Of a stretch of 64,000 bases of DNA, positions 1-64,000 are shown one piece after another. The notes below the pieces were generated by a model. It saw only the letters and a list, made by a program, of their open reading frames with translations, was not told the DNA's origin and ran no database searches. How positions within the stretch are numbered: the first letter of the stretch is position 1; every line of letters begins with the position of its first letter. The translations under genes were made by a program, and so were the position numbers. The DNA comes from Aminobacterium mobile DSM 12262. GTDB lineage: Bacteria; Synergistota; Synergistia; Synergistales; Aminobacteriaceae. The stretch is taken from positions 62,001 to 126,000 of the forward strand of contig NZ_JAFZ01000004.1 in NCBI RefSeq assembly GCF_000526395.1, in the 5' to 3' direction.

Positions 1-52
1 ATAAGGAGAAGTAACGCACAGGGCCAAAAACATCGAAAGGAGATGGTGCTTT

Positions 53-904
53 TTGGAACGCCGGGGGAAAAGATTTAACCAGATATGGCTAACGGAAGAG
101 CAGACTCCAAATATGAAGTTGAGCTTAAGGGTAAATCGCGTACTTGTAAACAAGAAATCCGATTACCAAGAAATCCTGCTTGTGGAAACGGCAGAGTATG
201 GTCGGATGCTTGTTCTTGATGGCGCTATACAAATAGGGGAAAGAGAGGAATTCTGCTATTCAGAGATGATGGCTCATATCCCTCTCTGTGCCCATCCCGA
301 TCCCAAACACGTACTTATAGTAGGAGGGGGAGACGGTGGGGTTCTTCGCGAGGTTCTTCGACATAAAAACGTAGAAAAAGCTGTCCTCATCGATATTGAT
401 AGCGACGTTATTGAAGCAGCAAAGGAATATCTTCCTACTCTTAGTTGCGCTATGGATGACCCTAGAGCAGAAATACGTTCTGAAGATGCTTTATCCTATA
501 TACGTTCCGTCTCTGAATGTTTTGACGTGGCCATTGTCGACAGTACAGACCCTGTGGACTTTGCCGCAGGACTTTTCGAATCGAGTTTTTATGAAGAGGT
601 GAAAAAGGCTCTTAAGAAAGATGGAATAATAATTGCCCAGACAGAGTCTCCATTCTCCGATACGAAGATTATGATAGAAGCATATAAAAACATGAAAAGT
701 GTCTATCCAATAACATCCTTGTGTTGGGGAGCTATGCCTACATATCCATCAGGGATGTGGACATATACTATCGGTTCGAGAGAAGTCGACCCATCGACTC
801 CAAGGCACACCGTGCCAGAAGGAACTAAATATTACACTCGCGACATTCACAAAGCAGCTTTTGTTTTGCCTCCTTTTTTAAAGGATCTTCTTCATGATAA
901 ATAA
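53..904 (+). CDS. speE: Spermidine synthase (polyamine aminopropyltransferase)
   Basis: Cytosolic enzyme that transfers the aminopropyl group of decarboxylated S-adenosylmethionine to putrescine. The 283 residues match the usual family length. The N-terminal strand domain (about 12-60) reads IWLTEEQTPN...EFGRMLVLDG-like, and the Rossmann methyltransferase-type fold has the glycine-rich VGGGDGG loop near residue 90, the acidic DID strand end and the catalytic-loop DSTDP near 166. The start is TTG at 53, placed 9 nt after an AAAGGAGA Shine-Dalgarno site. ATG and GTG triplets at 43 and 46 are out of frame. No complete gene is visible upstream in the 52 bases available. Confident by motif; substrate (putrescine or agmatine) is inferred. 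Confidence 0.93.
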   Translation: MERRGKRFNQIWLTEEQTPNMKLSLRVNRVLVNKKSDYQEILLVETAEYGRMLVLDGAIQIGEREEFCYSEMMAHIPLCAHPDPKHVLIVGGGDGGVLREVLRHKNVEKAVLIDIDSDVIEAAKEYLPTLSCAMDDPRAEIRSEDALSYIRSVSECFDVAIVDSTDPVDFAAGLFESSFYEEVKKALKKDGIIIAQTESPFSDTKIMIEAYKNMKSVYPITSLCWGAMPTYPSGMWTYTIGSREVDPSTPRHTVPEGTKYYTRDIHKAAFVLPPFLKDLLHDK

Positions 905-948
905 AAAGAGAAGGGGCTTGATCCTAGGATCAAGCCCCTTCTCTTTTT
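903..948. terminator. Bidirectional rho-independent terminator
   Basis: A perfect inverted repeat with arms of 22-23 bp meeting at CCTAGG, flanked by A5 on the left and T6 on the right. It lies between the convergent ends of speE and the symporter gene, so it can stop transcription from both sides. Confidence 0.9.
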
Positions 949-963
949 TACAATAGACCTTAT

Positions 964-2370
964 CTAAAAAGATATGATACCAATGGTATTTAGTAAAATG
1001 ATAACAAGCAATGCTGGCGAAACATAGCGTATAACAAAAGAGAAAAAGCGCACATAAAAACCGTTCTCAAGGGTACCATGATTCGAAAGTTCGTACGCCA
1101 CGTCCTCTTTTTTTGAAAAATATCCTACAAAAATGGCAATAAGCAATCCTCCAAGAGGCATAATAATGTTAGAGGATAAATGGTCATAAAAATCAAAGAA
1201 TCCATCTCCAAAAAGCTTTATTCCACCTAACAGACTTGAACTATCTACAGAAAGAGTCGCAGTAATACCGACCAGTCCAATAAAAAGACAGTTCATAAAG
1301 GTTGCTTTCTTTCTAGACATCTTGAACTCTTCAGACCAGAAAGCTACTGGAACTTCCATAAGAGAAAGAAGAGCCGTTGTAGCAGCAAAAGACGTTAGTA
1401 AAAAGAAAGCGGCAAGTAAAACCGTTCCAAAGGGCATTTTTGAGAAAACCAGCGGAATAGTCATAAACAGAAGGCCAGGCCCCGCCGATGGCTCCATTCC
1501 AAAAGAAAAAACTGTTGGGAAGATGGCCAGTCCCGCCAACATAGAGACGAGCGTATCTGAAAAAGCGATTTTCCCAGCTGTTTTAAAAAGGTGAACATCC
1601 TCGGTAAAATAAGAACCATACGTGATCATAATACCCATAGCTAGAGACAATTTAAAGAAAGCTAACCCCAAAGCGCTTAAGGCCACTGAAGGGGTAATCC
1701 GAGAAAAATCTATATGAAAAAGAAATCGAATACCCTCTCCAGCGCCAGGCAAAGTTAGGGCCCGGATGTCACAAATTACGATAAGAACAAAAAGCAGCGG
1801 CATAAGAGTCTTAGTAATTCGCTCTATTCCACCGCGCACACCCATAGAGATGCCAAATCCAACAACACAAAGCACTATAAACTGCCAAAAGATAGGGGAA
1901 AGAACAGCCTTCGAAAAGAAAGACTGCCCAGCTGTCCCTACCCCAATAACCTCACCAAAAAGCCCCTCAACACTCTCGGCACTAATAGAAGCAAACGCAC
2001 CTGTAAGAGCTTTGAAGCAATAGAAATAAACCCAGCCTGCAACACATGTATAAAAGAACATAACTAGATAGGCCGAGAGGACCCCCATTACGCCGACTCC
2101 CTTCCAAAGGGATCCTGGTTTTAAACTTTCAAAAGCACCTATGGCATTGTGTCGGGTACGCCGGCCTATATACCACTCACAGAGAAGGACTGGTATGCCT
2201 ACAAAAAGAATGCATATAAAATAGACAAAAAGAAAAGCGCCGCCACCATTTGACCCTGTCAAATAGGGGAATTTCCAGATGTTACCCAGACCAACTGCCG
2301 ACCCTAAAGAGGCGAAAAAGACTGCGAGTCCTGACGAAAAGCCTTCTCTGGGCTTACCCGTGTTCTCCAC
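964..2370 (-). CDS. Sodium-dependent amino-acid symporter, NSS/SNF family
   Basis: Polytopic inner-membrane transporter that couples Na+ entry to uptake of an amino acid or amine. The family signature GSAVGLGNIWKFPYL in TM1 and NGGGAF just after it are present, followed by about eleven more hydrophobic segments; bacterial LeuT/MhsT-type proteins have a similar length. I chose GTG at 2370 because GAGGGA lies about 10 nt upstream and the family normally starts shortly before the R-E/D-G-F motif. A longer reading frame opens at GTG 2433, but its extra 21 residues are not family-like and have a weak ribosome site. Substrate unknown (tryptophan, tyrosine or branched-chain are possible). Confidence 0.88.
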   Translation of the reverse strand: MENTGKPREGFSSGLAVFFASLGSAVGLGNIWKFPYLTGSNGGGAFLFVYFICILFVGIPVLLCEWYIGRRTRHNAIGAFESLKPGSLWKGVGVMGVLSAYLVMFFYTCVAGWVYFYCFKALTGAFASISAESVEGLFGEVIGVGTAGQSFFSKAVLSPIFWQFIVLCVVGFGISMGVRGGIERITKTLMPLLFVLIVICDIRALTLPGAGEGIRFLFHIDFSRITPSVALSALGLAFFKLSLAMGIMITYGSYFTEDVHLFKTAGKIAFSDTLVSMLAGLAIFPTVFSFGMEPSAGPGLLFMTIPLVFSKMPFGTVLLAAFFLLTSFAATTALLSLMEVPVAFWSEEFKMSRKKATFMNCLFIGLVGITATLSVDSSSLLGGIKLFGDGFFDFYDHLSSNIIMPLGGLLIAIFVGYFSKKEDVAYELSNHGTLENGFYVRFFSFVIRYVSPALLVIILLNTIGIISF

Positions 2371-2638
2371 TATGAACCACTCCCTCGATAAAATATATAA
2401 AGAATAAAAATTGGCTTCCATATCACGCATCACGATATGGAATGAATAGCCTCAAACTAAATCCTCATGAGTTTTTATTTAGGGGATTAAAGTACTCCTG
2501 AGGGGATAAATTGTACTGAATTTTAAGACAGTAATTGTGTTTCGTCAACCTTTTTTAGAGATTTTTCCAGTCTTTGACAATATGGCAGAGATTTATCATA
2601 CTTACCAGAGAGATTTCTTTAACGATGAGGTGAGCGAA

Positions 2639-3265
2639 ATGGAATTTATGAACGCAGGAGGGCCTCTCATGTGGATTATATTGGGGCTTTCAATTGTAGC
2701 TCTTGCTATTTTTATCGAGCGACTCTTTTTTTTCAAAAGAGCTTCTACAGATGCCGAAGCGTTAGAATTAGCTCTCAGCAAGGCTCTGTTTAACAATGAC
2801 TCGCAACAAGCTGTGGAAATAGCAAAAGGTGGAAAATCTTCCCTTCACTGCCTTTTTTCTGCTGCTGTTACCCATTGGCAAGTTGATACGGAAGCTTTTA
2901 AACTCTTACTTGAGCAACAGATACGTCGAGAGCTCTTTCGTTGGATGAAAGGGCTCACTCTCCTCGGCACTATTTCCCGCGTTGCTCCTTTATTAGGGCT
3001 ACTTGGTACCGTTCTTGGCATGGTAGAGATTTTCAGGAGTTTGCCTACCGCAGGGCAAGCACCGATGATCTCTTTAGCTGGTGGCATTTGGCAAGCGCTC
3101 CTCACTACCGTTGCTGGCCTCAGCGTGGCTGTTCCAACTGTTCTGGGTTACACATTTCTCGTCTCTCGAATAGACGACCAAGAAGAAACACTTTTTAGGG
3201 GTGCCGATTTTCTGATTCGGGAGAAACTTATAGAAACCACGCGCTCCCACCACGCGGGGGAATAA
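2639..3265 (+). CDS. exbB: ExbB/TolQ-family proton channel protein
   Basis: Inner-membrane component of the ExbB-ExbD-TonB energy transducer that uses the proton gradient to power outer-membrane receptors. The 208 residues have a first TM after MNAGGPLMW, then a cytoplasmic loop, then the conserved MotA/TolQ/ExbB pair of TMs with ISRVAPLLGLLGTVLGM and GGIWQALLTTVAGLSVAVPT. The start at ATG 2639 has a GAGGTGA site and gives the usual N-terminus; the frame is open up to GTG 2537, but that 34-residue extension is not family-like. It is the first gene of exbB-exbD-tonB and faces a B12 uptake locus, which suggests its client receptor. Confidence 0.92.
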   Translation: MEFMNAGGPLMWIILGLSIVALAIFIERLFFFKRASTDAEALELALSKALFNNDSQQAVEIAKGGKSSLHCLFSAAVTHWQVDTEAFKLLLEQQIRRELFRWMKGLTLLGTISRVAPLLGLLGTVLGMVEIFRSLPTAGQAPMISLAGGIWQALLTTVAGLSVAVPTVLGYTFLVSRIDDQEETLFRGADFLIREKLIETTRSHHAGE

Positions 3266-3268
3266 ACA

Positions 3269-3658
3269 GTGACTTTTCGGTCGACTCGCAGCCGTTTGCC
3301 TGAAATAGATATCACCCCTCTTATTGATATTCTCTTTATTCTTATTATTTTCTTTGTCCTTACGACAACTTTCGGGCAAAGTCAGATAAGAGTGCAACTT
3401 CCAAACGGACAGGCATCTACTGTAGACGCCGCTCTCGCTGTTTACATAACAATAAATTCCGAGGGGACTCTTTTCTGGGAAGAGGGCGCTGTCTCTGAAG
3501 AGGATCTCATCACCTTGGCGAGACAGGCGCAGGAGGCAGGGAAAACTCTTTTAATTGCAGCGGACCGTAGCATTTCTTATGGACATGTAGCGTCATTCCT
3601 ATCTCGTCTCAATCAAAACGGGATCCAGTCTGTAGGGTTAGCCCTTCAGGAGGATTAG
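3269..3658 (+). CDS. exbD: ExbD/TolR-family protein
   Basis: Partner of ExbB in the TonB energy transducer. A short cytoplasmic N-terminus leads into one TM that carries the conserved proton-path aspartate in LPEIDITPLIDILFILIIFF (Asp near residue 18), followed by a periplasmic domain of about 90 residues ending in the typical strand GIQSVGLAL. At 129 residues it is normal length. It starts at GTG 3269, three bases after exbB, and tonB begins one base after its stop, so the three are translationally linked. Confidence 0.92.
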   Translation: MTFRSTRSRLPEIDITPLIDILFILIIFFVLTTTFGQSQIRVQLPNGQASTVDAALAVYITINSEGTLFWEEGAVSEEDLITLARQAQEAGKTLLIAADRSISYGHVASFLSRLNQNGIQSVGLALQED

Positions 3659-3659
3659 T

Positions 3660-4493
3660 ATGGCAAAACGCTTTGTTCCTCCTCTTCTATGTAGCCTCTT
3701 CTTACATGTTCTTCTGTTTTTTTGCCTGCCCAAATTGCCACCGAGCGAACCTCTATCCTCAGAGCCGCTTATGATAGTTACGCTTGTCAAAACAACGAAA
3801 CCGGGGCAATGTTCAGAACGTGCTGAGGATAGATCAATAGGAGCAGGCTCTCAACCTTCAAAAAAGATAGAAGATGCGCATTTATCTTCCATGCAAACGC
3901 TATCCCCTACATTTCTGTCTGCACCTCAACAACAAATCTCAAAGATTGAAAACAAGAAAGAGCAACAAGCACAGCAAGCAACAGCCCTTCGCAACCTCGA
4001 AAAATCGACAAAAGAAAAAGAGGAGGAGGAAAGAACAATCACTACTACGACTGTTGCCCATACCCTCTCTGGCTCGGACACAAAAGGAGACATGAATGAT
4101 GATGCAAAGAAGGAGGCAGAGAGAACGTCCGCTGGCACAGTAGAAGGACATGGCAAAGGGGAGGAAATAAGCGCTGACCAAGGGCTCTGCAAAAAAGGTG
4201 GGGTTGGCTCTGGACATGGAGAATTGCCCTCCGTCTTCGAGCTTTCATCTGTAACAATAAAAAAGCGCGTACACCCCCAATACCCTCTAATCAGCCGTAG
4301 AAAAGGAGAAGAAGGAACTGTAACCCTTCTCGCTCATGTGCATAAAGGAGATCTCATAACAGTACGTATAGAGAAATCCAGCTCCTATTCGCGACTTGAT
4401 CAGGCCGCATTGACTGCCATTAAACAATGGCTTTTTACTGAAGATTTAACAGGAACTGTGAGAGTCCCCGTCATTTTTTCCCTCAAAGATTAA
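3660..4493 (+). CDS. tonB: TonB-family energy transducer
   Basis: Transduces energy from ExbBD to outer-membrane receptors. One N-terminal signal anchor (about 8-25) is followed by a long charged, Gln/Glu/Lys-rich periplasmic linker (about 45-185) and a C-terminal TonB domain with VHPQYPLISRRKGEEGTV, then SSYSRLDQAALTAIKQWLF. The linker is Glu/Lys/Thr-rich rather than Pro-rich as in the enteric protein. It ends over the last four bases of the convergent ATPase gene, with no space for a terminator between them. Likely energizes the TonB-dependent receptor at 8067. Confidence 0.9.
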   Translation: MAKRFVPPLLCSLFLHVLLFFCLPKLPPSEPLSSEPLMIVTLVKTTKPGQCSERAEDRSIGAGSQPSKKIEDAHLSSMQTLSPTFLSAPQQQISKIENKKEQQAQQATALRNLEKSTKEKEEEERTITTTTVAHTLSGSDTKGDMNDDAKKEAERTSAGTVEGHGKGEEISADQGLCKKGGVGSGHGELPSVFELSSVTIKKRVHPQYPLISRRKGEEGTVTLLAHVHKGDLITVRIEKSSSYSRLDQAALTAIKQWLFTEDLTGTVRVPVIFSLKD

Positions 4494-5539
4494 TGGGGAA
4501 CTTTATTAAAATATTCATCTAAAAGCTCTAAGGTTTTCGCAAGGGAGGAGACCCTTCTCTCCCCCATCTCGGGGAAAGAAAGATCCCAAAAAGGATCTAC
4601 CCCGCTACGTATAAAGATAGAAACTTTCGCTTTTTCAGGAGGAACTAACGTATATTCTTTTCTCTTCAATGCTCGGCAAGTCCAAAAAAGTTCATTAGAC
4701 GTACCTGTTACAGCAACAAAACGCCCAGAACTTCCCTTTCCGTTTCCGTTTAACTTCCATTCCCCCGTTCCTATATCAAAATGAATATTCTCTGTTGAAA
4801 AGACAGAAGAAATTGCTCCCGCAAGAACCAAATCCTCAGGAACACCTGAGAAAGAAATTCCTTCTGGGGATAATAACCAAAGACGATCGGCAAAACGTAA
4901 GGCTAAGTCTATGTCATGAAGGGACAAAATGATCCCTTTCTTCTCATACCAGGCATAGTTTCGCAAAAGAGATAAGAGCTCCACTTTGCGAGGCAAATCT
5001 AAAAAAGCCGTCGGTTCATCAAGCAAAAGAATAGGTGTTGTCTGAGCCAAAGCTCTAGCAATAAGGACCCGCTGGCTTTCTCCATCGCTCAATTCGGAAA
5101 AGAGTCGGCGAGAAAGATGCCATGCCTGCATCTGCTCCAAAGATGCACGTATAATGTCGTGATCACTCTGCTCCAATTCACCACGCCAATTTGTATAAGG
5201 ATAGCGTCCCAGTGAGACAAGCTCAAAAGCGGTGAGTCCCTGAACATCTGGACGGCCAGCCATTACAAAACTCATTAAGGCTGATCGCTGCACGTAAGAA
5301 AGGGTCTTTATGTTGTGCTGCTTTATCTGCAAAATCCCAGACAGAGGTTTAAGAATTCCTGCAAGTGTTTTCAAGAGTGTAGTTTTTCCTGCACCATTAG
5401 GGCCTACTAAACAAACGATCTCCCCAGGCCACAGAGTAAAAGACATATGTTGAGCAACTGGTGCGGAATATCCCTTTTTTACAGGATAACCAATGGTAAG
5501 ATCTTCCACAGTAAGGAGAGGAGGATGGACAGTATCCAT
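4490..5539 (-). CDS. btuD: ABC transporter ATP-binding protein, cobalamin/iron-siderophore type
   Basis: Cytoplasmic ATPase of a BtuFCD-type importer. Walker A GPNGAGKTT near residue 46, signature LSDGESQR, Walker B ILLLDEPTAFLDL and the switch His in LSLHDIDLAL are all present in the first 235 residues. An additional C-terminal part of about 100 residues follows, ending LAKTLELLDEYF; I do not recognise it as a named domain. ATG 5539 has an AGGAGG site 9 nt upstream that overlaps the permease stop; the frame extends to 5587 without a good ribosome site. Cobalamin is inferred from the riboswitch-controlled receptor nearby. Confidence 0.9.
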   Translation of the reverse strand: MDTVHPPLLTVEDLTIGYPVKKGYSAPVAQHMSFTLWPGEIVCLVGPNGAGKTTLLKTLAGILKPLSGILQIKQHNIKTLSYVQRSALMSFVMAGRPDVQGLTAFELVSLGRYPYTNWRGELEQSDHDIIRASLEQMQAWHLSRRLFSELSDGESQRVLIARALAQTTPILLLDEPTAFLDLPRKVELLSLLRNYAWYEKKGIILSLHDIDLALRFADRLWLLSPEGISFSGVPEDLVLAGAISSVFSTENIHFDIGTGEWKLNGNGKGSSGRFVAVTGTSNELFWTCRALKRKEYTLVPPEKAKVSIFIRSGVDPFWDLSFPEMGERRVSSLAKTLELLDEYFNKVPH

Positions 5540-5540
5540 G

Positions 5541-6542
5541 CTACATCTCCTCCTTCCTTCTACTCCGAAAGACAACCCATACCACAACAGGAGCTCCTAT
5601 AAGAGATGTAACAGCATTAAGAGGTAGAACGATAGAGCTACCAGGGACATGGGCTATAAAATCAGCGCAAAGAGCAAGATTCCCACCGACTAACGCACAA
5701 GCTGGTACTAAAAAACGATGGTCGGCGCTCTTAAATGCGCCCCGACATAGATGAGGAACTGCTACCCCCAGAAAAGCAATTGGACCGCAAAAAGCTGTGA
5801 CACTTCCCGCCAAGAAAGACGTTAGGGCTATGAGGAGGATACGAACCCTCTTTACAGGGACTCCCATGGTAGATGCGTATGACTCTCCCAAGAGTAGAGC
5901 GTTGAGAGGTTTTGCCATAATAAAAGCTGCGCCAGAACCAAGAATAGAAGCAGGTACTAACAAAGAAAGCTGCCCCCAGGACACAGAGGAAAAACTTCCA
6001 AAACTCCACGCTACAAATTGTTGAATACGTTCTGGAGTACTGAAATGAATTAAGACGCTCACCAAAGCACTCACTGCATATCCAAACATGAGACCTAAAA
6101 TAAGAAGAGTAGTATTATCCTTAATTTTACCTGCTACAGCCAACATGGCCATCATAATAAGACAGCTACCCAACCACGCCGCACCAGCAAGTCCTACATT
6201 AGCCAAAGACCCAGCTATTAAAGTGGCCATTGCTACACCCAGACTCGCTCCGCCGTTAATACCAAGGATAAAGGGACCGGCTAAAGGATTTTGAAAAAGG
6301 GTTTGCATCCCTAAACCTGACACAGAGAGAGCTCCTCCAGCAAAAAATGCAGTAAGGGCCCGAGGAAATCTTAATTCCATAACTATTACTCGCCACTCCT
6401 CAGAGACCCTTTCACTCCCTAAAAGACTTTGTAAAAGAGCCGAAAAGGGGATAGAAACAGATCCTAAAGAAAGGGTAAGAGCTACCAAAATTACACCGAT
6501 CCCAAGGAGCGCCACAAAAAGAAACATCTGGCGATATTTCAT
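5541..6542 (-). CDS. btuC: FecCD/BtuC-family ABC permease
   Basis: Inner-membrane permease of the B12 (or siderophore) importer. It has about ten hydrophobic segments in 333 residues, with the family features LRFPRALTAFFAGGALSVSG and the cytoplasmic coupling region around GPIAFLGVAVPHLCR. Its ATG overlaps the stop of the binding-protein gene by four bases and its stop overlaps the ribosome site of the ATPase gene, so binding protein, permease and ATPase form one transcript. Confidence 0.93.
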   Translation of the reverse strand: MKYRQMFLFVALLGIGVILVALTLSLGSVSIPFSALLQSLLGSERVSEEWRVIVMELRFPRALTAFFAGGALSVSGLGMQTLFQNPLAGPFILGINGGASLGVAMATLIAGSLANVGLAGAAWLGSCLIMMAMLAVAGKIKDNTTLLILGLMFGYAVSALVSVLIHFSTPERIQQFVAWSFGSFSSVSWGQLSLLVPASILGSGAAFIMAKPLNALLLGESYASTMGVPVKRVRILLIALTSFLAGSVTAFCGPIAFLGVAVPHLCRGAFKSADHRFLVPACALVGGNLALCADFIAHVPGSSIVLPLNAVTSLIGAPVVVWVVFRSRRKEEM

Positions 6543-7696
6543 GGTATATTCCTCTCTGACAATTGATGATAAAAAAAGAGCTCGTGGTTTGGCAGTAAAT
6601 GAGGATGTAAAATAGCAATTAAATCTTCTAAAATCAAGTCTGGGCGCATGATGCCCTGCTGATAATAATCGTTAGCTCCACTTTTCGTCACACGAGCATT
6701 ATTATTATAAATTCTTCTTTCCTTGAAGGGACGAAACGTTTCATAACGGGGATCTTCAGTTATAGCGTCCTCTAAGCTTTGCCATGAAGAAGCGTTAATC
6801 CAAAAATCACAGGAGATAGCTCGTTCTAACACATTTTCAAAATCTATGGGGACCCCTCCCCGCTGATTAAGGTCAGACCAAAGATAGCGGCCTCCTGCAT
6901 CACGAAGCAAGTAAGCAGGCCAGCTTCGTCCTCCTGGAACATACCATGTCCCGCCAATAGCTGCATTTGCCATAACTGTAGGGCGTTCCTTCGTCATATC
7001 CCGCACTTTTTGTACGAGAGAGTTATATTGTTCAGCAACTCGCCGAAAAAAAGCATCTGCCTCCCCTTCTTCGCCCAGGAACAAACCCACGAATTTAATC
7101 CATTCTGCCATACCGAGAGGTTCTTCTTCCAAATAATCTGACGCAATAACAAGGGGGACTCCAAGTTGCCGTAACCGATCCGCAGCCTCTTTCTCTGTTG
7201 CCGTATACGCATAAACAAAAACGACATCCGGGCGTAAAGAAAGAATTTTTTCCACGTCGAGGCGCAATCCTGCCCCTGCATCAGCAGCTACGTCAGGGAG
7301 ATCAGAGTTACGAATAACGTTGGAATATACATATCGTTTCCCTCCCACCCCCACAAATACATCCGCTCCGCCAAGTTCCTCTATAAAAGGGAGCATGGTC
7401 ATGGATGTGGTAATAACTCGTCGAACTGGGACATGTACAATTGGCAAATGGGCAAGCCTTTCAGGGATAGAGGCCCCCTGTGATACGAGAAGATACTGTT
7501 GCCCTTCCCGGGCTCCAGCCCAAGGTTGGACGACAGTGACTATGCTATATCCCTCTTCTCTGCTCACCTTAAAACCTTTAGCATATTGAAGTTCCATAGA
7601 AGAGGCGAAAGAAGGGACGGGATACAAAAGGACAAAACCCCATACCCAAAGTAAAACATTAAAGAGATTCCATTTAATTTTTTTCATATTTTTCAC
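6539..7696 (-). CDS. btuF: Periplasmic substrate-binding protein, TroA/BtuF-like
   Basis: Captures the substrate in the periplasm for the BtuCD-like importer. A signal peptide (about 1-31, ending VPSFASS) precedes a two-lobed Fe3+/B12 binding fold: GAD-VFVGVGG near 110, LRPDVVFVY near 152, GIMRPDLILEDLIAILHP near the end. At 385 residues it is longer than enteric BtuF (about 266), closer to Fe/heme-type binding proteins. GTG 7696 is chosen because GAGGAA lies 7 nt upstream; ATG 7687 would be too distant. Cobalamin is inferred from context; a siderophore or heme would also fit the fold. Confidence 0.85.
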   Translation of the reverse strand: MKNMKKIKWNLFNVLLWVWGFVLLYPVPSFASSMELQYAKGFKVSREEGYSIVTVVQPWAGAREGQQYLLVSQGASIPERLAHLPIVHVPVRRVITTSMTMLPFIEELGGADVFVGVGGKRYVYSNVIRNSDLPDVAADAGAGLRLDVEKILSLRPDVVFVYAYTATEKEAADRLRQLGVPLVIASDYLEEEPLGMAEWIKFVGLFLGEEGEADAFFRRVAEQYNSLVQKVRDMTKERPTVMANAAIGGTWYVPGGRSWPAYLLRDAGGRYLWSDLNQRGGVPIDFENVLERAISCDFWINASSWQSLEDAITEDPRYETFRPFKERRIYNNNARVTKSGANDYYQQGIMRPDLILEDLIAILHPHLLPNHELFFYHQLSERNIP

Positions 7697-7812
7697 AAAA
7701 GAGTTCCTCTTAGTAGATTTTTTTATTGTAAGATATGTATAATAGTAAATGTGCGATTAGGTCAATTCCAATTATCGCTATCATTGCCTACAAAATCAAA
7801 TAGGGATCTATG
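7697..7812. promoter_or_regulatory. Divergent promoter region of the B12 locus
   Basis: This interval separates the binding-protein gene (leftward) from the riboswitch (rightward). On the minus strand TTGACC lies about 17 nt upstream of TTATAC. On the plus strand there is TATAAT at 7738-7743 with no clear -35 box. Only the rightward transcript carries the riboswitch; I see no second B12 box in front of the leftward operon. Confidence 0.5.
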
Positions 7813-7946
7813 TTTTCCAGCTTCGGGAATCTGGTGTGAAACCAGAACGGCCCCGCCACTGTAACAGAGACAAACTCGTAATACCACTGGGAAAACTGGG
7901 AAGGTACGAGGGAGGATGAACTGGAGTCAGGAGACCGGCTGGAAGA
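7813..7946 (+). promoter_or_regulatory. Cobalamin (adenosylcobalamin-type) riboswitch aptamer
   Basis: Conserved core segments are readable: GGGAA...GGTGTGAAACC near 7824-7843, GGCCCCGCCACTGTAAC after it, and the B12 box AGTCAGGAGACCGG at 7925-7938. The closing P1 helix is 7813-7821 with 7938-7946 (nine pairs, one G-U). Downstream, AGTCAT (7951-7956) pairs with ATGACT (7979-7984), giving the expected extra hairpin. GGAAGA (7941-7946), the 3' strand of P1, can alternatively pair with TCTTCC (7986-7991). It controls the TonB-dependent receptor, whose expression should fall when B12 is abundant. Confidence 0.95.
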
Positions 7947-8002
7947 CAAGAGTCATTATCATGCGAGGGCGTGGTGTGATGACTATCTTCCTAGCCTTAT
8001 AC

Positions 8003-8052
8003 ATGGCGAGAAGAGGTTGTCGTGTCAACCTTGCTTCTCGCCATTTTTATAT
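8003..8052 (+). terminator. Riboswitch-controlled terminator
   Basis: The stem ATGGCGAGAAG pairs with CTTCTCGCCAT, with an inner AGGTTG/CAACCT helix, followed by TTTTTATATTTTT. It sits after the cobalamin aptamer and just before the receptor's ribosome site. This is the likely expression platform and rules out receptor start codons inside the hairpin. Confidence 0.85.
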
Positions 8053-8066
8053 TTTTAGGGGGGACT

Positions 8067-9935
8067 ATGGTGGTTAAGAAGAAAGGACTCATTGCGGCGT
8101 GCATGGCTGCGACTTTTGTCTTTATGGCAGGAGCGGCAATAGGAGCAGAAAAAGTCTACGATGCTCCTGAGGAAATAGTTACAGGGAGTAGATTGGCGAC
8201 AAGCCTGGAAGAAGTTCCAGCTCCAACCTACGTTATTACCCGTGACCAAATTGAAAGAAGCGGATCCAGAGATTTAGCAACCATTCTTGAACAGAATGTA
8301 CCGGGAATTTATGTAAAGCAAAAGACTGGTCATTCGAATAACTCTCAAATTTCTATGAGAGGGTACGTAACTGAAGTGCTTGTTTTAGTTGATGGCGTTC
8401 CCTATTACCGCTCATCCCATGGAGCTGGCGCTGCCTCTGTTGATTTTCGAGATTTCCCGATTTCCAACATTGAGCGCATTGATGTAGTCAAAGGAACTGG
8501 CTCAGCTACTTATGGTTCCATGGCTGCCGGTGGTGTTATTAATATAATTACCCGGAAAGCCACGGAGGGAATAACTATAGAAGGAGAGGTCGGTCCTAAT
8601 GACTGGCGACGGTACTTTGTCCAAGGAGAGGGTGCTGGAGAAAAAATCAATGCTGGCATCTGGTATTCCCACAAAGAAGAAGGAGAGCATCGCTTACTTG
8701 AACAGACCGAAAAAATCTACAATGCCCTCGACTATAAAGAAAATGCTTACGGCGTAACTCTCAATGGCAAAGACTGGAATTTTAAAAGTGAAACAGGGGA
8801 ATTTAAGAACACATATGAAACTCCGGGCTGGATGGTCCCAGTAGATATTAACAAAGAGAAAGGACAATATCAGCGACATTCTTTCCGTTACAACGGGAAC
8901 AGCTACTATGTGTTGATGGGTTATAACGACCAGAGATATTATATCCAGCAAAATCAAGATAACTATTACAAAGATCGGGCTTTTACTACGGAGTTTGGGA
9001 AACGAAGCCAATGGGGCGCTACTCTTGCTTCATGGGGAATGACATATAGAAAAGAAGAAACAACATACAGACCATCTACTTTTGACCCTGAAATAAACCA
9101 GGATCGGACAAATTACGCCCCCTTTGTAGAACTCTCTCGTCCTTTTGGCGATGTTATCGGAACCCTTGGATTACGATACGAAATATGGCGCCAGGATAAC
9201 GCAGACAACTATAATGAACTCATGCCCAAAATGACCCTTCAACTTCCGCTCAACAACAACACTGCCTGGTATATTTCTGCCGGGCGTTTCTTCGCTATGC
9301 CTAGCATGTATGAACTTCATGCAAATGGTCCATGGGGAACTAAAGGGAATCCCAACCTCAAGCCAGAAAAAGGATGGAATTATGATCTGGGAATAAAAGG
9401 AGCAAATGACTCTGGGAATTGGGGCCTCGGAATCTTTTACTCTAATATGAAAGATAAAATCATCTGGCGCAGTAACACCTATGAAAATATGGACGACTTT
9501 AGATCTTATGGAGTTGAAGCTAGTCACAAATGGAATCTTTCAGAGAAATGGAGTTTCGGTCTTTCTGGAACGTGGCAAAAAGCTCAGGAGAAAAAAGGGA
9601 ATGCTGGAAACTGGGAAAATAGCTACGGCTTGCCGGAATGGCAATTTATGTCTTCTCTCACATATCACAACGGTCCATGGACAACTGGAATAAACTGTAG
9701 CTTCGTCGCCAACCGATCTACAACCCCTGCTCAAAAGGATTGGACAGGAAAACTTTATAATCCCGGCGACGACTATTTCCAGACAGATATTTTCACTGAG
9801 TGGAAATCTGGTGATCATACAGTCCGCTTAAGCTGCTATAACCTCTTTGATGAAGAGTTTACATATAATTCTGCCGGTTGGAATTATTACGGCCCCGAAC
9901 GAAGCGTTTACCTCACATGGCGATATAGCTTCTAG
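8067..9935 (+). CDS. btuB: TonB-dependent outer-membrane receptor (BtuB-like)
   Basis: Outer-membrane gated channel importing cobalamin or a related corrinoid. The 622 residues begin with a signal peptide (to about AAIGA), then a TonB-box-like EEIVTGSR, a plug domain (about 45-160; RDFPISNIERIDVVKGTGSATYGS and GVINIITRK) and a long beta-barrel ending in the aromatic SVYLTWRYSF. ATG 8067 follows GGGGGG directly downstream of the riboswitch terminator; the earlier in-frame ATG at 8022 lies within that hairpin and is unlikely. The riboswitch gives good support for the corrinoid assignment. Confidence 0.93.
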   Translation: MVVKKKGLIAACMAATFVFMAGAAIGAEKVYDAPEEIVTGSRLATSLEEVPAPTYVITRDQIERSGSRDLATILEQNVPGIYVKQKTGHSNNSQISMRGYVTEVLVLVDGVPYYRSSHGAGAASVDFRDFPISNIERIDVVKGTGSATYGSMAAGGVINIITRKATEGITIEGEVGPNDWRRYFVQGEGAGEKINAGIWYSHKEEGEHRLLEQTEKIYNALDYKENAYGVTLNGKDWNFKSETGEFKNTYETPGWMVPVDINKEKGQYQRHSFRYNGNSYYVLMGYNDQRYYIQQNQDNYYKDRAFTTEFGKRSQWGATLASWGMTYRKEETTYRPSTFDPEINQDRTNYAPFVELSRPFGDVIGTLGLRYEIWRQDNADNYNELMPKMTLQLPLNNNTAWYISAGRFFAMPSMYELHANGPWGTKGNPNLKPEKGWNYDLGIKGANDSGNWGLGIFYSNMKDKIIWRSNTYENMDDFRSYGVEASHKWNLSEKWSFGLSGTWQKAQEKKGNAGNWENSYGLPEWQFMSSLTYHNGPWTTGINCSFVANRSTTPAQKDWTGKLYNPGDDYFQTDIFTEWKSGDHTVRLSCYNLFDEEFTYNSAGWNYYGPERSVYLTWRYSF

Positions 9936-9942
9936 CTCTTCA

Positions 9943-9966
9943 GGCGGGGGAAACCCCGCCTTTTTT
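9943..9966 (+). terminator. Rho-independent terminator after the B12 receptor
   Basis: GGCGGGG, a GAAA-type loop, CCCCGCC and T6. It lies just after the receptor stop and just before the end of the convergent pcm gene. Confidence 0.92.
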
Positions 9967-9973
9967 AATTCCC

Positions 9974-10648
9974 TTAAGTGTCGTTGTTCTCATGTATCTC
10001 TTGTTTACTTATTCCCGACACGACTGGAACAAAGCGACAGTAGTCATACCAATTCTCTAACCATAGCCCCTCTCCCTTCTTCTCCATTACCAATAGACGC
10101 TGCAACCCTGGTTCTATTGAAAGGGGCAAAACTATTCGCCCCCCCATAGCAAGTTGTTCTTGCCACGGTTCTTCCACTATATCTGCCGCTGCCGTCACAA
10201 GGATTCCATCATATGGAGCTTTCGGAGCATATCCCTGTCGACCATCAGCAACAACGACCATTACGGAATATCCGAGCTGCGAAAGCACCTCTTCGGCCCT
10301 CTGTGCTAAAAATTCTATGCGTTCAAGAGAGACAACTGAGGCACCCATTTCCGCCAAAATAGCTGCTTGATATCCAGAACCTGTGCCTACCTCTAATACG
10401 CTCATTCCTTTAGATACTCTCAAAAGTTCCGTCATACGAGCAACCATATACGGTTGAGATATAGTTTGATTTTTACCAATGGGAAGAGGGGCATCAAAAT
10501 AAGCAAGAGAAATATATTCGGGAAAAACAAAAAGATGTCTTGGAACTCGTTTCATCGCAGCAAGAACATGTTTATCTCTCACTCCACGACTCTCTATTTG
10601 AGTTGCTACCATAAAATCAGCTTCTTTACGCCAATCAAGATGTGTCAT
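9974..10648 (-). CDS. pcm: Protein-L-isoaspartate O-methyltransferase
   Basis: Cytosolic repair enzyme that methylates isoaspartyl residues in damaged proteins using SAM. The family block RVPRHLFVFPEY...AYFDAPLPIGKNQTISQPYMVARM is followed by SAM motif I LEVGTGSGYQAA near residue 80 and the late motif GGRIVLPL. The 224 residues are typical. ATG 10648 is preferred because its AAGGGGGGTGG site lies 6-7 nt upstream; GTG 10657 would overlap that site. Confidence 0.93.
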   Translation of the reverse strand: MTHLDWRKEADFMVATQIESRGVRDKHVLAAMKRVPRHLFVFPEYISLAYFDAPLPIGKNQTISQPYMVARMTELLRVSKGMSVLEVGTGSGYQAAILAEMGASVVSLERIEFLAQRAEEVLSQLGYSVMVVVADGRQGYAPKAPYDGILVTAAADIVEEPWQEQLAMGGRIVLPLSIEPGLQRLLVMEKKGEGLWLENWYDYCRFVPVVSGISKQEIHENNDT

Positions 10649-10748
10649 GAACGCCACCCCCCTTGTGGAAATCTACTTTACCTTGCCATGACAAGAGCAG
10701 GAGCATTACAATAAGCACGATTGAAAGAAATGATGGAGGGACATATGA

Positions 10749-11483
10749 ATGCATGAAGAAACAATACATATCCGTTTTTTTGAAGTGAATGGACAAGGGC
10801 AACTTAAATTAGGCCCCATTTTTAACTATCTTCAGGACATGGCCGATAAAGATGCCTCCCGAATGAACATCTCAATACCACAACTCATGGAGAAAGGGTA
10901 TACATGGGTGCTTCATCGATACCACCTCGAAATGATACGATACCCAAAACTTGACGAAAGTCTCGTAATTCGCACGTGGCATTCCCCATTAAAGAACCTC
11001 TACTCTCTACGAGCTTTTGAGATTCGCACTCAATCTGGAGAAGCCCTCGGGAAAGCCGTAACATCTTGGATTATTATAGACTATAAAAGCCACAAACCGG
11101 TACGTCTTGACCGTCATGTCTCTTCCGAATACTATGAAGAAGTAGTTCCTTTTGAGTTCTCTTTTTCACCAATACCGCCTTTAAAACATATAGATTTAGA
11201 AGAGTCTTTTCCCGTCCGAATGCGGGATCTGGACATTAATAATCATGTAAACAACGCTGTATATGTAGAATGGGCTGCAGAAACAGTACCCACTGAAGTT
11301 TTGCAAACACAGAGGCCGGTGACGATAAACGTTATTTTTAAGGAACAACTCATGTATGGAGATGCTGCTATTGTACAAACCCAAAGGCAAAAAGCTTCAA
11401 ACTCTTTTGACCATATTATTACCCGACAATCTGATGGAGCAGAAGTTTCAAGGATTCACACGCTATGGGAAAGAATCGAATAA
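10749..11483 (+). CDS. Acyl-ACP thioesterase (FatA-like, double hotdog)
   Basis: Probably hydrolyses acyl-ACP to release free fatty acids. The 244 residues split into two hotdog halves; the first has the helix segment YLQDMADKDASRM and GYTWVLHRYHLEMIRYP, the second has RMRDLDINNHVNNAVYVEW with the Asn-His pair used by this family. The start ATG follows GGAGGG by 8 nt. Its end overlaps mutY by 19 bp, so the two are cotranscribed without an obvious functional link. Chain-length preference cannot be read from sequence alone. Confidence 0.85.
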   Translation: MHEETIHIRFFEVNGQGQLKLGPIFNYLQDMADKDASRMNISIPQLMEKGYTWVLHRYHLEMIRYPKLDESLVIRTWHSPLKNLYSLRAFEIRTQSGEALGKAVTSWIIIDYKSHKPVRLDRHVSSEYYEEVVPFEFSFSPIPPLKHIDLEESFPVRMRDLDINNHVNNAVYVEWAAETVPTEVLQTQRPVTINVIFKEQLMYGDAAIVQTQRQKASNSFDHIITRQSDGAEVSRIHTLWERIE

Positions 11484-12562
11484 TATCTTCTAAGGACATT
11501 GAAAGAAATAAAATTAATCAAGAGTTGCTCTGCTGGTTTTGTCAAAATAAGAGGGACCTACCATGGCGCCATTGTTATCGTCCCTATGAGGTATGGATTT
11601 CAGAAATCATGTTACAACAGACACAAATGGATCGAGTGATTCCCTATTTTCTCCGCTGGATGGAGCGCTTCCCAAGTCTTCACGATATAGCAGAAGCACA
11701 AGAAGAAGAGGTCTTAAAATTCTGGGAAGGGCTAGGCTATTATTCTCGTGTTCGAAATATTCGCAAAGCAGCCCAAATGTTGCTATCTATGGGGTACGAA
11801 ACAATTCCGCCAAACGAAAACATTCTCCGAGAATTACCTGGCATTGGGCCCTATACGGCTGGAGCCATTCTTAGTATTGCTTATAATATGCCCTATACAG
11901 CAATCGATGGGAATGTACGAAGAGTTCTTTCTCGAATAGCCGACATTGCTATACCTGTAAATGCTGGAGAGGGAAAGGTAACCGTAGATATCCTCGCTTC
12001 TCAACTTTTGCCCCACGATACCCCTAGAGATTTTAACCAGGCACTCATGGAGTTGGGAGCCCTTATATGTGTTCCACAATTTCCCCGATGTATTGATTGC
12101 CCAATTAGCCCCTTCTGCCAAGCGCACAAGACGGGAACAGAAAGAGAGAGACCCGTAGTTCTATATTCAGATAAACCTAAAAAAGTTGAAGCAGTAGCAG
12201 CACTTATTTTGTGTGAGGACATGCTATTACTTCGGCAAAGGCCTCTGGACGGCCCGTGGAGCAGACTATGGGAATTGCCGTGGGGAATTAAAGATAGCAA
12301 AGAAGATTATCACGCCATTTTCAGGAAAGAACTGCCCGAAAAATGGATGGCTACGCAAAAATTTCACGAGATCGGATCTATACAACACTCGATAATGAAT
12401 ACTCGCATCCACCTCCAAGGCTATACAACATCTCTACCCTATGCTGTACCTGACCCAGTAAAAAAAACTTTTCACTGGATCAGCTTTGAAAACATATCAG
12501 CTCTCACATATCAGGCAGGGACTCGCAAACTTTTAGATCTCTTCTTTTCAAAAAAGAGATAA
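11465..12562 (+). CDS. mutY: A/G-specific adenine DNA glycosylase
   Basis: Base-excision repair glycosylase removing A opposite 8-oxoG. The N-terminal helix-hairpin-helix glycosylase domain has DLPWRHCYRPYEVWISEIMLQQTQ, GLGYYSRVRN and LPGIGPYTAGAI followed by the catalytic Asp in AIDGNVRRVLSR. The iron-sulfur loop has cysteines spaced C-x6-C-x2-C-x5-C at CVPQFPRCIDCPISPFC. The C-terminal third is the NUDIX-like 8-oxoG recognition domain. Length 365 is normal. Confidence 0.95.
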   Translation: MGKNRIISSKDIERNKINQELLCWFCQNKRDLPWRHCYRPYEVWISEIMLQQTQMDRVIPYFLRWMERFPSLHDIAEAQEEEVLKFWEGLGYYSRVRNIRKAAQMLLSMGYETIPPNENILRELPGIGPYTAGAILSIAYNMPYTAIDGNVRRVLSRIADIAIPVNAGEGKVTVDILASQLLPHDTPRDFNQALMELGALICVPQFPRCIDCPISPFCQAHKTGTERERPVVLYSDKPKKVEAVAALILCEDMLLLRQRPLDGPWSRLWELPWGIKDSKEDYHAIFRKELPEKWMATQKFHEIGSIQHSIMNTRIHLQGYTTSLPYAVPDPVKKTFHWISFENISALTYQAGTRKLLDLFFSKKR

Positions 12563-12615
12563 AAAGAGGGAATACTCCCGCACCGGCTGGAAGGGAAATT
12601 CTTGCTATGCACCAG

Positions 12616-13068
12616 TTAAAAAGAGAAATTCTTTATATCCACAAGAATCTTTTCACCGTTCTCAATTTTTACCTTGGCACCTTTCAGATTCTCCCCCTTA
12701 TTTCCCACTTTCTTTTTTATATGTTCATCTTGTTGGGATGGCCTAAAAATAGCTCTGATAAGGCCTGACCATATATCTCCTTCTCTTCCCTTTTTAGGAA
12801 GGCGCACTTGCACAAAAAAGTGGTTGCTATTTACATGTACCTTAACATCTTTACTATTTCCAGGTCCGCCAAGGCCAGGGATATTCAACGCTAAATGGAT
12901 CATGGCCCCTTGGGGAAGATCCACGTCTCCCCGAATATGCAATTTATGTCCTTTAACTGCAATCTCTCGGATTTCCAGTACAGAAAAGTCGCTCGCCCAA
13001 CTTGCTGAAGTTCCCAGCATTACAAGAAAAACGGCACAAAGAAATACTTTAAAAATATTTTTCCCCAT
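12616..13068 (-). CDS. Small secreted protein of unknown function
   Basis: Not recognised. A signal peptide (about 1-26, cleavage near ASWAS) precedes a basic domain of about 125 residues predicted to be mostly beta strand, with repeated strands such as KLHIRGDVDLPQGAMIHLALNIPG. The start at ATG 13068 follows a strong GAGGTGA site; GTG 13095 in the same frame abuts the upstream stop. It is the last gene of the HDOD-kinase-GGDEF operon, so it may be exported under the same control, but no function follows from this. Confidence 0.75.
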   Translation of the reverse strand: MGKNIFKVFLCAVFLVMLGTSASWASDFSVLEIREIAVKGHKLHIRGDVDLPQGAMIHLALNIPGLGGPGNSKDVKVHVNSNHFFVQVRLPKKGREGDIWSGLIRAIFRPSQQDEHIKKKVGNKGENLKGAKVKIENGEKILVDIKNFSF

Positions 13069-13095
13069 TTCTTTCACCTCTCTCGGTTCTCTCAC

Positions 13096-13977
13096 CTAGA
13101 AGCTTGTCTGATTTCGCCCATTCTTTTTAGCTCGATAGAGCGCTGTATCAGCAGCAAAAATAAACTCGTCAACGGAACTCGCCTTATTATACAATGCAAC
13201 CCCAAGGCTTGCTGAAAGGAAGATTTCCCCTGAGCTAAAGGGACAACTTACAATATTTTTCCTTACTCGCTCGGCTATTTTAAAAGCTTCATCTCGACTG
13301 GCTCCCGGCAATATAAGCAAAAATTCCTCCCCGCCATAGCGACCGACAATGTCATATCTTCGAACTTGCTGAATAATACGAGAAGAAGCATCTCGAAGCA
13401 CTTCATCGCCTATAAGGTGGCCATACGTATCGTTCACTTGTTTAAAATGATCGAGGTCAAGAAGAGCGATGCTTAAAGGGTGGCCCTCTCTTTCAGACCG
13501 GGCTATCTCTATCTCTAAATGCTCAAAAACCACCCGCCTGTTTAGAAGGCCTGTAAGAGTATCGTGATCGGCATGGAAACGGAGGGCTTCTTGTAAATCA
13601 ACTATACGTTTCCCAGCCCCCACACGAAGATGCAACTCCTGAGCATCGAAAGGTTTTGTAATATAGTCATCCGCTCCAGCTTCAAGACCTGTCAAAATAT
13701 GTTTTTTTTCATCCCGCACTGTAAGCATTATCAAATACGTATAAATAGAGTTCCCTTTAGTTTGTTCACGCTCTCTCAATCTACGGCATATCTCCGGTCC
13801 TTCTAAACCTGACATGAGCCAATCAATAATAGCCAGTTTCGGCGCTTCCTCACCAGTGAGAATGTGCCAAGCTTCATCCCCATCTGCTGCAGTTAGAACT
13901 TCATATCCCCATTTTTGTAAAAGAGACTGGAGCATAAATCTCGACGTAACATCATCTTCTGCCACAAGAACTTTCAT
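13096..13977 (-). CDS. Response regulator with GGDEF output (diguanylate cyclase, PleD-like)
   Basis: Likely makes cyclic di-GMP when phosphorylated. The N-terminal receiver domain (1-120) has the acidic pair ED at 7-8, the phospho-acceptor Asp52 and Lys in YITKPFDAQEL. The GGDEF domain (about 135-293) has the active-site motif GGEEF and, five residues upstream, RRYD, an intact inhibitory site for product feedback. The DxLTGLLNRR element is also present. The gene lies 21 bp after the hybrid kinase whose Hpt domain probably feeds it. Confidence 0.93.
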   Translation of the reverse strand: MKVLVAEDDVTSRFMLQSLLQKWGYEVLTAADGDEAWHILTGEEAPKLAIIDWLMSGLEGPEICRRLREREQTKGNSIYTYLIMLTVRDEKKHILTGLEAGADDYITKPFDAQELHLRVGAGKRIVDLQEALRFHADHDTLTGLLNRRVVFEHLEIEIARSEREGHPLSIALLDLDHFKQVNDTYGHLIGDEVLRDASSRIIQQVRRYDIVGRYGGEEFLLILPGASRDEAFKIAERVRKNIVSCPFSSGEIFLSASLGVALYNKASSVDEFIFAADTALYRAKKNGRNQTSF

Positions 13978-13998
13978 TGCTCTCCCTCGTTTGGGAGG

Positions 13999-16104
13999 CT
14001 ATTCTATTTTACATGTAGCCTCCATAAATAATTTTATATGCGTCTCCAAAGATCGAAGGGCGTCTTGGAAGGGCCCTGATCCCATGCATTCTGCTTCTTT
14101 TTCCAAAACCTCTGCCTGAAGGCTGATGGGAATAGCCCCGACATTAGCGCTTGCTCCTCGAATAGTATGGGCAAATCGAGCAACTTCTCGAATTGCCCCC
14201 TTTTCCACAGATTCCAGCAAAGACTGAAAAAGTTTAGGAAGATCCTGCCGAAAAGTCTGAAGTATTTCTTTTAAGAGCTCTTCATCTCCATCTAATCTCT
14301 GCAAAAGCTCTTGCTTCTGAAAAGCAACAAGGGGCTTTTCTAGCTGTGTTATCAACATATCCGCAAGCTCTTTCATTATGATAGGTTTTGTAAGATACCC
14401 GTCCATTCCTTTCAACAAACATCGCTTCTTCTCGCTTTCTTGGGCATTTGCTGTCATAGCCACTATGGGGATTCGATTGTTTTTCCCACAGAGATTTGTC
14501 GACCGAATGGCCTGCGTCACCTCTAAACCATCCATTCCTGGCATCTGTATATCCATAAAAATAAGATCATATTCTTTTCGTCCAAGAACCTCCAAAGCTT
14601 CTTCCCCGCCAGAAACAGCTTCAGCTGTACAGCCTAGCTTTCGAAGAAAGCCGAGAGCTACTTTTCTATTCGTCTCCGAATCTTCAACAACAAGAACGTA
14701 GGGAGTTTTAGAAAACATCACGGGCTGAGGAGACAATAAAGTTTCCTCCTCTTCTGCTGCTTCGGGAGGATCGTTAACGGGCCTTTCTCTTGTTTCTTTT
14801 AGAGGTAATGTAAACCAAAAAACCGAGCCATGATTCTCTTGTTTGTTTACCCCTACTGAACCACCCATCAGTTCGACGAGGTCTTTTACTATAGCTAGAC
14901 CTAAACCTGTTCCTCCATATTTTCGGCTTGTGGAGGGATCAAGTTGAGTGAAAGAATGAAAAAGCTTCGGGAATTGCTCCTCAGGAATTCCCACACCTGT
15001 ATCCGAGACTTTAAAAAACAGCATGCGAGAACCCGAAATAGCTTCTATTCGCTCCAGCACTTCAAGAGAAACATACCCGACATGAGTAAATTTTAACGCA
15101 TTCCCCAATAAATTGGAAAGAATCTGTCGAATACGTCCAGGATCTCCCACGCAAACAGGTGGAACATCTTCGTGAACATGAACTCTCAATTCAAGCCTTT
15201 TTCGCTCTGCAAGAGGACGGATGCTTTTTATAACGTCCTCGACAAGATTAAAGATAGAAATGGGAACCTCTTCTAGATCAATTTTACCTGCTTCTATTTT
15301 AGAAAAATCAAGGATATCATTAATGAGACGCAAAAGATTTTGAGCCTCTTTGAAAATAATTCGAACCATATCACGTGGTTCATCGTCAAGAGAAGAGTCG
15401 AGTAGTAGACGAGCCATTCCAAGAATAGCATTCATAGGAGTGCGAATTTCATGGCTCACATTGGCCAGAAAACGGTCTTTCGCCTGCACTGCCTGCTCCA
15501 ACTGATGTTCTGATTCTTCTAACCGTTTGACCTTCATATTCAACTCTTCGTTCAGGCTGTTGATAAGGCTATAATATTCAGCATCTCTTAGCATGTTCGC
15601 GATGGAATTCAAAACCACCGTCAAAAAAGCATAAGAAATATCAAGAATCTCTGAAGGATCTTCATCTAGCAAGGCTACCATTAAGCCTAACGTTCGCCCT
15701 TGATTAATAATGGAGTGTAAAAGAAGAAACGAGGTGTCATCAGAAGAACGGATGACAACAGGTCTATTTCTGTCAATAACCCATGCCACAGTCCTGTCCT
15801 CAATCAGATTATCTTTTTCTTTTTCAATAAAAGGGAACCCTTCCTGAGGGTCACAATAATAACAGGTGAAATCTAAACCATCCTCAGAGAAAAGGTAAAA
15901 GGCGATAGTTTTTACCTTTACAAAAAGTCGCGCCCGCATCGCAGCTTGCTGCAGGATCGTCTCAACATCCATAGATCGGTTTAGCCCCGTAGTAAAGCCA
16001 GCGGAACTAATGGCAGCTTCCAGTACCTGTTGGACTGCCTTCTTTTCTTCTAACAAATTCTTCATTCTTTGTTCTAAAGATTCGATGGTTTGATAAGGAT
16101 CCAT
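13999..16104 (-). CDS. Hybrid sensor histidine kinase (GAF-HisKA-HATPase-REC-Hpt)
   Basis: Soluble multi-step phosphorelay kinase with no membrane segment. Order: a coiled coil, a GAF-like sensor (about 30-180), HisKA with [18 protein letters not shown], HATPase_c with N, G1 and G2 boxes ([24 protein letters not shown]), a receiver with [17 protein letters not shown], and a C-terminal Hpt with [17 protein letters not shown] 16104 follows GGAGAAG and gives a sensible N-terminus; the open frame runs to 16221, but this overlaps the HDOD gene by 100 bp. Probably signals to the adjacent REC-GGDEF protein. Confidence 0.92.
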
Positions 16105-16121
16105 TCTACTTCTCCATTTAT

Positions 16122-17375
16122 CTATGCTACAAGGAAAATTTTCATAATCTCCGCAATTTGGCGATCTCCTTGCACCAGAACCGTTTCCAACATACCCTTC
16201 GACAACCCTAAAAGCTCCCACATCTCTTTTGAGAAAGAAGGAACTATGTAATTTCCACTGGTTCCTATACGTGTGGCATTAGCTAAAAGATCAGCGGCAC
16301 ATATTATTACGGCATCTTTTTCATGATCCTCTGCGTCCAGAGGTGAGTGGTGATGGGCTACAAGAATTTGAATAGATTCAGGTATATTCCATTCCCTTAG
16401 AAGAAGTCCTCCCAATTGTGCGTGATCAAAACCTAACCAACGGCACTCGGTTATTAACAGGGGTACCTTTTCCCTTTCTGCCTCTTCAATAGCACGGGTC
16501 ATATATTGAGGAAGTTTCGTATAAAGTACCACTCGACCTATATCATGAAGCAATCCTGCAAGGAAGAAACGCTCTTCTGAAGGAAGACGTTTCATATAGG
16601 CAAGAAGTCTTGCAAAAACACCACATGCAATGGAATGTTTCCAAAAAGATTTCATATCTACATACGAAGAAGGTATATTTTTAAAAACATTTATCGTGGA
16701 GACAGCAAGAGCAAGAGATGTTAACTGATTAGCACCCACTATCGCAATAGCTCTGGACACTGATTGAATAGGAGATGGGAACCCATAAAAAGAACTATTC
16801 ACAAGGCGCAGTAATCGGACAGTCAGGCTGGGATCTGTGCTTACAACTTTAGCAATATGAGTAGCCGAACTCACAGGAGAGTTCAGAACCTCTTGAATCT
16901 TAAAATAAATATCAGGGAAGGAAAAAAGACGGATCTCCCCTGTAACCAACTTGTCTAAAGAAGGCAGGGGCAACTTGCTTTCCGTACGCAAAAAGCCTAA
17001 ACGTAGAGGCGATGCAAAATCTCGCTTCTCTTCATCTGGTAAAAGACGAGAAGGGAGCAAAAAAGCCATTCTTTTTACGCACAGTTGATAAAGCTCCTTC
17101 ATTTCTTCTTCTAGGGAATCTACTGCAGGGAAATACTTTTCCACAAGATCTGTTGCGCGTTTTTGCTTATATTCTTCTATCTTTTGCTCCTCATGAATTT
17201 GGTGGTCATCAACACCCTCTACATCAACTTCAGTAATTCCCCAAATTTTAAATATCTGAACATATTGCACCTTCAGAGATGTCCCTTTCCCAAGAACAAA
17301 CCGACCATTCGGAGCATGTACGTCGCTTTTAAGAACCATTCCTTCTCGTAGATTACCGACGCTTACGATCCCCAT
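16122..17375 (-). CDS. HDOD-domain signalling protein
   Basis: The middle of the 417 residues holds an HDOD domain: [36 protein letters not shown], then [19 protein letters not shown] and LVAHHHSP, resembling a partly preserved HD site. HDOD proteins act in chemotaxis and stress signalling. The first 60 residues look like a small beta domain ([21 protein letters not shown]) often seen before HD-GYP modules. ATG 17375 has AAGGAGAG at 7 nt; ATG-like codons further up to 17399 lack a site. First gene of the operon with the kinase and cyclase. Confidence 0.85.
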
Positions 17376-17495
17376 CGTTAGACTCTCCTTAACATTCACC
17401 CTTCTTATTTATTATACCTCATTGGCGTAAAAGGATTGTGTACCTTATGCACCCCAACATCACGTGAATATATTATCTGCTATACTACTCATATT

Positions 17496-18773
17496 ATGAA
17501 TAACTTCTCTTTATTACTAAACAACTTGAAACATAAAAACATTCTCGGAGTTAATCCTCCTGTATTTGACTTCGCCTATTTCGATTTTTGGGCTAAGCCG
17601 CTGGGGTTATTATATATACTAGAGTATTTAAGAAAACACGAAAACAATGTTTCTCTTCTTGATTGTATCTATGAAGGACGCGACAAGCCGAAAGGTTTTG
17701 GCCGCTATAAACCACAACGAAAGCAAATAAAAAAGCCCACCCCTTATCAACATATTCCACGAAAATATTATCATTTTGGGATAACAGAAGAAGCATTCGA
17801 AGAGAAGCTTTCTCAAATACAACAGCCAGATTTAATTCTTCTCACATCCGGAATGACCTATTGGTATCTCGGCGTAAAATGGTGCATTGACAGACTTAAA
17901 AAATTCTTCCCTCACACACCAATATTGTTAGGAGGAATTTACGCCCAACTTTGTCCCGAACATGCTCAAACACTTGGTGCCGATGGAGTACAAACAGAAC
18001 CATTCCTCCTTGAGAGCCCTTTTCCTGCACTTGATCTCTATGAAGAACCTGAATATGGAATAATAATGACTTCAAGAGGATGCCCTTTGCATTGTGAATA
18101 CTGCGCATCAAAAAAACTTTGGCCCACATATCGACAGCGTTCGCTTAAAGAAATTATGCGAGAAATTACCTTTCAAGATGGTATTTCCAGTGTAAAGGAC
18201 ATGGCTTTTTATGATGATGCTCTCTTAATAAATAAAGAACGGCATTTCTACCCTCTCTGCAATGAATTGCAGAAAAACTTTCATCATCTACATTACCATA
18301 CCCCTAATGGTCTTCATGTTCGAGAAATTGACGAAACATGCGCTCATTATCTACGTGAAACTGGATTCAAAACCATCCGCCTCAGCTTAGAAAGCACGGA
18401 TCCTGTAATACAACAGGCTAGCTCCAGTAAGGTATCAGACCATCAATACGTCAAAGCTGTGGAAAATTTATTAAAGGCTGGCTATACTCATCACGACATA
18501 GAAACATATATTCTCATTGGGCTACCAGAGCAAAGCTATCAAAGTGTTTACAATGCTATTTCCTTTGTTCGTTCTTTAGGGGCCACTGTAAAAACTGCAG
18601 AATATTCGCCTATTCCTGGAACAGTCATGTTTGAAGACTGCGCAAAAAAGTTTCCCTTATTAAAAGAGGAGCCTCTCTATCAAAATAATACCGCTTACTG
18701 TGGATATATTTCAGAAGACATCGCTCCTGAAGAGTTGCAACAGTTAAAGAACCTGGCTCACAAGGGGTCTTAG
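17496..18773 (+). CDS. B12-binding-type radical SAM protein
   Basis: A [4Fe-4S]-dependent radical SAM enzyme of unknown substrate. The N-terminal third resembles a cobalamin-binding Rossmann domain (LGLLYILEYLRK, ILLTSGMTYWY, ILLGGIYAQLCPEHA). The cluster motif is C-P-L-H-C-E-Y-C, a CxxxCxxC, in TSRGCPLHCEYC. The barrel continues with FYDDALL and LSLESTDPVIQQ. No His is visible at the usual B12-ligand DxHxxG position, so corrinoid binding is uncertain. ATG 17496 is chosen; TATACT about 11-16 bases upstream may make the mRNA nearly leaderless. The frame is open to TTG 17436. Confidence 0.82.
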   Translation: MNNFSLLLNNLKHKNILGVNPPVFDFAYFDFWAKPLGLLYILEYLRKHENNVSLLDCIYEGRDKPKGFGRYKPQRKQIKKPTPYQHIPRKYYHFGITEEAFEEKLSQIQQPDLILLTSGMTYWYLGVKWCIDRLKKFFPHTPILLGGIYAQLCPEHAQTLGADGVQTEPFLLESPFPALDLYEEPEYGIIMTSRGCPLHCEYCASKKLWPTYRQRSLKEIMREITFQDGISSVKDMAFYDDALLINKERHFYPLCNELQKNFHHLHYHTPNGLHVREIDETCAHYLRETGFKTIRLSLESTDPVIQQASSSKVSDHQYVKAVENLLKAGYTHHDIETYILIGLPEQSYQSVYNAISFVRSLGATVKTAEYSPIPGTVMFEDCAKKFPLLKEEPLYQNNTAYCGYISEDIAPEELQQLKNLAHKGS

Positions 18774-18799
18774 ATATAAAATAAAAAGAAGGTGGGAAA

Positions 18800-19105
18800 A
18801 TGGGGAAAGTAATAGCAGAGTTAGTAGTTGTACCATTAGGGACAGGCTCCCCTAGTGTTAGCAGTTATGTTGCCAATGTAGAAAGAGTTCTTGCCACATT
18901 TAACTTAAAGCAGGAGCTTACTCCCATGGGAACCATCCTTGAAGGCGATCTAGACGAGGTATTAAAAGCCGCAAAAGCAGCGCACGAAGTACCTTTTCAC
19001 AAAGGGGCTCTTCGAGTATCTACATCACTAAAAATCGATGAACGTCGGGATAAAGACCTGTCTATGGAGGGGAAAATAGCGTCGGTAAAGCAAAAATTAA
19101 AGTAG
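18800..19105 (+). CDS. Thiamine-binding / MTH1187-YkoF family small protein
   Basis: The 101 residues fit the MTH1187-type ferredoxin-like fold (Thiamine_BP, formerly DUF77): MGKVIAELVVVPLGTGSPSVSSYV at the start, TPMGTILEGDLDEVLKAAKAAHE in the middle and a final R-V-S-T-S-L-K-I-DER strand. Family members bind thiamine-like ligands, but the physiological role is unclear. A ribosome site AGAAGGTGGG precedes ATG 18800. It lies 26 bp after the radical SAM gene, perhaps on the same transcript. Confidence 0.85.
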   Translation: MGKVIAELVVVPLGTGSPSVSSYVANVERVLATFNLKQELTPMGTILEGDLDEVLKAAKAAHEVPFHKGALRVSTSLKIDERRDKDLSMEGKIASVKQKLK

Positions 19106-19153
19106 CACATCTTCACCCCATAATAATAAAGATAGAAATGGAGGAGATGTGCG

Positions 19154-20428
19154 TTGTTCAAAATTATAAAGAAAAAGGGCCCCCTTCAACCCATTCGCTA
19201 CGGCCCTTACATTGGTTTATGCGCTTTCTGTTGCTTGTTTATGATTTTTGGTGTAGTTATGTCATCGTCCCCTGCCACATTGCTAAAAGGCGTCTGCGCC
19301 ATTATACAAGACCCAGATTATCTTATTAGCGACTATATAGGAATCGGTGGCATTGGTGCTGCTTTTTTTAATAGTGGTCTTCTTACTTTCCTTATGACGG
19401 CTCTTCTGTTCTTTTTCAAAATCAACATTACCGGCATCTCTATCTCTTCTCTTTTAACAGTTTCTGGTTTTGCACTATTTGGAAAGAACATATTGAACGT
19501 TTGGCCCATAGTGTTAGGAGTTTATTTCTACTCTCTCTACCAAAAAGAACATTTCTCTCGGTACATTTATATCGCTCTTTTTGGAACGGCTTTAGCCCCT
19601 CTTGTCAGCCACCTACTTTTCAGCTCCCTTTTACCTCTTTTATTGCGCCCATTAGCAAGCTTTATTTTAGGAATTTCTGTAGGGATGATGCTCCCTCCCC
19701 TCGTTTCGGCTTTTTTGCGTTTCCACCAAGGATACAACCTTTACAATGTAGGATTTGTAACAGGTGTTTTAGGGACAGTCTATGTATCTATTCTCCGTTC
19801 TTACGGGCTTTTAGTGGAGACCCGGATGATCTGGACTACTGGCAATAACAAGCTTTTAGGGATATTTTTCATCGCCATTTTTATTATCATGATTTGTACC
19901 GCTTTCACCCTTGACAGGTGGAGTAAGATAAAGTGGGTAATGGCCTATAGTGGACGTGCCGTGTCTGACTTTGTTATTTTAGAAGGATGGGGTGCTACCT
20001 TAATGAATATGGGGACTATGGGACTTCTAGCCACCTTTTATATTCTTGTTATAGGCGGAGATCTTAACGGGCCTACCATAGGTGGCATCTTAACTGTAGT
20101 CGGATTTAGTGCCTTTGGAAAACACCCAAGAAATACCATCCCCATTATTTTAGGAATAGCACTAGGAGCCATAACAAAAAAATGGAGTCTTGCCGCTCCG
20201 CCCATTCAATTAGCCGCTTTGTTTGGAACAACTCTCGCACCTATTACAGGGGAATTTGGATGGAAATATGGAGTACTTGCGGGTTTTATCCATTCTTCTG
20301 TGGTTTTGAATGTAGGAATGCTCCACGCAGGATTTAACCTTTACAATAATGGATTTTCTGGAGGGCTAGTAGCTGCCGTACTGTTGCCGTTAATCGAAGC
20401 CTTTGCCGGAGGTGATAAGAGATCATGA
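19154..20428 (+). CDS. DUF1576 family integral membrane protein
   Basis: Function unknown. The 424 residues contain about ten hydrophobic segments arranged as two related halves: each has a glycine-rich LTVxGFxxFGK motif (SLLTVSGFALFGKN in the first half, GILTVVGFSAFGKH in the second) and a HxGxNLYNxGF motif (FHQGYNLYNVGF and HAGFNLYNNGF). This internal duplication suggests a transporter-like pseudo-symmetry. TTG 19154 is the start, preceded by GGAGGAGATG. The stop overlaps the next gene. Confidence 0.85.
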   Translation: MFKIIKKKGPLQPIRYGPYIGLCAFCCLFMIFGVVMSSSPATLLKGVCAIIQDPDYLISDYIGIGGIGAAFFNSGLLTFLMTALLFFFKINITGISISSLLTVSGFALFGKNILNVWPIVLGVYFYSLYQKEHFSRYIYIALFGTALAPLVSHLLFSSLLPLLLRPLASFILGISVGMMLPPLVSAFLRFHQGYNLYNVGFVTGVLGTVYVSILRSYGLLVETRMIWTTGNNKLLGIFFIAIFIIMICTAFTLDRWSKIKWVMAYSGRAVSDFVILEGWGATLMNMGTMGLLATFYILVIGGDLNGPTIGGILTVVGFSAFGKHPRNTIPIILGIALGAITKKWSLAAPPIQLAALFGTTLAPITGEFGWKYGVLAGFIHSSVVLNVGMLHAGFNLYNNGFSGGLVAAVLLPLIEAFAGGDKRS

Positions 20429-20775
20429 AACAGGAACGAATTCGAGTGACAAAAATGGCAGGGGAACTCATTAATGATTTTCTCACTTTTCTAGGTTGTA
20501 ACAATATTAATCTTCATATTTGTGAGGATCCAGATGCTTTTCTCATTCACATAACAGGGGTATTTCAAGATCTATCAGAAGAGCGGTTACAAAGAATGAA
20601 AAATCTTCTCTGTCAACCTCGGAATTATGAGTTGGAAGAAATGTACTGGAGTCTTTCGAGCGAGAGAGATACAGATGCAGAATTACATCTAGTAGGCATT
20701 ATGACTGATGAAGTGACGATATCAAGAGACCCGAAGAAAAAACTCTTATCTATTCACTTAGTTCGAAAAAAATAG
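20425..20775 (+). CDS. Hypothetical protein paired with DUF1576
   Basis: Not recognised. It has 116 soluble residues, rich in acidic residues and leucine, with VTKMAGELINDFLTFLGCNNINLHI near the start and two cysteines. Its ATG overlaps the DUF1576 stop (ATGA), implying translational coupling and perhaps a cytoplasmic partner of that membrane protein. A terminator follows directly. Confidence 0.75.
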   Translation: MKQERIRVTKMAGELINDFLTFLGCNNINLHICEDPDAFLIHITGVFQDLSEERLQRMKNLLCQPRNYELEEMYWSLSSERDTDAELHLVGIMTDEVTISRDPKKKLLSIHLVRKK

Positions 20776-20800
20776 AGCGGCATATGCCGCTCTATTTTTA
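20771..20800 (+). terminator. Rho-independent terminator
   Basis: The palindromic stem AATAGAGCGGCATATGCCGC with its T-rich 3' half ends in ATTTTTA immediately after the DUF1576 partner gene. Confidence 0.9.
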
Positions 20801-20807
20801 CAATGTC

Positions 20808-20936
20808 TTGTTTGGAAGCGATTATGGCGGTTCTTCTACTCTCCAACCTAAACCACACAATGAAGTTATTTGTAAAGAACTCGGTTTCAAAAGAGAAAAC
20901 CTTGAAGAAATATCTTCTAATGCTGGGCCTTGGTAA
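20808..20936 (+). pseudogene. Possible C-terminal remnant of an amidohydrolase-like gene
   Basis: A 42-codon open stretch reads LFGSDYGG... then HNEVICKELGFKRENLEEISSNAGPW before a stop. The pattern (F-G-S-D near the start, a helix, then an ENLEEI-x-x-NA end) resembles the C-terminus of amidohydrolase-2 proteins such as the complete gene at 23130 (FYGSDFP ... NLLGENAAKFL). There is no upstream domain or good ribosome site. It may be a decayed fragment or chance. Confidence 0.3.
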
Positions 20937-20942
20937 AAACTG

Positions 20943-20970
20943 TTGACTCCTTGCCTAAAACGCTTATACT
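20943..20970 (+). promoter_or_regulatory. Sigma-70-type promoter of the DMT transporter gene
   Basis: TTGACT (20943-20948) and TATACT (20965-20970) are separated by 16 bp, about 50 bp upstream of the transporter start. Confidence 0.75.
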
Positions 20971-20979
20971 GTCGGAATG

Positions 20980-21001
20980 TTTTGCTTAAATATAAGCAAA
21001 A
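20980..21001. promoter_or_regulatory. Palindrome in the 5' region of the DMT transporter gene
   Basis: TTTTGCTTA (20980-20988) and TAAGCAAAA (20993-21001) are perfect 9-bp inverted arms separated by 4 bases, starting about 10 bases after the -10 box. It could be a repressor operator or a small RNA hairpin. Confidence 0.6.
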
Positions 21002-21020
21002 TCGCGGGAGGAAAGCGTAT

Positions 21021-21953
21021 ATGAATCATCTTATAAAGGACTATGGAGTATATCTACCCATGTTAAGCACTACATTATTATGGGCTGGAGCATATATCTG
21101 CGGCAAATTAGGTGTTGATGAATTTATACCTTTACATCTGCTTTTTTTCCGTTTTCTTATAGCTTCTATTTTTATCTTTATCGTCATTGCTTTGCGAAAA
21201 AAAGGAGAATGGAAAATATCAACACATGACATTCCAATACTGTTCCTTCTTGGTTTTACAGGCGTTTTTGCAAATAACTTTTTCTTTTTTCTTGCGTTAC
21301 TCTACACATCTGTAACAAATGCCGCGATTATTTTTGCTACAACACCGTTCATGACAGCTATTCTGGCCTTTGTCTTTCTTAAAGAACCTTTAGGGCTTAA
21401 AAATATATGTGCTTTGATAATAGCTCTTTCAGGTGTCGTTTTTCTCATTACAAACGGGGACATACACGCCCTACTTCATATGGACTTCAACATTGGAGAT
21501 TTTTATGAAGTTGGAGCTTCTTTTGCCTTGGCCATTTTTACAATCATAAGCAGAAAGGTCGCCAACAATTATCCTCCAATAACTATGGTGAGCTACGAAA
21601 ATCTTTTCTCTCTTATTATCACTATTCCATTTTTGTTGGTAACTGGTGCTTTCGATTTTCAAGTTACCCCTACATATAAAGGGTGGCTCTCCATTTTATA
21701 TCTTGGAATATTTGCATCTGCCCTAGGTTATATCTTTCAACAAATTTCCATAAAAAGTATAGGAGCAAGTAAATCTGCTGCTTTCTTAAACCTAACTCCT
21801 TTTCTTTCCGTTCTGCTTGGAATGGTCTTCTTAAGAGAAAGTCTCTCTGCTGTGAAGATTATCAGCGGCATGTTGATTTTAGCTGGAATATACCTCAACT
21901 CTTATTCAACTTGTCGCTCTGTTCCTCGTGTCAAAAAGTGCCATAATAACTAG
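21021..21953 (+). CDS. EamA/DMT-superfamily transporter
   Basis: Ten-TM inner-membrane protein of the drug/metabolite transporter superfamily, probably an exporter of amino acids or metabolites. The 310 residues have two EamA repeats; the first contains ATTPFMTAILAFVFLKEPLGLKNICALIIALSGV, the second LTPFLSVLLGMVFLRESLSAVKIISGMLILAGIYL, both typical. ATG 21021 follows GGGAGGAAAG; the frame extends upstream into the promoter, so earlier starts are ruled out. Substrate unknown. Confidence 0.9.
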   Translation: MNHLIKDYGVYLPMLSTTLLWAGAYICGKLGVDEFIPLHLLFFRFLIASIFIFIVIALRKKGEWKISTHDIPILFLLGFTGVFANNFFFFLALLYTSVTNAAIIFATTPFMTAILAFVFLKEPLGLKNICALIIALSGVVFLITNGDIHALLHMDFNIGDFYEVGASFALAIFTIISRKVANNYPPITMVSYENLFSLIITIPFLLVTGAFDFQVTPTYKGWLSILYLGIFASALGYIFQQISIKSIGASKSAAFLNLTPFLSVLLGMVFLRESLSAVKIISGMLILAGIYLNSYSTCRSVPRVKKCHNN

Positions 21954-21988
21954 ATGCATGGAGAAATAAGCAGCGGGAGGAATTTTAA

Positions 21989-22183
21989 ATGTCAGGGAAC
22001 ATACGAAAAAATATAACACCGGGCCTTCGAGTTAAAATCGTTCAAAAGCAGCATCAAAGAACGGGACAGCTAACTGAAGGTATCGTTAAAGATCTCCTCA
22101 CAAAAAGCCCGACGCATCCCCACGGGATAAAGGTTCGCCTAGAAAGTGGCATTGTAGGAAGAGTTCAGGAGATATTGGAGTAA
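21989..22183 (+). CDS. ywbE: YwbE family protein (DUF2196)
   Basis: The 64 basic residues with IRKNITPGLRVKIVQKQHQRTGQLTEGIVKDLLT and HPHGIKVRLESGIVGRVQ are characteristic of YwbE, a small conserved protein of unknown function that may have an SH3/KOW-like beta barrel. GGGAGG precedes ATG 21989. A terminator follows. Confidence 0.88.
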   Translation: MSGNIRKNITPGLRVKIVQKQHQRTGQLTEGIVKDLLTKSPTHPHGIKVRLESGIVGRVQEILE

Positions 22184-22186
22184 GGT

Positions 22187-22228
22187 AAACAAGCCGTTTT
22201 TCGGGTTCCCGAAACGGCTTGTTTTATA
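22187..22228 (+). terminator. Rho-independent terminator after ywbE
   Basis: Arms AAACAAGCCGTTT (22187-22199) and AAACGGCTTGTTT (22212-22224), with an inner CGGG/CCCG helix, followed by TATA. Confidence 0.88.
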
Positions 22229-22454
22229 TAGCTCACCTAGAGGCTGCCAAGCTATCCGATAGTATGAGCAAAGCCACTATAAACAGCAATCTCGACAAAA
22301 CACTTCAACAACTCTATAAGAATACCGAGAATGCTTCTTATCTAACCTATTGGCCAAGAAGCATATAGGAGTTCTAAAACTTTTGAGAGTTTAATCTTTA
22401 TCTAAAAATTCTGCTTGGGATTGTCCAATAAACAGACTTGCTTTTTTACGATGA
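22229..22454. other. Intergenic stretch without a recognised gene
   Basis: The region between the ywbE terminator and the tRNA-cluster terminator holds only a 34-codon frame from ATG 22264 without a ribosome site. I see no RNA motif or repeat and cannot assign a feature. Confidence 0.5.
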
Positions 22455-22494
22455 TAAAACAAAAAAGCCATTTCGGGTTTCCTGAAATGGCTTT
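22455..22494 (-). terminator. Terminator of the six-tRNA operon
   Basis: Read on the minus strand, AAAGCCATTTC and GAAATGGCTTT pair around a short loop and run into TTTTTTGTTTT. It lies 9 bp beyond the last tRNA. Confidence 0.88.
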
Positions 22495-22502
22495 GAATTA
22501 TC

Positions 22503-22578
22503 TGGCTCCTCGGGCAGGACTCGAACCTGCAACCTAGTGGTTAACAGCCACCCGCTCTGCCGATTGAGCTACCGAGGA
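22503..22578 (-). tRNA. tRNA-Asn (GTT)
   Basis: A 76-nt cloverleaf with acceptor TCCTCGG/CCGAGGA, anticodon GTT in the loop CTGTTAA, T-arm GGTTCGAGTCC, and an encoded CCA. Last of six tRNAs in this minus-strand cluster. Confidence 0.97.
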
Positions 22579-22610
22579 ATGTCATTATATTAAACTGCCA
22601 AAATATATTA

Positions 22611-22684
22611 TGGAGGCGACACCCGGATTCGAACCGGGGATAAAGGATTTGCAGTCCTCTGCCTTACCACTTGGCTATGCCGCC
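22611..22684 (-). tRNA. tRNA-Cys (GCA)
   Basis: A 74-nt cloverleaf with acceptor GGCGGCA/TGTCGCC, anticodon GCA in CTGCAAA, T-loop GTTCGAATC and encoded CCA. Confidence 0.97.
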
Positions 22685-22700
22685 ACCATTGAAAAGTCTT

Positions 22701-22775
22701 TGGAGCGGAAGACGGGATTTGAACCCGCGACCCCAACCTTGGCAAGGTTGTGCTCTACCCCTGAGCTACTTCCGC
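22701..22775 (-). tRNA. tRNA-Gly (GCC)
   Basis: A 75-nt cloverleaf with acceptor GCGGAAG/CTTCCGC, anticodon GCC in TTGCCAA, T-loop GTTCAAATC and encoded CCA. Confidence 0.97.
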
Positions 22776-22789
22776 ATGTTGACGGTAAG

Positions 22790-22865
<76 letters not shown>

Positions 22866-22888
22866 TTGTCCCTATCAAAGATAAAAAA

Positions 22889-22965
22889 TGGCGGGGCCGA
22901 CGAGACTCGAACTCGCGACCTTCGGCGTGACAGGCCGACGCTCTAACCAACTGAGCTACGACCCC
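22889..22965 (-). tRNA. tRNA-Asp (GTC)
   Basis: A 77-nt cloverleaf with acceptor GGGGTCG/CGGCCCC, anticodon GTC in CTGTCAC, T-loop GTTCGAGTC and encoded CCA. Confidence 0.97.
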
Positions 22966-23001
22966 ACCACAATCTTTCACTCAAAGTCCTGGGTTTGGTT
23001 T

Positions 23002-23076
23002 TGGTGGGCGGAACAGGGTTCGAACCTGTGACCCCTTGCGTGTAAGGCAAGTGTTCTTCCGCTGAACTATCCGCCC
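23002..23076 (-). tRNA. tRNA-Val (TAC)
   Basis: A 75-nt cloverleaf with acceptor GGGCGGA/TCCGCCC, anticodon TAC in CTTACAC, T-loop GTTCGAACC and encoded CCA. First tRNA after the promoter. Confidence 0.97.
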
Positions 23077-23104
23077 CGTTCACCGCTCAACCAACGCGAA
23101 GGAT

Positions 23105-23133
23105 AGTATATCTATGACTGCAGAATATGTCAA
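23105..23133 (-). promoter_or_regulatory. Strong promoter of the six-tRNA operon
   Basis: On the minus strand TTGACA (23133-23128) and TATACT (23110-23105) are separated by exactly 17 bp, about 29 bp before tRNA-Val. The -35 box overlaps the last codons of the amidohydrolase gene. Confidence 0.9.
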
Positions 23134-23975
23134 CACCTTGACAAAAGGAATTTTGCTGCATTTTCTCCTAATAGATTATCTACCCCCTCTTTCTCTCCAA
23201 ATATCTGATTAAAAATCTTTTTATACCTCTCAAAAGAGAGAATTGGGAAATCTGACCCATAAAACATTTTCTCTAATATTCCCGCACCTATTATGGCTTG
23301 AAAAATTTGTGGTTGATAGAGCCATGGAAGGGCTGCCGTATCATATCTGGCATTTTGAAGGTATTTCTTCATTTCCGGCATCAATTCATAAAGCCAAAGT
23401 CCGCCGCCAAAGTGAGCAAAAATAACTTTTGCTTCTGGATGGTTTATACAAAATTGAGCGGCTTCTTTAGGCCCTACATTTCCCTTCCCAGGATAATCAT
23501 GGCCAACAGGTTCTGCCGTGTGAAAAAGAAGAGTCATTCCAGCCTCTTGAGAAGCACCGACAAAACGCCACGTCTGCCGAACATCATCGATGTTAAAGTG
23601 CTGCCCGCCTGGGAAAAGCTCCCCTACTCCTATAAGTCCTTCGTCGGCACACCGAAGTATTTCCTCCTCAGAACCTCTAGCTAAAGGAGGCACTACAGCA
23701 AACCCCTTCAAGCGATCAGGATATTTTTTGATACCTTCAATAACGTAATTATTACAATGACGGCATAACTCCAAATCCTTAAAAGCAAAACCGAATATCC
23801 ACGATTGATCTATATCGTCCTCGTCCATTTGAACAATTACATCTTCTATCGTTGCCCACTTATGAACCTTTCCATGGGAAAGGAGTCCGAAGTAATCTTC
23901 TCTTTCAGATATTTTCTCGAAATCCTGTATTACATCTGGTGGATAAACGTGAACATGCGTATCAATAATCATCAT
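23130..23975 (-). CDS. Amidohydrolase-2 family metal-dependent hydrolase
   Basis: TIM-barrel enzyme of the ACMSD/amidohydrolase-2 group; substrate unknown. It has 281 residues. Metal-site motifs are IIDTHVHVYP at the N-terminus (HxH), FHTAEP near 150, VIFAHFGGG near 190 and FYGSDFP near 238. The start ATG 23975 lies after GGAGG and overlaps the end of the endonuclease V gene by 14 bp, so the two are coupled. Family members decarboxylate or hydrolyse aromatic or ring compounds; no pathway neighbour is present to narrow this. Confidence 0.88.
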   Translation of the reverse strand: MMIIDTHVHVYPPDVIQDFEKISEREDYFGLLSHGKVHKWATIEDVIVQMDEDDIDQSWIFGFAFKDLELCRHCNNYVIEGIKKYPDRLKGFAVVPPLARGSEEEILRCADEGLIGVGELFPGGQHFNIDDVRQTWRFVGASQEAGMTLLFHTAEPVGHDYPGKGNVGPKEAAQFCINHPEAKVIFAHFGGGLWLYELMPEMKKYLQNARYDTAALPWLYQPQIFQAIIGAGILEKMFYGSDFPILSFERYKKIFNQIFGEKEGVDNLLGENAAKFLLSRC

Positions 23976-24660
23976 TTTTCCATCCTTCCTCCGCTATCTT
24001 CCGACGTATTTGCGTAACAAATTGATGAGCCGCACGAGTAGGTTCGGGAAGTCGATACTTTATACACGCTTTCAAAACTAACTCTACCGATTTTTCAAGA
24101 GAAATTCGATGGCCAGGGCTTATGAATAGAGGTTTCACTCCATTTCTAGAGCGAAGAACGTACCCTACATGCTCTTCTTGATAGAATAATGGTGATCGAC
24201 TCCCTTTCTCGTTCCCAGGATCATCATAAACGCCAACAAGGTGGCTTTTTGCCACCCCTATAGTCACAAAATTTGTAAGAACCCCAAAGTGAGAAGCAAG
24301 ACCTATTCTCCGTGGATGGGCTATTCCCGCCCCATCAATCATCCAAAGGTCTGGGCTCAATTCCAAGCGCTCAAGAGCGGCAAAAAGTGCTGGAACCTCT
24401 CTATAAGAGAGTAAACCCGTTAAATAAGGGAAAGAAACTGGATATATTGCCCATGTATAGGAGATAGGAGAGAATGTTCCCCACTCCATGCAAACAATCC
24501 CCGCAATGGCCAATGCTTTTTTGCCTCGTCTGCTATACGCTACATCTACTCCCGCCACTGTGGTGAGCCGAAAAGGCTCATCGCGGATAGATACTTTTTC
24601 TGCAAGAAGTCGTTGTTCAGCTATCGCATGTTGAAAAGAATCAGGCACAATAAATTTCAA
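23962..24660 (-). CDS. nfi: Endonuclease V (deoxyinosine 3'-endonuclease)
   Basis: DNA repair nuclease that nicks near deoxyinosine. The 232 residues carry the family motifs AGVDVAYS (first catalytic Asp), PYLTGLLSYRE, DLWMIDGAGIAHPRRIGLASH (catalytic Asp and strand-separating region) and GVAKSHLVG. The third motif has DGAG where many members have DGHG or DGQG, a minor change. Upstream is the rplL terminator on the same strand, so it is probably transcribed from its own promoter near 24680. Confidence 0.92.
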   Translation of the reverse strand: MKFIVPDSFQHAIAEQRLLAEKVSIRDEPFRLTTVAGVDVAYSRRGKKALAIAGIVCMEWGTFSPISYTWAIYPVSFPYLTGLLSYREVPALFAALERLELSPDLWMIDGAGIAHPRRIGLASHFGVLTNFVTIGVAKSHLVGVYDDPGNEKGSRSPLFYQEEHVGYVLRSRNGVKPLFISPGHRISLEKSVELVLKACIKYRLPEPTRAAHQFVTQIRRKIAEEGWKNDDY

Positions 24661-24717
24661 GAATATGCCCCCAACTATAAGTTAGCTACACTATACCTCT
24701 TTTGATGTTTTCTCGTC

Positions 24718-24760
24718 TAGAAAACAAAAGAGGCTGCCTCTTAAGTACAAGGGCAGCCTC
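24718..24760 (-). terminator. Terminator of the rplJ-rplL operon
   Basis: On the minus strand GAGGCTGCC (24760-24752) pairs with GGCAGCCTC (24738-24730), then TTTTGTTTT. Confidence 0.92.
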
Positions 24761-24791
24761 CTCATCATTTTTAACAGTATGTGCAGACGTT

Positions 24792-25172
24792 CTACTTAAC
24801 TTCGACTTCAGCTCCAGCCTCTTCAAACTTCTTTTTCAGCTCTTCAGCCTCGTCCTTGCTTACAGCTTCCTTTACAGGTTTAGGAGCGTTATCTACAAGC
24901 TCTTTAGCCTCTTTCAGGCCAAGGCCTGTAACTTCACGAACAACCTTAATTGTAGCAATCTTGTTAGAGCCAGCACCCTTCAAAACTACATCAAACTCGG
25001 TCTTCTCTTCCTCTGCAGCAGCTGCAGGGGCGGCGCCTGGCATCATCATGGGCATAGCCATGGCAGGAGCAGAAGCAGAAACTCCAAACTTATCCTCAAG
25101 AGCCTTTACGAGCTCAGAAAGCTCTAATACCGTCATACCTTCAATAGCCTGAATGATCTCTTCGTGGGTCAT
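24792..25172 (-). CDS. rplL: 50S ribosomal protein L7/L12
   Basis: Ribosomal stalk protein that recruits translational GTPases. The 126 residues have the N-terminal dimer helix region, the Ala-Pro-Met-rich hinge near 35-52 and the C-terminal domain with [23 protein letters not shown]. It follows rplJ as in most bacteria and ends 30 bp before a strong terminator. Confidence 0.98.
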
Positions 25173-25264
25173 TTCTATTGTTCCTCCTTAATCAAAACTC
25201 TTCAAATTTAGTTTATATTCATTTTTAACATACCCATTCCCAATGGGGTATTACGCTACCCTTA

Positions 25265-25795
25265 TTAGGCAGCCTGCTCTTTCTTCTCCTTGATCTGAGA
25301 GAGGCATGTGGCCAACCCTCTGATCGGGCCGGAAAGAACTGTAACAAGGCCAGACAAAGGAGCTGCGATGGTGCGAACCACCTGAGCAACAAGCACTTCC
25401 TTCGATGGGAGATCTGCCAAAGCTTCGACCTGGGCTACATTTAAAATAGAATCGCCCAAAACTCCACCCTTTAAGATAAAAGCCTTATTCGCTTTATCTT
25501 TAGCAAAGTCTTTAAACACCTTTGCGACAGCAACAGGATCGCTGTAAGCCATAGTATAAACGTTAGGGCCAGCCATAATATCTTCTGGAACAGGCATCTC
25601 TTCTTCTCGAAGAGCAATTTTCATGAGGGTATTTTTAGCTACCTTCATTTCGCCGTCAGCTGCTCTGACTTTAGCGCGAAGATCTGTAATCTGAGCTACA
25701 GTAAGACCTCTGTACTCTGCCACAAAAACTGCTTCGGTCTTGTTGAGCATTTCTTTCAACTCATCAACTAAATCATACTTAACTTTTGCAGGCAT
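25265..25795 (-). CDS. rplJ: 50S ribosomal protein L10
   Basis: Base of the ribosomal stalk and autoregulator of its own operon through the leader upstream. The 176 residues have VFVAEYRGLTVAQITDLRAKVR and VAKNTLMKIAL near the N-terminus and an Ala/Leu-rich C-terminal L7/L12-binding helix ending KEKKEQAA. ATG 25795 has AGGAGGTGA at 6 nt, placed right after an attenuator-like hairpin. Confidence 0.98.
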   Translation of the reverse strand: MPAKVKYDLVDELKEMLNKTEAVFVAEYRGLTVAQITDLRAKVRAADGEMKVAKNTLMKIALREEEMPVPEDIMAGPNVYTMAYSDPVAVAKVFKDFAKDKANKAFILKGGVLGDSILNVAQVEALADLPSKEVLVAQVVRTIAAPLSGLVTVLSGPIRGLATCLSQIKEKKEQAA

Positions 25796-25812
25796 GTGTT
25801 CACCTCCTCTTC

Positions 25813-25848
25813 AAAAAAAATCTCCCGACCCATCTAGGTCGGGAGATT
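25813..25848 (-). terminator. Attenuator hairpin before rplJ
   Basis: On the minus strand a 12-bp perfect stem (AATCTCCCGACC with GGTCGGGAGATT) is followed by T8, 18 bp before the rplJ start. It can act as the terminator of the L10 leader or limit readthrough from rplA into rplJ. Confidence 0.88.
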
Positions 25849-25975
25849 CTAACATTACAAAAGATAACGTATCTTTCAAAGATAACACTTATCCTTGGCA
25901 TGTAACCTCCAAACCTCGGTGGGTGGATTACTCCATTAGACGCTTGAAGCGCGCCCACTGTCTTAGGCTTGTCAA
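25849..25975 (-). promoter_or_regulatory. L10 ribosomal-protein leader
   Basis: The minus strand contains AAGACAGTGGGCGCGC near 25962 and CCACCCACCGAGGTTTGGAGG near 25908, matching the conserved arms of the Firmicute-type L10 leader that binds L10-L12 and controls rplJ-rplL. It is directly followed by the attenuator hairpin. Confidence 0.85.
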
Positions 25976-26000
25976 AATATCTTATTTAATTGTAGTTTTC

Positions 26001-26714
26001 TTATGCTTCCGCAGCTATTTCTTTCGCAGCAGCTATAGGATCTATCTTTATGCCAACACCCATAGTAGGGGCGATATAAAAGCTCTTTACATAGGTACCT
26101 TTCACTGAAGCAGGGCGAGCCTTTACAATCGTCTGATACAAAGCTTTTACATTCTCATACAGCTGTTGAGCCTCGAAGCTCTTCTTCCCTACCATATTAT
26201 GAATTATAGCAGCCTTATCAACACGGAACTCCACACGACCAGCCTTAATTTCTTTCACGGCATCAGCTATATCGAAGGTTACTGTACCCGTCTTAGCACT
26301 TGGCATTAAACCCCGTGGCCCTAAAATTTTCCCCAAGCGACCTACATTTTTCATCATATCTGGAGTAGCAATTACCGCGTCGAAATCAAGCCAACCTGTA
26401 CTAATCTTCTGAATCAAATCATCTCCGCCGACAAAGTCCGCGCCTGCCTCTTCAGCTTCCTTAACCTTTTCTCCGGCAGCAAGAACCAGCACTCTTTTAG
26501 TAACTCCCGTACCATGGGGTAAAATTACCGTCCCACGAACTTGCTGGTCTGCATGGCGGGGATCGACGCCGAGACGGATATGAACTTCGAGGCTTTCATC
26601 AAACTTCGCAGTAGAAACTTCTTTAAAAAGATCGATAGCCTCTCGCAATCCGTACAGTTTCGTGCTGTCTACTTTTTCCCTTATAGCTAAATAACGTTTA
26701 CCTCTTTTTGCCAT
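26001..26714 (-). CDS. rplA: 50S ribosomal protein L1
   Basis: Ribosomal L1-stalk protein and translational repressor of the rplK-rplA message in many bacteria. The 237 residues have the signature [29 protein letters not shown] 26714 has GAGGAGGG at 8 nt and gives the usual MAKRGKRY start; the frame is open to 26762, but this is not family-like. Confidence 0.98.
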
Positions 26715-26780
26715 TTTAAAGTCCCTCCTCGTGGTCATAGCGGGTCTGGCCGACCCTGCCACAATCGCTAAACAAAAAAA

Positions 26781-27206
26781 CTAGCCGACGATTTCAATCC
26801 CCATTGAACGAGCTGTGCCTTCTACCATGCGCATAGCCGCATCCACATCATTGGCATTCAAATCTGCTTTTTTAAGCTCAGCTATCTCTCTCACCTTATC
26901 GCGGCTCACCTTTGCCACCTTTACCTTATCGGGCTCACCAGACGCCCGTTCAATCCCCGCAGCCTTCTTCAACAAAACACTTGCAGGGGGAGTTTTAAGG
27001 ATAAAAGTGAAACTCCTGTCAGCATATACCGTCAAAATAGCCGGGATAATCATCCCTGCCTGATCTGAAGTTTTGGCGTTAAACTGCTTACAAAACTCCA
27101 TAATATTCACGCCATGCTGACCAAGAGCCGGCCCTACAGGGGGAGCCGGGGTGGCCTTACCTGCAGGCAACTGCAACTTGATCTGCGCAACTACTTTCTT
27201 TGCCAT
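26781..27206 (-). CDS. rplK: 50S ribosomal protein L11
   Basis: GTPase-centre ribosomal protein. The 141 residues match the family throughout: [27 protein letters not shown] at the start, the proline-bearing linker PPASVLLKK and the C-terminal rRNA-binding domain ending [10 protein letters not shown]. Confidence 0.98.
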
Positions 27207-27295
27207 TACCGCTATCTCCTCTCGTTACTGCAAAGCTCTCCTCCGCCTTTTAAACAAAGAGTTAGAAGAGCGCCCGCTTTAGGTTCTATATATAC

Positions 27296-27838
27296 TTAGA
27301 GCTTCTCCAGCTCCATATAGTCAGTTTCCACGACAGTCTCCCGTCCAAAGACCGTCACCGTAAATTTTACCTTCCCTTTTTCAGGAACAATCTCCACTAC
27401 AGGGCCTACTTGCCCTTCAAAAGGACCGCTCTTCACCTTTACAATATCCCCAATTTTAAGGTTCATCTCAATCTTAGGTTTAGCTTGATCCTTCCCAATC
27501 TTGCTCATAATTTCTTTTACTTCTTTTTCAGAAAGAGGAATAGGGTGATTTCCTGCTCCAACAAAACCTGTAACACCAGGAGTATGGCGGACGACATACC
27601 AAGATTGATCGTTCAGCTTCATCTCCACAAGCACATAGCTCGGATAAAGTTTCCGTGTCACTTTTTTACTTTTGCCATCTTTTACGAAAACACGCTCTTC
27701 CACCGGGACTAGGACACTAAAAATCTCTTCATCCATACCCATAGTCGCTATTCTCTGCTCGAGATTAGCTTTAACCCTGTTTTCGTACCCAGCATAAGTC
27801 TGAACGATATACCAGCGCCGCTCAACATTACTTTCCAT
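27296..27838 (-). CDS. nusG: Transcription termination/antitermination factor NusG
   Basis: Elongation factor that links RNA polymerase to Rho or the ribosome. The N-terminal NGN domain starts WYIVQTYAGYENRVK and has YPSYVLVEM and TPGVTGFVG; the C-terminal KOW domain has IGDIVKVKSGPFEGQVGPV. The 180 residues from ATG 27838 are normal; GTG 27841 is an equivalent start. It is preceded by secE as usual. Confidence 0.97.
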   Translation of the reverse strand: MESNVERRWYIVQTYAGYENRVKANLEQRIATMGMDEEIFSVLVPVEERVFVKDGKSKKVTRKLYPSYVLVEMKLNDQSWYVVRHTPGVTGFVGAGNHPIPLSEKEVKEIMSKIGKDQAKPKIEMNLKIGDIVKVKSGPFEGQVGPVVEIVPEKGKVKFTVTVFGRETVVETDYMELEKL

Positions 27839-27922
27839 CACACAATGGGGGGTCGGACGGGCCCCCTCACCTCCCTGCTTTCTATTTACGTTACTTGTGG
27901 CGTAGCATTCTTACTGGTATCA

Positions 27923-28105
27923 CTAACCAATAAGCCTCGACAAAAGACCCGTTAACGCTAAATCAATAACGCCGAGATATGCAGCAACAAAAAGGGTAAA
28001 TACTATTACTACCAGAGTTGAATACCACACCTGTTTCTTCCCTGGCCACGTTACTTTCTTAAGCTCGGCTCTTGCTTCACGCACGAAGCTGAGGATTTTT
28101 TCCAT
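27923..28105 (-). CDS. secE: Preprotein translocase subunit SecE
   Basis: Essential one-TM subunit of the SecYEG channel. The 60 residues have the amphipathic helix REARAELKKVTWPGKKQVWYST followed by the single TM. Encoded between tRNA-Trp and nusG. Confidence 0.96.
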   Translation of the reverse strand: MEKILSFVREARAELKKVTWPGKKQVWYSTLVVIVFTLFVAAYLGVIDLALTGLLSRLIG

Positions 28106-28137
28106 AACCTCGGCCTCCTATCTTTAAACAAAAAAAA

Positions 28138-28213
28138 TGGCAGGCCCGGCAGGACTCGAACCTGCAACCCCCGGTTTTGGAGACCAGTGCTCTGCCAATT
28201 GAGCTACGGACCT
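28138..28213 (-). tRNA. tRNA-Trp (CCA)
   Basis: A 76-nt cloverleaf with acceptor AGGTCCG/CGGGCCT, anticodon CCA in TCTCCAA, T-loop GTTCGAGTC and encoded 3' CCA. It lies between rpmG and secE, a common bacterial arrangement. Confidence 0.97.
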
Positions 28214-28234
28214 GCGAGCAGCGTATATTCTACA

Positions 28235-28384
28235 CTACTTAGTTTCTTTATGCAAGGTGTGTTTATCGCACCACTTGCAATATTTGTTAAGTTCCAGTTT
28301 CTTTGATTGCTTTTTCTTATTCACTGTGGTCGTGTAATTTCTCTGCTTACACTCAGTGCACTGCAAACCTACAATATCTGCCAT
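28235..28384 (-). CDS. rpmG: 50S ribosomal protein L33
   Basis: A 49-residue gene: [20 protein letters not shown], then [27 protein letters not shown]. The four cysteines in two CxxC pairs (C-T-E-C and C-K-W-C) mark the zinc-binding form of L33. It lies 20 bp after tuf and before tRNA-Trp, its usual position. Confidence 0.96.
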
Positions 28385-28404
28385 AAAAATTCCCTTCTTC
28401 CCAA

Positions 28405-29604
28405 TTACCCAAGAATTTCAGTTACAACACCAGCACCGACAGTATGTCCACCTTCACGGACGGCAAAACGAAGTCCCTTATCCATAGCGATAGGAACTAT
28501 CAAGTCTACCTCAAAAGTGGCATTGTCCCCTGGCATTACCATTTCAACTCCCTCTGGGAGTTTGATGCTTCCTGTTACGTCGGTCGTCCTGAAGTAGAAC
28601 TGGGGCTTGTATCCTGCAAAGAACGGTGTGTGACGGCCGCCTTCCTCTTTCTTCAGTACGTAAACCTCTGCCTTGAACTTCGTATGAGGCTTTATGGAAC
28701 CGGGCTTCGCCAATACCTGACCGCGCTCCACATCTTCCTTGTCAACTCCACGAAGAAGAACTCCTACGTTATCTCCTGCCATGGCTTCGTCCAATATCTT
28801 TCTGAACATCTCAAGAGAGGTGGCTACCGTCTTCATCGTATCTTTAATCCCTACGATCTCAACTTCTTCGCCTGCCTTCACCATGCCGCTCTCTACTCGA
28901 CCAGTAACAACCGTGCCACGTCCGGTAATCGTGAACACGTCTTCGATGGGCATAAGAAATGGCTTGTCGGTCTCTCGCTGTGGTGCCGGAATATACGAAT
29001 CACAGGCAGCCATCAAATCCCATATGCACTTGCTCACTGGATCGTCCTCTGCACCGGTCCCTTCCTCAAGAACCTTCAATGCTGATCCTCGAATGATGGG
29101 AACGTCGTCGCCAGGGAAGTCATATTTGCTCAGAAGCTCTCTGATCTCCATCTCGACCAGATCCAGAAGCTCCTCATCGTCGACCTGGTCCGTCTTGTTC
29201 ATGAACACGACTATTGCAGGCACGTTGACCTGGCGGGCCAACAAAACGTGCTCCCGTGTCTGAGGCATGGGCCCATCTGCTGCGGAAACAACAAGAATCG
29301 CTCCGTCCATCTGAGCTGCTCCCGTGATCATGTTCTTAATGTAGTCTGCGTGCCCCGGGCAGTCGATGTGAGCGTAGTGACGATGCTCTGTCTGATATTC
29401 CACGTGGGAAATATTGATCGTTATTCCTCGCTCGCGCTCTTCCGGCGCTTTGTCGATCATGTCGTACGCCTCGAAGTTCGACCAGCCTTTCGTCGACAAA
29501 CATTTCGTGATTGCTGCTGTCAATGTCGTCTTGCCATGGTCTATGTGACCAATGGTCCCTACGTTTAAATGGGGCTTCGCTCTTTCAAATTTCTCTTTTG
29601 CCAT
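28405..29604 (-). CDS. tuf: Translation elongation factor Tu
   Basis: GTPase that delivers aminoacyl-tRNA to the ribosome. The 399 residues have G1 [10 protein letters not shown]3 DCPGHADY, G4 NKTDQVDD and the domain 2-3 ends typical of EF-Tu, finishing [12 protein letters not shown] content is higher than in the neighbouring genes, as expected for a highly expressed gene. It heads the rpmG-trnW-secE-nusG run. Confidence 0.99.
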
Positions 29605-29821
29605 ATCTTCTCAGGCCTCCCTGCGTATATAGAATCTCTACCCTTTCGGGCTCTGTATTCTCTTGTTTTAAGGAAACAGTTGGGACACTACTGAAGAGAT
29701 TTTATCATACGAATCAAAAATATCCATATGTGCTCACCAGAAGTACATTTCTTTTATGATTTAAAGCCAATGTAAAAATGATAAACTATGAAAAACTTTT
29801 TGTGATATCTTTTAAATCGCA

Positions 29822-29856
29822 TAAGAAAAAGGGCCCAGCTTTAAAGCTGGGCCCTT
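29822..29856 (-). terminator. Terminator between the tRNA-Thr side and tuf
   Basis: AAGGGCCCAGCTTTAAAGCTGGGCCCTT (given here by position: 29829-29856) is a perfect palindrome; on the minus strand it runs into TTTTTCTTAT. It would end transcription coming from the right, including the small frame at 29891. Confidence 0.88.
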
Positions 29857-29890
29857 GAAAGTATTTATTTTCAAAAATCAAATTCCCCTA

Positions 29891-29959
29891 TTAACCACTG
29901 CACCCCCGCCAAATTTGAGGCTGGAACGACTTAATGTTAACCAATCTTGTTCTTTTCAT
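29891..29959 (-). CDS. Candidate 22-residue small protein or leader peptide
   Basis: ATG 29959 is preceded by a near-perfect AAGGAGGTCTT ribosome site 4-5 nt upstream. The frame encodes MKRTRLVNIKSFQPQIWRGC, then Ser-Gly and a stop, and a strong terminator lies 34 bp beyond. It lies in host DNA between the element's left att copy and tuf. The only reasons to call it a gene are the ribosome site and the terminator; no family is recognised. It could be a leader peptide, a modified-peptide precursor or a decayed gene start. Confidence 0.45.
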   Translation of the reverse strand: MKRTRLVNIKSFQPQIWRGCSG

Positions 29960-30118
29960 GCCAAAGACCTCCTTGAATGTAATGTTTGGGCATCAAAAAT
30001 CCGCTTGTTTTTGACCACCTAACAGGGGGATTTTTTAGCCTTTGGAGAGAAATTAGAGAAGAGTTAAAAGACACGAAAAAAGGGGAACTGACTTTATTCA
30101 GCCCCCCTTCCTAATACA

Positions 30119-30165
30119 TGGAGCCGACTTCCGGACTCGAACCGGAGACCCCATCCTTACCATGG
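30119..30165. repeat. Left attachment site copy (tRNA-Thr 3' fragment)
   Basis: Forty-seven bases identical to 41354-41400, covering the tRNA from the anticodon stem to the CCA end. The base after it differs (T here, A at 41401), and then TGTG is shared again. The 5' half of a tRNA is absent here, so this copy is a non-functional remnant. Confidence 0.95.
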
Positions 30166-30306
30166 TTGTGAAGGGGCTTTTTAGGGGGGGAAGGCCACGA
30201 GCGGGTTTGCGTGCTAAAAACACCATAAAAACCAGTATTCATCATGTTTTTTATTTTTTTATAAGCTCCCCTTCTTGCCCCTTCTTTCCCCATATGATAA
30301 TATCAA

Positions 30307-30328
30307 AATAGAGTCTGAATAGAGTCCG
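30307..30328. repeat. Candidate integrase arm-type sites (left)
   Basis: Two adjacent 11-bp units, AATAGAGTCTG and AATAGAGTCCG, in tandem about 35 bp before the integrase start. The 8-bp core ATAGAGTC recurs at the right end (41286-41293) and in inverted form next to it. This fits arm binding sites of a tyrosine integrase. Confidence 0.5.
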
Positions 30329-30360
30329 GCTACACACATCATAAGGGGGCTCCAAAAAAA

Positions 30361-31554
30361 ATGACTGTAGCAAAACTGACAAACACATATGTAAAAAATT
30401 TAAAGCCGAATAAAAAAAGATATAGTGTACGGGATACTGAAATTAAGGGGCTGTTAATTCGAGTTGAACCGTCAGGACGCAAATTTTTCTATTTAGACTA
30501 TTATACCCCCGAGGGTACGCGGACGTCAAAAAAAATAGGCGACGCAAACGTCCTGACCCCCGCCCTTGCCCGCGAAATGGCTACTCTGCTCCTCTCCAAA
30601 ATTATTCGTAAAATTCCCCTCGAACCTGAAAAAAAAACAAAAGAACTGACCGTAGGAGAAGTTTTTGAAAAATATAAAATATTCGTGCAAGCAAATCATA
30701 AAAGTTTTAACAATACGCTTATTTTTATTTCGCTTTTTTCTTGTCTTTTTCAAAAAAAATGTTCGGAATTGACAATTTTCGACCTCGAAAAATGGAGGGA
30801 TAAAAAAAGAAAAAGCAAAAAAGCAGCAACAATAAATAGGTATGTTTCCGCATTTCGGGCGATGTTGCGCTGGGCAAAAGAAAGAGATATTATTTTCGCT
30901 TGCCCCGCTATTGAAAAAAAAATGAAAGCTCTGCCCGAAACAGATTCGCGAGAAACAGTCCGATATTTGTCTCCAGACGAAAGAAAAAGACTATTCGAAG
31001 AATTAAAAAAAAGGGAAAAGCGACAAGGAAAAGACTATCTCCTCCCGGCCGTAACGCTCTCCCTGAATACCGGTATACGGCGCGGAGCGTTGCTATCACT
31101 GCGTTGGGAGGATATAAATTTTGAGCGAGAGATAATAACTTTACGCGCGAAAAATGCCAAAAACCAAAAAATGGATTATATTCCTATGAATATTATTGTT
31201 AAAAATGTATTACAAAAATGGAAAGAGGTACAAAAAAATCCGAATGATAACGATTTAATTTTTCCACATCCCGGAACAGGAAAAAAAATGCACGACTGCC
31301 GTACTGCATGGGAAAAAGTACTGAAAAATGCAAAAATTGAAAATTTTCGGTGGCATGATATGCGGCATGATTTCGCCTCGCAATTAGTCATGAAAGACGT
31401 AAATATTCTGACTGTTCAGAAACTTATGACCCATTCAAATTTGGAAATGACGCTTCGGTACGCGCATCTCGCGCCAAAAAAACAAAAAGAAGCAGTGCAA
31501 AAAATAGAAGATTTATGCCCTATATATCCTATATATATGGAAGATAAAAAATAA
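30361..31554 (+). CDS. int: Tyrosine recombinase (integrase), DUF4102-type
   Basis: Catalyses site-specific integration into and excision from the tRNA-Thr att site. The N-terminal domain (about 1-85) resembles the arm-binding DUF4102 domain; a SAM-like core-binding domain follows (about 95-190). The catalytic domain has Arg in NTGIRRGALLSLRWEDI, His-x-x-Arg in WHDMRHDFAS, His in LMTHSNLEMT and the nucleophile Tyr in LRYAHLAP. Length 397 is typical. It lies next to attL, pointing into the element. It is Lys-rich and AAA-heavy, unlike host genes. Confidence 0.95.
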   Translation: MTVAKLTNTYVKNLKPNKKRYSVRDTEIKGLLIRVEPSGRKFFYLDYYTPEGTRTSKKIGDANVLTPALAREMATLLLSKIIRKIPLEPEKKTKELTVGEVFEKYKIFVQANHKSFNNTLIFISLFSCLFQKKCSELTIFDLEKWRDKKRKSKKAATINRYVSAFRAMLRWAKERDIIFACPAIEKKMKALPETDSRETVRYLSPDERKRLFEELKKREKRQGKDYLLPAVTLSLNTGIRRGALLSLRWEDINFEREIITLRAKNAKNQKMDYIPMNIIVKNVLQKWKEVQKNPNDNDLIFPHPGTGKKMHDCRTAWEKVLKNAKIENFRWHDMRHDFASQLVMKDVNILTVQKLMTHSNLEMTLRYAHLAPKKQKEAVQKIEDLCPIYPIYMEDKK

Positions 31555-31573
31555 AAATAAGGAGGGAACAAAA

Positions 31574-31972
31574 ATGCAAAAAGTAATTCCTTGTACGGCA
31601 TTTTTCGAAGAAGCGACAGAAAATGGCGGCCTCGTTGGATATTTCGGGGGGGATATAGATTGCGTATGCGCGCCAGAACTAAAAAACGCACAAAAATATA
31701 TTCGAAACATATACTTTCTTTGGGATTCTGCTTTTGATTTTATGATAGAGAATGAGATGTATTCCATTTTGGAAAGATACCCGCGACATTACGTTCGCTA
31801 TTTACTTTCGGAAGCAATTTTTGTAGAAGGAAATGGAATAATGTTTCACGTGAAACAATATTTTAAAAAAATGCAACAATATATGACGATGGAAAACGGA
31901 TGGCAAGAAGATTATATTTTCTCCGCGGTAGCTTTTTTTAGAAAAATAGAAAAAATAATAGAAAAAAACTAA
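31574..31972 (+). CDS. Hypothetical element protein containing a parS sequence
   Basis: Not recognised. It has 132 residues, many aromatic (Phe, Tyr, Trp), no TM and no known motif. AAGGAGGG precedes ATG 31574, 19 bp after the integrase stop, so the two are probably cotranscribed. Codons for MFHVKQ near residue 90 contain the perfect 16-bp parS palindrome. Confidence 0.75.
   Translation: MQKVIPCTAFFEEATENGGLVGYFGGDIDCVCAPELKNAQKYIRNIYFLWDSAFDFMIENEMYSILERYPRHYVRYLLSEAIFVEGNGIMFHVKQYFKKMQQYMTMENGWQEDYIFSAVAFFRKIEKIIEKN
31842..31857. promoter_or_regulatory. Perfect parS (ParB-binding) site
   Basis: TGTTTCACGTGAAACA is a complete 16-bp palindrome identical to the consensus parS used by chromosomal ParB/Spo0J. 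It lies inside the coding sequence of an element gene. No parA or parB gene is present in the window. Confidence 0.85.
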
Positions 31973-32137
31973 AACAAATAAAAAGGGGGGAAAGAACTCC
32001 CCCCCTCTCCTAACCTCTCCTAAATTTTCCTCCTTAACCCGAAAAAAAACTCAAAAAATATACTTCCAAAATACAAATACAGTATCAAAATACCCCAACC
32101 CCCCAAAAAAGTTAGTAGTTGCAAGGGCTCCCAACGA

Positions 32138-32200
32138 CCCCAAAGAGGCAAGTATGCTTGCGCTTTGGGGACACTTTTCGCAAAAAAATGCGAAAAAGTG
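32138..32200. other. Two adjacent stem-loops at the end of the mob operon
   Basis: First hairpin: CCCCAAAG (32138-32145), inner GCAAG/CTTGC, and CTTTGGGG (32163-32170). Second: CACTTTTCGCA (32172-32182) with TGCGAAAAAGTG (32189-32200), one bulge. Neither has a T tract beyond the stem in the minus-strand direction, so a simple terminator is doubtful. They might be structured RNA or single-strand replication initiation sites. Confidence 0.5.
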
Positions 32201-32204
32201 AAAA

Positions 32205-33275
32205 TTAATAAATTAATTCAATTTCTTCTTCCTCGTCTTCATTTTTTTCTGGAACTTCCATTCCCGATATTTTTTGTATTTCTTTTTCTATTTCTTCTTT
32301 TTCCAGTTTCTTCGCCACTTTCGCGATTTTGATGTTCATGTATTCATCATTTTTTTGTGCCGACATATCCATTTTTTTTATATTTGGCGAAAATTTTATT
32401 AATAAATCTTTAATTTTTGCTATGGTTTTTCCAGACAAAATTAATATTTTTATCATTTTTTCGTCTGCGACACCCAAAGATAAATTTTTTTCTAAAAATA
32501 AAAAATAGATACTTTCTATTATTTTTTCGATGTCGTCCGTTCCTGACTCATCGCTCTTTTCTTTTTCCACCTTTTCCACCTTTTCCACCTGAGATTTTCC
32601 GAAAATTTCCCGCACATCCGGAGGAAAAACGCCGCAAAAATCCTGATATATGGCGTGGCAATGCATACATATATTTCCTTTTTCTTCCTCTTTTGCCACG
32701 TAATATTTTTCTATTTTTTTAAATCCTCCCCCTAAAAAAAAGTCTGAAAAAACCTGCGAGCCAGGGAGGAAAAATCCCCATTCTTCGTCATTTTTTTGCG
32801 AAAATAACGCTGGAGGAACGCCAAAATTCGAAGAAATGTCATGTCGCGCCGCCAAATACGCTCTTTCCTCATTTCCAGGCTCCCTGTAGCATTTTAATAC
32901 GCTAAAATAATAATCTCCTGCGCCCGAATACTCCCCCTCTCCTTCGGGATTTTCAATTTTCTGAATAAAAAGAGGTGAAAAATGAGTGTCGAGCGGGGCA
33001 TACGTCGCATATTTTGTGGGGTGATATTCCCCCAGGGTTTGTTCCTGCATATTTTTGAAATCGTACATCGACGCGAAATACGTATGAAAATAACGGAAAA
33101 TAGACGAATGTGGAGTAATAATACAGTTTTGTCTATTTTCTTCCCCCCATTTCAAAATTTTCTCGTATCCACGCAAAATGTCCCTGGCGTCCGTTCGGCC
33201 CTCCCATCCACGAATTGAGTATTCATCAGCTTTGAGCAAATTGAAAATATATTCCAAATAATCTGTATTTGCCAT
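32205..33275 (-). CDS. Hypothetical element protein downstream of the relaxase
   Basis: Not recognised. It has 356 soluble residues. The N-terminal 230 residues form a compact region with a possible metal site C-M-H-C followed by C seven residues later (about 200-212). A charged linker with repeats VEKVEKVEKEK follows, then a Lys/Glu-rich helical C-terminus ending in an acidic EEEEIELIY tail. It lies 18 bp after the relaxase gene and may work with it. I could not see primase motifs, although an IncQ system would need a RepB primase and this is one position where it might be. Confidence 0.7.
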   Translation of the reverse strand: MANTDYLEYIFNLLKADEYSIRGWEGRTDARDILRGYEKILKWGEENRQNCIITPHSSIFRYFHTYFASMYDFKNMQEQTLGEYHPTKYATYAPLDTHFSPLFIQKIENPEGEGEYSGAGDYYFSVLKCYREPGNEERAYLAARHDISSNFGVPPALFSQKNDEEWGFFLPGSQVFSDFFLGGGFKKIEKYYVAKEEEKGNICMHCHAIYQDFCGVFPPDVREIFGKSQVEKVEKVEKEKSDESGTDDIEKIIESIYFLFLEKNLSLGVADEKMIKILILSGKTIAKIKDLLIKFSPNIKKMDMSAQKNDEYMNIKIAKVAKKLEKEEIEKEIQKISGMEVPEKNEDEEEEIELIY

Positions 33276-33293
33276 ATCTTTTTCCCCCTATAA

Positions 33294-34625
33294 TTAGGAT
33301 AAAATTTCCATTTCCGGAATATATTTCTCTTTTTCCGGCTTTTTCTCCTTTTTCCGCTCTTTTTCTGTTCCTATCGTTATTTCTCTCCCGTTTATTTTCA
33401 TTTTTTCTTCCCATTTTTCGCGTTTTAGATTTTTTACGGCTTTTTCCCCGAGAATTTTTAATTCATCATCCGAAATGGGGGTGTCTGTATGTATATATAT
33501 TTTTCGAATAAATACTTCTGAAGCTGACATAATGTCTACCTCTCCGTTCGCGTACGCGCGTACACATACCCCCGGCCCCTTTACCTGTCGATATTTTCCT
33601 CTTTCGTACCGCTTTTCCCGCTCTCGTATAGCTTTTTCGGCTTCGTTTTCGCGCATTTCGAGAGTTGTTTTTTCGATTTCTTTCATTTTTTTCATTTTTT
33701 CCTGTAGTTTTTTTCGAATTTCGTTTTCTGGAAGCGCCAATAATCTTCGTAGCGCATAGCTTTTTCCCGTTTGTATGTCCACAATTGTCAACGTTTTTCT
33801 TTTTTTGTTGGAGTTTTTTGCGACGCGCTCTATGATTCCCCATTTTTCTGGGAGTTTTTCCCCCTCTCCCTCAAAAAAAACTCTCGCCGCCAGATACGCT
33901 ATTTTTTGGTTTTCGTTCGCATATTTTCGTCGTTTTTCGAGATATTCGCATGCCGACACGTCGCGGGAGTTTCGCAACTTTCCCTTTCTCCACATCTCCC
34001 ACTTTTGGCCATTTATTTTTTTCGTATTGGGCCGGTCGGCCCGTTTTTCTGTGGTGGCGTCGTATCCCTGCTCCCGCAAGACTTCCGCTATTTTTTCCCG
34101 CATTTTTTCCATTTCGTCATTTTTTTCTATTTTGGTGTAGTGGGGTTTTTTTCCGTCTCGATTTCGCATGCGAAAAATGACGTGTAGGTGCAGGTTTTGT
34201 GTTTGCCCCTCTTTTTTCCCCCTGTGTAGCGCATACGAAAAATCCGCGCTGTCTCCGGCTACCGCATACGCAATTTTTCGGCATATATTTTTTCGCTCTT
34301 CGGCATCGCAATTTTCAAAAATGTCGTTCGGAAGTGGAACGTTAAACTTTTCCGCAATCTTCGCGTCTTTCCGGGTTCGCATTTTTTCGAAATCTTTTTC
34401 GCACGAAATTCCAGTCTCGCTACACGATATTTCTGTCCATCGCCGCGAAATTTCATATCTGTCATTTAAAATTTTTAAATTTTCAAAATTTCGGGAAATG
34501 TGCTCGAATTCGAGGCATTCTTTTTCCCGCGAAATATATTTGCAATGCGCGGCCGCTTTCGCATAATCTTTTCTGCCAGCGCAATCCCCGGTAAAATTGT
34601 TTGATACTCGCCATTTTATTTTCAT
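33294..34625 (-). CDS. mobA: MobQ-family relaxase (MobA-like)
   Basis: Nicks oriT and pilots the transferred strand. Near the N-terminus, AKAAAHCKYISREKE parallels the RSF1010 MobA segment around its catalytic Tyr25, making Tyr30 the likely nucleophile. The metal-binding histidine motif is NLHLHVIFRMRNRDG near 150, after a KFNVPLP / ICRKIAYAV block as in MobA. The C-terminal half is a very Lys/Glu-rich helical region and has no RepB-type primase domain, unlike RSF1010 MobA (about 709 residues). A short C-terminal repeat of KEKKPEKEK type precedes the end. Family assignment comes from reading motifs. Confidence 0.82.
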   Translation of the reverse strand: MKIKWRVSNNFTGDCAGRKDYAKAAAHCKYISREKECLEFEHISRNFENLKILNDRYEISRRWTEISCSETGISCEKDFEKMRTRKDAKIAEKFNVPLPNDIFENCDAEERKNICRKIAYAVAGDSADFSYALHRGKKEGQTQNLHLHVIFRMRNRDGKKPHYTKIEKNDEMEKMREKIAEVLREQGYDATTEKRADRPNTKKINGQKWEMWRKGKLRNSRDVSACEYLEKRRKYANENQKIAYLAARVFFEGEGEKLPEKWGIIERVAKNSNKKRKTLTIVDIQTGKSYALRRLLALPENEIRKKLQEKMKKMKEIEKTTLEMRENEAEKAIREREKRYERGKYRQVKGPGVCVRAYANGEVDIMSASEVFIRKIYIHTDTPISDDELKILGEKAVKNLKREKWEEKMKINGREITIGTEKERKKEKKPEKEKYIPEMEILS

Positions 34626-34678
34626 TTTTGTGCACCTCTTTTAAAAATTTCGGTAAAGGATACTGGTTTTCTGGGGGG

Positions 34679-34695
34679 ATGGGGGGAACCCCCAT
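34679..34695. repeat. Inverted repeat near oriT
   Basis: ATGGGGG, GAA, CCCCCAT form a 7-bp-armed palindrome 25 bp to the left of the oriT candidate, in the gap between the relaxase and mobC genes. Confidence 0.6.
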
Positions 34696-34719
34696 GTGTG
34701 TTGTTGTTATCACTTATGG

Positions 34720-34761
34720 GTTTGGCGTAGCCAAACGCGGTTTTGTGCCCTCCTCCCTATG
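34720..34761 (+). other. Candidate origin of transfer (oriT), R1162-like
   Basis: GTTTGGC, GTA, GCCAAAC form a perfect 7-bp inverted repeat with a 3-base loop; after GCGGTTTT comes GTGCCCTCCTCCC. As I recall, the R1162/RSF1010 oriT has the same plan: an inverted repeat with a short loop, a spacer and GTGCG/CCCTCCC containing the nick. It lies in the only sizeable gap between mobC and the relaxase gene. The nick is inferred near 34748 on the plus strand. Confidence 0.65.
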
Positions 34762-34786
34762 TTAGAAGGGTGGAGGGGGGAGAAGC

Positions 34787-35137
34787 CTACTCTCCCCTTC
34801 CATTTTGATTTTGTGTTTTCTGGTTTTTGATTTCCGAAAAAATAAATTTTAAAAGTGCATTTATGTTTTCCTTTTTTATTTTTTCCAATTCTTCATATTT
34901 TTTTTCGCGTTTCATTTTTTTATATTTTTCATCTTGTAAAATTAAAAAATCCCCAAGGGCGTCAAATTTTTCTCCCAAAAAACTTCTCGCGACTCCCCCT
35001 GTCAAGATTTTCTTTCGGGTTTCGCGTTTCCTATCCTTTTCTTTTTCTCCTTTTTCCAGAATTTTTATGTCAGCCTCCAGTTTATTTTTTTTCTCTATCA
35101 TTTTTTCTATTTTTGTTCTCATTTTTTCTTTCTGCAT
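34787..35137 (-). CDS. mobC: Relaxosome accessory protein, MobC-like
   Basis: Probably helps open oriT for the relaxase. The 116 residues are charged and helical: a coiled coil IEKMIEKKNKLEADIKILEK is followed by KEKDRKRETRKKILTGGVA. This closely resembles RSF1010 MobC, where a LEEQRARINAEIQRV coiled coil precedes ERKNETRRKVLVGA. It is on the same strand as the relaxase with oriT between them, whereas RSF1010 mobC is divergent. The similarity was read by eye. Confidence 0.75.
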   Translation of the reverse strand: MQKEKMRTKIEKMIEKKNKLEADIKILEKGEKEKDRKRETRKKILTGGVARSFLGEKFDALGDFLILQDEKYKKMKREKKYEELEKIKKENINALLKFIFSEIKNQKTQNQNGRGE

Positions 35138-35165
35138 TTTTTATATCTCTCCTCTTATTTTTTTT

Positions 35166-36653
35166 TTATTTTTGGGTGGGCGCGATAGGGTCCCCCCCTA
35201 CCACGCTTTGTTGTAATACAGCGACACCGACACCTTTTTTTGATGTGTTTTTTCCGACGACGTGCCGCACAAATCCCCGCGTCACCCCCGCGGTGGTGAC
35301 TAGGCTACTCGAGATTCGACTTCCTATCTGTGTCATACCTGCGGAAAAGCCGTCCGACGTAGCCGAAAGCAAGCTGGAAATAACGGAAGGCAACGCAAAC
35401 GCCCCCAAAATGTATGCCGCACCGATTATTATAAAAGTTAATAATCCTGAGTCCATACTGGCGTACAGCAAAACGATAAGAATCAAACAGTATACATTCG
35501 CTACAGGAACGTAAAATAAAAATTCAAAAAGTTTCTTCAAAATTGTCGAGGGGGTGTTCTCGAAAGACGGTAAAATCGAAAAGGCTAAAACGACGGGAGC
35601 GAGGATAGCGAGAAGTCCGAGGCCGATGTCAGCCAGAATTATCAGAATGATTAGCGCAATTTGCGTAAAAATATATGTTGCGCTAACACAAATTTGTAGA
35701 ACTGTACGACAAACTATACTCGACCATTGAGACGTCCACGTGGCCGGGAGCATGGCCACTTTTGCATCTACGAGGGCGCTGGCGTGCACGAATACGGAGT
35801 CGCCACCTGTTGCCTGCGTTATTATTTTTGTGATGCTGTCAACTATTTGTACACAAAAAATGAGAATATCTGCGAAGTGTACAATAAAAAGCCCTAAAAT
35901 AGCGGCCTTGAAAGCAATTTGTACGGGAACGAGAATCATTTCTGAATTTACAAAATTATTTTTTATTTCAGAAATCATATTTTGCGTACCCCACCAGAGT
36001 ATACGTACTGTGGCGAAATAAAAAAGTAATATAAGCCCTATATTTTGCGCTATTTTTGCGAGGGTTTTTCCATCTTTCCCCGAAAAAACGCCCGATATCT
36101 CCGCTATTTTTGCGAGCCCATCCCCCATTTTTTTGAAATTATTAAATTTTCTAGAAATTTCTTCTTGCGAGGATTTTTCGGCTTCGACTCGCGCGCCCAC
36201 CATGACGACGTCAGTTCCGGAAAGGGCGTCGTCTGTGCCCGTCATATTACTCCTCTCTATCATTTTTTTTGTCTGAATTTGGTAATGTTTGAATATTCCA
36301 GCAAATTCTGCACTTGATACAAATTCTATGCATTCTTGGATATTTTCGGCGCCAAAAATAATAGTTCGCAAAACTGGCCATCGGCCGCCGGACAAACTCC
36401 CGATATTTGCATGGTCAGGCCGCCACGCGTTTTGCCCCCCATTTTTTTGTGTTGGCCCAAAAAACATATAATCGTAGGGGTTTTGCGCGTCTTCCCAGAA
36501 TTGTTCAACATTATTCCTTACCATTTCGTCCAGTTTTAAGCCTGATTTAATATCAGATTCATATTTTTCTACTTCGGCTTCTGCCCCGCCCGAAAACAGA
36601 ACCCCCCCAAGAAAGAAAAATAAAAATAAGCATATATATATGTTTTTCTTCAT
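35166..36653 (-). CDS. Polytopic membrane protein, VirB6/TrbL-like
   Basis: A signal peptide (first 28 residues) and a soluble region of about 165 residues are followed by about six hydrophobic segments between 200 and 430 (e.g. TQIALIILIILADIGLGLLAILAPVVLAFSIL and FYVPVANVYCLILIVLL) and a Ser/Thr/Gly-rich tail. This plan, with a hydrophobic core containing Pro and a periplasmic N-terminus, resembles TrbL/VirB6 inner-membrane conjugation proteins. No type IV secretion ATPase is encoded in the element, so a full transfer channel is not present. Start ATG 36653 is preferred over TTG 36662 by spacing to AAGGAGG. Confidence 0.6.
   Translation of the reverse strand: MKKNIYICLFLFFFLGGVLFSGGAEAEVEKYESDIKSGLKLDEMVRNNVEQFWEDAQNPYDYMFFGPTQKNGGQNAWRPDHANIGSLSGGRWPVLRTIIFGAENIQECIEFVSSAEFAGIFKHYQIQTKKMIERSNMTGTDDALSGTDVVMVGARVEAEKSSQEEISRKFNNFKKMGDGLAKIAEISGVFSGKDGKTLAKIAQNIGLILLFYFATVRILWWGTQNMISEIKNNFVNSEMILVPVQIAFKAAILGLFIVHFADILIFCVQIVDSITKIITQATGGDSVFVHASALVDAKVAMLPATWTSQWSSIVCRTVLQICVSATYIFTQIALIILIILADIGLGLLAILAPVVLAFSILPSFENTPSTILKKLFEFLFYVPVANVYCLILIVLLYASMDSGLLTFIIIGAAYILGAFALPSVISSLLSATSDGFSAGMTQIGSRISSSLVTTAGVTRGFVRHVVGKNTSKKGVGVAVLQQSVVGGDPIAPTQK
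35900..35923. repeat. 24-bp direct repeat, copy 1
   Basis: Begins TAGCGGCCTTGAAAGC and ends TTTGTA; identical to 38772-38795. This copy lies within the VirB6-like gene (codons for QIAFKAAI on the minus strand). Confidence 0.85.
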
Positions 36654-36677
36654 TTTATTCAAGCCCCTCCTTTCTTT

Positions 36678-36890
36678 TTAAAGTTGATTTAAAAAAATCC
36701 AAATGAGGGTGCTTCCTGTCGCGACAAAAAATGCCGTACAAATACCGGTATATAGTATCGTCCCCGCTTCGCCGCTATCATTTTTGGACAAAAAAATTCC
36801 GGCGATGATAAAATTTCCGGTGGCCACCAGAATCCCCAACATATTTAGGATTTTTGTCGCAATTTGCACAAGTCCAACAAACTCTGTCAT
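36678..36890 (-). CDS. Small two-TM protein, VirB2/TrbC pilin-like
   Basis: The 70 residues contain two hydrophobic segments (about 13-33 and 47-67) joined by a short charged loop KNDSGEAG, the overall plan of VirB2/TrbC pilins after processing. It has no long signal peptide. It starts 4 bp before the stop of the preceding gene and lies 24 bp before the VirB6-like gene, supporting a common membrane complex. The pilin call is by shape only; a holin-like or immunity protein is possible. Confidence 0.5.
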   Translation of the reverse strand: MTEFVGLVQIATKILNMLGILVATGNFIIAGIFLSKNDSGEAGTILYTGICTAFFVATGSTLIWIFLNQL

Positions 36891-37480
36891 TTTATTTCCC
36901 CTCCTATATTTCCCATTTTTAATTTTTTTTGGAATTTTGTCGTAAAACTAGAAAAATTTTTGCGTGCTAAAAAGTTTGAAAAAATAAATATTTCCCCGAT
37001 ATTTGCCCCGCTTTTTTGCCCCCATTTTTTGTGAAAGCCCAAATATTCAGGATTGTCGAAACTTTTCAGGCGATTCCAAAAATATTCTTCCGCGACAAAA
37101 ATATTCCCGCGCGCGCAAAGAATACCGTCTTGGTCGTGTATTTGAATTGCGTTTCCATTTTTTTCGGCCAGTAACAACCCCGAAAAAATAGGCGATACAC
37201 ATACTTCTATCCCCGCCCGCGCGAAAGCAAAAGAAAAAGGCTCGTCCCGCAACATACCTATACGGGTATTCTTCCATTTCTTCTGACAGAAATTAATTAT
37301 TTCCATCTCGTTTTCAGAATTTTTTAAAATTAGCGGAAAAATATAATCACTTGCTTTAATTTTTTTAAATTTTTCAATGTAAAATTTTTTTTCTTCCTGA
37401 ACGAAAAAGTAGTGTTCATCAATATTTTCGCCTTTCCATCCCTGTATTGGCGCGATTATTTTCCACGTTTTTTTCTGCAT
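36887..37480 (-). CDS. Hypothetical element protein
   Basis: Not recognised. It has 197 soluble residues, Lys- and Phe-rich, starting MQKKTWKIIAPIQGWKGENI. ATG 37480 has GGAGG 8 nt upstream; ATG 37495 in the same frame lies in that ribosome site and is rejected. It overlaps the VirB2-like gene by 4 bp, so it belongs to the same operon. Confidence 0.7.
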   Translation of the reverse strand: MQKKTWKIIAPIQGWKGENIDEHYFFVQEEKKFYIEKFKKIKASDYIFPLILKNSENEMEIINFCQKKWKNTRIGMLRDEPFSFAFARAGIEVCVSPIFSGLLLAEKNGNAIQIHDQDGILCARGNIFVAEEYFWNRLKSFDNPEYLGFHKKWGQKSGANIGEIFIFSNFLARKNFSSFTTKFQKKLKMGNIGGEIK

Positions 37481-37501
37481 TTTTATGTCCTCCATTTATA
37501 A

Positions 37502-37981
37502 TTAAAAATAATTAATTTCCCGATTAAATTTTTCTGAAGTGACGTCGATATCGACTTTCGCGATATGCTTCCGAAGCCATTTCCACCTCCACCCGATTTT
37601 GCTTCCCGCAATTTCTTCTTCCGTTCCAATTTTTCTGAAAATAACTCCTGAAATTCCGGCGGCGGCATATTTTGATTTTGTGTTTTCCGGGACAAAAATT
37701 GCTGAAATTCCCATTTTTTCGAGACGGCTTTTGAAAACGGAAAGGTCAGGCACGCCCGCAACTGCTAGCTCTATGGCGCTTTTAATTTCTTCCGCATTAT
37801 TTTTTGGGATTTTTTGGGATAGATTTTTTTGCATTTCTTTTTCTTTTTCTGCCTGTTTTTTCTTTCTTTTCTCCCTGTATTTTTTTCCAAAAAATACAGA
37901 TATCCGTTTTGAAATTTGGAATACAAAAAATGAGAAAAATAGGCCCGACAAAAATCCAATTTTAAAAAAATGATATGGCAT
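37502..37981 (-). CDS. Membrane-anchored hypothetical protein with a GSKIG motif
   Basis: One N-terminal TM (about 8-28) and a Lys/Glu-rich coiled coil precede a small domain: SRLEKMGISAIFVPENTKSKYAAAGISGVIFR then EEEIAGSKIGWRWKWLRKHI. The GI-S-x-x-F ... GSK-x-G-x-x-W-x-x-L pattern resembles a short segment found in several plasmid relaxases and mobilization proteins, so a role in transfer is possible. GGGAGG precedes ATG 37981. It is the first gene after the long non-coding block. Confidence 0.55.
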   Translation of the reverse strand: MPYHFFKIGFLSGLFFSFFVFQISKRISVFFGKKYREKRKKKQAEKEKEMQKNLSQKIPKNNAEEIKSAIELAVAGVPDLSVFKSRLEKMGISAIFVPENTKSKYAAAGISGVIFRKIGTEEEIAGSKIGWRWKWLRKHIAKVDIDVTSEKFNREINYF

Positions 37982-38096
37982 GTGCCCCCCTCCCTATGAT
38001 ATTCCCTATGATATAATTAAGGTTTTACTAGAATTTTGTTGCTGATAAAAGTATAGCGGGGGGATTTAAAAACAAACAAAAAAAAGAAGAAATATA

Positions 38097-38118
38097 AAAG
38101 TCTAAATATTTAGACTTT
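38097..38118. repeat. 22-bp perfect palindrome
   Basis: AAAGTCTAAAT followed by its exact reverse complement ATTTAGACTTT with no spacer. It lies 116 bp upstream of the 37981 gene. It suits a dimeric repressor operator or a cruciform in the replication region. Confidence 0.85.
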
Positions 38119-38371
38119 ATCGTCCAAAAAAAATACGTCCAAATGTGAGACGTTTTAGAGAGGGGGGTATGTATTTACCCATTTGAGAAAATGAGAAATT
38201 TTGAGACGAAATGGTGCCCTCCTAGAAATATTTGGGGGGGGTTATGTAGGTCTTAAGACCCATAAAAACATGAAATGTAAAAAAAGGAGAAGACAAAAAT
38301 AAGAGTTTTATGTCTTATTTTTTTTTAAAAAAAATATCCTAAATATATATATGAGTGAAAATTTTAACAAT

Positions 38372-38402
38372 AAGTAATGGAGCTTGAGCGGCTCCCTTAC
38401 TT
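38372..38402. other. Stem-loop in the non-coding block
   Basis: AAGTAA-T-GGAGC pairs with GCTCC-C-TTACTT across a 7-base loop. The following plus-strand TTTATCTCTTT is only weakly T-rich, so terminator function is uncertain. Confidence 0.55.
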
Positions 38403-38437
38403 TATCTCTTTAGTGCATACAAAGCCTATATATTTTC

Positions 38438-38480
38438 TAAAATATATATATATATATATAGATACATATATATAGAATAT
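38438..38480. repeat. TA-dinucleotide-rich run
   Basis: Alternating TATATATATATA with a second ATATATATA block, interrupted once. A possible DNA-unwinding segment of the replication region. Confidence 0.7.
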
Positions 38481-38771
38481 GTACATATAGGAGTCTTTTT
38501 TTTCGAAGATTTTCCTAAAATCGAGAAAAAAATAAGCGTGTATGTACATATAAAAATAATGATAGACAGAGCGTAGCTCTGCTTATTTTCGTTTTTATAT
38601 AGGGATAGATATAGCTCTCGGGGGCGCAAAATAGAAGATTTTTGCCCCCCCATCGAGCATTTCTCTATTTTTTTCCCATTTTTTTAAAAAACGTATAAAA
38701 AAAATAGCGAAACAAAACCTGAATTGCCGCTGTCGCGGCGGCGTGGTCGCGTCAAACAAATCATTGCACGT

Positions 38772-38795
38772 TAGCGGCCTTGAAAGCAATTTGTA
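38772..38795. repeat. 24-bp direct repeat, copy 2
   Basis: Identical to 35900-35923 but in non-coding sequence; similarity ends abruptly on both sides. Confidence 0.85.
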
Positions 38796-38821
38796 TGGAT
38801 ATATATGTTTTTGTTTTTCTT

Positions 38822-38848
38822 CCTGCGCGCGCGCGGCGCGGCGCGGGG
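38822..38848. other. GC-only burst in AT-rich DNA
   Basis: A run of CTGCGCGCGCG followed by GCGCGGCGCGGGGG is embedded in sequence that is otherwise very A/T-rich. RSF1010 oriV also contains a GC-rich tract beside its iterons. Confidence 0.7.
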
Positions 38849-38967
38849 GTGTGTTGTCTATGCAGAAGCATACCCCCCTAATTTTTGTCCAAGGAGGGGG
38901 GTATTTTTCCCAAAAAAATCTTTTAAAAAATATTAAAATATAAAAAAAATATAAGGATATACATAAA

Positions 38968-39000
38968 CAAAACCCCCCTGTTTCTGGGGGTTTGTTTTTG
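38968..39000. terminator. Bidirectional terminator downstream of repC
   Basis: AAACCCCC, CTGTTTCT, GGGGGTTT followed by GTTTTTG on the plus strand; on the minus strand the complement runs into TTTTGTTTATG. It lies 140 bp after the RepC-like gene's stop, beyond the iterons. Confidence 0.8.
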
Positions 39001-39075
39001 TATTTACGTTTTAAATGTTTTAGGCGGAAAATAATCTCCGGAAGCCTTGCAAATACCACATCTTTTTGTAGTGCA

Positions 39076-39138
39076 ATCGTAGAATATGATACTAATATCG
39101 TAGGATGTGATACTAATATCGTAGGATGTGATACAACT
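39076..39138. repeat. Three tandem 21-bp iterons
   Basis: Units at 39076-39096, 39097-39117 and 39118-39138 share ATCGTAG(A/G)AT(A/G)TGATAC. Unit 1 differs from unit 2 at two positions; unit 3 differs only in its last four bases. They abut the RepC-like gene, as expected for initiator-binding iterons of an IncQ-type oriV (RSF1010 has three and a half 20-bp iterons). No spacer sequences, so not a CRISPR. Confidence 0.88.
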
Positions 39139-39140
39139 CT

Positions 39141-39965
39141 TCATTTTTTTCTTCCCGTTTTTGTGCTTTTCGGCCTCGAAATAATATACTTTCCGTCGTT
39201 GTTTTTTGCGATGGTAAATTTTATTTTTTCCAATTCTTCAAGCGCCGGAATTAATCCCCTTCTCTCAAATTGCCAAATGTCCGTTTGCGCCCCTATCAAT
39301 TTTTGGAAATCTTCCGGCGTGCCCGCAAAATGTTGTCGGGGGATGAGGGCCCAGTATATCCCCCGCGCCGTATCCGAGTTTATGGAATTTAGTTCAGCGG
39401 CGTCGGCGTACAGACATTCCTTTTTCTCCCCCTCCTCTGGGATAAAAAAGCGAAGTGGGTATATAGTTGCCACCGCCCCTTTTCTTCCTCTTTTTTCTAT
39501 TTTTGTCGCCCAAAAATTCGAATAAAACTCATTTCCCCCCGAAAATCGCGCGGCAAGAGTTATCTCACCCAAAATTTCTACGGAATGTCGTACATTTTCT
39601 CGCCCCGCTCCCCTTCCTGCCCTGCATATGTCGTAAAGTTCGGAAAGTGGAAACGAAGACATGTAGCGGCCGCTGTCAGTGCCCGTATCTGCCCCCACTA
39701 ATTTTTCTGCGCCGTATTTTTGCAGGAGCGCCAGCACCCCGAGAAATACGCCCATTTCAGGATTGGCGCGCAACGGCTCTCGAGAAGAAACTAAAATTTC
39801 CTCGCCGAAATTATTTTTTTGTTGGAAGTATATTTTTCCGTTTCGCGCATACGCGCCGCGCGGCATGGGCGCTCTCGTCGCCGGAAAAATGCAACTTCGA
39901 AAAAATATATGTGGCAAATATGCCTTTTTCTGTACTTCTTTTTCTGGTATTATTTTTTTTGCCAT
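39141..39965 (-). CDS. repC: RepC-like replication initiator
   Basis: Probably binds the adjacent iterons. The 275 residues follow RSF1010 RepC in order: SREPLRANPEMGVFLGVLALL in the first half, INSDTARGIYWALIPRQHFAGTPEDFQKLIGAQ in the middle (RepC: LDSETARLLHQRL), and RRGLIPALEELEKIKFTIAK...YIISRPKS at the end (RepC: VREALPELVALGW ... YDITRPKA). Winged-helix structure is likely. ATG 39965 follows a GGGGGGT site; the open frame to 40043 would overlap repA. Homology is read from memory, not computed. Confidence 0.78.
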   Translation of the reverse strand: MAKKIIPEKEVQKKAYLPHIFFRSCIFPATRAPMPRGAYARNGKIYFQQKNNFGEEILVSSREPLRANPEMGVFLGVLALLQKYGAEKLVGADTGTDSGRYMSSFPLSELYDICRAGRGAGRENVRHSVEILGEITLAARFSGGNEFYSNFWATKIEKRGRKGAVATIYPLRFFIPEEGEKKECLYADAAELNSINSDTARGIYWALIPRQHFAGTPEDFQKLIGAQTDIWQFERRGLIPALEELEKIKFTIAKNNDGKYIISRPKSTKTGRKK

Positions 39966-40014
39966 GGTTGTTACCCCCCACATTTTTATGATATGCTTTT
40001 TTTGGTTGTTAGCC

Positions 40015-40875
40015 TCATTTTTTAAAGAATTTTCTGAATTCACTTGGCATTTCTTCTTCCTCTAGGGCGGCAAAGGAAGCCGCCCTTTCTTTTTGGATAT
40101 TTTTTTCGGACAACACCCCTTCTTTCCCGTGACATAGCATTATTGGGGGAATGGGGGGGGCATTATTTAATTTAACAAAATTCAGTTTTACTTGCTCTTG
40201 TGAATTTTGGTTTTTTTTTGGTAAAGATAACGTAAGCGCGCAACGAACTGACGTGATAAGAGTACTCCCGCCCCGTATACCCACCCAAGTATCGTCATAT
40301 CCGTCTACGACTGCATTTTTCGCAACGTGGTGCAAAAGCAAAATGGCAACGTTCGCCTGAATCGCAATTTTTTCGAGCCAGGAGACCAAAATGGAAAAAT
40401 TTGTATTCGTCTCCTCTCCGCAAAAAACGCGGGATAAAGGGTCCAGAATCACGAAGTCAAAATTTTTAAAAAATTCTACGTATTCCTGTATTTTTTCTGT
40501 ATTTTCTTTTTCCGCGAAAAATAAAGGCCCCATCCCCCGCCGCGAGCACATATAGAGATTTTTTTGTATTTCTTTTTCTTTTTTCAGGAGCGTGGGCATG
40601 GCGCGGAATATAGCTACCGCACGCTTTTTGACCTCTTTTTCGCCCCCCTCCCAGCACACATATAAAACTTTTCTAGGAGGTGAAAAAAAAGAACTAATTC
40701 CGGTCATTTTTTCTCCCGCCGACAATTCCATGGCCCATTCCTGCGCGAGAAAAGATTTTCCGAGGCCACCTGCGCCCGCAAATATAGCTATTTCTCCTCT
40801 TTCCACCCCCGGGAAAATATATTCTTCGTCTTCAAAAATGTAGGATGAGGAAATGTTTATTTTTTTAGGCTTCAT
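40015..40875 (-). CDS. repA: RepA-like hexameric replicative helicase
   Basis: AAA/RecA-type (AAA_25) ATPase resembling RSF1010 RepA, which unwinds DNA at oriV. Walker A is GAGGLGKSF near residue 30, Walker B FVILDPLSR near 140, and the sensor motif is AILLLHHVAK followed by GIRGGSTLITSVRCALTL (RepA: VFLHHASK ... SRGSSVLVDNIRW). The 286 residues fit RepA (about 280). ATG 40875 is preceded by AGGAGG; the frame runs on to 40989 through the HTH gene, so the longer form is rejected. Confidence 0.85.
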   Translation of the reverse strand: MKPKKINISSSYIFEDEEYIFPGVERGEIAIFAGAGGLGKSFLAQEWAMELSAGEKMTGISSFFSPPRKVLYVCWEGGEKEVKKRAVAIFRAMPTLLKKEKEIQKNLYMCSRRGMGPLFFAEKENTEKIQEYVEFFKNFDFVILDPLSRVFCGEETNTNFSILVSWLEKIAIQANVAILLLHHVAKNAVVDGYDDTWVGIRGGSTLITSVRCALTLSLPKKNQNSQEQVKLNFVKLNNAPPIPPIMLCHGKEGVLSEKNIQKERAASFAALEEEEMPSEFRKFFKK

Positions 40876-41113
40876 TTTTTTCTCGGCCTCCTGGAATGAC
40901 ATGTACGGAATTTTCCAAAATCCAGGTGTCCAACTCGTTTTTGGCGTATCTGACCGCGCCGCTGGACATACGAAAGTAGGGCGGCGCAACTCTTTTCCCT
41001 ATATTTCCAGTTTCCCGAAGTTTTGCCAGATATTTCTCTGAGTATCCCGTATACGCCGCCGCTTCCCGAGTTGTCATCCATTTTTTTTCTACTTCTTTTT
41101 GCTGTTTTTGCAT
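40865..41113 (-). CDS. Excisionase/AlpA-like HTH protein
   Basis: The 82 residues hold a winged-helix MerR/AlpA-type DNA-binding domain: KKWMTTREAAAYTGYSEKYLAKLRETGNI, then the wing PPYFRMSSGAVRYAKNELDTWI. Such proteins act as excisionases or as repressors of replication genes. It overlaps repA by 11 bp, so it heads the repA-repC operon and lies at the attR end. An imperfect inverted repeat just upstream could be its operator. Xis or RepF-like roles cannot be told apart here. Confidence 0.8.
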   Translation of the reverse strand: MQKQQKEVEKKWMTTREAAAYTGYSEKYLAKLRETGNIGKRVAPPYFRMSSGAVRYAKNELDTWILENSVHVIPGGREKNEA

Positions 41114-41116
41114 GGC

Positions 41117-41160
41117 ATATGCACCTTCCTATTTTTGAAGTTTTAGGAAGTGTGCCTGCG
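41117..41160. promoter_or_regulatory. Candidate operator upstream of the HTH-repA-repC operon
   Basis: GCACCTTCCTA and TAGGAAGTGTGC are imperfect inverted arms around TTTTTGAAGTTT, immediately before the HTH gene start, suggesting autoregulation. Confidence 0.5.
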
Positions 41161-41279
41161 CATGGGGGGGTCAAACAGGAAAAAGGGGGTTAAAAGAGTA
41201 TTTTTTAAAAGATGAGTCTAAAGACCTATTTTTTATTTATTTTTTATTTTTTTATTTTTGGGGTGGAAAATGGGGAAAA

Positions 41280-41293
41280 GACTCTATAGAGTC
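41280..41293. repeat. Candidate integrase arm-type site (right)
   Basis: GACTCTATAGAGTC is a perfect 14-bp palindrome made of ATAGAGTC and its reverse complement, the same 8-mer that is repeated before the integrase gene. It lies 61 bp inside attR. Confidence 0.5.
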
Positions 41294-41314
41294 TATAAAG
41301 AGTTCAAGAATGAA

Positions 41315-41345
41315 AAAGGGCTCCGACGAAATCGCCGGAACCCTT
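41315..41345 (-). terminator. Element-borne terminator after tRNA-Thr(GGT)
   Basis: On the minus strand AGGGTTCCGGCGA pairs with TCGTCGGAGCCCT (two G-U or mismatched positions) and runs into TTTTT. It lies inside the element, 9 bp beyond the restored tRNA, and would stop tRNA-operon transcription from entering the element. Confidence 0.75.
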
Positions 41346-41353
41346 ACTAAGAC

Positions 41354-41429
41354 TGGAGCCGACTTCCGGACTCGAACCGGAGACCCCATCCTTACCATGG
41401 ATGTGCTCTACCTGCTGAGCTAAGTCGGC
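41354..41429 (-). tRNA. tRNA-Thr (GGT), restored at the element junction (attR)
   Basis: A 76-nt cloverleaf with acceptor GCCGACT/AGTCGGC, anticodon GGT in ATGGTAA, T-loop GTTCGAGTC and encoded CCA. Bases 41354-41400 are shared with the left att copy, so the 3' part comes from the element (or the original gene) and 41401-41429 is the host 5' part. The tRNA remains intact. Confidence 0.96.
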
Positions 41430-41443
41430 TTTCTTTTAATAAA

Positions 41444-41529
41444 TGGTGGTGGGAGTAGGATTTGAACCTACGTAGGCGAACGCCAGCAGATTTACAGTCT
41501 GCAGCCTTTGACCACTCGGCCATCCCACC
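41444..41529 (-). tRNA. tRNA-Tyr (GTA)
   Basis: An 86-nt type II tRNA with a long variable arm, acceptor GGTGGGA/TCCCACC, anticodon GTA in CTGTAAA and encoded CCA. Confidence 0.96.
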
Positions 41530-41564
41530 ACTTCACTGCGATTTTATACCAACAACGTAAAAAA

Positions 41565-41640
41565 TGGAGCCGGCACCCGGACTCGAACCGGGGACCTGCT
41601 GATTACAAGTCAGCTGCTCTACCAGCTGAGCTACACCGGC
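41565..41640 (-). tRNA. tRNA-Thr (TGT)
   Basis: A 76-nt cloverleaf with acceptor GCCGGTG/TGCCGGC, anticodon TGT in CTTGTAA, T-loop GTTCGAGTC and encoded CCA. First tRNA of the operon. Confidence 0.96.
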
Positions 41641-41653
41641 TCGCCGCTGGTAT

Positions 41654-41681
41654 ATTATAGCGGGAGAAATAGATCTGTCAA
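41654..41681 (-). promoter_or_regulatory. Promoter of the tRNA-Thr/Tyr/Thr operon
   Basis: On the minus strand consensus TTGACA (41681-41676) and TATAAT (41659-41654) are separated by 16 bp, 14 bp before the first tRNA. Confidence 0.92.
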
Positions 41682-41706
41682 CATCCGATGTAACTAAAGT
41701 GCTATT

Positions 41707-42006
41707 TTACAGTACTTTCTCCGCTTCCGCAACAAAAGCTTTTATTCCCGCCTGCTTTATATATGGTTCCTCCTCTAGGTGAGTAAGTTTTTCCTTTAAG
41801 ACCAAAACATCTTCATCACCACAAAAGACCATAAAAGCCCAGTCTTTCCCAGGATATATTGCATCATCCCAATGGGTTTTCCCACTCACGTTATCACGAA
41901 ACAAAACATTTTTCCAAACAAAATATCCCGTAATACCGTTTTTATTGAGAACCTCCATGAGATCTTCTGCGACACTTTCATTACAGAAAATCCAGAACAT
42001 CTTCAT
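41707..42006 (-). CDS. Small PII-like protein of the RND operon
   Basis: Family not certain. The 99 soluble residues start MKMFWIFCNESVAEDLMEVL and have GYFVWKNVLFRD, a layout that suggests a ferredoxin-like or PII-like (DUF3240-type) fold known beside some RND pumps. It lies 5 bp after the RND pump gene and is the last gene of the efflux operon. Confidence 0.6.
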   Translation of the reverse strand: MKMFWIFCNESVAEDLMEVLNKNGITGYFVWKNVLFRDNVSGKTHWDDAIYPGKDWAFMVFCGDEDVLVLKEKLTHLEEEPYIKQAGIKAFVAEAEKVL

Positions 42007-42011
42007 GTAGC

Positions 42012-45000
42012 CTAAACCTCCTCTGCCTCAGCAAAACGCTTTTTACGACGAAGCTTTTCTTCAAATAAGCTGTAAATTACAGGTACAATTACTAACGTTA
42101 CTATAGTAGAAATAAGCAATCCTCCCATAACAGAAACCGCAAGCGGACGCCAAAGCTCTGCTCCCTGGTCCTGGCTAATAGCCATTGGTAACATGCCAAA
42201 AAAGGTTGTGAGAGTCGTCATTAAAACAGGGCGTAAACGACGTTCTCCCGCCTCTAGAAGAGAGTCTCTCAATTTTACACCTCGGGCTCTGAGAAGGTTG
42301 ATATAGTCTACAAGTACAATGGCGTTATTAACCACAATTCCAACCAGCATAATAACCCCGAGCAGTGCTTGTAGCGAAAGATACATCCCCGTCAGAAGAT
42401 ATGCGAAAGCCACGCCAGTAAGGGCAAAGGGGATGCTGAACATAATGACAAAGGGATCGAGGTATGCTTCATACTGCCCAGCCATAACCATATAGACCAA
42501 AAGGACCCCCAACAAAACTAAATATCCCATTTGGCGGAAAGCCTTGTCTTTTTCTTCCACCTCTCCACCAAAATCGATACGGATATCTTGAGGGATATTC
42601 ATTTTTTCGATAGCTGCTTTTACATCTTGCGTCAACTGACCTAAAGATCTCCCATGAACATTCGCTTCAACCACTACGTAGCGCTGTTTATTTTTGCGCT
42701 GTATTTCCGGTGGACCTACTGTGTCATTGAGTTGTGCTACTGTTGAAAGGCGAATAAGCTTCCCATTTACATTCGGAACCATCAGATGATTTAAAACCTC
42801 TCGAGAGTTTCGTTCATCAGTGTTCAACCGAACTCGAATGGGATAATCATCATCACCTTCCCAATAGCTTTCATCTGTTTCATATCCGTAATAATACGTC
42901 CTCAGAGTCTGTGCAACAGATGCTGTGCTTACACCTGCCAAAGCTGCTTTTTCTCTATCAACCCGTACCCATACCTCTGGACGATTTTGTTTTTGGCTCA
43001 ACGTCACATCCACAGCGCCTGGTATCTTAACGAGGCTATTCTTAATCATATTTGCCGTTTCCACAACATGATCAAGGTTGTCTCCATATACTTCTATATT
43101 CAAGGGTTTCGACCCAAGTAACATGGCTTTAATAGGAGACGTGACTACAACTGTCATTTTTTCAATACCAGGCTTAGTTTGAAGCCAATTACGCAGTTCG
43201 TTGGCAACTTCAAAAGCACTACGCTCTCGTTTCTTTTTCTCCACAAGTTTAAGCCCCACAGTTCCCACATTAGGGCCAGCCTCTTGCCCGACAGCTACAG
43301 CATATCCCTTTTCATCCCGGCCATCATAAGCAAATATATTTGTTGCCTCTGGTACTGTTTTTTCAGCATATGCCATTATTTCTTTAAGAAGTTCCTCTGT
43401 TTTTTCGATCCTGGTTCCTTCTGGAAGTGTAAGGGTAATAGAAATATCTCCCGTATCCGGTTCCGGCGTCAGTTCAGTGCCTATGAAACGAAAACCTGTA
43501 AAAGTAAGGATCAAAAGGACTACAGCGGCAGCAATAACTTTTTTCTGGTTTATAAGACTCCACGAAAGGATATTTTTATAGCCTCGCTCAAGCCACACGA
43601 TGAATCGTTCCGTATATCGATGCATCTTTAAACTATCTTCCTCCCGTTTGAAAAAACGACTCCCCATCATAGGAACAAACGTAAGGCTGACAAAAAGAGA
43701 AGCCATAACGGCCACAACCATCACAATAGTCAATGCGGAAAAGAAAACACCAACAAGCCCCGAAATAAAAGCTAACGGGAGCAACACAACAGCCGTAGTG
43801 AGGGTTGAAGCAAGAAGGGCCGACTGTACTTCCTGGGCACCGAGGATACTCGCCACATTCCGCCGTTCTCCAAGTTCTAAGTGATAAACAATCTGGTCTG
43901 TAGCAACAATAGAGTTATCCACTACCATACCGCTTGCTACAGCTAGAGCTGAAAGAGTAAAAATATTGATAGTGTAGTCGAGCCATCCCATGATTATAAA
44001 AGTGATGACAAGAGAAAAAGGGATAGCTCCACAAATAATAAGCGATGCCGGAAGCCGTTTTAAAAAGGCCCACGTCACAAGAAAGACCAACAGTATTCCG
44101 CTAAAGAGAGAAGACCCTAAATTTCGTATAGAATCTTGAATAAAATCAGCCGCATTAAGCCCCACGTGATATTCCACATCGCCTGGGAACTCCCGGGCCT
44201 TCATATCTTCCATTTTCTCAAGGACAGCTTGGCTCACTTCTACCGTATTGGCATCACTGTTTTTAAGAACAATAAGAATTACAGACTGCTTCCCTGCGTG
44301 AAATCCCTGAATATCAGGATCTTTAAAACTATCGGAAATAGTCGCCACATCGGAAAGATATACTGGTCGCCCTTTCGATACACCTACAATTACTTTGTGC
44401 ATATCCGCTACACTTTGGAATCGACCAGGAACCCGTAGATAATACTCAATTCGCCCTTCTTTTAGAGACCCTGAAGGAATGTTAATATTCTCCCGTTCAA
44501 GAGCTTGCACTACTGATTGTGGAGCTAGTCCATACGCTTCAATTTTATCTACATTGAGTTGTACCTGTATCTCCCGTCGATCCCCACCGTAGATCAGAAC
44601 TTGCCCTACACCAGAAATACGGGAAATTGTTTCGGAAATAGTTTTATCTGCATAATGATAAAGACTGGGAAAGGACTCGTCTGCCGTTAGAGACATTACA
44701 AGGACAGGAACCGTCCCTGAAGTTATTCTCAACAAAATTGGCTCCTCTGCATCGCTAGGTAGATCTCGTTTAGCGAAGTTCACCGCATCTCGAACATCTC
44801 CTATTTTGACATCCAAGTCTTCCCCCCAATCAAACTTCACGGAAACAACAGATATGTTATCTTGGGACTTTGAAAGGATAGTATCTACCCCTTCTATCAT
44901 GGCAACGTGATTCTCTACTATTTTGGAAACTCGCTGCTCTACATCGCTAGCAGAAGCTCCTGGCCATGAAGTCAAAATATTAATAACTGGAGGTTCTATT

Positions 45001-45116
45001 TCAGGCAATAAATCTACTTTTAAAGATGTGAAAACAATACCACCAAGCAATATGACTACAAGAAAGATCATAAGGGTGGTTACTCGCCGCTTAACCGAAA
45101 ATTCTGGAAGATTCAT
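42012..45116 (-). CDS. RND-family efflux pump, inner-membrane transporter
   Basis: Proton-driven pump of a tripartite efflux system. The 1034 residues have two halves of one TM, a large periplasmic loop and five or six TMs. The TM4 acidic pair is visible in VASGMVVDNSIVATDQIV. The second half has VGIVVNNAIVLVDYINLLR, the typical HAE/RND motif. Substrates are probably organic compounds or drugs rather than metals (no CzcA-type metal motif seen). It overlaps the adaptor gene by 4 bp. Confidence 0.94.
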   Translation of the reverse strand: MNLPEFSVKRRVTTLMIFLVVILLGGIVFTSLKVDLLPEIEPPVINILTSWPGASASDVEQRVSKIVENHVAMIEGVDTILSKSQDNISVVSVKFDWGEDLDVKIGDVRDAVNFAKRDLPSDAEEPILLRITSGTVPVLVMSLTADESFPSLYHYADKTISETISRISGVGQVLIYGGDRREIQVQLNVDKIEAYGLAPQSVVQALERENINIPSGSLKEGRIEYYLRVPGRFQSVADMHKVIVGVSKGRPVYLSDVATISDSFKDPDIQGFHAGKQSVILIVLKNSDANTVEVSQAVLEKMEDMKAREFPGDVEYHVGLNAADFIQDSIRNLGSSLFSGILLVFLVTWAFLKRLPASLIICGAIPFSLVITFIIMGWLDYTINIFTLSALAVASGMVVDNSIVATDQIVYHLELGERRNVASILGAQEVQSALLASTLTTAVVLLPLAFISGLVGVFFSALTIVMVVAVMASLFVSLTFVPMMGSRFFKREEDSLKMHRYTERFIVWLERGYKNILSWSLINQKKVIAAAVVLLILTFTGFRFIGTELTPEPDTGDISITLTLPEGTRIEKTEELLKEIMAYAEKTVPEATNIFAYDGRDEKGYAVAVGQEAGPNVGTVGLKLVEKKKRERSAFEVANELRNWLQTKPGIEKMTVVVTSPIKAMLLGSKPLNIEVYGDNLDHVVETANMIKNSLVKIPGAVDVTLSQKQNRPEVWVRVDREKAALAGVSTASVAQTLRTYYYGYETDESYWEGDDDYPIRVRLNTDERNSREVLNHLMVPNVNGKLIRLSTVAQLNDTVGPPEIQRKNKQRYVVVEANVHGRSLGQLTQDVKAAIEKMNIPQDIRIDFGGEVEEKDKAFRQMGYLVLLGVLLVYMVMAGQYEAYLDPFVIMFSIPFALTGVAFAYLLTGMYLSLQALLGVIMLVGIVVNNAIVLVDYINLLRARGVKLRDSLLEAGERRLRPVLMTTLTTFFGMLPMAISQDQGAELWRPLAVSVMGGLLISTIVTLVIVPVIYSLFEEKLRRKKRFAEAEEV

Positions 45117-46204
45117 CGCTGAACCACCTCAATTGGCGTTCCTTCAGAAAGTTTCTCCGAACGGGTAATGATAACTTTATCGGAAGGAGATACTCCTTCG
45201 ATTACTTCAATAGCATCTGGTCCTTCCTCTCCAAGAGTAATTTGTTTTGTTTTAGCAGTCCCATCTTCTGTAGCCACATAACAAATGGGCAGACCAGTAC
45301 CTGCCATTTTCATAACGGCGTCTAATGGAATACCAAGCCCTTCATGAGTTCCCGCTTGAATTTCTACTCGAGCATACATTCCAGGTTTCATAAGAGAAAG
45401 AGCATCAACAGCAACCTCTACTTTTCCTGTTCGAGTAGTAGGATCCAAAATGGGAGAAACTCTAGAGACTTTTGCTTTAAAAGAACGCCCAGGGAAAGCA
45501 TCTAGAGAAATGTGCGTTTCTTGCCCCGCTCTTACCTTTGAATACAGTTTCTCTGGAACTACTCCCACAGCCTTAACCTGTTCCTGCTTGGCTATCACAA
45601 AGACAGGGTAAGAGGAGGTGGTGTCTCCAGTATCCACATTTCGAGCTGTAATAATGCCCGAAATCGGGGCCTCTATTCGATGATATCCCTTCGTTATCTT
45701 AAGCTGTTCCAGTGCTGCCCTCGTCTCTGCCACTTGCCTGACAGAGGTTTTATACTCTCCTTCTACATGATCATATTGTTGGCGACTAATAACTTCTTCC
45801 TTGTATAGTTGAGAAAATCTTCGATAATCGTTTTCCGCAGTCTGTTTATAAATTTCAGCCTTAGCAAGGCTTGCCTGCGCCTGGCTTATCTGCTGCTCTA
45901 TAAGACTTGTATCAAGAATAGCGAGAATATCTCCTTCCTGTACTTTGTCACCTTCATGGACAAGGACTTGAAGAACCGTTTTACTTGGGACCTTACTAAT
46001 AACAGCCGCTTCTTCTTCCGGTTCAAGAGTAGCCACAAAACGGACAATATCTACAAAAGTACCCTGTTTTGGAGAAACAACCTCTACTTTTACCCGCTCT
46101 ATTTCCCCCACAGCACTTTCTATTTGGTGCTGCTGATAGGCTCGAAAACCTATGAGGGCAATAAAGATAACGACTACGCTAAAGAGCATCAGACTCTTTT
46201 TCAC
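45113..46204 (-). CDS. RND efflux periplasmic adaptor (HlyD/AcrA family)
   Basis: Links the pump to the outer-membrane channel. An N-terminal anchor (about 5-22) is followed by a lipoyl-like half (LEPEEEAAVISKVPSKTVLQVLVHEGDKVQEGD), a coiled-coil hairpin of about 60 residues (QISQAQASLAKAEIYKQTAE...), the second lipoyl half with RIEAPISGIITARNVDTGD, and beta-barrel domains. The 363 residues are typical. No lipobox cysteine at the start. Confidence 0.93.
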   Translation of the reverse strand: MKKSLMLFSVVVIFIALIGFRAYQQHQIESAVGEIERVKVEVVSPKQGTFVDIVRFVATLEPEEEAAVISKVPSKTVLQVLVHEGDKVQEGDILAILDTSLIEQQISQAQASLAKAEIYKQTAENDYRRFSQLYKEEVISRQQYDHVEGEYKTSVRQVAETRAALEQLKITKGYHRIEAPISGIITARNVDTGDTTSSYPVFVIAKQEQVKAVGVVPEKLYSKVRAGQETHISLDAFPGRSFKAKVSRVSPILDPTTRTGKVEVAVDALSLMKPGMYARVEIQAGTHEGLGIPLDAVMKMAGTGLPICYVATEDGTAKTKQITLGEEGPDAIEVIEGVSPSDKVIITRSEKLSEGTPIEVVQR

Positions 46205-46222
46205 TCAAAATCACTCCCGTTC

Positions 46223-47554
46223 CTATTGTTCAGCTGTATTTAGAGGAAGGCCTACTGCATATAAAAGTTCTGTTTTAGATATGTGCGTATCATAAACTGA
46301 GTCAACAAGCTGAGTCCGAGCATTAGTGAGAGCTACGCGAGCATCAAGAACATCTATATTTGTGCCTACCTGAGAGCCGTACCGTTTTAAAGCCATACGA
46401 TAGTCTTCTTCTGCACTTTGCACCTGATCCGTAGCGACGGATATTCGTTGCAAAGCAGATTCAAGGTTAAGTTTTGCGACAGAAACTTCCAAGTTAATTT
46501 GTTTTTTAAGGTCCTCTGCCCTGAAAAAGAACTCATTGGCGGCAGCCTTCGCCTCTTGGGCCTTGGCCTGACTCGCTCCACCATCGTAAAATTTCCAAAG
46601 AGCTGTAAGAGAAATTTTCCAGTCATCTTTTTCACTCGGGAAAAAAGTGTCATCAGCAACATAACTCTCAGCCTGTAAAATCACCTGCGGTTTGCTTTGT
46701 GCTGTTGCTGCCTTAGAAAGGGCAAGAGACGACTGAACGGCAAAGTCTAGTGCTTGAAGCTCCGGTCGAGTATCTAGGGCGAGAGAAAAAGGATCCTCAA
46801 CCACAGGAACATCAGGCCGAGACTGATCTGGGTCTGGCAAAGTATATTGAGAACGTAGAGAGGCCCCCACAGCTCGTTCTAAGGCACTCCATGCCACATC
46901 TACTCCGTTAACAGCCTTTATTCTGTTTAGTTCGGCTTCTGACACATCTACGCGAATTCGCAAAACTTCATTTTTAGCTACAACGCCATGATTATAAAAA
47001 GACTCCACTTGCTTCAAATGTTCTTTAGTGAGTCCTAATACATCTTCCGCTACAGTAAGTTTGGCTCGAGCTCGCTGAAGATTGTAATAACTTGCTAAGA
47101 CATTGCTTTCCACTGTCTGAGACACTCTGGTCTCTTGTGCTTTTGCTCCCTCTAAAGCCAGCTTCTGGCTTCGTACAGAGTTTTCTACAGCGCCACTACT
47201 GTAGAGAAGATAATCAAGAGACAGAGCTGCACGATAAGTTTTTTCAAACCCAGCTATAGCCGCTCCTCCTGTAGGAATTACAGGATACCTCGGCTCCTCC
47301 CCTAATTGTTGGTACGTTAAAGACGCTGCCAATTGGGGTTTTTGCGCCGATTTTGAGCCTAAGTATCTGGCTTGAGCCTGATTCACTCGCTCTGCCTCCG
47401 CCGCCAGGATTGGATTGTTTTTCTGTGCAAGCTCTAATACTAGCGTCTCTGTAAGAAATTCTCTTTCCTGAGCCCATAAAATGCGTTCTTCTGAAAAAAG
47501 GCAGGCAAATAGGGTTATTAACGCAATCGTATAAAAGTATTTTCTATGGTGCAT
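46223..47554 (-). CDS. TolC-family outer-membrane efflux protein
   Basis: Outer-membrane channel of the efflux system. A signal peptide (about 1-28) precedes two OEP repeats of helices and strands, the first with AAEAERVNQAQARYLGSKSAQKPQLAASL, the second with RYGSQVGTNIDVLDARVALTNARTQLVDSVYD, a characteristic late motif. The 443 residues fit TolC. The start overlaps the end of the tetR-type gene by 11 bp. Confidence 0.93.
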   Translation of the reverse strand: MHHRKYFYTIALITLFACLFSEERILWAQEREFLTETLVLELAQKNNPILAAEAERVNQAQARYLGSKSAQKPQLAASLTYQQLGEEPRYPVIPTGGAAIAGFEKTYRAALSLDYLLYSSGAVENSVRSQKLALEGAKAQETRVSQTVESNVLASYYNLQRARAKLTVAEDVLGLTKEHLKQVESFYNHGVVAKNEVLRIRVDVSEAELNRIKAVNGVDVAWSALERAVGASLRSQYTLPDPDQSRPDVPVVEDPFSLALDTRPELQALDFAVQSSLALSKAATAQSKPQVILQAESYVADDTFFPSEKDDWKISLTALWKFYDGGASQAKAQEAKAAANEFFFRAEDLKKQINLEVSVAKLNLESALQRISVATDQVQSAEEDYRMALKRYGSQVGTNIDVLDARVALTNARTQLVDSVYDTHISKTELLYAVGLPLNTAEQ

Positions 47555-48155
47555 ATGGTGCTCCTCCTTTAAGAACTCGTATTACTAAAAATTTCCAAGA
47601 ACGTTTCGCCTCATCGGCTGAGAGAGTTGTTCCTACGTTAGAAACTAATCCAGCAATAAAGTTCTCGAAAATTCGAATCAGTTCTTTAAGAGAAAGTCCT
47701 CCCGCCCCATCTTTCAGGGAGGGGTACATCTTCATAAGAATAGACTCAAATTCCTCCACAAAGGATAGGCTGATAAGGCGATTTAAGTCCTGAATTTCCG
47801 TATTACCCCTAATAGACTCTAAAGCCATATGGACGCTGAACATTCGCCATAACTGGTCTTTCATCATTGCATCAATAAGCTGTTCTCCCCGAGCGATAAA
47901 AAGCCCCTCCCGTTCCTCAGGCTTTTCTGGCTGATCTGGCACCATAATATGGCGGATGCGCCCTACCTCTCCCTTTAAAACAGCCCTATAAAGATCTAAT
48001 TTTCCTGAGAAATGCCAGTATAAAGCTCCCTTACTCAAATTTGCTTCCTTAACAATGGAATCAATGCTCGCTCCATAAAACCCTTTTTCCGCAAAGTGTT
48101 TTCTCGCTATAGACAATATGAGGGTTCTCGTATCTTGTGCATTATTTTCTTTCAA
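47544..48155 (-). CDS. TetR-family transcriptional regulator of the efflux operon
   Basis: The 203 residues begin with a TetR DNA-binding domain: ILSIARKHFAEKGFYGASIDSIVKEANLSKGALYWHFSGKLDLYRAV, as in AcrR/TtgR. The C-terminal helical domain binds an unknown inducer. The start is TTG 48155 after GGAGGT at 6 nt. It is the first gene of the efflux operon and two ACCG-x2-CGGT sites lie directly upstream, so it most likely represses itself and the pump. Confidence 0.92.
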   Translation of the reverse strand: MKENNAQDTRTLILSIARKHFAEKGFYGASIDSIVKEANLSKGALYWHFSGKLDLYRAVLKGEVGRIRHIMVPDQPEKPEEREGLFIARGEQLIDAMMKDQLWRMFSVHMALESIRGNTEIQDLNRLISLSFVEEFESILMKMYPSLKDGAGGLSLKELIRIFENFIAGLVSNVGTTLSADEAKRSWKFLVIRVLKGGAPYAP

Positions 48156-48169
48156 ACACCCACCTCCCG

Positions 48170-48209
48170 ACCGTTCGGTATATGAAAAGTTTATTCCATA
48201 CCGACCGGT
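48170..48209. promoter_or_regulatory. Two TetR-type operator half-palindromes
   Basis: ACCGTTCGGT (48170-48179) and ACCGACCGGT (48200-48209) are matching 10-bp palindromes 30 bp apart, about three helical turns. They overlap the region where the efflux promoter must lie. Confidence 0.8.
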
Positions 48210-48220
48210 CTGTCAAGTAA

Positions 48221-48251
48221 TTAAAAACGCAGGGAGGAAATCCCCCCTGCG
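48221..48251 (-). terminator. Terminator of mgtE
   Basis: On the minus strand CGCAGGG and CCCTGCG pair around a short loop and are followed by TTTTTAATTA, 18 bp past the mgtE stop. Confidence 0.85.
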
Positions 48252-48268
48252 AAGAGATCTATTCTTTT

Positions 48269-49624
48269 TTAAAGCGGTAAGGAAAGAATGCGACGTGCGA
48301 TTTCAAAATAGACAATCAGACCAAAAACATCAACGATGGTTGTAATGAAGGGGCCCGACATAATAGCTGGGTCAACTTTCACCAGCCGTGCTATAAACGG
48401 CAATAGGGTTCCTGCTAAATTACCAAGGAGGACCACGGCTATAATAGAAATTGCAACCGTAATGGCCACGCCGCTCCCAGCATTAAGCATATAGGCTCTG
48501 CCTATGCCAAAAATGGCGAGAGTACCCCCAAGAAGAATTCCCGTTACTACTTCTCTTAAAACAACTCTCCAAATATCCTTCCATTCAATATGGCCCAGTG
48601 TAATTCCACGAATAACAAGTGTGGAAGCCTGCGTACCAGCATTTCCGCCAGTATCAATAAGGAGAGGGACAAAAAAAGTCAACGTCACCACGCTTTGGAT
48701 AGCGAGAGTATATCGTTGCAAAACAGTCGTAGTAAGAGTCTCAGTTAATATACAAATAAACAACCATACAAACCGCTTTCGAGCTACAGTAAAAACACTA
48801 GCATCAAGGTAATCTTCTTCCACTGGTTGAATACCAGCCATACGTTCGAAGTCTTCTGTCGCTTCTTCTTCTACTATGTCGAGGACGTCATCAAACGTAA
48901 TAATTCCTACAAGCCGTTTTTCCGTATCTACAACAGGAACAGCTTGCAGGTCGTACTTTGACATAACTTGTGCTACTTCTTCCTGATCTGTAGTAGTTAT
49001 AACATAAATAGGTTCGTCCATAAGAGACGATAAGAGGGTCTGAGGTTTTGCCATAATCAAGGATTCCAGATCTACAACCCCTTTAAGTTGACGCTGTCCG
49101 TTAACTACAAAGCACGTGTAAATAGTTTCTTTACTCCTAGCATTTTTACGGATCCTGTCTATAGCTTCTTCAGTGGTCATTCCCTCTTTTAAATCAATAT
49201 ACTCAGGAGTCATTATTCGTCCTGCCGAACCGTCAGGGTAATTTAGTAAGGCATTAGCCACTGTTCTTTCTTCAGGAGAAAGGCGAAGAAGAAGTTTTTT
49301 CACGGTTTTTGCGGGCAATTCATCAAATAAGGCCGTACGATCATCATCAGACATCTCTTCTATAATGACTGATACTTCAGAGTCTGTGAAGTGAGCAAGC
49401 ATTTCTTCGCGCTCCGCTCCCTCCATAAATTCGAAAACTTCAATAGCCAAATCTTTTGGAAGAAGTCGAAAAATAAAGACCCGTTCTACCGGAGACTTTT
49501 CGCTAATAATTTCAGCAATGTCTGCCGGTTCCATGTCACTGAGAAGATCTTTTAAATTTTTAAATTTTTTCGTTTGGAAAAGTTTATCGATACTTTCATG
49601 GTACTTCCGCTGTAAGTCTTCCAT
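48269..49624 (-). CDS. mgtE: Magnesium transporter MgtE
   Basis: Mg2+-gated channel of the inner membrane. The 451 residues have the N-terminal acidic superhelical domain (DMEPADIAEIISEKSPVERVFIFRLLP), two CBS domains (about 135-250; GRIMTPEYIDLKEGMTTEEAIDRI and QAVPVVDTEKRLVGIITFDDVLDIV) and five TMs with GGNAGTQASTLVIRGI, the selectivity-region motif. An unusually structured leader lies upstream. Confidence 0.95.
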   Translation of the reverse strand: MEDLQRKYHESIDKLFQTKKFKNLKDLLSDMEPADIAEIISEKSPVERVFIFRLLPKDLAIEVFEFMEGAEREEMLAHFTDSEVSVIIEEMSDDDRTALFDELPAKTVKKLLLRLSPEERTVANALLNYPDGSAGRIMTPEYIDLKEGMTTEEAIDRIRKNARSKETIYTCFVVNGQRQLKGVVDLESLIMAKPQTLLSSLMDEPIYVITTTDQEEVAQVMSKYDLQAVPVVDTEKRLVGIITFDDVLDIVEEEATEDFERMAGIQPVEEDYLDASVFTVARKRFVWLFICILTETLTTTVLQRYTLAIQSVVTLTFFVPLLIDTGGNAGTQASTLVIRGITLGHIEWKDIWRVVLREVVTGILLGGTLAIFGIGRAYMLNAGSGVAITVAISIIAVVLLGNLAGTLLPFIARLVKVDPAIMSGPFITTIVDVFGLIVYFEIARRILSLPL

Positions 49625-49684
49625 TGGCGTCTCCCCCTTTGCTTTTTGAGATAATAAAGGGTGAGGATCAAGTCACACCCGACA

Positions 49685-49738
49685 GGCGTCGGATGCTTCT
49701 CAGACCTGAGGTCAGGGGTAGAAGACTGACTCGACGCC
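49685..49738 (-). promoter_or_regulatory. Structured leader upstream of mgtE
   Basis: GGCGTCG (49685-49691) and CGACGCC (49732-49738) close a long hairpin with an inner CTTCT/AGAAG helix and an ACCTGAGGT cap. On the minus strand the CCGAC part of the 3' arm can instead pair with GTCGG just downstream (49680-49684), so two exclusive structures are possible. It does not match an M-box as I know it. A simple terminator role is unlikely because no T tract follows. Confidence 0.5.
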
Positions 49739-49834
49739 GTTTAAAAAATTAAAGAAAAGAAGTTATTTTTGTTACACGATAAAGGGACAGTACCACTATC
49801 CATGTTTTTCTCCTTTAAAAATTTCCTTTTCATT

Positions 49835-49879
49835 GAAAAAAGAAACATACGGGGCAAGAAACATAAGCCTGCCCCGTAT
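49835..49879 (-). terminator. Terminator after rpsI
   Basis: On the minus strand ATACGGGGCA and TGCCCCGTAT pair across a 13-base loop and run into GTTTCTTTTTTC. Confidence 0.9.
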
Positions 49880-49909
49880 CGTATGTAATACTCCAATAGA
49901 GTCGCGAAA

Positions 49910-50305
49910 CTAACGCTTCGAGAACTGTCTCTGTCCCCGAGCGCCCTTCTGGCCAAACTTCTTTCTCTCTACCATACGAGGGTCGCGAGTTAGGAGGCCA
50001 GCTTTTTTTAACGCAGGGCGAAGCTCTGGATTCAATTTCAAAAGAGCTCTGGCAATCCCAAGACAAACAGCACCGGACTGCCCTGTCAAGCCACCCCCAT
50101 TAGCACGGACGAAGACATTGACCTTGCCTTCAACTCCGGCAGTTTTGAGTGGCTGCAAAGCATGTGTCTGCCAAACCTGACGTGGGAAATAATCTTCCAC
50201 TGTTCTTTCGTTAATCTGTATAGTTCCATCACCCGGACAAATTCTTACACGAGCGATAGCATTTTTACGTCTTCCAGTTCCCCAAAAATAGGAAGGAGCT
50301 ACCAT
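49910..50305 (-). CDS. rpsI: 30S ribosomal protein S9
   Basis: Small-subunit protein whose C-terminal tail touches P-site tRNA. It has GTGRRKNAIARVRICPG at the N-terminus and the conserved C-terminal GARGQRQFSKR. The 131 residues are normal. It follows rplM by 30 bp, the universal order. Confidence 0.98.
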   Translation of the reverse strand: MVAPSYFWGTGRRKNAIARVRICPGDGTIQINERTVEDYFPRQVWQTHALQPLKTAGVEGKVNVFVRANGGGLTGQSGAVCLGIARALLKLNPELRPALKKAGLLTRDPRMVERKKFGQKGARGQRQFSKR

Positions 50306-50335
50306 TCTTGTTCCTCCTTTCTCGAAAAATCGGTT

Positions 50336-50767
50336 TTAAAACTCCAGCGGCTTAGGCTGCTGGGCAGAATGAGGATGATTCGGACCTGCATAGACTTTCA
50401 ACTTCTTATGCATCTTCAGACGGGTCTTCGGGAGCATCCCCTTCACAACCATTTCCAAAAGCCGCTCGGGCTTTTTTTCAAGTATCTCGCCATATGTCTG
50501 GCTCTTCAGTCCACCAGAGTATCCAGTGTGACGATATCGCTTTTCATTCTGGCGTTTATTACCTGTCAACTTAACTTTCTCCGCATTAATTATAACAACG
50601 AAATCCCCACAATCTACATGAGGAGTATAGGTGGCTTTATGTTTTCCCATAAGGACTTGAGCTACCTGAGAAGCTAAACGTCCTAATGGCTTATCGGTGG
50701 CATCCACTACATACCACTCACGCACAACTTTCTCGCGAGTAGCCATGTAAGTACGATTGCTCGCCAT
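50336..50767 (-). CDS. rplM: 50S ribosomal protein L13
   Basis: Large-subunit assembly protein. It has [50 protein letters not shown] (given in part) and ends [21 protein letters not shown] as in the family. The 143 residues are normal. AAAGGAGG precedes the start. The 170 bp upstream hold its promoter and leader but no recognisable motif. Confidence 0.98.
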
Positions 50768-50937
50768 GCTTATTTCCTCCTTTACATTAACAACTAAAGA
50801 TATTTATTTTTCTAAAATACCTCTCCAGCCTTAGAGAAATAACTTCTTCGAGTGCATCTTAGGAATGTGTGGCGGCATTCCCTTCCCGAAACAATTACTT
50901 CCTTTTCTTGGCGAGATATTCTATTCGCAAACCTATG

Positions 50938-51987
50938 CTATTGTACACGTATTAGGCGGGGATTTTCAATCATTCCTGGCAATCTTCCCCTTTTAGCTAC
51001 AGGAACACCATCCACAACCTTCAAATCCATAGTCATATCTCTCGGTGCACCATGAGTGATATAGCTTCCCACACCAAAACTGTCAACTCCCGCCTCAGAA
51101 AGAACACGAATTCGATCGGGAGTAAGACCTCCGGAAGCAATAATTCGCACATGGGTAAAGCCTGCGAGATTGAGACGATACCGAACCTCTTTCACTAACT
51201 CAACAGTAACGCCGCCTCTTTCTCCAGGAGTATCGAGACGAACACCAAAAAGACGATCGCCCAGTGCTTTTGCTACTCGAAGAGATTCTTCTGCTTCATC
51301 TTTAAACGTATCTACGAGTACAATACGAGCTTCTTTTTCAGGCACTTCAGCATCGTACACCTTGGCCAACTCCACAGTATCTCCCATGATCAGCACTGCG
51401 GCATGAGGGACCGTACCGGTAGGCTCAAGATTTGCCAGTTTCGCACCCAACATGCAGCTAGCCCCTGTACAACCTCCTACAACAACGGCCGCTCTTTCCA
51501 TAACTGAAGCTATGGCTGGATGAACATGTCGAGCACCAAAACATAAAACAGGTTTTCCCTCTGCAGCCTCTACACACTGTCGAGCCGCAGTTGCCCATCC
51601 ACTTGAGCTCGCTAAAAATCCAAGTAAAACTGTTTCATATAATCCGAACTCAGAATAAGAACCTCTAATTCTCATAACGACATCTTTGGGTGCAAAAGGG
51701 TCTCCCTCTTGCAATGCATATACAGCAACTTTTTTATCTTTCAGGACTTGCATCGCCTCAGGCAAACCAGCAAAGACTCCATGACTACGAGCAAAAAACT
51801 CCGCGACTACAGGAGTATGCAGTTTCCCAGCCCGACGAAGCACATCCCTTGTTTTCAAAAAATATACATCTGATGTGAGACCGCTCAGAATTTCCTCGTG
51901 AGTGGCACTAAACAAACGGTCGGAACGAACCTGAACAGAGGAAAGATCCTCAAGGGAATCGAGGTTCCCGTTTTTTGTCATATCCAT
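50938..51987 (-). CDS. Nicotinate phosphoribosyltransferase-like enzyme
   Basis: Makes nicotinate mononucleotide in NAD salvage. The 349 residues resemble the archaeal-type NAPRTase: VRSDRLFSATHEEIL at the start, CFGARHVHPAIASVMERAAVVVGGCTGASC (PRPP/nicotinate pocket), VRLDTPGERGG, IIASGGLTPDRI and FGVGSYI. Shorter than E. coli PncB (400). Quinolinate phosphoribosyltransferase shares the fold, but the sequence reads as NAPRTase. Last gene of a run with secG, rdgB and rph. Confidence 0.85.
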   Translation of the reverse strand: MDMTKNGNLDSLEDLSSVQVRSDRLFSATHEEILSGLTSDVYFLKTRDVLRRAGKLHTPVVAEFFARSHGVFAGLPEAMQVLKDKKVAVYALQEGDPFAPKDVVMRIRGSYSEFGLYETVLLGFLASSSGWATAARQCVEAAEGKPVLCFGARHVHPAIASVMERAAVVVGGCTGASCMLGAKLANLEPTGTVPHAAVLIMGDTVELAKVYDAEVPEKEARIVLVDTFKDEAEESLRVAKALGDRLFGVRLDTPGERGGVTVELVKEVRYRLNLAGFTHVRIIASGGLTPDRIRVLSEAGVDSFGVGSYITHGAPRDMTMDLKVVDGVPVAKRGRLPGMIENPRLIRVQ

Positions 51988-51993
51988 TCTCCT

Positions 51994-52224
51994 TTATTTC
52001 GACATCATAACAAGGATAAACGAAGACAGCATAAAGAGACTCGTCAAAACAACGGTAAGTTTTGTAAGAGCGCTGAGACGCTGCCACTGGCTTCCTCCAA
52101 AATCGGCCTGCGTCCCCCCGCCAAAGAAGCCGGAAAATCCACCTTCTTTTCGCTGCTGAAGAAGCACAGCTCCCATTAAAGCAATACTTAATATGATATG
52201 AACAACGCCAAGGACTACTTTCAT
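51994..52224 (-). CDS. secG: Preprotein translocase subunit SecG
   Basis: Two-TM accessory subunit of SecYEG. It has the family pattern VVLGVVHIILSIALMGAVLLQQRKEGGFSGFFGGG followed by the second TM. The 76 residues are typical; the start is ATG 52224. Confidence 0.93.
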   Translation of the reverse strand: MKVVLGVVHIILSIALMGAVLLQQRKEGGFSGFFGGGTQADFGGSQWQRLSALTKLTVVLTSLFMLSSFILVMMSK

Positions 52225-52276
52225 CTTCTACACCCCCCTGTACGGTAAACCTCAGGAATCCAGACAATAGGTTATT

Positions 52277-52870
52277 TTACCATATTTGCCGCTGAAGGAT
52301 ATGTACCAATTGATAAGATGCTATTGCCCGATGAGAAATTCGAGCTTTTATTTCAGGAGGAAGTTCTGCAAAAGTCTGCGTATAGCCCATTGGGATAAAA
52401 AGGGGGTCGTATCCAAACCCACCTGTTCCAGAAACTCTCCAGGTTATATTGCCCCAACACTCCCCTTCTGTAAGCCAAACCTGCCCTTCCTCAGGCAGAC
52501 AGAGCGCAAAAGCCGCTACATATTTTGCCACCCGGTCATCTTTCCCCTCTAAAACCTGTAAAAGCCATTGGTTCCGTTGAGAAGATGTAGGAGCTATTCG
52601 AGCTGAGCGTATTCCAGGACTCCAATTCAACGCTCGCACCTCTAAACCGCTATCATCAGCTAAAGCCGGAAGTCCGCAACAATCAGCCCAGCTTCGCGCC
52701 TTGAGAAAAGCATTCCCCATATAGGTCTGAGCGGTTTCTTCCACATCAAGAGACGCATAACTGGGACCAAATACAAGCCTTATTTTTAAAGGAGCAAGAA
52801 GTTCGGCAACTTCATTATATTTATTTTTATTACCGCTCGCAAATATAATCGTTTTTCCCAACGCAGGCAT
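52277..52870 (-). CDS. rdgB: XTP/dITP diphosphatase (RdgB/HAM1)
   Basis: House-cleaning pyrophosphatase for non-canonical purine nucleotides. It has IIFASGNKNKYNEV at the N-terminus, ALADDSGLEVRAL, SGTGGFGYDPLFIP and KARISHRAIA, all active-site motifs. The 197 residues are normal. It overlaps the RNase PH gene by 41 bp, the classical rph-rdgB pair; GGAGGAGCG precedes ATG 52870. Confidence 0.95.
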   Translation of the reverse strand: MPALGKTIIFASGNKNKYNEVAELLAPLKIRLVFGPSYASLDVEETAQTYMGNAFLKARSWADCCGLPALADDSGLEVRALNWSPGIRSARIAPTSSQRNQWLLQVLEGKDDRVAKYVAAFALCLPEEGQVWLTEGECWGNITWRVSGTGGFGYDPLFIPMGYTQTFAELPPEIKARISHRAIASYQLVHILQRQIW

Positions 52871-53615
52871 GTCGCTCCTCCGAGGTAATAGATAGTGCTC
52901 GGGCTTGAATATCCATAATTTTATAAATTCCTTGTTCTACAATATCGAGCATGGAGTTGAGTTCCGATCTAGCAAAAGTCCCTTGCTCTCCAGTTCCCTG
53001 AATTTCCACAAGCTCTCCCTTGCTATTCATCACTACGTTACAATCTACTTCGGCAGAGCTATCCTCTTCGTAGCAAAGATCCAAACATACTGTCCCATGA
53101 ATTTTCCCTGCGCTCACAGCTGCTAAAAAAGAGCGTATAGGTATGGATTCAATAATTCCGTTCCTCCATAATTTTCGCAGCGCATCAAAAAGAGCCACAA
53201 AGGATCCGGAGATAGCAGCTGTTCGGGTTCCCCCATCTGCCTGAATTACATCGCAATCAAGCCATATCATGCGTTCCCCAAGAAGAGAAAGGTCTACTGA
53301 CGATCGCAGGGCCCTCCCTATAAGCCTTTGTATTTCACAACTACGCCCATTAACACCGCCACGAGTCGTGCTTCGGAACGTTCTCTGTGCTGTAGCTCGA
53401 GGCAACATGGCATATTCAGCACTAACCCACCCCTGCCCCGTTCCCCGTAAAAAAGAAGGAACTTTTTCTTCTACTGAAGCGGTGCATATAACTTTCGTTT
53501 CGCCGAAGCAGGCAAGGACTGAACCTTCAGCATATCGAGTATAGTTTCTTAGAAAGCTTATGGAGCGCAACTCACCAATTCGACGGCCATCTCTCCGTAA
53601 TTCCCGCTCTTCCAT
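52830..53615 (-). CDS. rph: Ribonuclease PH
   Basis: Phosphorolytic 3'-exoribonuclease that trims tRNA ends. It has RSISFLRNYTRYAEGSVLACFGETKVICTASVE, MLPRATAQRT, the phosphate-binding NGRSCEIQRLIGRALRS and CDVIQADGGTRTAAISG. The 261 residues are normal. ATG 53615 follows GAGGTG; the frame continues to 53657, which overlaps the GerMN gene, and is rejected. Confidence 0.94.
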   Translation of the reverse strand: MEERELRRDGRRIGELRSISFLRNYTRYAEGSVLACFGETKVICTASVEEKVPSFLRGTGQGWVSAEYAMLPRATAQRTFRSTTRGGVNGRSCEIQRLIGRALRSSVDLSLLGERMIWLDCDVIQADGGTRTAAISGSFVALFDALRKLWRNGIIESIPIRSFLAAVSAGKIHGTVCLDLCYEEDSSAEVDCNVVMNSKGELVEIQGTGEQGTFARSELNSMLDIVEQGIYKIMDIQARALSITSEERHACVGKNDYICER

Positions 53616-53638
53616 ACTACATTTGCACCTCGAATATT

Positions 53639-54352
53639 TTAAGATTTCAATTCCCAAGGAACGGAAAGATTTACAGATGCCCCACTCTGGGGAACTTTCC
53701 CCTCCACAAGAAAACGCACTTTAGTAACGGGTGAAAAATTTTCTTTCACCGTTCTCACAATACCAGTAATAAAAAGAGTACTCGTCTCCTGCCCCAACGT
53801 ATTCAAAGCGGAAAGGAAAGCAGAATTCATGTCAAGATATGCCGTATCTCCGTTACGGAAAACGTGTAAGACGGTCCCCCCACGGAAAGGTTCTCCACAC
53901 TCCTCCATAATCTTTTGGGTTACATGCTGAATATCCTCTTCCATAAGACTAGAAACAACCACTATTTTTTTCTGCACTATCTCCCCGCTCATCGGAACAT
54001 ATATAGGGAAAGAAACCTTACGCCCAGAAACTCCTTCAGAAGTGAGGGCCTGAGAAATCTCTTCCCTGTTTTGCACTACATCAGCTTGGGTTATGACTTT
54101 TTTCTTATTCAGAAACTTGACAGCAAAAGACGTCCCCCAATATCCTATCCCAAAAAACAAGAGAATAAGAGCACTCCAAGCGATAAAACGATAGACAATA
54201 GGCGCTTTTTTCGGCGCATCATCATCTGCAAAACGCCGCCCCCGCCGAGAACGAGCTTTTGGTTGAGAGAAGCCACTATCCACATCTACGTTACGGCGTA
54301 TCATTAAATCATCTTCAAAATCATCTTCGAATTGTTCTCGTTTTCGAACCAT
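53639..54352 (-). CDS. Membrane-anchored GerMN-domain protein
   Basis: Function unknown; GerMN domains occur in envelope proteins beside amidases. The N-terminus is a charged cytoplasmic stretch with RSRRGRRF, then a TM (about 53-73), then a GerMN domain (about 105-235) with VTQKIMEECGEPFRGGTVLHVF, YLDMNSAF and TLFITGIVRTVKENFSPVTKVRFLVEG. It lies directly after the cell-wall amidase gene, so both may act on peptidoglycan. Confidence 0.87.
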   Translation of the reverse strand: MVRKREQFEDDFEDDLMIRRNVDVDSGFSQPKARSRRGRRFADDDAPKKAPIVYRFIAWSALILLFFGIGYWGTSFAVKFLNKKKVITQADVVQNREEISQALTSEGVSGRKVSFPIYVPMSGEIVQKKIVVVSSLMEEDIQHVTQKIMEECGEPFRGGTVLHVFRNGDTAYLDMNSAFLSALNTLGQETSTLFITGIVRTVKENFSPVTKVRFLVEGKVPQSGASVNLSVPWELKS

Positions 54353-54392
54353 TTCTCTAGCGCATTAAGCGCCGCACCTCCTTTCTCAACCT

Positions 54393-56099
54393 CTATCTTC
54401 CTTTTAAGTACGCTGCTACTCCTCTCGCTATGGCATCGGCAAACTGTTGTTGGAAGGAAGAAGAAGCAAGCCTTTTGGCTTCGCTTTTTTCTGTTAGAAA
54501 CCCCGTCTCAATAAGCACGGCTGGCATGGAAGCCCCCCGAAGGACAAAGAAAGGCGCCTGAGCAACCCGACGCATATTGAGGCCCTGTTTTTTCCCGGCA
54601 TTAAATAAATACTCAGCCACATCCGTGCTTTCGCTTATCTTCGCATTCTGTTGCATGTTCCCTAGAATATTTAATAGCATTTTCGTCTTCTGGTCTACCT
54701 GGGCCGCACTTTCAGAACCATTCTCTCCTGTTAATTCCCTATTTTCGATAAGAGCCAGTTCCATGGCATCTTTATCTGTTGGCAAGGCCATAATATAAAT
54801 CTCCGTACCAGAAGCATGACGTCCCTTGGGAAGAGCGTTTGCGTGGACGCTAATAAACATATCAGCTTGCCACTGATTAGCAAGGTCTGTACGTTCCCGT
54901 AACTTAAGGTATACGTCATTCTCTCTCGTGAGACGGACATTAAATCCTAGTTTTTTTATACGCTCTGCTAGGCACAAAGCAAATTGAAGGTTAAGATCCT
55001 TTTCTCGCAATCCATTCGCCATGGCGCCCGGGTCTTTCCCCCCATGCCCTGGATCAATTACAACCAATTTTTTTTCCAAACTTCCTGCCTTTTCACCCGT
55101 TATTGGGGGAAGAGGCCGTTGTTCTGCTATGACCTTCTGAGGTTTATCCTGTGCCTGAGGTCTTTCGTTTACAGGGGAACTCGCTTTCTTACTACTTCGA
55201 TAAAAATCGACAACAAGACGGGGTGGCGCTGAAAGAGCAAAAGTTTTTTGGCTACCCCCCATTTGGGATCCAAGAGAAATTTTACAACTATCTTTCGCCG
55301 TCTCTACATTTACAGTTATTTCTTTTGGAAACGGAGACACTAACTGAGCAGTAGCAACCTCCGAAGTAGTGAAAGAGACGAAAACCGTATTGCCTTTCTC
55401 TAAAATTTCTGGAGGCACAGTTCCTTCATAATCAAAAACAACCCTCGTTTTTTCATCATATTGCCCCCATCGAACAGCCTGTAAGACACAGGGGGCCGAC
55501 GGGGAGAGATCAATCATAGGAGGGGAAGGAACCTCCTCAACTTGAGTTTGAGCCCCCCTCTGAAGCTGTTGAGAGGTAATTGAAGCTGATGTTGAACTAG
55601 AGCTCATATCTGCGTTTCCTCTCTCTCCCTGCCGAGAGGAAGGGCATCCATCCAGGCTTGAACCACACCATGAAAGTTGAGATGAAGACCCACTATTTTG
55701 AAGGAGCCCCTGAAGAATATTCAGTGCCGATTGAGATTCTACCCACCACTGGTTATTGTCAAGGATGGCTGGCGCTGCCATAGGCATAAGTTGTACATCT
55801 AACCATACTGCCGCTGCTTTATGAACAATTTGGAGTTTAGATCTTCCTTGAGAAACAATAAGAGTGTCGTCCTTGTGGGTCATAGAAAGATTTAAAAGAC
55901 GCCCCATAGTCCCTATGGACACCATAGTCAGCCTTCCTTGCGTACGAGTTGGAACTTCTCCGACTGTCTTCCCCTCTACTGCAAGCACCCAAGGCCGCTC
56001 CTCTGCAAACAAATTCTCGCAAGAGAATAGGGCTACACATACACTCACACATAAAAAAAGGAGAAGAAAAAGTAAATTAAAGTCCTGCCGCCGTAACAT
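54393..56099 (-). CDS. N-acetylmuramoyl-L-alanine amidase (Amidase_3)
   Basis: Periplasmic zinc enzyme that cleaves the amide between muramic acid and the stem peptide. A signal peptide (about 1-30, ending CENLFAEE) precedes a copper-amine-oxidase-like N-domain and an AMIN-like region (about 200-310). The catalytic domain is at about 345-568: VVIDPGHGGKDPGAM with the first zinc His, the Glu in GLREKDLNLQ, His in SVHANALP and LIETGFLTE. The 568 residues are longer than AmiC because of the extra N-domains. It overlaps the TldE gene by 23 bp. Confidence 0.92.
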   Translation of the reverse strand: MLRRQDFNLLFLLLFLCVSVCVALFSCENLFAEERPWVLAVEGKTVGEVPTRTQGRLTMVSIGTMGRLLNLSMTHKDDTLIVSQGRSKLQIVHKAAAVWLDVQLMPMAAPAILDNNQWWVESQSALNILQGLLQNSGSSSQLSWCGSSLDGCPSSRQGERGNADMSSSSTSASITSQQLQRGAQTQVEEVPSPPMIDLSPSAPCVLQAVRWGQYDEKTRVVFDYEGTVPPEILEKGNTVFVSFTTSEVATAQLVSPFPKEITVNVETAKDSCKISLGSQMGGSQKTFALSAPPRLVVDFYRSSKKASSPVNERPQAQDKPQKVIAEQRPLPPITGEKAGSLEKKLVVIDPGHGGKDPGAMANGLREKDLNLQFALCLAERIKKLGFNVRLTRENDVYLKLRERTDLANQWQADMFISVHANALPKGRHASGTEIYIMALPTDKDAMELALIENRELTGENGSESAAQVDQKTKMLLNILGNMQQNAKISESTDVAEYLFNAGKKQGLNMRRVAQAPFFVLRGASMPAVLIETGFLTEKSEAKRLASSSFQQQFADAIARGVAAYLKGR

Positions 56100-57435
56100 C
56101 TTCTACCACCACTGTACACCCTCCCGTATCTCCCCAGAATAAAAGATCATTGCCTATGCATACAATTTTTTTAAGAAAATCTAAAAGGTTCCCGGCAATA
56201 GTCATACCAGATACAGGAAAAGAGAGTTCCCCATTATGCAAGGCAACCCCTTTTATTCCTAAAGAAAAATCCCCGCTCACCGGATTAACTGTATGAAGCC
56301 CTAATAAGTCCATAATATAAATCCCGTTTCTGACAGAGCAAAAAATATCTTCCTGTGACAACGTCCCTGGCTCAATATAAATATTTGAAACGTCCACGTC
56401 TGGAACAGAAGAAAAGCTTCGAGCTCCATTACCAGTAGAGGGGACTCCATCTTTAAGGCCGTATTTAAGATTATATAAGAAGTTTTTTATAACCCCTTTT
56501 TCCATTAGAACCGTACGTTGACAGGGAACCCCCTCTCCATCGAAAGGAGCGGTCCCCAATTTTTTAGGCATAAGGCCATCATCAGTAATAGTAAGGAGAG
56601 AACTTGCTTCTTGTTTCCCTAATTTCCCTTTATAAAGAGACATATTTTTATGAACATTTGAAGCAAGAAAAAGCTCTCCGATAACTGAGAGGAAAGAAGC
56701 AGAAACTTCCGGTGAAAGGATAAGGGTATACTTTCCCGTTTTTAAAGGCTTCCCTCCTAAAATATACGCTGTCTGTGTTACCGCCTCTTCTACAATACGA
56801 CTGAGCGGAAGATCGCTAAGGAAGCGGCAGCTTTCTCCATATCCTCCCATTTCCAAATTAACGCCATCGCTCATAACAAGACTCAATCCTGCAGAAACGC
56901 TGGTTCCGTTATACCAGCCTCGTATTCCTGTAGAGGACATATAAAAACTTTTCCCTATGCTGTCGTACCAAGAAGCGCTTCGTATCGACAAAATCCGCTT
57001 GTCTTTTGAACTCGCTTCCTGGGACATATAAAGACAGGACTCCTGTCGTTGTTCTGGGGTGATAGAAGAAACAGCCTCATCTTCCAGCTTCAGATCGTCC
57101 CTGTAAGAGGGCTTTTGTTCATAAAGAGTAACCCATGGATCTGGTTCGGAACTACAACAGTTAGCCCAGCTCCACGATACCAAGTTCTCAAAAGATGCGG
57201 GGTCAAGGACATTCATATGCGCAACACCTTGTCGACCGTCCGCATCTATGACTCGCAATCCTATCCCCATAAAAAAGCCCGTTCTGTTTTGTTCCGGTTT
57301 ACCATCTCGCAAAGATAAAGAGCTACTTTTTCCTGAATAAAAAAGGATATCCGCTCCTTTCGCGCCTCTATTCAGAGCCTTTTCTATCAGAGAAAAAGCA
57401 CTATTTTCCACATAGTTAGAGTTGGGAAATTCCAT
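56077..57435 (-). CDS. tldE: TldE/PmbA-family protein
   Basis: Partner of the TldD protease, which matures modified peptides in other bacteria. The 452 residues have the typical N-terminal ADILFYSGKSSSLSLRDGKPEQN and a late GNGARSFSSVPDVDVSNIYIEPG, and HNGELSFPVSGMTIAGNLLDFLKK. No HExxH is seen, as expected for TldE rather than TldD. No tldD is present in the window. Confidence 0.9.
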   Translation of the reverse strand: MEFPNSNYVENSAFSLIEKALNRGAKGADILFYSGKSSSLSLRDGKPEQNRTGFFMGIGLRVIDADGRQGVAHMNVLDPASFENLVSWSWANCCSSEPDPWVTLYEQKPSYRDDLKLEDEAVSSITPEQRQESCLYMSQEASSKDKRILSIRSASWYDSIGKSFYMSSTGIRGWYNGTSVSAGLSLVMSDGVNLEMGGYGESCRFLSDLPLSRIVEEAVTQTAYILGGKPLKTGKYTLILSPEVSASFLSVIGELFLASNVHKNMSLYKGKLGKQEASSLLTITDDGLMPKKLGTAPFDGEGVPCQRTVLMEKGVIKNFLYNLKYGLKDGVPSTGNGARSFSSVPDVDVSNIYIEPGTLSQEDIFCSVRNGIYIMDLLGLHTVNPVSGDFSLGIKGVALHNGELSFPVSGMTIAGNLLDFLKKIVCIGNDLLFWGDTGGCTVVVEDVTAAGL

Positions 57436-58472
57436 TATATTTTTCGCACCTCTTCAACAATAATTTCAGCACCGCGTAGAGCTTGCTCCTGAGAGACATC
57501 GAGGTGAGTAACAAGTCGCAGCCGACGAGCCCCCATAGCAGTAAAGTAAACTCCACGTTCAGCACAACTCTGAATAAGACTATGGGCATCTGGACCTTGC
57601 TCTGGCAACGAGAAAAAGACCATATTAGTTTGTCTTCCTTTACGTTCTACATTAAGCCCAGCTTCTTCTAGAACTGACGCTATAAGCTGTGCATGTTTAT
57701 GATCATCAGCTAATCGCTCTATGTTATGCTCAAGAGCATACAGTCCAGCCGCTGCAACAATTCCAGCTTGGCGCATGCCTCCCCCTAGTTTCTTCCGCCA
57801 ATGTCGTGCCTTGTCAATGAAAGCCTTTGAAGCACATATCATACTACCTATAGGAGCCCCGAGCCCTTTAGAGAGACAAATTTGAACCGAATCTACCAAA
57901 GAACTAAAAGCCTTTATATCTACTCCCCAAGCCAACGCCGCATTAAAAAGTCGGGCCCCATCCAGATGTATAGGCAAATGAATCTCACGAGCCTGTTTCA
58001 CAACATTCTCAAAACTTTCTACAGGAACAGCCACTCCCCCGCACTTATTATGAGTATTTTCAAGACATAGCAACTTTGCAGGCGAATGGTGTACATTTCT
58101 AGGGAGACAAAGAGCTGTAATTTCCTGCGGAGACAGAATTCCAGAACTATCATCTGCTAAGAGTGGGAAAAGCCCGCCTAAGGCAGACATTCCACCCCCT
58201 TCATAATTATATATATGAGAGAGAGCCCCGAGTATGACCCCGTCGCCTCGTCCGCAATGAGTTAAGAGCGAGGTGAGATTTCCCATAGTTCCAGAAGCCA
58301 CAAACAGAGCTTCTTCTTTTCCTGTTATTTCTGCTGTTTTTTCCTCTAAGCGACGCACTGTCGGATCTTCTCCATATACGTCATCACCGACTTCAGCTTC
58401 ATACATAGCACGGCGCATCTCTTCGCTAGGTTTTGTCACGGTATCGCTCTTGAAATCGATAGGGAACAACAT
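57435..58472 (-). CDS. ltaE: Low-specificity L-threonine aldolase
   Basis: PLP enzyme that splits threonine into glycine and acetaldehyde. It has IDFKSDTVTKPSEEMRRAMYEAEVGDDVYGEDPTV at the N-terminus, GTMGNLTSLL, IHLDGARLFNAAL and the PLP lysine in VQICLSKGLGAPIGSMI. The 345 residues are normal. Its stop and the TldE start share a base. Confidence 0.95.
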   Translation of the reverse strand: MLFPIDFKSDTVTKPSEEMRRAMYEAEVGDDVYGEDPTVRRLEEKTAEITGKEEALFVASGTMGNLTSLLTHCGRGDGVILGALSHIYNYEGGGMSALGGLFPLLADDSSGILSPQEITALCLPRNVHHSPAKLLCLENTHNKCGGVAVPVESFENVVKQAREIHLPIHLDGARLFNAALAWGVDIKAFSSLVDSVQICLSKGLGAPIGSMICASKAFIDKARHWRKKLGGGMRQAGIVAAAGLYALEHNIERLADDHKHAQLIASVLEEAGLNVERKGRQTNMVFFSLPEQGPDAHSLIQSCAERGVYFTAMGARRLRLVTHLDVSQEQALRGAEIIVEEVRKI

Positions 58473-58551
58473 CAGATTCTCCTCCTTACAAAATCTAGTT
58501 CTCTTTTCTATTTATCATCTACAATATCATTATATAAAAGGGAGAAAGACG

Positions 58552-59379
58552 TTAGAGTGATATTCCAAGTCGCGCCCAGGGCAAAAACCCCTCGTTCACA
58601 GGAATTCCCATAGAAATACTGGGACGATTCGCACCATGATAGTCGGTCCCTGCCGTGGGGAAAAGCCCCATCTCATCCGCTATCCGAAGAAACTGGAAAA
58701 TCTGCCCTGAGGAATGATGGGGGGTAATGCATTCCAACCCCCAAAGCCCTTTTTCTTTTAAGCGCCTGAGAATATCTACAAGCTCTCCATTATCATCTGT
58801 AGTTTGGGTAGGATGAGCTAAAACGGCTACCCCTCCAGCCTCTTGAATGATCTCAATACACAGGCTGGGAGAAAGTCTATACCGCGGCACATATGCGGGA
58901 GCGCCACGCCCCAAATAGCGTTCAAAAGCTGCCGACATACTCTGAACATATCCTTTTTTTATTAACACACGAGCAACATGAGGGCGAGCAACAACTTCTC
59001 CTTTCGCCTCTGCCTCCACCTCTTCAATAGATATTGACACTCCTAAATCTGTCAATTTACGACAAATTTTACTGTTTCGCTCGTTTCGTCCCTCCCGAAG
59101 CTCCTTCATATGTTTCTGAAATACTGCAGATTGAGGCTCAAAACGATATCCAAGAATATGCATTACTCCATTGAAATCAGCTGATAGCTCCACTCCTGAA
59201 ATACCCCTTACGCCTCTCTGGCGACAAGCATCTAAGAAGGTCTCAACACCTTCCGTAGTATCATGGTCTGTAAGGCTGGCAACAGAAATGCCCCTACCCT
59301 TCGCTTTCGATACCAGCTCTTTCGGAGAAAGTGTTCCATCAGAAGAGGTGCTATGGAGGTGCAAGTCTATGAGGATCAT
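58552..59379 (-). CDS. PHP-domain phosphoesterase (RNase AM/YciV-like)
   Basis: Metal-dependent phosphoesterase, possibly acting on nucleotides or oligoribonucleotides. It has IDLHLHSTSSDGTLSP and SLTDHDTTEGVETF, the first two PHP motifs; the His in GVAVLAHPTQT and the final GTDYHGANRP complete the site. The 275 residues match the RNase AM group. The next gene, cheW, starts at a separate operon position and no shared role is obvious. Confidence 0.88.
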   Translation of the reverse strand: MILIDLHLHSTSSDGTLSPKELVSKAKGRGISVASLTDHDTTEGVETFLDACRQRGVRGISGVELSADFNGVMHILGYRFEPQSAVFQKHMKELREGRNERNSKICRKLTDLGVSISIEEVEAEAKGEVVARPHVARVLIKKGYVQSMSAAFERYLGRGAPAYVPRYRLSPSLCIEIIQEAGGVAVLAHPTQTTDDNGELVDILRRLKEKGLWGLECITPHHSSGQIFQFLRIADEMGLFPTAGTDYHGANRPSISMGIPVNEGFLPWARLGISL

Positions 59380-59386
59380 TTCAATC

Positions 59387-59905
59387 TTATCCTGCTACTT
59401 CCTCTGTCTCTTCTGCTATCACTTCATCTAAATCAAAAAGAGTCACCAAATCTAATAGGACCACCAATCGTCCACCATTCTGTTTCACGACTCCAAGAAG
59501 ATATTTTCGTTCCATACTCGTATTGAGCTGCGATCCCTGTTCAATTTGAGAATCATATACAGTACAAACCTCTCGAACGGAATCCACCAATAAGCCAAAC
59601 TGTATGTCTCGCCAAGAAACAACAACTATCCTTGAATCCTCTGTGAGCTCCTTGGATGTTAGCCCCATCTTTAACTCCATATCGAAGACGGGAACTATAG
59701 TGCCTCTCAAATTAATAACGCCACGAATATACGCTGGGGCGTTGGGAACTCTCGTAATAACTGGCGGGACCCTGACTATCTCCTTCACTTCATTAACGCC
59801 AAGAGCAAATTCTTCTCCGTCAAGAGAAAAAACCAGGATAATATGTTCCTCTCCAGTCCCCTCTATTTCTTCTACGGTAACACTTCGCTTCTCAGCCACT
59901 TCCAT
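59387..59905 (-). CDS. cheW: Chemotaxis coupling protein CheW
   Basis: Adaptor that connects chemoreceptors to CheA. The 172 residues form a CheW domain: ILVFSLDGEEFALGVNEVKEIVR, RVPNAPAYIRGVINLRGTIVPVFDM, RIVVVSWRDIQFGLLVDSVREV and the late YLLGVVKQNGGRLVVLLDL. ATG 59905 follows AAGGAGGAG; the frame is open to 59959. No other chemotaxis gene is in the window except the HDOD protein at 16122, which may be unrelated. Confidence 0.94.
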   Translation of the reverse strand: MEVAEKRSVTVEEIEGTGEEHIILVFSLDGEEFALGVNEVKEIVRVPPVITRVPNAPAYIRGVINLRGTIVPVFDMELKMGLTSKELTEDSRIVVVSWRDIQFGLLVDSVREVCTVYDSQIEQGSQLNTSMERKYLLGVVKQNGGRLVVLLDLVTLFDLDEVIAEETEEVAG

Positions 59906-59924
59906 GTTTGGACTCCTCCTTAAC

Positions 59925-60443
59925 CTACCATTCTTCTCTATGTAAAAGCTGACCTTCAAGAGTAACTATACGTATTTCATTTTCCTCTATTATAGCCACA
60001 CTTGCCGGATCTCGCCCTCTAGGTAATGCAGCACTTCCAGGATTCAAGAAAAAGGTATAGCCTTCCCGGACTAAAGAACCTATGTGAGTATGGCCTGTCA
60101 CTACAAGATCAGCATTGGCTAGAAGCGCTAGCTTTCGGACTTGGGAGAAGTTGTTCCCGTGGCTTACAAGAATCATTCTCCCTTGCCACCATACTGTTAC
60201 ATACGGGGAGAGTATAGGCCAACGAAGCTCCTCCTGATCTCTTGGGAAATCACTATTCCCCTTTGCTATAAGGACAGGTACTGACGAAGCATTTATACAT
60301 TGAGCCAAACCTGTATTCAAATTGCTTTTTAAAACATCTCCGGCATGGAGGATGGCATCAATGTTCCCCCATATATTCAATGCTTTTTCCCAGGCATCCG
60401 CATGTCCGTGGGTATCAGCTATCACTCCAAGACGTGAAAACAC
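59925..60443 (-). CDS. YfcE/MJ0936-family phosphodiesterase
   Basis: Calcineurin-like phosphoesterase with two metals. The 172 residues have GVIADTHGHADAW, ILHAGDVLK, VLIAKGNSDFPRD, ILVSHGNNF and VVTGHTHIG, all in order; the C-terminal NPGSAALPRGRDPAS is characteristic. GTG 60443 follows GGAGGTGAGG. Frames starting at 60470 lie in that ribosome site and overlap the homoserine dehydrogenase stop. Confidence 0.92.
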   Translation of the reverse strand: MFSRLGVIADTHGHADAWEKALNIWGNIDAILHAGDVLKSNLNTGLAQCINASSVPVLIAKGNSDFPRDQEELRWPILSPYVTVWWQGRMILVSHGNNFSQVRKLALLANADLVVTGHTHIGSLVREGYTFFLNPGSAALPRGRDPASVAIIEENEIRIVTLEGQLLHREEW

Positions 60444-60450
60444 TGTTACC

Positions 60451-61485
60451 TCACCTCCCCATAGAATCAACTACAGCGAGAACATCTCTTAATAACGCAA
60501 AGGCTGCCGGACGGCTTCCTGCTCCTGCCCCTTCTATACATATTTCTCCCATGGTATCTGTACAAAAAAGAGCCCCATTTGTTACTCCATAGAGGGTGAC
60601 CAATGGGTGATTCGCAGGCAAAGGAGTGGGTGCCACCTCTATATGGCAAGCTCCCCCTTGCTTATCTATCTTCGATAAAAGCCTAACGACGCCCCCACGA
60701 GTACGTGTCTTACTTAACATTTCCGGGGTAACATCTCGAATGCCCTTGACTGAAACCATTTCTCTTGTAAAACGAGGAGCGCCCATAATAGCTTGAGCTA
60801 CGATCATCGCCTTATACGCTGAATCCCAACCATCTATATCAATGCTGGGATCTGGTTCTGCATAACCTCGCCGTTGGGCATCAAGAAGAGCATCATCAAG
60901 GGTGGACCCCTGCCGCATTAACTCTAATATGTAGTTACACGTTCCGTTCAGAACCCCTTCAAAAGAAAGAACTTGGCTTGCAGGGAGGCCATGACGCACA
61001 AGAGAAAAGAGAGGTGTGCCACACATAACAGTACCTTCAAAGAGAAAAAAACATCCTTTCTCTCGGGCAAGAGAGGAGAGATGATGATACCAAAGAGCTA
61101 CGGGAGATTTATTGCATGTCACTACCGATTTTCCTCTTAAAAGAGCTTTCTCCATATATGTTCTCGCTGGTTCCCCTGTTTCAAGACTTGAAAAAGTAGT
61201 ATCTACGAGGACATCATACACTCCATTAACAATAAGATCATCTAACGGGAGGGGATGAGAAACAACTCCTCCATCTATTCGGCCTGTCATTTCCTCTACC
61301 TTCAAAATAGAAGAAATATCAAGCCCTTCTGGAGAATAAACATTTCCTCTTCTTCGAGTAGCAATACTATTGATCTGAATGGAGCAGTCAAATTCTGAGG
61401 CTAAGACGTATCGTTTTCTTTCAAGCAAAGTACAAAATTCCCTGCCAACATTCCCAAACCCAAGAAGGAGTATGGTTAGCTTCAT
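60451..61485 (-). CDS. hom: Homoserine dehydrogenase
   Basis: NAD(P)-dependent step from aspartate semialdehyde to homoserine. It has ILLLGFGNVGREFCTLL at the start, VVTCNKSPVAL, FEGTVMCGTPLFSL, GVLNGTCNYILELMRQG and AEPDPSIDIDGWDSAYK, the substrate motif. The 344 residues lack the C-terminal ACT domain, so threonine feedback through ACT is not expected. Last gene on this strand before a divergent region at 61486-61657. Confidence 0.94.
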   Translation of the reverse strand: MKLTILLLGFGNVGREFCTLLERKRYVLASEFDCSIQINSIATRRRGNVYSPEGLDISSILKVEEMTGRIDGGVVSHPLPLDDLIVNGVYDVLVDTTFSSLETGEPARTYMEKALLRGKSVVTCNKSPVALWYHHLSSLAREKGCFFLFEGTVMCGTPLFSLVRHGLPASQVLSFEGVLNGTCNYILELMRQGSTLDDALLDAQRRGYAEPDPSIDIDGWDSAYKAMIVAQAIMGAPRFTREMVSVKGIRDVTPEMLSKTRTRGGVVRLLSKIDKQGGACHIEVAPTPLPANHPLVTLYGVTNGALFCTDTMGEICIEGAGAGSRPAAFALLRDVLAVVDSMGR

Positions 61486-61657
61486 ATATATTCCTCCGGA
61501 GCCTCTGAAATCATTATACTTTTAAGAGCAATGTTGTTTCATTTTATCACTTTCTAAACAATTACGTCTTCTGGGTGTTCGTCTAAATAGCCGTCTTGTT
61601 GTATTATTGTTAAATAGAAACTTGTATGATTTTTATTTATTGGTGAGGTGAATAGAG

Positions 61658-62026
61658 TTGGATCAATCTCTCTCGCAAGAACTTGTTTTGAAAGAACTAA
61701 AAAGTCTCATCGAGTCCTCTTCTCTTGTTACTGCTAGGCTCATAGAATCTGTATCCATGAACTCCCAGCTTGCTTCTTCAATTACTCCAGAAATGCAATA
61801 TATGTTTCATCAGTGGATAGATCTGATCGCTAAAGATGTTCTCAGATCTTTCGACGATTATGGAACTATAAACATCCGTAAAGTTGCATCTGAAATGGGG
61901 ATATCGGAATCTACAGTCCTATCGCTTGTGCTCTATCTGCATAGGCAGGGGACCTTGTCTATAGAAAATATAACTGCTTGTAAAAGTGATGGTGAAAACA
62001 GAGAAATATGCCACTGCCTCCGATAA
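61658..62026 (+). CDS. Hypothetical protein with a possible HTH
   Basis: The 122 residues begin with a leucine-rich helical stretch and have INIRKVASEMGISESTVLSLVLYLHRQGTLSI at 70-101, which reads like a winged-helix DNA-binding segment. Two Cys near the C-terminus (ICHCLR) are unusual. TTG 61658 follows GAGGTGAAT at a normal distance. It is followed 21 bp later by the DERA-like gene, so both share a transcript. Confidence 0.65.
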   Translation: MDQSLSQELVLKELKSLIESSSLVTARLIESVSMNSQLASSITPEMQYMFHQWIDLIAKDVLRSFDDYGTINIRKVASEMGISESTVLSLVLYLHRQGTLSIENITACKSDGENREICHCLR

Positions 62027-62047
62027 AATAAAAAATGAGGTGATACT

Positions 62048-62803
62048 ATGGCAACTGATATAGAACTGCTCTCAGAAAAAGCACGACGAAAAGCTGCTTT
62101 AGCAGAAGCTGGATTAGAAAAGTCTGCCTCTTTCGAAAGCCTTTTCAAAAGCATGGGATTTGCATGTTTTTCGGAAAATTTACACCTTGAGCAGATGAGG
62201 ACATGGCTCCATCTATGCATTCAAAATCATATTACAAAGCTTTTTGTCCCCATGATTCTTCTTCCTGTTATTTCAAAATTCCTAAACAGCGACCATATTA
62301 ACATTAACCTAGGAACTATCATCGACTATCCTTTCCCCAATCTTCCCTCTGATCTCAAAATTTCAGCTATAAAATGGGCTCGAACACAAGGAGCGAAAAC
62401 CATTATCGTCACAATGCAAAGCGGCGTAATTCGAGATCCTAACATCAGAAACAATTTCCGCGAAGCCTTATCCACGTACAAAAAAAATGTGCCGGCCCAT
62501 TTTCCTCTTTATATCGCTTTCAATTCTTCCTTACTATCAGAAGAAGAAATTATTACTCTTGCCCGTCATGCTGAAATGGGCGGTGCCTCTGGTATATACA
62601 GTATTGCTCAACGAAAAAATCCAACAATCCTACGGAATATAGCTCTCCTTCGCTCCGCTACTCCGGATAACATACATATTGGAATCATAGGAAACATTCG
62701 CTCTTGGCAGGAAACAGAGACATTAGGAACGGTTGGAGCCGAGAGGATTATTTCTTCCTGCCCTCCCCATGAATTCCGATATCCATTTTTCCCCAACTAT
62801 TAA
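62048..62803 (+). CDS. DeoC/DERA-like aldolase homologue
   Basis: The 251 residues appear to form a TIM barrel with the DERA-type segment ININLGTIIDYPFPNLPSDLKISAIKWARTQGAKTIIVTMQ, where the barrel strand IGFP...E-ADEVDM of DeoC would be. The usual Schiff-base Lys in a xxKTSTG context is not evident. It may be a catalytically altered relative. Function not known; weakly linked to the preceding HTH-type gene. Confidence 0.55.
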   Translation: MATDIELLSEKARRKAALAEAGLEKSASFESLFKSMGFACFSENLHLEQMRTWLHLCIQNHITKLFVPMILLPVISKFLNSDHININLGTIIDYPFPNLPSDLKISAIKWARTQGAKTIIVTMQSGVIRDPNIRNNFREALSTYKKNVPAHFPLYIAFNSSLLSEEEIITLARHAEMGGASGIYSIAQRKNPTILRNIALLRSATPDNIHIGIIGNIRSWQETETLGTVGAERIISSCPPHEFRYPFFPNY

Positions 62804-62828
62804 TTCTAGGGAAGAAAGAAGAGGAGAC

Positions 62829-64000
62829 ATGAAAGAAAACACATCTTCCCGTTCGTGGAAGAAAATATTGGTACCGCAAATTCTTTCCATTCTCATTATT
62901 TTTATACTCTACAGCACAAGAAATTCTTTTAGATATGGCACTATAATTCCCTTATGGGGCTTTCTTCTCTTAAGCTACGTGGCAGGAGATATATCTTATA
63001 TTATCTTAACAAATAGACAAGGAAATAGCAGCGCTATGTGGGGACACCAATTCCTTATACAGGGAATCCTTATTATAGGGTGTAGCATTGTGTTAGGACA
63101 TCATCCTATTATTGCATGGAGTGGCGTTACAGTGGCTATTGTAGGTTTTATTTTATTATCATATAACTATTGCCTTGCTCTTTCCACGTTTTCTCCTCAA
63201 CAACAGTCATTCTCTTCAAGCGACCTACAAGAAAATGAAACGCAAGAAGAAGCTGCTGCTTCTTCTACAAAAATGTTCTTTCACTCCTTCCCGTTACCAA
63301 TCCTCGTGGAAGAAAATGGAGAAATACATGGCAACATTGCAGCACAAAACATACTGCCTCCCCTTGACACTTTGCCTTGCCCTTTTGAAAAATTTATAAA
63401 GACTCAGTCGCCTATACCTACCATCCTCCCCCTTCCTTCTGGCAAATGGGCTGTGAGCAGCAGAGAAAGCCAGGGAATAAAAGGATATATTCTGTCTCCT
63501 TTAAACGAGAATGGAAATGACGTTAAAACACTGGAAATTGTGGACAGGCGAACAGGTCTCTTTTCTAGGGAATACGCTGATCTAAGGAGTCAACAAGAAC
63601 TCGCCAGATCCTATCGTTACCGCCGTTGGCTTTCTTTTATTTTGCTAAAATTTGCTATAAACGATCCAGGGAAACTCATCAATGAAAAAATGGAGCAAGA
63701 GCTATTCGTAAAATTCTGTTCCAAACTCCAACAGAACGTACGGTCTACTGACCTTGTATTTCAGTTTGAGGAGGACAAAATACTCATCCTTATGCCAGAA
63801 ACTCCACGAGATGGGATAAAAAGTTTTGCCAGCCGAATACTTGATGCAGGGAGTACTCTTTTTGAGAATATAGAGGAACCCCCTTTGCCTCAATGTTGCA
63901 AAGCAAAACTGCGCATTGGAAGCGTGTTCGTAAGTGGCAACGAAAAGGTAGAATATGCCGACATTCTGTCTTCACTCGAAAGCTCTCTTGTGTCGCAGGT
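62829..64000 (+). CDS. Membrane protein with degenerate GGDEF domain (partial)
   Basis: Runs off the right edge. The first 125 residues contain about four hydrophobic segments (e.g. LVPQILSILIIFILY, FLIQGILIIGCSIVLG). A linker with a PAS-like part is followed by VDRRTGLFSREYADL (a DxLTGL-like start of GGDEF) and VRSTDLVFQFEEDKILILMPET, where the catalytic GGDEF has become EEDKI. It is thus probably inactive as a cyclase but may bind c-di-GMP or sense. ATG 62829 follows AGGAGA closely. The end is missing. Confidence 0.78.
   Translation, partial: MKENTSSRSWKKILVPQILSILIIFILYSTRNSFRYGTIIPLWGFLLLSYVAGDISYIILTNRQGNSSAMWGHQFLIQGILIIGCSIVLGHHPIIAWSGVTVAIVGFILLSYNYCLALSTFSPQQQSFSSSDLQENETQEEAAASSTKMFFHSFPLPILVEENGEIHGNIAAQNILPPLDTLPCPFEKFIKTQSPIPTILPLPSGKWAVSSRESQGIKGYILSPLNENGNDVKTLEIVDRRTGLFSREYADLRSQQELARSYRYRRWLSFILLKFAINDPGKLINEKMEQELFVKFCSKLQQNVRSTDLVFQFEEDKILILMPETPRDGIKSFASRILDAGSTLFENIEEPPLPQCCKAKLRIGSVFVSGNEKVEYADILSSLESSLVSQ

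What the first reader, a model, noticed from the sequence alone, without database searches (positions are those of the whole stretch)
31842..31857. Perfect parS site inside an element gene
A complete 16-bp TGTTTCACGTGAAACA occurs in a coding region of the element, although no parAB is present. A specific 16-mer is not expected by chance in 64 kb. It could recruit the host ParB to the element, aiding stable inheritance when excised or replicating, or it may mimic chromosomal parS.
Basis: partly seen in the sequence, partly recalled or inferred. Interest (0 to 1): 0.75.

Follow-up and report, generated by a model that had tools for sequence, protein, structure and literature searches.

The report
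parS centromere site on mobile element
A small integrated mobile element in the bacterium Aminobacterium carries a perfect copy of its host's chromosome-segregation site (parS) but no segregation genes of its own, so it probably borrows the host's ParB machinery to be inherited when it is excised; a known element does the same with a plasmid's machinery.

Summary
TGTTTCACGTGAAACA at 31842-31857 is exact, and nothing else in the window comes within 3 mismatches. The genome has only three such sites at up to 2 mismatches; the other two lie just downstream of the chromosomal parAB. This site lies in an 11.2-kb tRNA-Thr-integrated element (30119-41353) with a tyrosine integrase, a MobQ-like relaxase, RepA-like replication genes and iterons, and no ParB. 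It is inside a 132-aa orphan gene just after the integrase. The host ParB carries the parS-specific residues (R..G). In two congeners, one of them A. colombiense, parS occurs only at parAB, and the syntenic insertion locus is 0.33 Mb from oriC, so this is not the origin cluster. Distant relatives of the element's relaxase, integrase and Rep lack parS, so conservation gives no support. Independent support: exact parS is strongly over-represented in IMG/VR phage contigs (over 120, extrapolated to at least ~575, versus 3, 11 and 33 for control palindromes), and 46 of 50 whole records have no ParB. Best reading: the element borrows host ParB for inheritance. The precedent is SGI1, which borrows a plasmid's ParB. 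Binding is very likely; function is inferred. New variant of a known kind.

The parts
31842..31857 (.). perfect parS palindrome TGTTTCACGTGAAACA
   Evidence: identical to the host's primary parS at G000:C1:239598
31574..31972 (+). 132-aa orphan ORF that contains the parS in frame (MFHVKQ); good ribosome-binding site, 20 bp after the integrase
   Evidence: no family or homologue; low-confidence all-helical AlphaFold model
30361..31554 (+). tyrosine integrase (Arm-DNA-bind_3 + Phage_integrase)
   Evidence: Pfam 3.4e-30, phrog_1 3.3e-69
30119..30170 (.). att copy: duplicate of the tRNA-Thr 3' end (52 bp, 1 mismatch)
41354..41429 (-). tRNA-Thr(ggt), attachment site; repeat 41354-41405
33294..34625 (-). 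MobQ-like relaxase, HxH motif NLHLH
   Evidence: NCBIfam MobQ 2.7e-10, below cut-off; Pfam Relaxase 5.5e-4, below cut-off; motif invariant in alignment A1
35166..36662 (-). polytopic membrane protein, TrbL/VirB6-like by topology (inference; no family hit)
40015..40989 (-). RepA-like hexameric helicase (AAA_25)
   Evidence: Pfam 5.8e-26; 24-28% identical to plasmid RepA helicases
39141..40043 (-). probable replication initiator (weak Rep3_C winged helix)
   Evidence: Pfam 0.035, weak; homologue next to a RepA homologue in another Synergistota genome, L221
39076..39138 (.). three 21-nt iterons beside the Rep gene, probable plasmid-type origin
   Evidence: family D11
30119..41353 (.). whole integrated mobilizable element (11,235 bp from att copy to att copy)
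   Evidence: different DNA at this place in two congeners

Best explanation
The site is a functional host-type parS carried by an integrative mobilizable element that has no ParB. When the element is excised and replicating from its own iteron origin, host ParB loads on this parS, spreads over part of the 11-kb circle and couples it to host ParA, so that copies are segregated with the host origins instead of being lost. When integrated, the site is an extra ParB nucleation point about a third of the way from oriC to the terminus, a position a bacterium could plausibly tolerate. Shown: exact site, element anatomy, no ParB in the element, host ParB with parS specificity, parS restricted to parAB in congeners. 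Inferred: binding in vivo, spreading, a stabilizing effect, an excised replicating form.
For: Exact site, identical to the host's primary parS. Host ParB has R/K/Q/G at the four specificity positions; R and G define parS binding (PMC7383237). The element has integrase, att repeats, relaxase, RepA-like helicase, Rep and iterons but no ParB, so it plausibly has an extrachromosomal, replicating stage with no partition genes of its own. All other parS of the genus are at parAB. Precedent: SGI1 carries parS copies that bind IncC ParB and stabilize it (PMC10954446). Generality: exact parS in viral contigs exceeds matched palindromes strongly, with no ParB in 46 of 50 whole records, and such contigs are real phages.
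Against: A single site in one element, with no close sister element to test conservation. Distant relatives of its relaxase, integrase and Rep lack parS. The site lies in a coding sequence. Synonymous codon use gives it a 4% chance given the peptide, which is only mildly suggestive. No data show excision, replication or ParB binding. The search behind the finding covered many windows, so a chance hit somewhere is not negligible.
Confidence: 0.55

Rival explanations
1. Chance: the 16-mer arose by accident inside an orphan gene. Host ParB may bind it, but without benefit to the element.
For: One site only, in a coding sequence, not seen in distant relatives. The site is compatible with a normal peptide (MFHVKQ). 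Many windows were scanned, so rare coincidences will be found.
Against: Expected exact hits are about 2e-6 in the element and 0.01-0.05 in the ~190 Mb of family genomes. In phage DNA, exact parS outnumbers three control palindromes (3, 11, 33) by at least 17-fold by extrapolation, so most such sites in mobile DNA are not accidents.
Confidence: 0.28
2. Regulatory site: ParB loaded at this parS spreads over the neighbouring integrase and the 132-aa gene and represses them, tying excision to the host cell cycle, rather than segregating the element.
For: The site is 288 bp downstream of the integrase in a probable operon. ParB spreading of up to about 2 kb around a single site is reported in Caulobacter (PMC5815017, section heading), which would cover both genes.
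Against: No direct evidence of any effect on expression; it would act together with segregation rather than instead of it.
Confidence: 0.1
3. The site is a normal secondary chromosomal parS that happens to be inside an inserted element.
For: Some other family genomes have exact parS sites with no parB nearby on the sequence held (L196, L199, L200, L203).
Against: The DNA around it is the element itself, absent from the same place in both congeners, which have no parS there. The genus keeps parS within about 3 kb of parB.
Confidence: 0.04

Closest known systems
SGI1-family integrative mobilizable elements with parS copies of IncC plasmids (PMC10954446)
   Same: An integrated mobilizable element carries parS copies of another replicon and uses that replicon's ParB; there binding and stabilization were shown experimentally.
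   Different: SGI1 borrows a helper plasmid's ParABS and has two copies plus the small protein Sci. Here the single site matches the host chromosome's parS and ParB, and nothing has been tested.
Chromosomal parABS/parS of Aminobacterium (G000:C1:238550, 239598, 241582)
   Same: Identical 16-bp site; ParB with parS-type residues.
   Different: Chromosomal sites lie beside gidB-parA-parB; this one lies in a mobile element on another contig.
Phage phi29 spore entrapment through host Spo0J (from memory; not checked, paper not held)
   Same: A mobile genome without its own ParB exploits the host's ParB.
   Different: Lytic phage and sporulation; not an integrated mobilizable element.
MobQ-type integrative mobilizable elements
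   Same: tRNA-integrated, tyrosine integrase, MobQ-like relaxase, own replication genes.
   Different: Sequence is very divergent; most genes are orphans.

Membership tests
chromosomal-type parS site | TGTTTCACGTGAAACA or near match | tested here: met
   exact
chromosomal-type parS site | cognate ParB with R173/G201-type residues in the same cell | tested here: met
   with PMC7383237
chromosomal-type parS site | bound by ParB in vivo | not testable with these tools
   needs ChIP-seq or binding assay
chromosomal-type parS site | location in the origin-proximal parAB cluster | tested here: not met
   other contig; syntenic locus 0.33 Mb from ori in A. colombiense. It is a parS by sequence, not one of the origin cluster.
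integrative mobilizable element | site-specific integrase and att repeats at a tRNA | tested here: met
integrative mobilizable element | relaxase | tested here: inconclusive
   MobQ model E 2.7e-10 but below the curated cut-off, HxH motif present
integrative mobilizable element | transfer dependent on a helper, no full conjugation set | tested here: inconclusive
   only one VirB6-like candidate and no complete set of transfer genes recognised among the element's ORFs; transfer itself not testable
SGI1-type parS hijack | parS of another replicon without own ParB | tested here: met
SGI1-type parS hijack | stabilization through the borrowed ParABS | not testable with these tools
   needs plasmid stability assay
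self-contained plasmid ParABS | own ParA and ParB genes | tested here: not met
   no ParB_N in the element; no ParA among scanned ORFs

The most novel reading that the evidence does not exclude
Carrying the host chromosome's own parS without any ParB is a widespread strategy of mobile DNA, in phages as well as in integrated elements such as this one: host ParB-ParA is used as a public segregation service (or its ParB is titrated or steered), and this element is one instance outside phages.
Probability: 0.4. Interest if true: 0.8.

Novelty: new variant of a known kind. Interest (0 to 1): 0.58.

Why it matters
Excised integrative elements risk loss at cell division, and how elements without partition genes avoid it is mostly unknown. 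A 16-bp copy of the host centromere would be the cheapest solution and is directly testable. The same motif is strongly over-represented in phage contigs that lack ParB, so the question reaches beyond this one element.

Tried and rejected
Origin-cluster explanation: rejected by synteny with A. colombiense and a second congener. Homologues of the parS-bearing protein: none in 83 family and 183 class genomes, viral contigs, plasmids or phages; AlphaFold model poor (pLDDT 49), so no fold search was made. Sister elements by relaxase: only 30-33% identical relatives in three Synergistaceae genomes, none in viral contigs, one record in genome contigs; no parS within 2 mismatches in their 20-kb regions. 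Closest integrase (56%, G005) and others at 40-45%: no parS in the regions fetched. Named phages related to the parS-rich phage contigs (CRP-901, CRP-902, MW202675), stretches of 14-50 kb: no parS. Paper searches for phage parS with host ParB or phi29/Spo0J found nothing relevant held.

Full report
What is there. The 16-mer is exact at 31842-31857 and is the only match with up to three mismatches in the window. The window is G000:C4:62001-126000 of a 2.1-Mb assembly in five contigs. Genome-wide, with up to two mismatches, there are three sites: the window's, an identical one at C1:239598 and a one-mismatch one at C1:241582. Both C1 sites are downstream of the gidB-parA-parB cluster; the second overlaps the 3' end of a photolyase-family ORF.

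The element. A 52-bp direct repeat (one mismatch) of the 3' end of tRNA-Thr(ggt) bounds 30119-41353. Inside are a tyrosine integrase, the parS-bearing 132-aa ORF 20 bp further on, a MobQ-like relaxase with the NLHLH motif, a polytopic membrane protein that looks like TrbL/VirB6 (inference), a RepA-like helicase and a probable Rep protein with three 21-nt iterons beside it. The relaxase and Rep assignments rest on sub-threshold matches. In the two complete congener genomes the place between EF-Tu and tRNA-Thr holds other DNA (5.0 and 2.3 kb) and no parS. So the site came with the element.

Host context. The complete congener G006 is 1,980,592 bp, the published size of A. colombiense (PMC3035294), so the window is from another Aminobacterium species. 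In G006, dnaA is at position 132, sampled GC skew changes sign near 0 and near 0.9 Mb, parS is at 1,905,298 beside parB, and the syntenic EF-Tu locus is at 330,583. The insertion locus is therefore about 0.33 Mb from the origin on the other arm. In G007 the two are 0.49 Mb apart. The position in the window's own chromosome is not known, because it is on a separate contig. For comparison, a second parS cluster is tolerated within about 500 kb around the native cluster in Caulobacter (PMC5815017), and parS works within about 650 kb around oriC in P. aeruginosa (PMC5098823).

Can the host ParB read it? The four specificity positions of the ParB/Noc family are R,K,Q,G in the host ParB; R and G are absolutely conserved in parS-binding ParB (PMC7383237). 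The second ParB-like gene (C1:774055) has Q,K,K,R, the Noc signature, and should not read parS.

Chance or selection? Markov expectations are about 2e-6 for the element and 3e-4 for the genome. Given the peptide MFHVKQ, element codon usage makes a perfect parS 4% likely. In 83 family genomes most parS are at parB; four further exact sites (L196, L199, L200, L203) have no parB within 10 kb on the sequence held, in ordinary chromosomal surroundings. Their contexts are unresolved, and some are on short contigs or near contig ends.

Do other mobile elements do this? Two permuted palindromes gave 3 and 11, and a centre-swapped one gave 33. Of the 215 stretches examined, 213 have no ParB by my own profile in the DNA held; of 50 whole records, 46 have no ParB_N match. 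These records may be fragments. The contigs are real phages: among 57 sampled long ORFs, at least 16 are terminase large subunits; three contigs have 3-5 exact parS near terminase genes. Flanks prefer A before and T after the site. Contigs are not independent, so the fold enrichment is rough. Two near-identical prophage contigs have parS between integrase and tRNA-Ser.

Conservation. The parS-bearing protein has no relative anywhere searched. Relatives of the relaxase, integrase and Rep in other Synergistota are distant and have no parS. This neither supports nor fairly tests the claim.

Judgement. That the host ParB can bind the site is very likely (about 0.9, inference from sequence). That the site was selected rather than accidental I put at about 0.7. 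That its main use is inheritance of the excised element I put at 0.55. The nearest proven case is SGI1, which borrows a plasmid's ParABS; here the target would be the host chromosome's system.

Noticed in passing
L050:2657-3444; L077:10535-11462; L086:240-961: Phage contigs with 3-5 exact parS copies close to terminase genes and no ParB in the DNA held; exact parS is strongly over-represented in IMG/VR.
   Followed up: partly
L347:6077 and L341:675: Two near-identical prophage contigs with an exact parS between the integrase gene and a tRNA-Ser.
   Followed up: partly
G000:C1:774055 (L156:5945-6904), also L034: Second ParB-like protein with the four Noc-type specificity residues QKKR, next to dnaB and without parA recognised beside it: a probable Noc homologue in Synergistota.
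   Followed up: partly
L199:9972, L203:1437, L196:6056, L200:1546: Exact parS sites in other Synergistota family genomes with no parB within 10 kb (or in the contig held); in G014 parB is 1.14 Mb away.
   Followed up: partly
window 35900-35926 and 38772-38798: A 27-nt repeat (96% identical) within the element, one copy inside the membrane-protein gene, one near or in a short ORF in a poorly coding region; possibly a recombination trace.
   Followed up: no
L157:5688-6975: At the same EF-Tu/tRNA-Thr place A. colombiense has what look like broken AbiE-type antitoxin/toxin genes (read by eye from the translation): the place seems to be an insertion hotspot.
   Followed up: no
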